A DNA stretch of 26,795 bases, taken from positions 711-27,505 of IMG/VR virus record IMGVR_UViG_3300030329_000676; one strand, 5' to 3'. Position numbers and translations under genes: made by a program. The notes beneath the pieces are model-generated. The model did no database searches. It had not been told where the DNA came from and saw only the letters and a list, made by a program, of their open reading frames with translations. This document shows, one piece after another, positions 1 through 26,795 of the stretch; position 1 is the first letter of the stretch; every line of letters starts with the position of its first letter. Source of the stretch: a virus.

Positions 1-1699
1 TACCAATCTTTTCAGAGCGACAGTAATACATAGTCTTTACTCCTTTCTTCCATGCTAGGAAATGAACTGCATGTAGATAAGTTATGTTTGCATCTGGCCT
101 GAAGAATACATTGAGTGATTGTGATTGGTCAATATATTCTTGCCTGTCAGCAGCATGTTCAATGACCCACCTCTGGTCAATCTCCATAGCTGTTTTGTAT
201 AAATCTTTTTCTTCATCTGTTAGGCAACGTAGGTGTTGTACTGAACCATCATTGGCTATAATAGAAGACCAGATACGGTCATAGTTAAGGTTCTCATTGT
301 CTTGGCATTTCTTTTCTATAAGTTTATCCAAGAACTTATTCTTATTTAGAAAGGCACCACTCAGGGTATCTTGCCTGTAGGCATTGGCTCTCCAAGGTTC
401 AATAGATGGAGAGGTATTACCCATGATAATAGAAGAAGAAGCATTGGGTGCAATAGCCATGACATGACTACACCTTAGTCCAGTACCATGAGCATCAGGT
501 GCTTCACCTCTTTCAGAACCAAGCTCACGATTAGCTAAATCAAGACCTGCTTTAATATGTTTAAACATTCTTATGTTACTGGACTTGGCTACTGCAGTTT
601 CAAAAGGGACTCCTTTCTTTTGCAGGTAGGCGTGAAACCCTAATGCACCAACACCAACGCTACGCTCACGCATGGCAGAATATCTTGCACGTTCAATACT
701 ATCAGGTGCTTCATTAATAAACATTGTTAATACATTGTCTAGCATTTCCAATACATCTTTGAGAAAACCTTTTTCTTTTGACCACTCATCAAAGTACTCA
801 AGATTAAGAGATGAGAGACAGCACACAGCAGTACGCTCTTTATTTGTTGGTAGTATAATCTCTGAACATAGATTAGATTGATTAATCTGCAAGCCCTGTT
901 GCTTGAGCCATACAGGTAACTTCTCATTGGATGTATCAATGAAGTGTAGGTAAGGCTCTCCTGTTTGCATACGCATCTCCAAGATACGCTGCCACATATC
1001 TCTGGCTGATATAGTCTCCTTAACTTCTTTTGTATGTGGGTCTTTGAGATGCCATGTATCATCTATGTTGGGGTCAGTCATACACTCTTCAATAAGTTTC
1101 ATAAACTTATGACTGACATTAATACCATGATGTAGGTTAAGGCATCTAAAGTTTTGGTCGCCTGTAGGTTTACGCATCTCCAAGAACAAAAGAATATCAG
1201 GATGGTCAATATCAAGATAAGCAGCATAGCTACCTCTACGGGTTTTACCTTGCCTATATGCCAAGCTGGAAGCATCATACATCTTGAGGTGTGGCATCAT
1301 ACCTGTAGACTTCTCATCTGCAGAACGAATACCAAACCCAATACCAACGCCACCACCATACATGGATAGCCAGTTAGTTTCTGATAAATTATTAACCAGC
1401 CCTTCGGCTGTATCTTCAATGTAGTTTAGATAACATGAAATAGGTAGGCCACGTTTTGACCTTCCGTAAGAAAGTATTGGAGTAGAATAAGATAACCAAT
1501 GTCGTGAGGCATATTCATATAACCTTTGTGCGTGTTCATTATTAGAAGAAAAAGTTTTAGATACAAAAGCAAACCTCTCTTGTGGAGAGAGTTCGTTATC
1601 CATCATATAGGATTCTTTAAGTCTTGCTATTCCAAGTTTATCAAAGAGATTATCTCTCTCAGGATTAATTGTAATACCAAGATGGGTTATTTGAGACAT
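1..1699 (-). CDS. nrdA: Ribonucleoside-diphosphate reductase large subunit, class I (3' end outside window)
   Basis: Reduces ribonucleoside diphosphates to deoxyribonucleotides for phage DNA synthesis. It would act with a small radical-generating subunit (NrdB), which is not in the window. Translation from ATG at 1699 stays open for 566 codons to the window edge. Visible catalytic signatures are SCYL (Cys89), NLCSEI (Asn276, Cys278, Glu280), CCLSSLNL (Cys294), NTSPSIEP (about 428-435) and the radical-transfer tyrosine pair in KTMYYC (Tyr558-559). Together they place it in class I. The protein begins almost directly at the catalytic barrel, so the N-terminal ATP cone of E. coli NrdA is missing and overall activity control by dATP is not expected. 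The C-terminal cysteine tail lies beyond the edge. The start is 3 bp after the DUF3310 stop, with AAGGA upstream. Confidence 0.96.
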   Translation of the reverse strand, partial: MSQITHLGITINPERDNLFDKLGIARLKESYMMDNELSPQERFAFVSKTFSSNNEHAQRLYEYASRHWLSYSTPILSYGRSKRGLPISCYLNYIEDTAEGLVNNLSETNWLSMYGGGVGIGFGIRSADEKSTGMMPHLKMYDASSLAYRQGKTRRGSYAAYLDIDHPDILLFLEMRKPTGDQNFRCLNLHHGINVSHKFMKLIEECMTDPNIDDTWHLKDPHTKEVKETISARDMWQRILEMRMQTGEPYLHFIDTSNEKLPVWLKQQGLQINQSNLCSEIILPTNKERTAVCCLSSLNLEYFDEWSKEKGFLKDVLEMLDNVLTMFINEAPDSIERARYSAMRERSVGVGALGFHAYLQKKGVPFETAVAKSSNIRMFKHIKAGLDLANRELGSERGEAPDAHGTGLRCSHVMAIAPNASSSIIMGNTSPSIEPWRANAYRQDTLSGAFLNKNKFLDKLIEKKCQDNENLNYDRIWSSIIANDGSVQHLRCLTDEEKDLYKTAMEIDQRWVIEHAADRQEYIDQSQSLNVFFRPDANITYLHAVHFLAWKKGVKTMYYCRSEKIG

Positions 1700-1702
1700 G
1701 TA

Positions 1703-1990
1703 TTATTTTCCTTTGCCATATACCATTTCTAATATCATCTCTGCATAGTGAATTACTTTTCGTATATCCTTCTCACCATCTCCCTTTGTTCTATGGCGTG
1801 TTATATACTTAATTACATTACCTTCCAGAAAGTCAAGCTGGTTAGCATAGATATACTCAACAGGTTGTATTCCACAATCTTTATAATGACTGCCCCCAAT
1901 CTGTTTGTCAAGGGCTTCTTTCTTAACTCTCTCAACTTGTTCTCTATCTTCTTTTAATCTTCTAAGTATATAGTCATCCCTAGATTCCAT
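1703..1990 (-). CDS. DUF3310 phage protein (putative nucleotide-metabolism factor)
   Basis: A 95-residue protein. Its core GGSHYKDCGIQPVEYI (about 32-47) followed by NVIKYITRHRTKGDGEKDI is the signature of the DUF3310 family, which is common in phages and sometimes annotated as a nucleotide kinase without biochemical proof. The N-terminal 30 residues are charged and probably helical. It lies directly upstream of the ribonucleotide reductase with 3 bp between them, which suggests co-translation and a role in nucleotide supply. The start is preceded by AGGAG with good spacing. Family assignment is firm; molecular function is unknown. Confidence 0.85.
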   Translation of the reverse strand: MESRDDYILRRLKEDREQVERVKKEALDKQIGGSHYKDCGIQPVEYIYANQLDFLEGNVIKYITRHRTKGDGEKDIRKVIHYAEMILEMVYGKGK

Positions 1991-2000
1991 ACTAAGTCTC

Positions 2001-2336
2001 CTATTTTCTCTTGAGAATGCTGTTTAACTTGCTTCTAATTTCTTCTGGATTTTTAGAGTTGATAACATAGGATACAAACTCTCTAACTCTTTTAGGTTTT
2101 AATCCAGCATAGTCACATATAAATTGAAAGTTCTGACTCGTAACACCAATAGATGCAAAGAACCATGACGTAGCTTCATCTCTCAACATTGTTATACTGG
2201 TAGATTCTGTATTAGTCTTTGGTTTTGTAGCATCTAGGATGGCTTGAAATACAACTGATATAAATAAAACTCTGTCAGAATATTTTTTAGTATCCTTATG
2301 TATTTCTAATATATTATCTAAATCTTTTTGGTTCAT
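2001..2336 (-). CDS. Hypothetical phage protein with putative helical DNA-binding C-terminus
   Basis: About 111 residues from ATG 2336. The C-terminal half (EATSWFF, FQFICDYAGLKP, VREFV) matches a pattern I know from many short phage proteins, where a WF pair precedes a helical segment ending in AGL-x-P-x-x-VR. This may be a small helix-turn-helix, but the function is unknown. The start is uncertain. ATG 2336 overlaps the GIY-YIG gene by 23 bp and has no clear ribosome binding site. An in-frame ATG at 2402 has GGAAGG upstream but would lie deep inside the GIY-YIG gene. The frame is open further upstream to 2432. Confidence 0.6.
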   Translation of the reverse strand: MNQKDLDNILEIHKDTKKYSDRVLFISVVFQAILDATKPKTNTESTSITMLRDEATSWFFASIGVTSQNFQFICDYAGLKPKRVREFVSYVINSKNPEEIRSKLNSILKRK

Positions 2337-2742
2337 TATCAAATTCTTGAACAGGTCTATAGAACTTACCACCGACATAGTTGTTATAGAAAGCTGGTTC
2401 ATCTGTACCTTCCAAGGTAGAGGATAAAACATTATACTTCATCTGATAGTAAAGTTCGTAGTACTTTATGCTCCTTTTATTTTTAAACTCTGCTATTATT
2501 TCAAACTTAAAATTTCTTTTACCTAACTTCTTGATATCATCCAATAACAATTTTGAAGAACCCATGTATATTTTCCAGTTTGATTCTCTCTTCCTTGCTT
2601 TGGAACTTCCTTTCTTTCTTTTGACTTGATGCCAATATTGTTTACAACCTACATATGCTTTACCTGTTTTCTTATTGGTTATAAGATATACGAACCCAAA
2701 GTTATCATTAGGGTCTGGCTTCTTACGATACTTCCAATGCAT
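2314..2742 (-). CDS. GIY-YIG family endonuclease
   Basis: A 142-residue free-standing nuclease of the GIY-YIG fold, probably a homing endonuclease or DNA-processing nuclease. The N-terminal module reads FVYLITNKKTGKAYVG (about residues 17-32), the GIY...YIG strand pair with variant residues. It is followed by a conserved Trp and basic helix (SNWKIYMGSSKLLL) and a downstream Glu (YYELYYQ) that fits the metal ligand. No separate DNA-recognition domain is evident. The start codon directly follows the exonuclease TAG, with no spacer and only a distant purine run, so translation is probably coupled. Such genes often invade phage replication blocks; nothing around it shows an intron. Confidence 0.8.
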   Translation of the reverse strand: MHWKYRKKPDPNDNFGFVYLITNKKTGKAYVGCKQYWHQVKRKKGSSKARKRESNWKIYMGSSKLLLDDIKKLGKRNFKFEIIAEFKNKRSIKYYELYYQMKYNVLSSTLEGTDEPAFYNNYVGGKFYRPVQEFDNEPKRFR

Positions 2743-3597
2743 CTAATGAGTTAGTTCCTCAACTTCAGGCATCTTAGCAATCTGCACCAGATACCTTTTG
2801 CCATTTGCATACTTGAATGTACGAATGCCTTGCCCTTGATTAGCATCAGACCAACACAACTCCTTGTGTCTACAATAAACACAGCCAATAGGAAGCTTAT
2901 AATTACCAGACTTCCCATCAGGTATAGCGTCATAACACCTATCAGGTATAGTATTTCCTGCCACAATCTTTTTAATTTTCTTAACCCTGTTGCCAGCATT
3001 TATCATCTCCATTGAATGAACAGGTGTTAAGCAAATCTTACCTGTAGATTTATCTATAGCAAGGAAAGCTGCTTTATCCATGCCATTGGCTTGAGCATAC
3101 GCAGATATCTGTGCTATATAACCAAAGGGATCATCTTCTGCTAAGTTGTGAGAAGAAAATTTATCAAAACTTCTGCCAGAGGCAGACTTACAATCAACCA
3201 AAACACCGTCGATGATAGCATCCTGATGTCCTTTCACTCCTTCTACTGAAACTTCTTTCTGCTGTGCTTCTACTGTATGACCAGCAACTTCAGCACATAA
3301 TAATAATAACTCTTCTAATATATAACCATAGAGAAATTTAATCCTTGTACTTGGTGGTAAACTTTCTTCAGTTGTTTTTGTATTAACGTCATACCACAAC
3401 TGCCTGTTTGGTTTACCAATAGCAGATAATCTAAGACTACCTTCTCTTGGTTTACTATACATAAATTCTTTGATATGAACTTTAAGCATATCTCCAAACT
3501 TATCTATGAGTTCATCTACTTCTTTTTCATCCCTTTCTATAGGAGATAGATTAAAAAGATTATAGATATCCTCTACTAATGTTTCAATGTTTTTCAT
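2743..3597 (-). CDS. PD-(D/E)XK exonuclease, RecB/Cas4-like
   Basis: About 284 residues from ATG 3597. It is a predicted DNA exonuclease for recombination or host DNA degradation. The nuclease core is GHQDAIIDGVLVDCKS, with Asp126, Asp135 and Lys137 as likely metal and catalytic residues. It is preceded by a GKPNRQLWYDV segment that resembles the RecB/Cas4 N-terminal motif. The C-terminus carries CVYCRHKELC plus an upstream Cys221, similar to the iron-sulfur cysteine cluster of Cas4/AddB nucleases. The usual N-terminal cluster cysteine is replaced, so Cys221 may be the fourth ligand, or the cluster may be absent or zinc. A longer frame from GTG 3618 would start inside the hairpin after SSB, so ATG 3597 is preferred although it lacks a ribosome binding site. 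Confidence 0.82.
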   Translation of the reverse strand: MKNIETLVEDIYNLFNLSPIERDEKEVDELIDKFGDMLKVHIKEFMYSKPREGSLRLSAIGKPNRQLWYDVNTKTTEESLPPSTRIKFLYGYILEELLLLCAEVAGHTVEAQQKEVSVEGVKGHQDAIIDGVLVDCKSASGRSFDKFSSHNLAEDDPFGYIAQISAYAQANGMDKAAFLAIDKSTGKICLTPVHSMEMINAGNRVKKIKKIVAGNTIPDRCYDAIPDGKSGNYKLPIGCVYCRHKELCWSDANQGQGIRTFKYANGKRYLVQIAKMPEVEELTH

Positions 3598-3600
3598 AAT

Positions 3601-3637
3601 AAAAATAGGGTGCCACACTAACCCTAATGCGGCACCC
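3601..3637 (-). terminator. Hairpin terminator after SSB
   Basis: On the minus strand a 7-bp GC-rich stem (GGGTGCC paired with GGCACCC, 16-nt loop) begins 9 bp after the SSB stop codon and is followed by TATTTTTATT. It fits a moderately strong intrinsic terminator or mRNA 3' stabiliser that separates SSB from the exonuclease. Some readthrough must feed the downstream genes unless they have their own promoter. Confidence 0.7.
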
Positions 3638-3646
3638 CATCCTCAC

Positions 3647-4120
3647 TTAGTTACCAAACGGGATATCATCTGACATTTCAGCAGAAGAATTATTAACGTA
3701 CCCACCTTCTACAACATCAAAATCTTTATCACCATACTCAACCAACTCTACCACTTGAACTGCCGCGAGGTCAGCCGACTTACCTGACTTACCTGCGTAG
3801 CTCCACTCATAAGGAAGGGCTTTAACAGTTACTACGCTGCCATTTCCAATGAGCTTGTCATCCCAAGAATTGTTTCGGGAATCGACTACAACTGGTGCTT
3901 TACGAGGACCATTCTTGCCCTGCACCTTACGCTTCAAGGTAACGAACTCACCTCGTTCATCATCCTTGTTTCGCACATTTAAACCAGCCTCTTCAACCAA
4001 AGTTTTGGTATCAGAATCAAGGCAAAGGTCAAGTTGCCAAGTAGGTTCAAAGGTGCTGTTAGGCTCCACTACTGAAGCCCAATAACATTTACCAGTAAGA
4101 TATAAAGGTGTAATAGCCAT
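3647..4120 (-). CDS. ssb: Single-stranded DNA-binding protein
   Basis: A 157-residue protein expected to coat single-stranded DNA at the phage fork and recruit polymerase, primase-helicase and exonuclease. The core looks like the phage OB-fold type (MAITPLYLTGKCYWASV at the start, then alternating strands). The C-terminus is acidic and ends in DDIPFGN, close to the DDIPF tip through which SSBs bind partner proteins. The position between DNA polymerase and exonuclease supports this. It has its own strong promoter and a hairpin terminator, so high stoichiometric expression is likely. The start codon is preceded by AGGAGAAAAT. The gene is noticeably richer in GC than its neighbours, consistent with high expression. 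Confidence 0.85.
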   Translation of the reverse strand: MAITPLYLTGKCYWASVVEPNSTFEPTWQLDLCLDSDTKTLVEEAGLNVRNKDDERGEFVTLKRKVQGKNGPRKAPVVVDSRNNSWDDKLIGNGSVVTVKALPYEWSYAGKSGKSADLAAVQVVELVEYGDKDFDVVEGGYVNNSSAEMSDDIPFGN

Positions 4121-4205
4121 TGCTATTTTCTCCTATGTTTAGTGCTACACTGTCGTAGCTGTTGATAAAAAGTTTTCATACTACTCTAACTACTCAAACG
4201 CAATC

Positions 4206-4234
4206 AGTATATACGAACTGATTCGTAATGTCAA
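4206..4234 (-). promoter_or_regulatory. Strong sigma70-type promoter for SSB with palindromic spacer
   Basis: On the minus strand TTGACA (4234-4229), a 17-bp spacer and TATACT (4211-4206) form a near-consensus promoter in the gap between DNA polymerase and SSB. The predicted start is near 4199, about 80 nt before the SSB start codon. The spacer contains ACGAA-TCAG-TTCGT (4213-4226), a perfect 5-bp inverted repeat. AATCAG and CTGATT also form an overlapping inverted repeat around the -10. Either could be an operator that a repressor would use to block RNA polymerase. Confidence 0.8.
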
Positions 4235-4237
4235 GTA

Positions 4238-5872
4238 CTAATGTGTCTCTGCCCATGTTTTACCAACTTTGTAATCACAGTCAAGCTCACATTTAACTCC
4301 AAGTGTTTTCTGTGTCTGTGCCATTGCCTCCTTTGTTAATTTACAAAACCTATTTACATCTGGTATAGCTACTTCAAATTGATATTCATCATGAATTGAA
4401 GCAACCAACCTTACATCTAGGCCAGCCTTTATGACCCGTTCCATGATATGAACAAGCCATTGCTTACATATTATAGCACCAGCACCTTGAAGTAAAGTGT
4501 TTAATGCCGCATGTTCTGACCTAATATGTAATAATCTACCATCCAATGCAGGTAAGGTTCCACCCTTAGACCATCTCACTACATTCTCTCTTAATCTTTT
4601 TAATGCTGGTGTACGTTCTAAAAACTTTTTAATAAGCATTTGCCCTGCGGCTGGACCCTTACCAACTACATTACCAATCTTAGCTGGCCCTGCACCATAG
4701 AGAAAAGCATAGATAAAAGTCTTGGCTTGATCTCTGGTTCTTAATCCAGCAGCTTGCTGATTAGCTGTGTGTACATCACCTGTCAATACGATGTTCGTAT
4801 ACTCAGGGTCATCCATGTAGTGAGCCAAGCATCTCAGTTCAAGACCGCTGGCATCAACACCTACCAAGCGATACTTAGTCGTATCATCAACGCCCCATAA
4901 TCCCCTAGATTCTCTGCCGTAGCTACTAGAGATAGAGGGAACTTGTGCCATATTAGGTACTGCATGTGCCATCCTTCCTGTGATTGTACGTAGGGTCATT
5001 ACTTTACCACGTACACGGTTATCTTCTTGGCATTCTGATATCCAAGATTTTAATAAGCCAGTGCGTTTCTGCAACAGAAAATACCTGTTAAACATTTCTG
5101 CCTCTGGCATTTTAATTTTTGATAAGACTGCTTCGTTAATAATAACATTACCCTTATCAGTAAACTGCTTTGGTTTCCATCCACGTTTCTGTAGTCTGTC
5201 AGCTATCTGTTGGCGACTAGCAATATTGAATGGTATCTTCTTTGTCTTTGTCTTTAACTCTACTATAGTTGGTTCAAATTCTTTTTCTGCTTTACGTTGT
5301 AGCTCAGATAATTCATCTTGCAATTGAGCCAGTAATATTGTACCATCTTTTAGATTAAAAGAAAAGCCATTCTTTTCTTGCTTATCTATGATGGCACGTA
5401 CATCACGTTCTAATTCATAAGACTTGGAACTAAAACCACTACCTTCTTCTTCAAGTTTCTGAGCCAATAATCTTGTTACCTCTGTATCACGTTTACAATA
5501 CTCCAACATCTCTGGTGTATATTCTGAGAAGTCATGGAAGTTACCTTTCTCATAGCCAAGTCTTTTGCCCCATGCTTCAAGCGAATGACCATCATCTCTA
5601 ATAGGGTTATATAATTGAGATTCAATTAGTGTATCACGCACTTGATTTAATTTTATATTGGAACCTGTTAAACGGTTCAGGACAGGAGCATCAAAGCTAA
5701 TACCATTATGCATAATAAAGGTATCAATTTGATTAGACCATACCCCAAAGTCTTTACACTCCTGTCCTACCCATGTCTTAACTTTATTTGTTTTATAACT
5801 TCTCGCTACAATACAATGTATCTTTGTTGCATTTAAACTATCTGTTTCAATATCAATTACTGCTTCCGTCAT
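4238..5872 (-). CDS. polA: DNA polymerase family A with 3'-5' exonuclease
   Basis: The replicative phage DNA polymerase, 544 residues, shorter than T7 gp5 (704). The exonuclease domain has motif I DIETD (Asp7, Glu9), motif II HNGISFD (Asp61) and motif III YCKRD (Tyr125, Asp129), all intact. The polymerase domain has motif A DASGLELR (Asp340), motif B RDQAKTFIYAFLYG (Arg380, Lys384, Tyr388) and motif C HDE (494-496). Tyr388 sits at the position equivalent to E. coli Pol I Phe762; Tyr or Phe there is associated with lytic phages and Leu with temperate or slow ones. The thumb region looks compact, so no T7-style thioredoxin-binding loop is evident. It overlaps the upstream nuclease gene by 20 bp, within the run that begins with primase-helicase. 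Confidence 0.96.
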   Translation of the reverse strand: MTEAVIDIETDSLNATKIHCIVARSYKTNKVKTWVGQECKDFGVWSNQIDTFIMHNGISFDAPVLNRLTGSNIKLNQVRDTLIESQLYNPIRDDGHSLEAWGKRLGYEKGNFHDFSEYTPEMLEYCKRDTEVTRLLAQKLEEEGSGFSSKSYELERDVRAIIDKQEKNGFSFNLKDGTILLAQLQDELSELQRKAEKEFEPTIVELKTKTKKIPFNIASRQQIADRLQKRGWKPKQFTDKGNVIINEAVLSKIKMPEAEMFNRYFLLQKRTGLLKSWISECQEDNRVRGKVMTLRTITGRMAHAVPNMAQVPSISSSYGRESRGLWGVDDTTKYRLVGVDASGLELRCLAHYMDDPEYTNIVLTGDVHTANQQAAGLRTRDQAKTFIYAFLYGAGPAKIGNVVGKGPAAGQMLIKKFLERTPALKRLRENVVRWSKGGTLPALDGRLLHIRSEHAALNTLLQGAGAIICKQWLVHIMERVIKAGLDVRLVASIHDEYQFEVAIPDVNRFCKLTKEAMAQTQKTLGVKCELDCDYKVGKTWAETH

Positions 5873-6356
5873 GAGACTTTTTCCATATCATTGGAGGCTT
5901 ATTAAAATACTCACTCTCTAATGCGTGACTTAATTTAATCCTGCTAATCACATCCTTCCTGCCAAATCGTTGATACTTCTTGTAGATAGCTTGTGTTGAA
6001 TTGTTGACATATTTATCAGATACAGAATCTAAACAAAACTTTAGTAACTTGTCCCTATCAATAAAAATATATTCATCTTCTTGCTCAAACACGATATAGT
6101 CTGCGTCACCATAAAGCCATCCCTTATTTCCCCTGACGTTTTTAAATTCTACCCACGTATACTCATCATCAAACTTTGCATTAGAGCGTGATGCTTTCTT
6201 ACGACTCTTAACATCCACTGAAAACGACTGACCATTTTTTTTAAGATGAAAGTCTATGTGTTTGTGCATATCGTCGTTTCGCGTAGACTTAGTAACTAAA
6301 TAATTTTTACTCTCAGCTTCTTTACGAAAGTTATTCTCTGTAATCCAACCATTCAT
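5853..6356 (-). CDS. Putative PD-(D/E)XK endonuclease
   Basis: A 167-residue protein between primase-helicase and DNA polymerase. The segment HIDFHLKKNGQSFSVDVKS (about 33-51) carries the spaced Asp...Asp-x-Lys of a PD-(D/E)XK core, with the preceding DDMHKH as part of the first strand. The place in the replication block suggests a T7 endonuclease I-like role in resolving branched DNA or breaking host DNA. The fold call rests on a short motif, so a restriction-like or structural role is also possible. The ribosome binding site and start codon lie in a 21-bp sequence repeated at 6667-6687, next to the start of the neighbouring gene. It overlaps DNA polymerase by 20 bp. Confidence 0.65.
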   Translation of the reverse strand: MNGWITENNFRKEAESKNYLVTKSTRNDDMHKHIDFHLKKNGQSFSVDVKSRKKASRSNAKFDDEYTWVEFKNVRGNKGWLYGDADYIVFEQEDEYIFIDRDKLLKFCLDSVSDKYVNNSTQAIYKKYQRFGRKDVISRIKLSHALESEYFNKPPMIWKKSHDGSSN

Positions 6357-6374
6357 TATTCATTCTCCACAAAG
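6354..6374. repeat. 21-bp direct repeat, copy A (RBS-start of nuclease gene)
   Basis: A perfect 21-bp match to 6667-6687. On the minus strand it ends in GTGGAGAATGAATAATG, which holds the Shine-Dalgarno sequence and start codon of the nuclease gene. The first codons of the repeat spell the last residues of the primase-helicase (FVENE, stop), although that protein ends at the other copy. Confidence 0.95.
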
Positions 6375-6399
6375 AAATTATTATACTGCACTTTAAGCA

Positions 6400-6669
6400 T
6401 TACTCATCTTCCTTTAAAATATATTTATTTACTAATGTTTCTATATCTTTACACATATAATGTTTTCTGTTTTGATTTCTCTTATTATACATAACCCCCC
6501 ATCTTCCTGTAGTATAATAATATTGATAAGCTATATAATGTTTTTCAGGATCAGGATGATCTATATAAAATGCAGGTAGTCGATCATCAAAAGTAAAGGA
6601 AAGTCCTTTATCTTTTAAATAATTTGAAACATGTTCTACATCTTGTCCTGTTTTATATTTCCATACCAT
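6400..6669 (-). CDS. Hypothetical protein, likely inserted gene
   Basis: An 89-residue protein rich in Tyr, His and Lys (HYIAYQYYYTTGRWGVMY in the middle). I recognise no family. No signal peptide or membrane span is visible. It is bracketed by the perfect 21-bp repeats at 6354-6374 and 6667-6687, one of which supplies its ribosome binding site and start codon. It therefore looks inserted, or left by a duplication, between the primase-helicase stop and the nuclease start. Its ATG overlaps the primase-helicase stop (TAATG). A TATAAT sequence lies just after its stop on the minus strand, without a matching -35. Confidence 0.8.
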   Translation of the reverse strand: MVWKYKTGQDVEHVSNYLKDKGLSFTFDDRLPAFYIDHPDPEKHYIAYQYYYTTGRWGVMYNKRNQNRKHYMCKDIETLVNKYILKEDE

Positions 6670-6687
6670 TATTCATTCTCCACAAAG
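6667..6687. repeat. 21-bp direct repeat, copy B (end of primase-helicase)
   Basis: The second perfect copy of the 21-bp repeat, 313 bp from copy A. It contains the last codons of the primase-helicase, the Shine-Dalgarno sequence and the start codon of the 89-residue gene. The bases on either side differ between copies, so the repeat ends sharply. Confidence 0.95.
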
Positions 6688-8297
6688 GGGTTGTTAATCT
6701 CAGTCATTCTACCAGTTTCCTTATTGTAATGCAAGTAACAAGCAACACCTGTATCACCAGTGTATCTGTTCTTTAGGATACGTATGGTTGTAGTGTTAGC
6801 TTCTGTTTCATCATCTGCTTGCTGGTTCCTTTCCAAGGCTATGACTCCATCAGAAAGATGTGCAATGCTGGCAGAGCCGCGCAGATGAGAAAGGGATACC
6901 TCACGCCCATCTTCATGTCCTCTATCACCTGCTGGCCTACGTAAGTGGCTGACAAGCAAGAGAGAGATACCTGTTTCTTCCACAAGAGAACGTAGCTTGG
7001 TCATAAGGATATCAATAGACTTACGCTCATCACCATTATCTTCCTGACCTGATACAAGAATAGATAGATGGTCAAGTATTACCCACTTACATCCTAAAGC
7101 CTTTGCCATGTACCTAACACGAGATAATATTTCTTCATTGGATATTGAACCAAAGTGGTCAAAGGCAAAGAACCTACCGCTATCAATTGTCTTGGCTTGA
7201 AAGCCTCTCAATTCATCCATTGTAAATTGATCGCGGATCTCTTTAATGTAAAGCCTAGCGTTGGCCTCGACACTCATGATGTTGAAGGCTGTGTTACGTA
7301 CACTCTCTTCCATTGCCAAGACACCAATGTTATCCTTGGTATTCATCATGAGATGGTGCATGAGTTCACGCATAATACTTGACTTACCCATACCAGCCCC
7401 ACTGGTGAACGTAACAAGCTCACCTGTTCTCATACCATATGTCTTCTCATTCAGACCAGACCAAGGATAAAGACAAGTCTCACAATAGTTCTCCTCATAT
7501 AATGAATCACCAAGATCATTAAGATTAATAATACCAGCAGGAGTAAATGGTTTAGCTGCCCACCAAGTTTTCATGAAGTCTTCTGACTTACCAATCTTGA
7601 GATATTCATTAGCATCCTTTAAATCCAAAGACATTATCTTACACTTATTGGGTTCAAAGATTGCAGCTACATCATTGGCAGCTTGCCTACCAGCTTTATC
7701 ATTATCAAAGCATAGGACAACATTATCAAACTGGTTAAGGTATTCAAAGGACTGCTTACAGTTTGATGCCGCTGATGCCGCACCATTCTTGAGAGATACA
7801 CAAGGCCATTTGGAACCCATCATTTGATAGGCACTCATGGCATCGACTTCACCCTCACATACAGTAATGTACTTACCTTTCTGTGTGAATATATTTTCAC
7901 CAAACAATCCAGCAGAAGTCATTGGTCCCTCAGACCAGAACCTTTTATTGGATGTATCACGTACCTTATTACTAATATGATTACCATTCTTATCAAAGTA
8001 TTGATAGATATGATGGGTAGTCATTGATCCCTGCTTTTTTGTTAGGGTATTATATTTCTTGGCTGTATCTTTAGTAATCTTACGATCAGGAATATCATTG
8101 TATTCCCCACTAACATTATTTTTAAATGAGTTATTATTATTAACAAGTGGTATGGTAGACATATTATTTAATCCTTTTGGGAAAGTATGATGGTCACAAC
8201 TAAAGCAATGTGTCTGTCCATCAGGGTAGTGGTGATTGGCATCTGATGACCCACACTTAGGGCATGGACCTTTGTATCCGTTTTCTTCTGGTTGCAT
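6669..8297 (-). CDS. Bifunctional DNA primase-helicase, T7 gp4-like
   Basis: Unwinds the phage fork and makes RNA primers; 542 residues against 566 in T7 gp4. The N-terminal zinc finger uses Cys12, Cys15, Cys31 and Cys34 (CPKCGSSD ... THCFSC). The TOPRIM primase core shows CEGEVDA (Glu148, Glu150) and FDNDKAG (Asp198, Asp200). The RecA-like hexameric helicase has Walker A SGAGMGKSS (299-307), AMEES, Walker B VILDH (Asp409), LLLVSHLRRP and the H4 loop LSHLRGSASIAHLSDGVIALERN-like segment (468-490). An Arg near 511 fits the trans arginine finger. The start at 8297 is supported by AAAGGGAA 7 nt upstream and by the zinc finger beginning at residue 12. It leads the replication block. Confidence 0.95.
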   Translation of the reverse strand: MQPEENGYKGPCPKCGSSDANHHYPDGQTHCFSCDHHTFPKGLNNMSTIPLVNNNNSFKNNVSGEYNDIPDRKITKDTAKKYNTLTKKQGSMTTHHIYQYFDKNGNHISNKVRDTSNKRFWSEGPMTSAGLFGENIFTQKGKYITVCEGEVDAMSAYQMMGSKWPCVSLKNGAASAASNCKQSFEYLNQFDNVVLCFDNDKAGRQAANDVAAIFEPNKCKIMSLDLKDANEYLKIGKSEDFMKTWWAAKPFTPAGIINLNDLGDSLYEENYCETCLYPWSGLNEKTYGMRTGELVTFTSGAGMGKSSIMRELMHHLMMNTKDNIGVLAMEESVRNTAFNIMSVEANARLYIKEIRDQFTMDELRGFQAKTIDSGRFFAFDHFGSISNEEILSRVRYMAKALGCKWVILDHLSILVSGQEDNGDERKSIDILMTKLRSLVEETGISLLLVSHLRRPAGDRGHEDGREVSLSHLRGSASIAHLSDGVIALERNQQADDETEANTTTIRILKNRYTGDTGVACYLHYNKETGRMTEINNPFVENE

Positions 8298-8451
8298 TGC
8301 AGTTCCCTTTCTTAATAGAATATGCGACAGAAGGTTTTATTTTTAGCATATAGCATAAGTTAGCTCTATCGTCAAGCTCTAACTTTGCTTCACGTTTAGT
8401 TCTAAAACTTTTAATCAGTATATCTTTATAATAAATATCATACATCTTCAA
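8257..8451 (-). CDS. Hypothetical small protein
   Basis: A 64-residue basic protein, no family recognised. Its 3' end overlaps the primase-helicase gene by 41 bp, longer than other overlaps here, so the C-terminal 13 residues may not be under selection. The start overlaps the upstream gene stop; a second in-frame ATG two codons later is equally possible. A weak promoter-like TTGACG-17-TATATG lies inside it. Confidence 0.55.
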   Translation of the reverse strand: MKMYDIYYKDILIKSFRTKREAKLELDDRANLCYMLKIKPSVAYSIKKGNCNATRRKRIQRSMP

Positions 8452-8623
8452 AAGTTTCTTTCCATAAGTTGTCTACAAATTCTTCCTTATCCTCCATCAT
8501 TTCATTGAGTTCTAACTTTGCAAGATACCTTGCTTCTTTAATATCATAACCTTCTTCTTTATATTGTTTAAGAAGAGTTCTAAATAGAGACTGCCTATCT
8601 TTTTGCCAGAAATTTTTAGTCAT
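8438..8623 (-). CDS. Hypothetical small acidic protein
   Basis: A 61-residue, mostly helical, charged protein with a KEEGYDIKEARYLAKLEL segment. No family recognised. The start overlaps the upstream stop (ATGACTAA), typical of the translational coupling in this region. Confidence 0.7.
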   Translation of the reverse strand: MTKNFWQKDRQSLFRTLLKQYKEEGYDIKEARYLAKLELNEMMEDKEEFVDNLWKETFEDV

Positions 8624-8801
8624 TATTTACAGCATCCTCTTCCAAGTCTTCTATAAATTTCATGACATCATCTCTATCCATAGGATCATATCCATTATCC
8701 AACATCATATACCATAAATCAGCAGGATATCCTAGAGATTTTCTTAAAGTCTCTTGTCTTTTCTTCCAGTATGAATAAAAATTAATTATTTCTGCTGTCA
8801 T
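8616..8801 (-). CDS. Hypothetical small protein
   Basis: A 61-residue protein with an aromatic N-terminal half (FYSYWKKR, LWYMMLDNGYDP) and an acidic C-terminus. No family recognised. It overlaps the upstream gene by 20 bp and the downstream gene by 8 bp. Confidence 0.7.
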   Translation of the reverse strand: MTAEIINFYSYWKKRQETLRKSLGYPADLWYMMLDNGYDPMDRDDVMKFIEDLEEDAVNND

Positions 8802-8994
8802 CTAATTCTACCCATGCACTACCACTCACAATGCCACTCTCCTGCCTTGCTTTTGATAGCTCTTCTCTAAGTTTTTTAATTGTTTCTTCTTGACGTTTTA
8901 ACTGTACCTTGAGGGTACTTACATTTTTATGTAGCTGAGAAACTATAGCATTATATTGACTAATGGAGTCTGTCAATTCTAATCTCCCCTTCAT
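8782..8994 (-). CDS. Hypothetical coiled-coil protein
   Basis: A 70-residue protein from ATG 8994. The middle (VSQLHKNVSTLKVQLKRQ and following) shows a heptad pattern typical of a parallel coiled coil. The start is chosen because GCAGGA lies just upstream; an ATG seven codons earlier lacks one. It may be an adaptor or oligomerising protein. It overlaps the upstream gene by 35 bp. Confidence 0.7.
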   Translation of the reverse strand: MKGRLELTDSISQYNAIVSQLHKNVSTLKVQLKRQEETIKKLREELSKARQESGIVSGSAWVELDDSRNN

Positions 8995-9166
8995 TTGATC
9001 CTGCTGGCATATCAATTCCTAAATCATTTAAGAATTTAATTGCTTCTACTTCTGTTTTAAATTTCATTGGAAAGCCAGTAGGAGTTGTCAAGATATCAAA
9101 GCAATCAAAGTTATCTAAATCTTTGTGTGCTTCTTTAATAATATCTTGAACAATTACAAACATCAT
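8960..9166 (-). CDS. Hypothetical small protein
   Basis: A 68-residue acidic protein without a recognised family. It contains TEVEAIKFLNDLGIDMP, a pattern seen in small alpha/beta phage proteins. Its start overlaps the upstream stop by 4 bp (ATGA). Confidence 0.7.
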   Translation of the reverse strand: MMFVIVQDIIKEAHKDLDNFDCFDILTTPTGFPMKFKTEVEAIKFLNDLGIDMPAGSNEGEIRIDRLH

Positions 9167-9417
9167 ACACTAACCAGCCAATCATTTTTATCAGAGCTTT
9201 CACGGCATGATGGACACGTCATAGCCGACCATGAAAAGTGGTATACTAATTCTGGCTCACCACATACAGGACAGATAATAACTTTACCATTTTTACCAGC
9301 CCTAGTATAGCGATCAACATTTTTAAATCCATTTTTATAAATGTTTGAGTACATTGATCTACCATTGACATCAATCTTTAGTGCTTTAAATAGCCACTCA
9401 AAAAAATCTTTATTCAT
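9163..9417 (-). CDS. Zinc-ribbon small protein
   Basis: An 84-residue protein whose C-terminal half holds two CxxC knuckles, CPVC (Cys49, Cys52) and CPSC (Cys68, Cys71), separated by 15 residues, the geometry of a zinc ribbon. The N-terminus is helical and basic. Zinc ribbons of this size bind nucleic acid or transcription proteins, but the role is not known. AAGGAT precedes the start. Confidence 0.75.
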   Translation of the reverse strand: MNKDFFEWLFKALKIDVNGRSMYSNIYKNGFKNVDRYTRAGKNGKVIICPVCGEPELVYHFSWSAMTCPSCRESSDKNDWLVSV

Positions 9418-9428
9418 TGTACTAATCC

Positions 9429-9617
9429 TTATACAAACTGACGTTTCTCAACAAAGTCACCTAATTCTCTCTCAGTAAAAGCTATTTCTTTTTCAATCAC
9501 AGTTTTTATAGAGACAAGACACTGTAACTTCTCAGAATAATCTAGTGATTTATATTCATCTTTCATAATTAAAGTAGGACTCCCACTAATCTTATTTACT
9601 TCCATTAAAATAGACAT
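9429..9617 (-). CDS. Hypothetical small helical protein
   Basis: A 62-residue protein from ATG 9617, chosen because AAGGGAG lies upstream and the ATG forms TAATG with the preceding stop codon. The frame is open to 9650, but that part duplicates the coding of the upstream gene. No family recognised. Confidence 0.7.
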   Translation of the reverse strand: MSILMEVNKISGSPTLIMKDEYKSLDYSEKLQCLVSIKTVIEKEIAFTERELGDFVEKRQFV

Positions 9618-9760
9618 TAGTTTCTCCCTTGTCCTTGATACTTTTTCCAACTCCTTCGCTTGTGCTTATTGGTTGGACGCGATCTAACAGAGTTGCCAAT
9701 AGAAGTTTTTTTCTTGACAACTTCTTTATGTTCATAAACTTTTATTTGTTTCTTAGCCAT
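9617..9760 (-). CDS. Small highly basic protein (47 aa)
   Basis: A 47-residue protein found by reading the gap between two genes. It runs from MAKKQIKVYEHKEV to a C-terminus with RPTNKHKRRSWKKYQGQGR. About a third of residues are Lys or Arg. Similar short proteins with an NKHKRR...YRGQGR tail are, to my knowledge, common in marine phages, with unknown role; binding to nucleic acid or ribosomes is plausible from charge alone. It begins inside the upstream gene end (ATGGCTAA) and ends in TAATG with the next gene. Those two junctions support it being translated. Confidence 0.75.
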   Translation of the reverse strand: MAKKQIKVYEHKEVVKKKTSIGNSVRSRPTNKHKRRSWKKYQGQGRN

Positions 9761-9923
9761 TATCTACACTACAAGTATGGACCATATCTAAAAACCCATT
9801 TATATCTGACAGACTAACTTCCGTTATAGAATTAATATTATAGCCTGAACATTGGAGTACTGTCAAGATATAATCTTTATCTACTTCTGATACATCTTCA
9901 TAGCTTTTATAATTAGTACTCAT
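9753..9923 (-). CDS. Hypothetical small acidic protein (56 aa)
   Basis: A 56-residue acidic protein read by hand, MSTNYKSYEDVSEVDKDY at the start and HTCSVDNG at the end. No family recognised. It overlaps the upstream gene by 11 bp and the downstream one by 8 bp. It contains a perfect-consensus internal promoter on its own coding strand. Confidence 0.7.
   Translation of the reverse strand: MSTNYKSYEDVSEVDKDYILTVLQCSGYNINSITEVSLSDINGFLDMVHTCSVDNG
9837..9866 (-). promoter_or_regulatory. Internal consensus sigma70 promoter
   Basis: TTGACA (9866-9861), 18-bp spacer and TATAAT (9842-9837) on the minus strand, both hexamers perfect. It lies inside the 56-residue gene, with a predicted start near 9830. 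It could drive the small-gene run leading into primase-helicase and DNA polymerase. Confidence 0.6.
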
Positions 9924-10119
9924 CTTCTATACCCTCATCTACTTTTAGAATAATATTTTGGTCGCCTTCTTTACCAAGTGGATACGCATATATGATATCA
10001 TATATTTTACCATTTGGCAACTCCACTTTAACATTTTTATCCAGTGCCTTATCATTCTCATCATAATAAGTAAAGAGTAAGTTACGAATTAGTTTTCTGT
10101 AGGTAATATGTTCAATCAT
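9913..10119 (-). CDS. Hypothetical small protein
   Basis: A 68-residue beta-rich protein (VKVELPNGKIYDIIYAYPLG) with an acidic end. No family recognised. GGAG precedes the start by a normal distance. It lies just downstream of the membrane micropeptide gene. Confidence 0.75.
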   Translation of the reverse strand: MIEHITYRKLIRNLLFTYYDENDKALDKNVKVELPNGKIYDIIYAYPLGKEGDQNIILKVDEGIEDEY

Positions 10120-10130
10120 TTTAATCTCCG

Positions 10131-10223
10131 CTATCTACCTGATAAATATAATACAATAAATGGTATTGTCAATAGTATTATTATTAAAACTTCTTTGTCT
10201 GTTAGTTCTGTTATATCAATCAT
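10131..10223 (-). CDS. Single-span membrane micropeptide (30 aa)
   Basis: A 30-residue peptide, MIDITELTDKEVLIIILLTI then PFIVLYLSGR. A hydrophobic stretch of about 15-17 residues follows a short acidic N-terminus, and one basic residue closes it, fitting one inner-membrane span. AGAAGGA lies 6-7 nt before the ATG, and the start overlaps the methyltransferase stop. It may be a toxin-like, anti-defence or membrane-modulating peptide; there is no homology evidence. Confidence 0.6.
   Translation of the reverse strand: MIDITELTDKEVLIIILLTIPFIVLYLSGR
10145..10172 (-). promoter_or_regulatory. Possible internal promoter
   Basis: TTGACA (10172-10167), 16-bp spacer and TATATT (10150-10145) on the minus strand. 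The predicted start near 10138 is just upstream of the 68-residue gene. It overlaps the micropeptide coding sequence, so it may be a chance result of its hydrophobic codons. Confidence 0.4.
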
Positions 10224-10938
10224 TTATAATCCTTCTCTTTGAGATGTTTACTAATTTACTATTTATTTCACTACCTATAAACTCTCTTCCTAATCTGTTT
10301 GCTACTACTCCCGTAGTACCTGTGCCGCTGAATGGATCATACACTACATCACCTTCATCTGTAAAGTTTAAAATTATTTTTTCTACTAGCTCCTCTGGAA
10401 ACGTAGCCTTGTTACCATCGAAACTTTTATTTGATCTTTTAACTCTCCAAATATTATCCAGTGTACCTCTATCAAATCTACCTGTTCTATACTTTCTACT
10501 AATAGGATAATCATTATCGAATACTAATATAAATTCTGTGACACTATTCATAACCTGCGTCATCATAGCTGGTGGTGCATACCCCTTATCCCATACGATA
10601 ATCTCCTTGAGGTTATTGGCAAACTCACCAATCATTTTAAAGATAGACCTCTTTGATCCTGTAACTACTTGTACATTATAGAATACCAGTTCACTTACTC
10701 TTAGTAGTTCCCTTAGTATTTCTGTATGTAGTTTATTATATTCCTCTATTGGTAAGTTATCAGGGAAGTCTGAATACTTTGTAGAAAATTCTTCCTTCAC
10801 TATTTGTCTTGAACAATACTTACCATTACGAATACGCAGGTTCATGTTGTATGGTGGTGATGTAATGGTGGCCTTGACTTGACCACCAAACATATTGTTC
10901 ATTGTTTGTAAACAATCTTCGTTATGTATAGCCCACAT
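10216..10938 (-). CDS. Orphan beta-class DNA methyltransferase
   Basis: A 240-residue S-adenosylmethionine-dependent DNA amino-methyltransferase that adds a methyl to adenine N6 or cytosine N4. Motif order is catalytic TSPPYN (residues 26-31) first, then ATFPEELVEKII (about 178-189), then the AdoMet-binding DPFSGTGTTG (201-210) with a following GREFIGSEI. This is the beta-class arrangement of CcrM. The SPPY form of motif IV is frequent in N4-cytosine enzymes but also occurs in N6-adenine ones, so the target base is open. The C-terminal extension of CcrM is absent. No restriction endonuclease is adjacent, so it likely protects phage DNA or changes host methylation. AAGGAAAAATT precedes the start. 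Confidence 0.93.
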   Translation of the reverse strand: MWAIHNEDCLQTMNNMFGGQVKATITSPPYNMNLRIRNGKYCSRQIVKEEFSTKYSDFPDNLPIEEYNKLHTEILRELLRVSELVFYNVQVVTGSKRSIFKMIGEFANNLKEIIVWDKGYAPPAMMTQVMNSVTEFILVFDNDYPISRKYRTGRFDRGTLDNIWRVKRSNKSFDGNKATFPEELVEKIILNFTDEGDVVYDPFSGTGTTGVVANRLGREFIGSEINSKLVNISKRRIIND

Positions 10939-10953
10939 AATTTTTCCTTATCT

Positions 10954-11871
10954 CTATGCTGCTTCTAGTTCTAGCCACTGAGATGAGTCCAACATCTTAC
11001 GAACTCTGTCTTCACGATTAACTCTTGTTACATGTTTTCTACTTCCTGCCTTACCATTAGTAACATGACTTGACCATGCCGTAGCCGCCTGATAAGCAGT
11101 CCATAGTGACCCCATTGTTTGAGTACCATACTTTTCATATAGACCTCTACCATGCACATGTCTATTCTCTTCATCAAATGTTTTCATAAGATTAGCTAAC
11201 ATTACTTTGTTACCTACATTTTTTCTAGTAACATTATCAGTACGCTTGGCAAGAGTTTTAGTAAATAGTTGGATGGCATCCTCACGTTTTAAGGGAGTAT
11301 TAAACCATTTGTTCATCCTTGCAAGCCCATCACCTGCTATGTATTCAGAGGCAGTTCTTATCTTAGCACCAAATGAAACAGGGCTGAAGTTTTTGGTATG
11401 CCTACCATATACATAAGCTAACTTGTTACCAGTAATCAGGGTATTGAAACAGAAGAATCTAAACAATCCCATCATGCCGTTATTTGCCCATGTCCCATCT
11501 TGGCTAGTACGAAACTTAAACTGTGGGACAACAAGACCTTTACCATCTATATCCTGTGCATGTGCAGGGAACTTTGCAGTCAATTCTATCTTGGCTCCGC
11601 TATCATATACATTAGTGGTAAACTCTGCATCAGTAAGATCAAGACCAGCTAGGTTTAATGCTTCTTCTATTTGGTCTACGATAGAAATGTATTGTACAAT
11701 TTCATAGCTATCCTTTACAATGGCGAGGGGTTCTCTCGTATCTTTACGTCTTATACCTACACCAATGTTAGACGATAACTCCTCACAAAAAACAGTACCA
11801 TCAGGACTTTCATTGATTACTTGAAGAGGAAATTTCTCTACTTCAAAGTTAAGTTTATCACGATCAAACAT
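10954..11871 (-). CDS. DUF932 phage/plasmid-like protein
   Basis: A 305-residue protein of the DUF932 (phage/plasmid-like) family, recognised from the N-terminal part (GVGIRRKDTREPLAIVKDSYEIVQ-like segment near 38-61), the FRFFCFN region and the long central helical part. These proteins are widespread on phages and plasmids, and the function is not established. ATG 11871 is chosen because AAGGAG lies directly upstream. An upstream in-frame ATG at 11907 would add 12 residues read from inside the 45-residue gene. It sits 15 bp upstream of the methyltransferase gene. Confidence 0.85.
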   Translation of the reverse strand: MFDRDKLNFEVEKFPLQVINESPDGTVFCEELSSNIGVGIRRKDTREPLAIVKDSYEIVQYISIVDQIEEALNLAGLDLTDAEFTTNVYDSGAKIELTAKFPAHAQDIDGKGLVVPQFKFRTSQDGTWANNGMMGLFRFFCFNTLITGNKLAYVYGRHTKNFSPVSFGAKIRTASEYIAGDGLARMNKWFNTPLKREDAIQLFTKTLAKRTDNVTRKNVGNKVMLANLMKTFDEENRHVHGRGLYEKYGTQTMGSLWTAYQAATAWSSHVTNGKAGSRKHVTRVNREDRVRKMLDSSQWLELEAA

Positions 11872-11873
11872 AA

Positions 11874-12011
11874 TTATTCTCCTTCTCTTTCTACGACAAT
11901 ATGCCATGTTAAAAAATTTGTGTCTTCATCTTCTAACTTATCAACTACTATCTCACTTATTATCAGGTGTTCATCAGGCTCAAAGTCACTCAATATTATT
12001 GGTGTTTTCAT
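11874..12011 (-). CDS. Hypothetical small acidic protein (45 aa)
   Basis: A 45-residue acidic protein read by hand, MKTPIILSDFEPDEHL to HIVVEREGE. No family recognised. It starts 1 bp after the stop of the preceding gene (TGATATG) and ends 2 bp before the DUF932 start, so it fills the gap exactly. Confidence 0.65.
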   Translation of the reverse strand: MKTPIILSDFEPDEHLIISEIVVDKLEDEDTNFLTWHIVVEREGE

Positions 12012-12012
12012 A

Positions 12013-12165
12013 TCAATACCCTTCTATCTTTTCCCATTCTTGGGCAACCATCTCTACTGCTTCAAGTTCAGTAGCTTCATTATCAGGTTTACCCTGCTTC
12101 AACAGGGTTGTCATTGCTGATTCAAATAATAGTTCTTTAATAGCATCGTTGTGTATATTACTCAC
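12013..12165 (-). CDS. Hypothetical small protein with GTG start (50 aa)
   Basis: A 50-residue acidic helical protein, MSNIHNDAIKELLFESAM to AQEWEKIEGY. The GTG start is supported by AAGGGA about 8 nt upstream and by an 8-bp overlap with the previous stop (GTGAGTAA). The function is unknown. Confidence 0.65.
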   Translation of the reverse strand: MSNIHNDAIKELLFESAMTTLLKQGKPDNEATELEAVEMVAQEWEKIEGY

Positions 12166-12451
12166 GATCTTCCCTTTCATAAAGTTCATCAGTCAACATG
12201 TTAACAATAAATGTTTCTAACACATAATAAGGATCAGATATTTTTCCAGTCTTATCATAGTAACTAGATTGATTTTCTTTATATCTTTCAATGTCTTCAT
12301 GTGTCAAGTTATATCTGTCAATCATATCATCAACTTCTTCAAAGATTATACTACCCACAGTTCCTTCTAATCCTAATCCTTCAATATCAAATGATATATC
12401 TGAGTGACGTTTTAAATCATAGTCTTTCCATAAGTCTTTTTTATTACTCAT
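12158..12451 (-). CDS. Hypothetical acidic protein
   Basis: A 97-residue protein from ATG 12451, chosen because AGAAAGGAA precedes it and it overlaps the upstream stop by 8 bp (ATGAGTAA). It is strongly acidic with many Tyr. No family recognised. The small size and high negative charge are compatible with a DNA-mimic or inhibitor role, but nothing proves it. Confidence 0.7.
   Translation of the reverse strand: MSNKKDLWKDYDLKRHSDISFDIEGLGLEGTVGSIIFEEVDDMIDRYNLTHEDIERYKENQSSYYDKTGKISDPYYVLETFIVNMLTDELYEREDRE
12278..12307 (-). promoter_or_regulatory. Possible internal promoter
   Basis: TTGACA (12307-12302), 18-bp spacer and TATAAA (12283-12278) on the minus strand inside a coding region. The predicted start near 12271 would serve the two following small genes, the DUF932 gene and the methyltransferase. 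Confidence 0.45.
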
Positions 12452-12629
12452 CTTCTTTTCCTTTCTCAGTTTTAAGAACCCATAACCCTTTGATATCATT
12501 TAGAAAACTCATGTCTTGATTATTATCAACCATACATTGCAAAGCTTCTTGTAATGTCATATCCCATCGGTCACTCATTAACCACTCTAATTGTTGCCAA
12601 CCTTCAATCGCTACTGTTCTATCACTCAT
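12444..12629 (-). CDS. Hypothetical small protein
   Basis: A 61-residue protein from ATG 12629, which overlaps the preceding stop by 8 bp (ATGAGTGA). It is Trp-rich for its size (EGWQQLEWLMSDRWDMT). No family recognised. A longer frame to 12665 is rejected because it overlaps the basic 40-residue gene. Confidence 0.7.
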   Translation of the reverse strand: MSDRTVAIEGWQQLEWLMSDRWDMTLQEALQCMVDNNQDMSFLNDIKGLWVLKTEKGKEDE

Positions 12630-12744
12630 CTTCAACTTTCCTATTTCGTTTATATTTTTTAGCATTAGATATTATACGTTGTCTGTACTTAGGATTCTGT
12701 AAAGACTTAGCATAGATATTTCTTTTCTTTTTTGTATTAGTCAT
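12622..12744 (-). CDS. Small basic protein, YAKSLQN family copy 1 (40 aa)
   Basis: A 40-residue protein read by hand. It contains NIYAKSLQNPKYRQRIISNA followed by a Lys/Arg-rich tail. It is a paralogue of the 35-residue product at 12945-13052: the shared core differs mainly at conservative positions, and the underlying 60 bp (12661-12720 against 12954-13013) match at 50 positions. Conservation of the peptide between copies supports real coding. The function is unknown; the charge suggests nucleic-acid binding. Confidence 0.75.
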   Translation of the reverse strand: MTNTKKKRNIYAKSLQNPKYRQRIISNAKKYKRNRKVEDE

Positions 12745-13013
12745 TGTCCTGCTCTTTCTCTTTTATCTGTGTTAAATTATTTTCATCAACAAAATCACAA
12801 ATTAAACTACAATCCATCTTGTAATCCTCATACAAAATTATATTTCCCTTTTTGTCTTTTTTTGGATTTCCGTCTATATCCATAAGACAAAATGTTAAAT
12901 CCCATACATGGGGATAATATTTTTTAGTCATTGGTCACTCTCCTCTATGTCAAAGCATTAGATACTACACGTTGTCTATATTTATTATTTTGTAATGATT
13001 TAGCATAGGTATT
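12661..13013. repeat. Diverged direct duplication of about 60 bp (two copies)
   Basis: 12661-12720 and 12954-13013 align without gaps and agree at 50 of 60 positions, 293 bp apart. The coordinates given span both copies and the unique sequence between them. The match covers the core of the two small basic proteins and marks an old local duplication. Confidence 0.85.
12737..12931 (-). CDS. Hypothetical small protein
   Basis: A 64-residue acidic protein with a DIDGNPKKDKKGNIILYEDY stretch that looks like a beta hairpin. No family recognised. AGGAG precedes the start. It lies between the two YAKSLQN paralogues. Confidence 0.7.
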   Translation of the reverse strand: MTKKYYPHVWDLTFCLMDIDGNPKKDKKGNIILYEDYKMDCSLICDFVDENNLTQIKEKEQDND

Positions 13014-13052
13014 TACTTTCTTTACTCCATGCTTAGTGTTGGACTTCCCCAT
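12945..13052 (-). CDS. Small basic protein, YAKSLQN family copy 2 (35 aa)
   Basis: A 35-residue product, MGKSNTKHGVKKVNTYAKSL then QNNKYRQRVVSNALT. It is paralogous to the 40-residue protein at 12622-12744 but ends before the basic tail. It overlaps the DnaJ-type zinc-finger gene by 31 bp in another frame. The start is the only ATG in frame; a GGAG-type site is not evident, so it may be a degenerating copy. Confidence 0.6.
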   Translation of the reverse strand: MGKSNTKHGVKKVNTYAKSLQNNKYRQRVVSNALT

Positions 13053-13282
13053 GATAAATTCTTACCCTCTAATATTTCAAGTTTAATAATATCTTTGTAG
13101 TTTTCACGAACCTCTTGTTCGTTTTCATAACGCCACTCTTCCTCAACAAAATAGCTCTCGCCTGTACCTTCGCACTCTCTACATACCTCTTCTCTTTTGC
13201 TTGGGTTATTGTCAGTAGTATAGCCTTCACCGTTGCACCACTTACACCATGTCACTATGTGCCACCATTTATTATCAGTCAT
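13022..13282 (-). CDS. DnaJ-type zinc-finger miniprotein
   Basis: An 86-residue protein with two CxxCxGxG motifs: CKWCNGEG (Cys13, Cys16) and CRECEGTG (Cys34, Cys37). This is the pattern of the cysteine-rich domain of the DnaJ co-chaperone, reduced to one zinc site. There is no J domain. It may bind a protein substrate or partner in DNA replication. A DnaJ-like zinc domain has been reported inside the DNA polymerase of a marine podovirus (HMO-2011, from memory), so a free-standing form here is of interest. AGGAG sits upstream of the start with normal spacing. The C-terminus is acidic then neutral. Confidence 0.8.
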   Translation of the reverse strand: MTDNKWWHIVTWCKWCNGEGYTTDNNPSKREEVCRECEGTGESYFVEEEWRYENEQEVRENYKDIIKLEILEGKNLSWGSPTLSME

Positions 13283-13285
13283 TGG

Positions 13286-13507
13286 TCAACTCCTAATTTC
13301 TATGTCATCTTCTGTTTCAATCCATACTTTAGCACCGCACGACAGTGGTTTATCTGGGCTATATACTATTTTACATGGGCCATTTATAAAAACTTCATGA
13401 GCATAGTCATTGCTCTTATAAGTTTTACAAGTAATAACTGGTTCACGTTCTCCAGTTTTAGCATTACGTTTAATAACATGTTGGTTAATATGGATAATTT
13501 TTTTCAC
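13286..13507 (-). CDS. Hypothetical small protein with GTG start
   Basis: A 73-residue beta-rich basic protein (IIHINQHVIKRNAKTGERE). The GTG start overlaps the previous stop (GTGA) and has AGGAG upstream. No family recognised. Confidence 0.7.
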   Translation of the reverse strand: MKKIIHINQHVIKRNAKTGEREPVITCKTYKSNDYAHEVFINGPCKIVYSPDKPLSCGAKVWIETEDDIEIRS

Positions 13508-13698
13508 TGGTCATCTCCTGTTACTTTTAATTTTTTTATTTCATCCCAAACTGTTTCTAATAATTTATCTTCAGCAATACTAATATAATCTAGTGCAGAA
13601 TGATTTGCTCCTAAGATACAACCTACTCCCTCAAATACTTCAACCAATTTACAGCGTAACTTTTCTAATTCATCTACTCTTTTTTCTTGGTCAGTCAT
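13504..13698 (-). CDS. Hypothetical small helical protein
   Basis: A 64-residue acidic helical protein. The start forms TAATG with the preceding stop and has AAGGAG upstream. It begins MTDQ, one of several MTD-starting proteins in this arm. No family recognised. Confidence 0.75.
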   Translation of the reverse strand: MTDQEKRVDELEKLRCKLVEVFEGVGCILGANHSALDYISIAEDKLLETVWDEIKKLKVTGDDQ

Positions 13699-13871
13699 TA
13701 GTTATCTCCTTCAATTCTTAATAACAATTTAACAGCCAGCTTCTGAAACTCTGCTGGATACTGATAACACATCCATTCTCTAGGCCAATCTGTTGCTATG
13801 TTTGCAGGGTGGTCAGCCAACTGATACAAATCATACTGTCGTATCCATCCATCTTTTTCTCTTGCTTTCAT
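13698..13871 (-). CDS. Hypothetical small protein (57 aa)
   Basis: A 57-residue protein read by hand, MKAREKDGWIRQYDLYQLAD to KLLLRIEGDN. It is rich in Trp and Tyr (WPREWMCYQYP). AGGATAATACA precedes the ATG, and the stop overlaps the next start (TAATG). No family recognised. Confidence 0.7.
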   Translation of the reverse strand: MKAREKDGWIRQYDLYQLADHPANIATDWPREWMCYQYPAEFQKLAVKLLLRIEGDN

Positions 13872-13875
13872 TGTA

Positions 13876-13977
13876 TTATCCTATAGTAAATCCACTTACT
13901 TTTAAATATACCAATAACAAGGTAGCTAATACGATACCAAGACATACTATATATCCAGTTAAAGGGTTATTAAACAT
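13876..13977 (-). CDS. Single-span membrane micropeptide (33 aa)
   Basis: A 33-residue peptide, MFNNPLTGYIVCLGIVLATL then LLVYLKVSGFTIG. One hydrophobic segment (about residues 8-25) is followed by a single Lys. The start overlaps the stop of the GcrA-like gene (TGATG) and AAAGGA lies 8 nt upstream. Like the 30-residue peptide at 10131-10223 it may act on the membrane or a membrane-bound defence; no homology is known to me. Confidence 0.6.
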   Translation of the reverse strand: MFNNPLTGYIVCLGIVLATLLLVYLKVSGFTIG

Positions 13978-14387
13978 CACAGTAATCCTTTCAAAATTTG
14001 TTTAACTTCTTTTTGTGTTCTCACTACTATACTACTATCCCATTGAGACTTGTCAATCTTTTGTCTTTCACTTGTACAGTTAGGACATATTCTTAGATGT
14101 TCCTGTATGTAAACTTCTTTCTTACAAGCTAAACATTTCTTTAATTTAAATCCTTTAGTAGGTACAATTACTCTGCTCATTCTATTTTTTATAGATAAAC
14201 CATAATTCATAGGGTCACATTTACCAGCCCTAAACTTTATACCCATACAAACATTACGTGTTAATTGTTTGCCTGTTTCAGAATAATATTCATCGCGCAT
14301 TATAGTGGCTATTTGTTTTCCACTAAAGCCTTTATTAAATAAATTTAATATCTCATTCTTAAATTTAGTTGATAGTATTCTCTTCAT
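13977..14387 (-). CDS. GcrA-like regulator with C-terminal zinc ribbon
   Basis: A 136-residue protein from ATG 14387, supported by AAGGGGGA and a TAATG junction with the upstream gene. Residues 9-55 (FNKGFSGKQIATIM then LTRNVCMGIKFRAG) resemble the DNA-binding part of the GcrA cell-cycle regulator, whose signature is a QIA helix followed by TRNAVIGKxHRLG. Residues 85-104 form a zinc ribbon (CLAC, 12 residues, CPNC). GcrA acts with sigma70 at CcrM-methylated promoters in Alphaproteobacteria, so this protein may redirect host or phage transcription. The similarity is a short pattern, and a generic phage helix-turn-helix protein is the alternative. The C-terminal 30 residues are basic. Confidence 0.6.
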   Translation of the reverse strand: MKRILSTKFKNEILNLFNKGFSGKQIATIMRDEYYSETGKQLTRNVCMGIKFRAGKCDPMNYGLSIKNRMSRVIVPTKGFKLKKCLACKKEVYIQEHLRICPNCTSERQKIDKSQWDSSIVVRTQKEVKQILKGLL

Positions 14388-14599
14388 TAAAATTCCCCCT
14401 TGCATTTTTGTAGATCATGTTCAAAAGATTGTATAGATGGAAATACTTTATACAAACTACCTTCAACATATACTTTAATCTTCCTTGAATTTTTTACTTC
14501 AATTATTTCTACGTCAAGGGGTATCATATCAAATTTGGATTGCCAAGCATCAACTATAACACTATCTGAAAATGTATAGCCCCACTTTTTATCTAACAT
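14387..14599 (-). CDS. Hypothetical small protein
   Basis: A 70-residue protein with alternating strands (VEIIEVKNSRKIKVYVEGS). No family recognised. It overlaps the upstream gene by 11 bp. Confidence 0.7.
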   Translation of the reverse strand: MLDKKWGYTFSDSVIVDAWQSKFDMIPLDVEIIEVKNSRKIKVYVEGSLYKVFPSIQSFEHDLQKCKGEF

Positions 14600-15278
14600 T
14601 TTTACCTACCTTTCCAATATCACCTGCGACGTGATGCCGCACTGTTGAACCAAAGGGTAATTTCTTTACCCAATCTAATACTCTTTCTCCATCTGTCATA
14701 TTAGATAATATTTTACCTGTATTTTTCCACGTAAATTTTACATATCCATTGGCAGCATAACATGGTATTTTCTTCCATTGTTTCCACTTAAACACTACAA
14801 TAAATTTTCTATCTGGTCTAGCACATAAAGGGCCAGCACTACCACCACAATTTGCACATTGAATATGGTCATGCTTATCAGCAGGGCAGGGCATGAGTTG
14901 CACACCATCTACTTTCCTTGCTGATGGATTTTCTTCTGCCCATACAGTAGGTATACCATCTTTAAAAGATTGTACTGCTTCTTCCTGTGTACTGGCAGAA
15001 AAATTAAGTGTTGTTCTCTTTGGCTTATTAAATCCAAACCCTTTCCATTTATCAGGTGAAAAATGAGAGTATGAAAAACTAATTCCATTTCTAGGCACAG
15101 CCTTTGCCAATGCTCTTGCATATTCTTCATCTACTTCTGAAGCTGTCTTTGCATCAACGGGTTTTAAGGGACACTTATCAGGACATGAGCCATACATATC
15201 TTGACCACCACTACGATATGTTTGTGGTATGTTACCTGTTTTTCTTTGGGTAGATACATCAAGAAATTTTATAGACAT
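14589..15278 (-). CDS. Cysteine-rich phage protein (CPxxCPL family)
   Basis: A 229-residue protein. The N-terminal GSCPDKCPLKP (Cys32, Cys36), a central FSYSHFSPDKW, and a C-terminal run CPADKHDHIQCANCGG plus GPLCARPDR form a pattern I know from a phage/bacterial family of unknown function (I think DUF7227, not certain). The six spaced cysteines suggest a metal site or iron-sulfur cluster. The middle segment NFSASTQEEAVQSFKDGIP is typical of the family, which I remember as uncharacterised. It starts 2 bp after the ParB-like stop; both may form a pair. Confidence 0.7.
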   Translation of the reverse strand: MSIKFLDVSTQRKTGNIPQTYRSGGQDMYGSCPDKCPLKPVDAKTASEVDEEYARALAKAVPRNGISFSYSHFSPDKWKGFGFNKPKRTTLNFSASTQEEAVQSFKDGIPTVWAEENPSARKVDGVQLMPCPADKHDHIQCANCGGSAGPLCARPDRKFIVVFKWKQWKKIPCYAANGYVKFTWKNTGKILSNMTDGERVLDWVKKLPFGSTVRHHVAGDIGKVGKNVR

Positions 15279-15279
15279 T

Positions 15280-16041
15280 TTATTTCCCCATGATTCGTAA
15301 AATTTCAGTTATCATATTTGATCTATTAGCTAAAATATTAAATTTATGTTTTGTATTTGTCAACTTTTTAAGGAACTCATTATGATCGTACCAAGAATTT
15401 TCTTTCTCAAACATATGCAGAAACGCTTCAGAAAATTCCTTTCGTTTAACAGTCGTCTTAGTTAGTGAGGGATTGCATGAAGCATACTCTATTTGTCTCA
15501 ATTTATATAAAGTATTTTCTATGTGTGGTAAATTATTTCTGTTAATAATAAATTTACCATCTTTGAAGTCTCTATTACCGCCATTGGCTGTATCTCTAGT
15601 GCTAGAACCTTGTGCTATACCAATCAATATACCTGCGGTAACAGGGTTTGCTTCCAATATTTGCAAAAACTTTTCGTAATTTTTGTTACCATTCTCAGCA
15701 TAGAAGTGAGCAAAGTCTAATAAACTCCAGTTCTTTTGATTGGAATTTAATACACCAATTAATTTTGCAAATTTAGGATCAACAATTATTACCCATATGG
15801 GATTACCAAGCATTAATGCAGCCTTATATCTATGTTGTCCATCAATAATCTTATAACATTTTTTCTTTGCATTCCAACAGATTACCATTGGAGCGCATTG
15901 TAAAAGATCAGGAGATATTTGCATACTTACATTTAAATTTCTAACATTTCTCATAGAAATTTTTCTGTTACAAACCAACATTTTTAGCTCATGATATAGC
16001 TTACTTGATGGTTTTATTTCTTTGTATTCTGGTTTTAACAT
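15280..16041 (-). CDS. ParB/sulfiredoxin-fold protein
   Basis: A 253-residue protein with a ParB N-terminal domain: the nucleotide-pocket motif IIDGQHRYKAALMLG at 65-79 (Gly68, His70, Arg71). ParB-fold proteins in phages range from CTP-dependent DNA-binding clamps to nucleases and ADP-ribosyl or regulatory enzymes, so the exact activity is unclear. The C-terminal 150 residues are helical and basic, without the helix-turn-helix order of chromosomal ParB and without a partner ParA. AAGGA is 9 nt upstream of the start. It overlaps a tentative 26-residue frame by 7 bp. Confidence 0.8.
   Translation of the reverse strand: MLKPEYKEIKPSSKLYHELKMLVCNRKISMRNVRNLNVSMQISPDLLQCAPMVICWNAKKKCYKIIDGQHRYKAALMLGNPIWVIIVDPKFAKLIGVLNSNQKNWSLLDFAHFYAENGNKNYEKFLQILEANPVTAGILIGIAQGSSTRDTANGGNRDFKDGKFIINRNNLPHIENTLYKLRQIEYASCNPSLTKTTVKRKEFSEAFLHMFEKENSWYDHNEFLKKLTNTKHKFNILANRSNMITEILRIMGK
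15335..15363 (-). promoter_or_regulatory. Weak possible internal promoter
   Basis: TTGACA (15363-15358), 17-bp spacer and TAATAT (15340-15335) on the minus strand near the 3' end of the ParB-like gene. The predicted start near 15328 is upstream of the cysteine-rich gene. The -10 matches consensus at four of six bases only. Confidence 0.3.
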
Positions 16042-16115
16042 GGGTAGTCCTTTCTTCGTTGTTCTGGTGTATTGAATACGGCTACACCTTTAGGCCGTTC
16101 TACCTTTCTAGCCAT
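16035..16115 (-). CDS. Possible 26-aa micropeptide
   Basis: A 26-codon frame, MARKVERPKGVAVFNTPEQR then RKDYPC. It fills most of the 58-bp gap before the ParB-like gene and overlaps both neighbours. The only purine run (GAAGA) is too close to the ATG, so translation is doubtful. Confidence 0.3.
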   Translation of the reverse strand: MARKVERPKGVAVFNTPEQRRKDYPC

Positions 16116-16231
16116 TCTTCAAAGGTTAATAGTGGTTCACCATTTCTAGTATTGTCACCACCTTTACCATCATCAGCGAAAGCTAAATAAATTTCGTATC
16201 TTTGTTCAAGTGTACCACCATATTCAGTCAT
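16100..16231 (-). CDS. Hypothetical small acidic protein (43 aa)
   Basis: A 43-residue acidic protein read by hand, MTEYGGTLEQRYEIYLAFAD to LLTFEEWLER. AGGAGATAATTA lies before the ATG. The end FEEWL recalls the YEEWI of the neighbouring 54-residue protein, a weak sign of a shared origin. The function is unknown. Confidence 0.7.
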   Translation of the reverse strand: MTEYGGTLEQRYEIYLAFADDGKGGDNTRNGEPLLTFEEWLER

Positions 16232-16246
16232 TAATTATCTCCTAAA

Positions 16247-16411
16247 TTAATACAAATCATACTCATCATTATCATAGATAAGTTGTTGTTTATATTGTGC
16301 TTTTTCTTTTGGACTTTCTACCCCTATCCATTCTTCATAGGTAGGAAATTCTTGTCCACAAACTTTAGCTTCCTCTTTTTCAAAGAGATAATCGTTATAT
16401 AAATCAGTCAT
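16247..16411 (-). CDS. Hypothetical small acidic protein (54 aa)
   Basis: A 54-residue acidic protein read by hand, MTDLYNDYLFEKEEAKV to IYDNDEYDLY. AGGAG precedes the start. No family recognised. It has the same start-region sequence (AGGAG then ATGACTGA) as both flanking genes. Confidence 0.7.
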   Translation of the reverse strand: MTDLYNDYLFEKEEAKVCGQEFPTYEEWIGVESPKEKAQYKQQLIYDNDEYDLY

Positions 16412-16426
16412 TATTTTATTCTCCTA

Positions 16427-16615
16427 TCATTTAATAATTAAAGGGGTTTTATCTTTAGATAATGCAGTCAACTTACTGATTACATTTTTAAATTCAGGAT
16501 GGTTTTTATTTCTTATAACTAAATTTCTCAGCAACCATCGCACATTATTATCATCAAATAAATCTCGCTTTGATTCGGGAATATCCATATCGTTGGGAAG
16601 TAAAACATCAGTCAT
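16427..16615 (-). CDS. Hypothetical small protein
   Basis: A 62-residue basic protein from ATG 16615, chosen for AGGAGAAATAAA immediately upstream; the frame extends to 16633 without another good site. It is the first gene after the strong terminator at 16642-16682, so its transcription depends on readthrough or a promoter I could not identify. Confidence 0.7.
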   Translation of the reverse strand: MTDVLLPNDMDIPESKRDLFDDNNVRWLLRNLVIRNKNHPEFKNVISKLTALSKDKTPLIIK

Positions 16616-16641
16616 TTTATTTCTCCTATACATTCATCTTC

Positions 16642-16682
16642 AAAAAAAAAAGACACAGTAAACCTCTGAGGGTTTATGTGCC
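16642..16682 (-). terminator. Strong intrinsic terminator
   Basis: On the minus strand the stem GGCACATAAACC pairs with GGTTTACTGTGTC (one bulge, one G-T pair, 6-nt loop CTCAGA) and is followed by ten T residues. It ends the transcript of the 91-residue gene. A second small hairpin, CAGTC-ATAA-GACTG, lies just before it at 16692-16705. Confidence 0.9.
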
Positions 16683-16710
16683 TTGCCACAACAGTCTTAT
16701 GACTGGATTT

Positions 16711-16986
16711 TTAGTCTGTCATATTACGGTAGCCGTCGATTTTCCTCTCATAAAATTGCATGTGTCCACCTTTGCTTCCAGCATATATGACTGGCCTATG
16801 CGTTGCTTTTAATCCTTTGCAGAACCTGCCTGTAGCAGTTAGATTTTCTGTTTTCTTCATTTTATTTTTAACGCTACGAACTAATTTTTTATTTACGCCG
16901 TCACGTTTTTTATTTGCGCCATCAAGTAATAATAGACTCGCTTGTTCTACTTTGTTGATGTGTTTTCTAAGTTCTTTTGGTGTCAT
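16711..16986 (-). CDS. Hypothetical basic protein, early single-gene unit
   Basis: A 91-residue protein with many Lys and Arg (NKKRDGVNKKLVRSVKNKMKK in the middle) and a C-terminal part containing GRFCKGLKATHRPVIYAGSK. No family recognised; the charge suggests nucleic-acid or ribosome contact. It forms its own unit, with promoter 17075-17102 upstream, a hairpin in the leader directly before the weak ribosome site AAGAG, and a strong terminator downstream. The second gene from the control region, probably expressed early. Confidence 0.75.
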   Translation of the reverse strand: MTPKELRKHINKVEQASLLLLDGANKKRDGVNKKLVRSVKNKMKKTENLTATGRFCKGLKATHRPVIYAGSKGGHMQFYERKIDGYRNMTD

Positions 16987-17003
16987 GTTTTTCTCTTAAA
17001 AAT

Positions 17004-17025
17004 AATAGTCCATCAATGGGCTATT
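17004..17025 (-). promoter_or_regulatory. Leader hairpin before the 91-residue gene
   Basis: AATAGTCCAT and ATGGGCTATT form a 10-bp stem with one G-T pair and a 2-nt centre. On the minus strand it is followed by ATTTTTAAGAG, so it could act as an attenuator or cover the ribosome site 18 nt before the start codon. It is an almost exact inverted copy of the hairpin at 18087-18108. Confidence 0.55.
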
Positions 17026-17074
17026 TTCTATAAACTAAATTCCTAAACAATTTACTCTCTTAAAATTTTAAACT

Positions 17075-17102
17075 ATCATATCATGCTGAAAGTTAGGGTC
17101 AA
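17075..17102 (-). promoter_or_regulatory. Promoter of the 91-residue gene
   Basis: TTGACC (17102-17097), 16-bp spacer and TATGAT (17080-17075), with TG in the extended -10 position (TGATATGAT). The predicted start near 17068 gives an 80-nt leader that includes the 17004-17025 hairpin. Confidence 0.55.
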
Positions 17103-17184
17103 GCTGATTTCATCAATGTTTTCAATGAGTTAGCCAGCCCATTTATCCCATTTATCCGACTAAAAGAAAATAAAATTTAGGCAC

Positions 17185-17220
17185 AAAAAAACCCCCAAGA
17201 ACTTTTCAGTTCTTAGGGGT
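17185..17220 (-). terminator. Strong intrinsic terminator of first early gene
   Basis: On the minus strand ACCCCTAAGAACT and AGTTCTTGGGGGT form a 13-bp stem with one G-T pair and a GAAA tetraloop, followed by seven T residues. It begins 8 bp after the stop of the 209-residue gene. Confidence 0.95.
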
Positions 17221-17228
17221 CTATTTTA

Positions 17229-17858
17229 TTACGCGGATTTTTTATGAAGTTTTACGTTTTTGTCTATTATTCCCATAGACTTCAAAACGGTATTGGCAGA
17301 ATCTTGATGATGTTCAAGAGTCGCGGCCTCGAATAACTTATCAATAAAAGGCTTCAACTTTTCTTGATCTAAATAATCCAATTTATTGGCAACCAAGTTT
17401 ATAACCTCAATTTTTACGGCCTCGACTTCTGGAACGGGTGACAGGTCAAGTTTCTGACTTTTCTTAGGGTTGGCGTTACGTTTCCGAGTTTGGAATTGTT
17501 GAGCCTTTTCCTTTTCCCCAAGTTTCCTATTCCTAATAAAATCGTCAGCCTTTTTATTTGGGTTATCAATTAACCACTGGTTTAACTCACCGTCATCTTT
17601 TAACAGTTTGTTAATTAAGGCTTTAATCCATTTAGCTTTTGATTTATCAAGCGAACCTAAAACAGCATTGAGAATATATTTCCTCTCAACACCTTTAACA
17701 GACTTTAGAACATTATAAAATTTCACTATAAAATCTGTATTTCTTTCGGTTGCCAAATTTTCAGCTTTCATGGCCTTCGTATTAAACTCTAGGATTGATT
17801 TAATACTAGCTTTAATTTTAGCACTAGGTTTGTATTCTTTTTTGGTTTTCTTAACCAT
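17229..17858 (-). CDS. Hypothetical lysine-rich early protein
   Basis: A 209-residue protein, strongly basic and mostly helical. The N-terminus is very Lys-rich (MVKKTKKEYKPSAKIKAS), followed by a helical core with VERKYILNAVLGSLDKSKAK, a basic linker (RKRNANPKKSQK near 125-136) and a C-terminal helical domain. No family recognised. As the first gene leftward from the control region, with its own promoter, a long structured leader and a strong terminator, it is probably the first and a tightly controlled early product, perhaps a host takeover or DNA-binding protein. The ribosome site is a weak GAGAGAGA. It has somewhat more C and G at third positions than the small genes beyond it. Confidence 0.8.
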   Translation of the reverse strand: MVKKTKKEYKPSAKIKASIKSILEFNTKAMKAENLATERNTDFIVKFYNVLKSVKGVERKYILNAVLGSLDKSKAKWIKALINKLLKDDGELNQWLIDNPNKKADDFIRNRKLGEKEKAQQFQTRKRNANPKKSQKLDLSPVPEVEAVKIEVINLVANKLDYLDQEKLKPFIDKLFEAATLEHHQDSANTVLKSMGIIDKNVKLHKKSA

Positions 17859-18036
17859 AATATATCTCTCTCTATTTAGTTGAAAATTAAGATATAACTA
17901 CTCACAAGCGTGGGTAGCTTTTGGGGTATTAAATGCCTCATTGCGTAAGTCGCGTAATCGCTAAGAAACTCCGCGCAAGTCGTGGGCTAGGCCGTGGCCT
18001 AGTGATAGTCCCCAAATAGGTCAGCTATCAAATTCA
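17859..18036 (-). promoter_or_regulatory. Structured 5' leader of the first early gene
   Basis: The predicted 178-nt leader between promoter 18043-18070 and ATG 17858 holds several strong pairings. TTTGGGG with CCCCAAA (17920-17926 with 18010-18016) closes an 83-nt domain. CTAGGCC with GGCCTAG (17987-17993 with 17996-18002) is a perfect 7-bp hairpin. CTACTCAC with GTGGGTAG (17898-17905 with 17910-17917) is an 8-bp hairpin near the gene. A 12-mer GCGTAAGTCGCG recurs as GCGCAAGTCGTG. The nested arrangement looks like a structured RNA that could control expression. It matches no riboswitch I know. Confidence 0.5.
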
Positions 18037-18042
18037 ACATTG

Positions 18043-18070
18043 ATTATACAGCATTGTCGTAGGGTTGCAA
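18043..18070 (-). promoter_or_regulatory. Leftward early promoter
   Basis: TTGCAA (18070-18065), 16-bp spacer and perfect TATAAT (18048-18043) on the minus strand, with a predicted start near 18036. It is the main candidate for early leftward transcription. A long hairpin lies immediately upstream of the -35. Confidence 0.7.
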
Positions 18071-18077
18071 GTTAAGT

Positions 18078-18114
18078 CTAAAAAATAATAGCCCATGCAT
18101 GGACTATTTTTAGA
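18078..18114. terminator. Possible bidirectional terminator or operator hairpin
   Basis: TCTAAAAA and TTTTTAGA flank an inner stem AATAGCCCAT/ATGGACTATT with one mismatch. T runs follow the stem on both strands. It sits directly upstream of the leftward promoter and is an inverted copy of the hairpin at 17004-17025. It could insulate the two arms or bind a regulator. Confidence 0.5.
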
Positions 18115-18261
18115 TGACGATATTAGCTAGGCCGTTGCTAGTCGTGAATGATGATTTTCTATGTTGTCAGCATTGGGAATGTCGCGGAATTGCTAGGCCG
18201 TTGTGGCATTATGTGCATATGGTGGATGATAAACAATAGAGTAATCAGCAATTTACTACAA

Positions 18262-18330
18262 AACAATTTGAAAATAAATTGTTGGGACTCCGATTGTTGG
18301 GGAATAAACTGTTGGGTAATCAACAATTAG
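18262..18330. repeat. 15-bp-phased iteron array
   Basis: A/T-rich 15-bp units start at 18278, 18293 and 18308, each with the core TTGTTGGG or CTGTTGGG, followed by the inverted CAACAAT at 18321. The first unit is the right arm of a perfect inverted repeat AACAATTT-(6)-AAATTGTT (18262-18283). The array resembles iterons or operator arrays. About 70 bp downstream begins an AT-rich stretch (about 18400-18500) with imperfect repeats of AAAGCTACTTT. Together these are compatible with a replication origin or a switch region; neither is proven. Confidence 0.6.
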
Positions 18331-18493
18331 GGGGTGGGGAAAAAAACTCGGCAGTTACTTCGCAAAGGATAGTATCTAAGGTGGAGGAAAATTATCAAAA
18401 ATAAAATCAATAAAAATATTTTTTAAAAGCGGCTATAAAGCTACTTTAAAGTTACTTTAATTTATATTATTATTATTTTTATTAATATTATAT

Positions 18494-18522
18494 TTGCATA
18501 CTAGTACTTTTTAGTGTATAAT
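18494..18522 (+). promoter_or_regulatory. Rightward late promoter 1 (terminase)
   Basis: TTGCAT (18494-18499), 17-bp spacer and TATAAT (18517-18522), continuing as AGTACT. The predicted start, 7 nt after the -10, falls on the A of the terminase ATG (18529), so its mRNA would be leaderless. It shares its extended sequence with the promoters at 20075 and 25623. Confidence 0.85.
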
Positions 18523-18528
18523 AGTACT

Positions 18529-20073
18529 ATGAATATACTAGAAAGCACTAATGAGTATCTACAACCCTTTATTAATTTAAAAGGATTGTTAGAACAAAAA
18601 GTAAACCAACAAGCTAATACAGATTTTATTACATTTGTACGAATGATGGCTCCTATGCTGGTATCTGATTGGAGAATGGGTCGTCATATAGAAGTTATAT
18701 CCGATAAGTTAAAAGACCTAGAGGATGGTACAATAAAAAGGCTGATGGTATTTCTACCACCACGCTCTTCAAAGTCTGTTATCTGCTCAAAGCTCTTTCC
18801 TGCTTGGTATATTGGTAGAAATCCTGAACATGAAATACTGACTGTATCCCATAGTGACCAGTTATCCTCTGATTTTGGCAGATCTGTAAGGGATATTGTC
18901 AATACAGAAGAATTTCAAAAAATATTTAAAGGAGTCTCTCTCAGGAGCGACGTAAGAGCCGCTGGCAAGTGGAAGACAAACCAGAATGGGACGTACTATG
19001 CTGCTGGTGTACGCTCTCAAATAGCTGGACGTGGCGCACATATTGCTATATTGGACGATGTAATGTCTGAAGAGGACGCAATCAGTGCATCTGGTAGGAG
19101 ATATATTAAAGAATGGTATCCTGCTGGACTAAGAACCCGTATTATGCCCAATGGTTCTATAGTTATAATCAATACACGTTATCATTATGATGACCTGTGC
19201 GGCTGGTTACTAAAACAACAGGAGAATATGGGAGAGTTTGAAACAATCCCTTGGGAAGTTATCAGAATACCTGCATGGGTGGACGATGATGCGTCAGAAC
19301 TCTTGGGACTCCCTGTAGGCTCCAGCTATTTTCCAGAGTGGAAGAGTGATGATGTCCTGAGAATGGATGAGAGCGAGATTAAAGCCAGTAATGGTAGCCG
19401 ATACTGGAATGCTCTCTACATGCAAGACCCCACTCCAGAAGAAGGTGGTATCATCAAAAAGAAATGGCTCAAGTATTGGGAATACGAGGAGCCGCCAACA
19501 TGTGATTTCATAGTTCAAACCTATGATACAGCATTCTCTACCAAGACTACGGCTGATTACAGTGTCATACAGACATGGGGTATATTCTCCATGTATAATC
19601 AGGATGAGATTGGGTATGAGGATTTTGTACCGCACATGATATTATTGGGGAATATACGTGGCAGGTTTGAATATCCAGAACTGAGAAAGCTGGCACAGAA
19701 ACTCTACAATGAACACCAGCCAGATGTATGTATGGTGGAGAAGAAGGCTAGTGGACAGTCTCTAATACAGGATATGCGTAGAGGTGGACTACCTGTTATG
19801 GAGTATAATCCAGATAGAGATAAGGTATCTAGGGTATATGCAGCCTCGCCTATCATAGAAGCTGGTAGAATGTGGATACCCAATAACAAGAAATGGTCAG
19901 ATGAACTAATTGAAGAATTACTAAGATTTCCCAATGCAGCACATGATGACCAAGTGGATGCCATGACAATGGCTATACACTATATGAAAGAGTCTTGGCA
20001 CCTAACACACCCCGACGATCCACATTATGATGATGAAGTAACAGAAAAGAAAAAAACTTATTGGACCTTCTGA
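18529..20073 (+). CDS. terL: Terminase large subunit
   Basis: The ATP-driven DNA packaging motor with headful nuclease, 514 residues. The ATPase domain has a Walker A variant LPPRSSKS (76-83) and Walker B AILDD (173-177). The C-terminal RNase H-like nuclease shows YDTAF (Asp333), MVEKK (Glu404) and HDDQVDA (Asp473, Asp474, Asp477) as metal ligands. All key residues are intact. The frame extends to GTG 18514, but that codon is part of the promoter -10 region; ATG 18529 is used here and has no ribosome binding site. No small terminase subunit is adjacent. It starts the late rightward operon. Confidence 0.96.
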   Translation: MNILESTNEYLQPFINLKGLLEQKVNQQANTDFITFVRMMAPMLVSDWRMGRHIEVISDKLKDLEDGTIKRLMVFLPPRSSKSVICSKLFPAWYIGRNPEHEILTVSHSDQLSSDFGRSVRDIVNTEEFQKIFKGVSLRSDVRAAGKWKTNQNGTYYAAGVRSQIAGRGAHIAILDDVMSEEDAISASGRRYIKEWYPAGLRTRIMPNGSIVIINTRYHYDDLCGWLLKQQENMGEFETIPWEVIRIPAWVDDDASELLGLPVGSSYFPEWKSDDVLRMDESEIKASNGSRYWNALYMQDPTPEEGGIIKKKWLKYWEYEEPPTCDFIVQTYDTAFSTKTTADYSVIQTWGIFSMYNQDEIGYEDFVPHMILLGNIRGRFEYPELRKLAQKLYNEHQPDVCMVEKKASGQSLIQDMRRGGLPVMEYNPDRDKVSRVYAASPIIEAGRMWIPNNKKWSDELIEELLRFPNAAHDDQVDAMTMAIHYMKESWHLTHPDDPHYDDEVTEKKKTYWTF

Positions 20074-20074
20074 T

Positions 20075-20103
20075 TTGCATTCAGAGTAAAAGTATGATAT
20101 AAT
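20075..20103 (+). promoter_or_regulatory. Rightward late promoter 2
   Basis: TTGCAT (20075-20080), 17-bp spacer and TATAAT (20098-20103), with TG in the extended -10 position. It begins 2 bp after the terminase stop. The 14-mer AGTATGATATAATA is identical to that in promoter 3. The predicted start near 20110 serves the holin-like gene. Confidence 0.85.
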
Positions 20104-20156
20104 AGTATAAACAAAAATAGGTTTTATATGGTAACAATCTAATAGGGAGACAGACA

Positions 20157-20450
20157 ATGGAGTGGTTAATTCAAACGCTTGGAGCTAAAACATGTTGTAT
20201 TCTTTCCAGTGGAGTAGGCGGTGCAACCAATGTATTAACAAAAAAGAATTTTAATTGGACCGCTCTAAAAGATGTCGGTCTTGCAATTATAGTGGGGTGG
20301 ATAGCTGCAGAGTGGTTTATACCACCCATAATGAAACATTGGGCCTTGGATATGACTTGGGGTCCAGCTATAGCATTCATGATTGGATATTGTGGTATTA
20401 GATTACTACCAAAGGCAGAGGAAATTATTACAGCAAGGTTATCGAAGTAA
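20157..20450 (+). CDS. Holin-like membrane protein
   Basis: A 97-residue membrane protein. Hydrophobic segments lie at about 12-25 (weak), 39-57 (VGLAIIVGWIAAEWFIPP) and 68-84 (WGPAIAFMIGYCGIRLL). The layout, a basic segment, a Gly-rich central span and a final span with a short basic tail, resembles class I or II phage holins that form lethal membrane holes at the end of infection. No endolysin is next to it in the window, so another membrane role is possible. AGGGAGA precedes the start with good spacing. It is the first gene after late promoter 2. Confidence 0.55.
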   Translation: MEWLIQTLGAKTCCILSSGVGGATNVLTKKNFNWTALKDVGLAIIVGWIAAEWFIPPIMKHWALDMTWGPAIAFMIGYCGIRLLPKAEEIITARLSK

Positions 20451-20459
20451 GGGGAAATT

Positions 20460-22307
20460 ATGCCAGGATTATCAGATTTAAAAATAAAAATTAAAAATCA
20501 ACCTCATGGTCTTGCGTGGATTAATGATAAGGAAAGATCTGTCCTGAAAGCAATGGGTGGTTCTGGCAAAAGTGGCCCTATGGGTATTCCTGCTTATGAC
20601 TTTACTGACGAAGATGATGAAGATATTGGTGGTGGTTTAGGCGGTCAAGGTGGTCAAGGTGGTCAAGGCGGTCAAGGTGGTCAAGGTAATGACTCTGATC
20701 CATATGGAGAAGGTATTGACGAAGACCCATTTGGCGGTAAAGCAGATAAAGGTGAAAAAGGTGGAGGCGATTGGACTGATCCTGATGATTTATGGAATAT
20801 AACCTATACTCCTCCAAATAAAGCTACAGGTGATCCTGGTGGATGGGGAAGAGCTATCAAAGGTTTAAGAGATACACCCCATGTAGAAAAAGGATTAGAA
20901 AAATATATAGGTAATTATATTAGATCACATCCAATGGTTAAAGGAATAGTTAGTCTTGTTGAGGGAATTCCTGGATTTCCAAAAGGTAAGCCTCTTTCTG
21001 TTCGAGATGTAGAAGCGTTGGATAGAATATCATGGGCTGAGATATCTGGCCCTCCTAAAGACCCTGATAGAGATGGAATAAACGATGGTTCTGAAGATGA
21101 AGAAATATTATTAAAAGCTGTAGAAGAAGAAGAAAAACTAACGCCTATGCAAAAGTATTTCAGGGATAAGGAAAAGACAAAAGATAATCCTGATAAATTT
21201 GGTGATAATCAAATGACACCTGAAGAAAGATTGATTACATCATTAGGAATAGAAAATAGAATTATACAACCATTTAATGAATGGTTAGCAACACAGGAAG
21301 AAAGAGTAAGAAATTTACCAAGATGGTTACAAGCAACACAGTATCGTGAATATGCAAAGAATAGAACAAGTCCTGCATCATCTTATCAACCAGTAACAGC
21401 ACCAGTTAGAAAAACTGAATCAATTACAGATAAGACACCAGCTACTACAGAATTATTTAAACGTCTTGGTATGAAAACTGGTGGTTATATTAATGATAAT
21501 ATAGTTGAAAGGCAAATGGGTGGTCAAGCAACTCCCATGATGGGACAAGCCACACAAGCTCTAATGCCGCAGACTCAAGGTTTTAATCAATCCCTAATGG
21601 CACAACCTGCAGGATTTGGTATGCAAAGACCTATGGCTCCAACAGGACTACCAGCTATGCGAAGACCTATACCTCCAACAGGACTACAAGGTATATATCC
21701 TAGACCTGGTGGCCCAACTGGACCTAATTTAGGTGGACAGCTTTTGCCGAGTATTGGTAACTTTCCCGAACCTATGATTCGTCCACTTTCAGATAAGCCA
21801 ATAACATATCCTCCTGATGGTACAAGTATAACTTTTCCTCCTATTTTACCACCGTGGCCTCCTAAACCAGATTATCCAATTCCACCTTGGCCTCCTATTC
21901 CAGAGCCTCCACCTCCACCGCCGCCTCCTCCAGAGCCTGAAATCATATATGATCCAGAACGTGAGGCTGCTGCTAAAAAAGCGGCTGAACAACTACAGGC
22001 ACGTAGGGTTGCTGAACTAGGTGAAGCTCCTCAAACAAGAGCAGAGCGTGAAGCATTACAAACTAGTGGTGGTTTTTACAGAGATGAAGAAGGTCAAGTA
22101 AGAGATGCACAAGGTAATTTACAAGAAGATTTTGGATTTGATTATGTAGCTCCACCGCCACCTGATCCTTATGATCCACCTGATACACCAGATACACCTC
22201 CACCTCCTAAACCAGAACCAGAGCCTGAACCAGAGCCAGAGCCAGAGCCTGTTATTGTAGAAGAAGAAGACAATGAAGGTGAAGACCCTTATGGTGAACC
22301 CTGGTGA
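20460..22307 (+). CDS. Gly- and Pro-rich low-complexity structural protein
   Basis: A 615-residue protein between terminase/holin and portal. It starts with a short conserved-looking segment (LAWINDKERSVLKAMGGSGK, 18-37) that I recall from marine phage proteins at this locus. Then come an acidic stretch, a (GGQ)x5 tract (61-75), a partly ordered middle (about 110-320), a Met/Gln/Gly/Pro-rich region (350-470), a polyproline segment and a (PE)n tail. Most of it should be disordered. The position suggests a head or injected protein. Neither catalytic motifs nor membrane spans are visible. AAGGGGAAATT precedes the start. A +1 frame continues past the stop with similar composition, see findings. 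Confidence 0.75.
   Translation: MPGLSDLKIKIKNQPHGLAWINDKERSVLKAMGGSGKSGPMGIPAYDFTDEDDEDIGGGLGGQGGQGGQGGQGGQGNDSDPYGEGIDEDPFGGKADKGEKGGGDWTDPDDLWNITYTPPNKATGDPGGWGRAIKGLRDTPHVEKGLEKYIGNYIRSHPMVKGIVSLVEGIPGFPKGKPLSVRDVEALDRISWAEISGPPKDPDRDGINDGSEDEEILLKAVEEEEKLTPMQKYFRDKEKTKDNPDKFGDNQMTPEERLITSLGIENRIIQPFNEWLATQEERVRNLPRWLQATQYREYAKNRTSPASSYQPVTAPVRKTESITDKTPATTELFKRLGMKTGGYINDNIVERQMGGQATPMMGQATQALMPQTQGFNQSLMAQPAGFGMQRPMAPTGLPAMRRPIPPTGLQGIYPRPGGPTGPNLGGQLLPSIGNFPEPMIRPLSDKPITYPPDGTSITFPPILPPWPPKPDYPIPPWPPIPEPPPPPPPPPEPEIIYDPEREAAAKKAAEQLQARRVAELGEAPQTRAEREALQTSGGFYRDEEGQVRDAQGNLQEDFGFDYVAPPPPDPYDPPDTPDTPPPPKPEPEPEPEPEPEPVIVEEEDNEGEDPYGEPW
20640..20684 (+). repeat. Five 9-bp repeats encoding GGQ
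   Basis: Five tandem units of GG(T/C)GGTCAA in frame. Near-identity of units makes slippage-driven length variation likely. Confidence 0.9.
22212..22250 (+). repeat. Six-bp repeats encoding Pro-Glu
   Basis: Six and a half tandem CC(A/T)GA(A/G) units that encode alternating Pro and Glu near the protein C-terminus. Confidence 0.85.
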
Positions 22308-22350
22308 AAGTGGTGAAGAAGATCATTATGGTAACTAAGAAAGATAAATA

Positions 22351-24825
22351 ATGGCAACAGAACGTAATCCTTTTGATATGATTCCTGAAGCAGAGACTAA
22401 TGTTATTGCAATGGTCCCTGAAGAACAATCCAATGTGTCTATTGAGATTGATCCTACTGATGGTGGTGTTATTGTAGATTTTTCTTCAGAGTCTGTAGAG
22501 ATGGAAGCTTCAGAAGAAATATCTGAATGGTATGGAGATCTTAGTGAAGACCTAGATGGAGAAGACCTTCAAGATATATCTGCAGATGTTATTGAAAATT
22601 ATAATGCAGATAAAGATAGCAGGGGTGAGTGGGAGTCTATGTTTGAAAGAGGCTTTGACCTTCTTGGTCTAAAGCTGGAAGAAGGTTCAGAACCATTTCA
22701 AGGAGCTTGTACGGCTGTACATCCACTGTTAATTGAATCGGCTGTTAAGTTTCAATCAAAAGCTACACAGGAATTATTTCCTTCTGGTGGCCCTGTAAAG
22801 GCAAACATTCTTGGTGCTGCAACACCAGAGAAAGAAATGCAAGCCAACAGGGTTCAGAACTTTATGAACTATCAGCTTACAGAACAGATGCCAGAGTACT
22901 TTGATGAATTTGAAAGAATGCTTTTTCATCTCCCTCTCATAGGTTCAGCATTTAAAAAGATTTATTATAGTTCAACTTTTAAAAGACCAGTATCAGAGTT
23001 TATACCTATAGACCAGTTCTATGTATCTTACTATGCTACTGATTTAAGAAATGCAGACCGCTATACACATGTGATATATAAAAGTCCTGTAGAATTACAA
23101 CAGGATATTAGAGCAGGTGTTTACAAAGATGTAGACCTACCTTCTCCATCACAGCTTTCTTCTAGTGGTTTTGCAACTAAGATAGATAATATTTTGGGTA
23201 TATCTCCATCATATGATAGTGACCCACAATATGTATTACTGGAGCAACACTGTTATCTTGAGTTAGAAGAAGAAGATGTTGCTTGTCCATACATTGTAAC
23301 TGTAGAAGAACAGTCAAGACAAGTTTTAAGTATTCGTAGAAACTACGAGCAGGACGACCCGAATAAAGAGAAGCGAAGCCATTTCGTTCACTATAGGTTT
23401 GTACCTGGTTTTGGATTCTATGGATTGGGCCTTATCCATTTCCTTGGTAATCTCACCATGTCGGCAACTGCTGCGATGCGCTCCCTCATAGACGCTGGAC
23501 AGTTCGCCAATTTACCAGGCGGTTTTAAGGCAAAGGGAGTAAGGATGGTTGGTGATAATGAACCAATCGCTCCTGGCGAGTTCAAGGAGGTCGAAGCAAC
23601 TGGTATTGATTTATCTAGGGCTATAGTTCCCCTGCCCTATAAAGAGCCTTCCTCAACGCTCTTCCAGATGCTTGGGTTCGTAACTACTGCTGGTCAGAAG
23701 TTTGCGGATAGTACTGAGCAAGTTATCTCGGATGCTGCCTCCTATGGACCCGTTGGAACAACAATGGCATTGCTGGAAGCTTCAAGTAAGTTCTTCTCTG
23801 CAATCCATAAAAGATTACATAAATCACAAAGGGACGAGTTCAGAATACTGGCACAGATAGACCATGATTATTTACCTAATGAATATCCTTATGAAGTACC
23901 GTTTGAAGATAGAAACATATTTAAAGCTGACTTTGATGGACGAGTGGATATTGTACCTGTTTCTGATCCTAACATTCCTTCTAATGCCCATCGTATGATG
24001 TTGGCAAACATGGCTCTGCAGATGGCACAGCAGTCGCCACCAGGTATGTTTAACATTGAGGAACTCAATAGGACTATTCTCAATGCAGCTAACATGCCTA
24101 ACCTAGAACAGATACTGCCACCCAAGATTGAGCCACAACCACTTGATCCTGTATCTGATATTATGGCAGTAACCAAAGGTTTACCTATTGCAGCTTTTCC
24201 TGCACAGAACCATGATGCTCATATACAAGTAAAGATGGCATATCTTCAAGACCCTGCCAATGGTGCTAATCCTATAATGCAAAGGATTAAACCTGTACTT
24301 GAATCTAATATACAAGAACATTCTGTATTAAAATATCAAGAACAGGTAAGTGGTGTTACAGAACAAATGATGCAACAAGTACCACCTGAACAGGCACAAA
24401 ATCCACAAGCTATTGAAATGGCAATGGCACAGGCTGCACAACAGGTTACGCAAGCCAATCAACAGCCACCACCGCCAACACCAGAACAACAGCTTGTTAT
24501 GCTTGAACAGGAAAAAGTTAAACTTCAGCAACAGAAACTTCAATCTGATACGGCTGTACAAGCTGCTGAACTTGAACTCAAGAATAAGAAACTTGAACTT
24601 GAAGAAAATGAACAGATACTGGAGATGATTGAGTCTGGTGCTACCGATAACTTTAAGCGTGAAAAAGCTGAAGCAGATAGAGAATCAAAGAAAGAATTAG
24701 CATCAATGAATAATCTTACTAAGATTAAAGTAGAAGAATTAAAAGATGATAAAGATATTGAAGATACTAAACTTAATGTATTGTCAAGAATGGCAGTTGA
24801 AGAAATGAAAAAAGGAGAAGACTAA
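22351..24825 (+). CDS. Portal protein, P22-type
   Basis: Forms the dodecameric ring at the capsid vertex through which DNA enters and leaves; 824 residues, in the range of the large P22-like portals (P22 gp1 is 725). Recognised from the N-terminal segment WESMFERGFDLLGL, then FQGACTAVHPLLIESAVKF (about 119-137), ADRYTHVIY and the conserved RSLIDAGQFANLPGG and VGTTMALLE regions. The C-terminal 200 residues are Gln/Pro-rich followed by a long coiled coil (VKLQQQKLQSD onward), which fits the barrel or a scaffold contact. The first 60 residues are acidic and probably disordered. The ribosome site is weak (AAGA). Part of the conserved core (around 23341-23760) is much richer in GC than the rest. 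Confidence 0.88.
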   Translation: MATERNPFDMIPEAETNVIAMVPEEQSNVSIEIDPTDGGVIVDFSSESVEMEASEEISEWYGDLSEDLDGEDLQDISADVIENYNADKDSRGEWESMFERGFDLLGLKLEEGSEPFQGACTAVHPLLIESAVKFQSKATQELFPSGGPVKANILGAATPEKEMQANRVQNFMNYQLTEQMPEYFDEFERMLFHLPLIGSAFKKIYYSSTFKRPVSEFIPIDQFYVSYYATDLRNADRYTHVIYKSPVELQQDIRAGVYKDVDLPSPSQLSSSGFATKIDNILGISPSYDSDPQYVLLEQHCYLELEEEDVACPYIVTVEEQSRQVLSIRRNYEQDDPNKEKRSHFVHYRFVPGFGFYGLGLIHFLGNLTMSATAAMRSLIDAGQFANLPGGFKAKGVRMVGDNEPIAPGEFKEVEATGIDLSRAIVPLPYKEPSSTLFQMLGFVTTAGQKFADSTEQVISDAASYGPVGTTMALLEASSKFFSAIHKRLHKSQRDEFRILAQIDHDYLPNEYPYEVPFEDRNIFKADFDGRVDIVPVSDPNIPSNAHRMMLANMALQMAQQSPPGMFNIEELNRTILNAANMPNLEQILPPKIEPQPLDPVSDIMAVTKGLPIAAFPAQNHDAHIQVKMAYLQDPANGANPIMQRIKPVLESNIQEHSVLKYQEQVSGVTEQMMQQVPPEQAQNPQAIEMAMAQAAQQVTQANQQPPPPTPEQQLVMLEQEKVKLQQQKLQSDTAVQAAELELKNKKLELEENEQILEMIESGATDNFKREKAEADRESKKELASMNNLTKIKVEELKDDKDIEDTKLNVLSRMAVEEMKKGED

Positions 24826-25004
24826 TGATGAAAAAAGGTAAGGGTTATCCAGAGCATGTAAAGGATACATCAAAAACTTTTGGTAATCCATTTAAAAAAG
24901 ATGTTTGGGGTCCACGTAGCATGAGAAGCGCACTCAATGAGTGGGATGGTTCTTCTTATGAAATGCCTAAACCTTTAAAAAGTACTAAGAGGGCTACCTC
25001 TTAA
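24825..25004 (+). CDS. Hypothetical small protein (59 aa)
   Basis: A 59-residue protein read by hand, MMKKGKGYPEHVKDTSKTFG to KSTKRATS. It begins in a TAATG junction with the portal stop and has AAAGGAGA upstream; a second ATG follows at once. Basic, with NPFKKDVWGPRS. No family recognised. It is likely a small head-associated protein. Confidence 0.75.
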   Translation: MMKKGKGYPEHVKDTSKTFGNPFKKDVWGPRSMRSALNEWDGSSYEMPKPLKSTKRATS

Positions 25005-25009
25005 TTCCA

Positions 25010-25198
25010 ATGGATATTTGGGATGAAGTCGTGCAGGGCTTCAATAGTGAAATCGAAAGATTAAAGACTTCACTAGGAGATGGTTCTGCTGAAGACTATG
25101 CACATTACAGACAAGTTGTAGGTTCAATACAAGGTTTGGAATGGGCAAGAAATAATTTAACAGATATTATTAAGAAAAGGATGTATGAAGAGGATTAA
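25010..25198 (+). CDS. Hypothetical small helical protein
   Basis: A 62-residue protein, MDIWDEVVQGFNSEIERLKT onward, helical and acidic with HYRQVVGSIQGLEWARNNL. The pattern is like short phage proteins found beside portals. It lacks a clear ribosome site and lies 5 bp after the preceding stop. Function unknown. Confidence 0.7.
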   Translation: MDIWDEVVQGFNSEIERLKTSLGDGSAEDYAHYRQVVGSIQGLEWARNNLTDIIKKRMYEED

Positions 25199-25621
25199 AT
25201 GAGACAGGTGCAGATGGGTAATGCGTTGAAAAACGATGAGTGGATTGACGCAGATGATATAGAGTTAAAGAGTTTACCAGAATTACCTGGTTTTCACGTT
25301 CTAATAAAACCAGTATCGGTAAAGAGTAAAACAAAAGGTGGTATATTTATACCAGATTCTACCAAGGATGATATTAGTTATCTCACAACAGTAGGTGAGG
25401 TAATTGGATTAGGAGAGTTAGCATATAAAGATGAAAACAAATTTCCTAACGGTGCTTGGTGTAATGTAGGAGACTATGTATGTTATGGTAAACATGCTGG
25501 TACAAAACTTTTTTATCAAGGTGTCAGACTAATATTACTTTTTGATGACCAGATAATTATGAGAGTTGATGATCCTAAAGATCTTGATCCTACATTTAAT
25601 TTAGGAAAAGGATCATCTTGA
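25199..25621 (+). CDS. GroES-like co-chaperonin
   Basis: A 140-residue protein of the GroES (Cpn10) family. The family pattern is clear: PGFHVLIKPVSVKSKTKGG (30-48), IFIPDST, VGEVIGLGE, a GDYVCYGKHAGT segment and a final IILLFDDQIIMRV-like strand. It is longer than E. coli GroES (97) by an N-terminal extension of about 25 residues, an insertion before GAWCNVGDYV and a C-terminal tail. Like T4 gp31 it may replace host GroES so that GroEL can fold the large capsid protein. No GroEL is present. The position between portal and scaffold supports a role in head assembly. The start is immediately after the previous stop, with AAGAGGA upstream. Confidence 0.85.
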   Translation: MRQVQMGNALKNDEWIDADDIELKSLPELPGFHVLIKPVSVKSKTKGGIFIPDSTKDDISYLTTVGEVIGLGELAYKDENKFPNGAWCNVGDYVCYGKHAGTKLFYQGVRLILLFDDQIIMRVDDPKDLDPTFNLGKGSS

Positions 25622-25622
25622 T

Positions 25623-25651
25623 TTGCAAAAGCATTAAAAGTATGATATAAT
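25623..25651 (+). promoter_or_regulatory. Rightward late promoter 3
   Basis: TTGCAA (25623-25628), 17-bp spacer and TATAAT (25646-25651), with TG in the extended -10 position. It begins 2 bp after the GroES-like stop. The predicted start near 25658 serves the scaffold-like gene and the gene beyond it. Confidence 0.85.
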
Positions 25652-25706
25652 AGTATAGCAATTAATTTTACGTAATACGTTTGTTTCGTAAACAACGGAG
25701 AAAAAA

Positions 25707-26669
25707 ATGGCAGAAGATGATAATTGGGGAACTGTAGAAGTTCCAAATAATACTAATGAAGATAAAGTAGAATATGAAATTGAAGAAAAGGTTGTAGAAG
25801 CAGCACAGCCTGAACCAGAGCCTGAAGTTAAGAAAGAACCTGAAGTTACAACTAAGGAAGAACCTAAAGAACTTGAAGGTATAGAAACGGCTGGAGCGCA
25901 AAAAAGAATTAGACAACTTGTTAAACAACGTAAAGAACGTGAAGAACAGGTTGCTTTACTTCAAAAACAAAATGAAGAATTAAATAAACAATTATATGCT
26001 AAACATAATGAAGTTAATGAGATTAATAAAGTTAGTCTTACAGCTTCAGAAAAACAATTAGAAGATAAAATTCAATTAGCTAGAGCAGTTTATCTTGAAG
26101 CTTTTGAAGAAGGAGAAAAAGAAAAACTTCTCAATGCACAGGAAATGCTTAATGAAGCACAAAATGATTTAAAAGCTGTTACATCAGCAAAATTAAATTA
26201 TGAAAAGCATGAACAGAAAGTAGCACAACAACAACAACCAGTACAACAACAAGCAGTTCCACAACAATCTGTAACAGATCCTAGAGCAGAAGAGTGGGCT
26301 TCCAATAATGATTGGTTTGGTAAAGATAATATTATGACCGCTGCTGCTCTTGCAATAGATACGGATTTAAAAGAAGAAGGATATAGTCCAAACGATGATG
26401 AATTTTATCAGGAAATTGATAACAGAATTAAAACAGCTTTTCCACATAAGTTTGGAGAAGCTCAAGAACGTATGCAGGAAAATACGTCAAGTCCTGCTCA
26501 AGTGGTGTCGGGGAGTTCTCGCTCCTCTCCGAGTTCTAAAAACAAAGTTAAGCTCACGCAAGAAGATATGAGATTAGCTGAGAAATGGAATATACCCCTT
26601 GAAACGTATGCGGCCCAAAAGCTTAAAGTAACAAAAGCTGATGGCGAGTATACAGATGTTTATAAATAG
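25707..26669 (+). CDS. Putative head scaffolding protein
   Basis: A 320-residue protein with the features of a phage scaffold: an acidic, Pro/Glu-rich N-terminus, a long coiled coil (about 60-170, RKEREEQVALLQKQNEELNK onward), a Gln-rich linker (172-190) and a C-terminal basic helical segment (KNKVKLTQEDMRLAEKWNIP, about 277-296). The C-terminal basic helix would bind the coat protein. Gene order portal, chaperonin, scaffold, next head gene is typical. No protease motif is seen. GGAG lies upstream of the start, in a leader driven by late promoter 3. Confidence 0.8.
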   Translation: MAEDDNWGTVEVPNNTNEDKVEYEIEEKVVEAAQPEPEPEVKKEPEVTTKEEPKELEGIETAGAQKRIRQLVKQRKEREEQVALLQKQNEELNKQLYAKHNEVNEINKVSLTASEKQLEDKIQLARAVYLEAFEEGEKEKLLNAQEMLNEAQNDLKAVTSAKLNYEKHEQKVAQQQQPVQQQAVPQQSVTDPRAEEWASNNDWFGKDNIMTAAALAIDTDLKEEGYSPNDDEFYQEIDNRIKTAFPHKFGEAQERMQENTSSPAQVVSGSSRSSPSSKNKVKLTQEDMRLAEKWNIPLETYAAQKLKVTKADGEYTDVYK

Positions 26670-26686
26670 TAGCGTGGGAGAACAAA

Positions 26687-26795
26687 ATGAATACAACACG
26701 AAATGAAACACGTAGTGACAGTTTGAGAGAACAGAATACAAGAGAAGAAGAATGGACCTTTGAGGAACCCGATGCCCTCTCCATACCAGATGTGG
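26687..26795 (+). CDS. N-terminus of next head-region gene (partial)
   Basis: The first 36 codons of a gene, MNTTRNETRSDSLREQNTRE then EEWTFEEPDALSIPDV, open to the window edge. GGGAG precedes the ATG. The acidic segment ending in IPDV recalls short proteins before the major capsid gene in related phages, but the family cannot be told from so little. Confidence 0.7.
   Translation, partial: MNTTRNETRSDSLREQNTREEEWTFEEPDALSIPDV

Follow-up and report, generated by a model that had tools for sequence, protein, structure and literature searches.

Known promoter classes with which the sites analyzed here can be compared are the sigma70 extended -10 promoters (TRTGnTATAAT), the T4 middle promoters, in which a MotA box (TGCTTtA) is centred near -30 at 12–13 bp from the -10, and the T4 late promoters, which are of the TATAAATA type, have no -35 element and are served by the phage sigma factor gp55. 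The lambda cI mRNA transcribed from PRM is leaderless and offers a comparison for the start of the terminase gene. A search of the literature found no mapped promoters for the phage family of the present sequence, and two papers on marine phages of the same kind of host contain predicted sigma70 promoters only (PMC10504331, PMC9004378).

The window, by which we mean the whole stretch of 26,795 nucleotides that was analyzed, comprises bases 711–27505 of a 27,505-base virus record. The minus-strand arm encodes a DNA polymerase A, a primase-helicase, a Gp2.5-like ssDNA-binding protein, a Cas4-type exonuclease and a DNA methyltransferase. The plus-strand arm carries, in this order, the terminase large subunit (terL), a 97-aa hydrophobic protein, a 615-aa proline-rich protein, the portal, GroES and a scaffold-like protein (Table 1). 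The isolates nearest in TerL are the pelagiphages HTVC027P and HTVC023P together with phage 023Pt_psg01, at ~40% amino-acid identity, and the window is best explained as DNA of a tailed marine phage that is a distant relative of HTVC023P-type pelagiphages. IMG/VR holds 57 close terL-relative loci (73–99% identity) and one distant match. A search of the genome collection (host contigs) for a relative of terL found none, and a search for tRNA genes likewise had no match. In the relative G005, the gene that follows promoter 2 (L204 16207–16608) encodes a protein of the HlyC-type acyltransferase family (E=5e-27), an odd occupant of a phage head region. An 86-aa zinc-ribbon/DnaJ-like protein of the window (13022–13282) gives a weak Q-like antitermination match (E=0.0017) that is probably due to its cysteine motif alone.

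Table 1. Positions of the predicted promoters, genes and associated elements in the window.
Feature	Position	Strand	Remarks
Leftward-arm predicted promoter before the ssDNA-binding-protein gene, TTGACA-N17-TATACT	4206..4234	-	TTGACA in five relatives, TATACT in four
GCTACTTTAAAGTTACTTTAA palindrome/repeat 5' of promoter 1	18440..18461		Centre at about -76 to -87; most close relatives have it near -82
Predicted promoter 1 (terL), TTGCAT-N17-TATAAT	18494..18522	+	Predicted start 18529, the A of the terL ATG
Terminase large subunit gene terL	18529..20073	+	PHROG 38, E=6e-112
Predicted promoter 2, TTGCAT-N17 (extended -10 TATGA)-TATAAT	20075..20103	+	Predicted start 20110
97-aa hydrophobic protein, first gene 3' of promoter 2	20157..20450	+	Without family match
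Portal protein gene, in the gene run that follows promoter 2	22351..24825	+	PHROG 1216
GroES-like co-chaperonin	25199..25621	+	Stop TGA one base 5' of promoter 3
Predicted promoter 3, TTGCAA-N17 (extended -10 TATGA)-TATAAT	25623..25651	+	Predicted start 25658
Conserved leader element, crossing helices TTACG..CGTAA and CGTTtGT..ACAACG	25668..25700	+	Ends at the Shine-Dalgarno GGAG of the scaffold-like gene
Scaffold-like gene, first gene 3' of promoter 3	25707..26669	+	PHROG 28737, function unknown in PHROG

An earlier, sequence-only reading had noted three exact copies of one motif with 17-bp spacers at 18494, 20075 and 25623, and these are confirmed base for base. Read directly from the sequence, site 1 consists of TTGCAT (18494–18499) and TATAAT (18517–18522), site 2 of TTGCAT (20075–20080) and TATAAT (20098–20103), and site 3 of TTGCAA (25623–25628) and TATAAT (25646–25651), with 17 bp between the boxes in each. 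AGTA stands directly 3' of all three motifs, and AAAAGTATGATATAATAGTATA is common to sites 2 and 3. The stop codon of the preceding gene is present at promoters 2 and 3, as had been stated, in the form of the TGA of terL (20071–20073) and that of groES (25619–25621), with each promoter beginning one base past it; the overlap of site 1 with the start of terL and the leader element at site 3 had been overlooked. Exact matches to TTGCA(T/A)-17 bp-TATAATAGTA were the three named sites only, all on the plus strand, both in the window and in the whole 27,505-base record. Allowing up to three mismatches in the window gave five matches, three of them exact, against 2.7 expected by chance. A family profile, whose training set includes the sites, scored them at 34–41 bits, whereas 10 shuffled versions of the record reached 2.1 at most.

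The promoter type was found in 21 of 22 relatives by an exact-pattern search of their whole records, in which the reversed control pattern had no match. A profile scan detected exactly three strong copies in each of four relatives of 55–61 kb (G001, G002, G004 and G005), with 32–46 bits and all on the late strand; the next-best score in these genomes was at most 17.9, and the maxima in shuffled genomes did not exceed about 10. The scan profile was trained on the same phage family, and independent support comes from the exact-pattern search of the 22 relatives. Placement by tblastn reveals that the copies are syntenic, at the start of terL, at the end of terL and in the gap between groES and the scaffold-like gene, and a further relative (G003) has weaker versions at the same three places. 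Scores of at least 13/16 were reached in 30/34, 31/37 and 29/32 distinct sequences for sites 1, 2 and 3, respectively, against 21/4000 shuffled regions, the sequences being related and hence non-independent.

In distant relatives (L100, L107, L108, L113 and L145), the pattern occurs between helicase and polA, inside a conserved small reading frame (MKKIILAI...), and these matches were rejected as promoters. Their position within a coding sequence would lend itself to the view that the three copies of the window are a chance or coding-driven resemblance, but this origin is effectively refuted by the three exact syntenic copies, by the occurrence in dozens of relatives, by the non-coding positions and by the lack of any reversed-control match. 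The expectation that copies precede late genes only was borne out in the window's clade. It failed in one related clade, where a copy stands on the replication strand before an Hsp20 gene and after a B12-type ribonucleotide reductase (L166 9421, L112 reverse, L093 reverse and G027 7046), and has the appearance of a real fourth position.

Sites 2 and 3 of one genome are more alike than they are across genomes (17.6 against 14.8 of 26 variable columns), a likeness that none of 5000 shuffles attained, relatedness being uncorrected. In L024, the two are identical over 33 bases (the regions equivalent to 20075–20110 and 25623–25658 of the window). Gene conversion, or coevolution with a regulator, could underlie the within-genome likeness.

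Across the relatives, TATAAT and the TTG with which the -35 begins are near-invariant, and the other three -35 bases drift: TTGCAT is commonest, followed by TTGCAA, TTGGAT, TTGTAC, TTGTGA, TTGGGA and TTGTAT. TTGACA appears at the trio sites once among the relatives (site 2 of L098). Sites 2 and 3 keep AAGTATG(G/A) before TATAAT, which constitutes an extended -10 TRTGn, and site 1 keeps TAGTG instead, so that a TG one base 5' of the -10 is found at sites 2 and 3 only. The likeness to sigma70 extended -10 promoters resides in TATGA-TATAAT at sites 2 and 3 of the window, in TATGG-TATAAT in many relatives, in the consensus -10 and in the weak -35. By contrast with that class, the trio also retains the TTG half of the -35 at exactly 17 bp, and its site 1 has TAGTG, not TATGn. 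With T4 middle promoters, the trio shares a TTGC-containing element upstream of a consensus -10, but this element, TTGCAT, is variable and occupies the -35 place, 17 bp from the -10, unlike the MotA box. T4 late promoters are different again, as the -10 of the trio is TATAATAG.

The sequence-only reading had suggested a phage-specific late class that needs a phage activator or an altered host sigma factor. The first part is sustained insofar as one promoter type heads the late arm, with three syntenic late-strand copies per near-complete relative and TTGACA promoters on the opposite strand only. The second is unsupported, given a -35 fixed as TTG only, TATGn at sites 2 and 3, a core shared with T4-like phages and no Sigma70_r2 protein. 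The latter was sought in six relatives of 55–61 kb and not found, in a search that did not target gp55 itself. A search of six relatives for a T7-type RNA polymerase had no match, nor did it have any in the control genomes, and no such polymerase is among the 25 Pfam families listed for G005. We regard it as unlikely that a phage activator or sigma-remodelling protein reads the TTGCA(T) -35 region and makes the promoters late, in the manner of MotA/AsiA at T4 middle promoters. Such a protein would fit the prevalence of TTGCAT, the near-absence of TTGACA at the trio while it is kept in the opposite arm, the covariation of sites 2 and 3 within genomes and the palindrome near -82 of promoter 1. 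This palindrome is, however, found at site 1 only, no regulator was identified, an identical core exists in unrelated T4-like phages, and the -35 drifts freely beyond its TTG (TTGTGA, TTGGGA, TTGTAC, TTGGAT). Because of this drift, the trio is read as a half -35 combined with a strong -10, and not as a -35 activator site.

A scan of 2.9 million viral contigs with AAAAGTATGNTATAATAGTATA retrieved 36 stretches, of which 29 belong to the window's family and lie nearly all at site 2 or 3. Among the remaining seven, four stand before uvsY, with a -35 of TTTACA at 17 bp, in a T4-like phage whose genes include that for the late sigma gp55. The 22-bp core is also carried by the T4-like contig L182, which has gp33 and gp32, and, with TTGACA, by L186. 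The uvsY promoter of T4-like marine contigs (L208, L218, L219 and L228) has the identical AAAAGTATGGTATAATAGTATA core and the 17-bp spacing, whereas its -35 differs, it serves a recombination gene rather than a packaging gene, and the ATG follows 8 nt after the -10. Because T4 late promoters are of the TATAAATA type (PMC9004378), the core site upstream of uvsY is best read as a host-sigma70 promoter. It is mainly the presence of the core in these unrelated T4-like phages that leads us to prefer the host holoenzyme over a phage-specific class.

TTGACA had been described as dominating the leftward arm. This is correct in kind, since TTGACA promoters with a -10 of at least 5/6 are all on the minus strand (15 sites, non-independent, in six genomes; 3 in the window record), but the evidence is thin and comes down to one conserved promoter. 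Only that of the ssDNA-binding-protein gene (4234–4206) recurs in relatives; over six genomes (the window and five relatives), TTGACA is present in 6/6 and TATACT in 5/6. The picture of two predicted promoter classes, one per arm, holds. In G001 (19072–19037) and G002 (21506–21471), both taken in late-strand-up orientation, a minus-strand gene of 66 aa in the leftward arm has its ATG 6 nt after TTGACA-N17-TA(G/T)AAT, and is possibly a second leaderless gene.

An account that differs from the preferred host-sigma70 reading on timing alone, and otherwise overlaps it, is that the promoters are strong but ordinary and play no part in timing, lateness arising from post-replication gene dosage, relief from an early repressor or an antiterminator. 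The near-consensus sequence, the lack of any phage RNA polymerase or sigma among those sought, and the palindromes and repeats between the divergent arms, which could be operators, are compatible with it. Given that it offers no reason why the late arm avoids TTGACA almost completely, and that no repressor or antiterminator was shown, we hold it to be possible though rather less than probable.

The ATG of terL lies 6 nt past the end of TATAAT in the window, and this spacing is fixed. In a search that permitted 4–10 nt, the distance was 6 nt (n=15) or 7 nt (n=12) in 27/27 distinct terL loci of 76–100% identity; it is also 6 in L178, an incomplete sequence outside the 27. In the most diverged loci (L116, L122, L124 and L127), the bases between TATAAT and ATG have changed and the spacing is kept; the frame of L116 and L122 opens such a short way upstream that the terL ATG is its first start. 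The first terL codons have diversities of 0.22, 0.17 and 0.34 at codon positions 1, 2 and 3, with a coding signal from codon 2; they are protein-constrained, and translation would therefore begin at this ATG. No Shine-Dalgarno sequence precedes it: the bases there are ttttagtgtataatagtact, with a best chance match of 3 nt. Such sequences are present for g20157, g24825, groES and the scaffold-like gene. A -10 ending 5–8 nt 5' of the start codon, the arrangement expected of a leaderless gene, is found at terL, the only gene so arranged in all of G000–G005, and is lacking in L047–L049 (73% identity). Matches to the terL-start pattern in L235 and L243 were rejected, as they belong to other phages, in which the ATG opens a frame of just 3 codons (L235) or one of 225 aa (L243).

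Because TATAAT ends 6 or 7 nt before the ATG in all 27 relatives, the terL mRNA should be leaderless and start on the A of the AUG. As in lambda cI from PRM, the -10 would place the start at the AUG, and a Shine-Dalgarno sequence is absent; the case predicted here differs in that the gene is that of the terminase large subunit, the first of the late arm, and that the arrangement is family-wide.

The leader element between promoter 3 and the ATG of the scaffold-like gene is strongly conserved, even where the promoter has decayed (G003). Its first helix covaries from TTACG/CGTAA to GCACG/CGTGC, ATACG/CGTAT and AACG/CGTT, and its second from CGTTtGT/ACAACG to CGTTtAG/CTAACG. Over 21 sequences, which are also those from which the structure was derived, 95% of cells pair and four pairs are changed on both sides; on each measure, 0–1 of 500 shuffles did as well, and 30–50% of cells pair in slid controls. 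Minimum-energy folding does not favour the element (z = +0.6), and an Rfam search of 17800–26795 gave no match. The two helices cross and their 3' strands abut directly, so that the element could be either a pseudoknot under strain or a pair of alternative hairpins. Independently of the promoters, it may regulate head assembly at the level of translation.

Upstream of promoter 1, CTTTAAAG-type palindromic repeats lie 60–85 bp from the terL start; the position near -82 is kept in most close relatives and the sequence changes. The palindrome of the window is a possible operator. Helical phasing of the promoter-1 palindromes was considered and rejected; as their centres (-82, -72, -70.5, -73.5, -63.5 and -58.5) are not cleanly phased, we make no claim of an activator. 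The ~670-bp gap between the divergent arms contains three direct repeats, GCTAGGCCGT(G/T)G(C/T), at 17986, 18126 and 18192, which are possibly origin or regulator sites. A G-run, GGGGGTGGGGAAAAAAAC or GGGGGTAGGGGGAAAAAC, upstream of terL (18329–18346) recurs in many relatives. A strong intrinsic terminator with 15 pairs and a T-run is located on the minus strand at 17189–17222, just after a 209-aa gene (17229–17858), and suggests that this gene forms a separate early unit.

Taken with the conservation, synteny and strand bias observed above, we consider it likely that the trio represents host sigma70-holoenzyme promoters that head the packaging/head arm, with stacked output and a leaderless terL. 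Host RNA polymerase would recognize a -10 that is a perfect TATAAT, together with half a -35 (TTG and three loose bases) at 17 bp and, at sites 2 and 3, the extended -10, and would initiate at approximately 18529, 20110 and 25658. Promoter 1 would serve terL, promoter 2 would add the portal/GroES run, and promoter 3 would add the scaffold-like gene and those downstream. As the starts are nested, transcription would therefore sum from terL to portal/GroES to the scaffold-like and head genes, and output would climb toward the genes required in most copies. TerL, of which few copies are needed, would be made from a leaderless message, and terminase output is probably low. Late timing may come from gene dosage tied to replication, from an early repressor, or from a regulator that acts at the -82 palindrome of promoter 1. 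A purely host-driven view does leave unexplained that TTGACA is nearly absent from the trio (one relative) yet kept in the leftward ssDNA-binding-protein promoter. The covariation of sites 2 and 3 and the lack of TATGn at promoter 1 of the window are further counterpoints. More elaborate, and in our judgement quite improbable, is a packaging timer, in which leaderless terL was selected so that terminase is made only when late ribosomes favour a 5'-AUG, and the late arm is turned on by a phage regulator that works through the -82 palindrome and the promoter type common to the trio.

On the host-sigma70 reading, the trio pinpoints where late-arm transcription is predicted to start in a widespread group of marine phages. 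A packaging gene kept leaderless over 76–100% protein identity would be unusual, and a leaderless terL would offer a test of when and how infection makes use of leaderless translation.
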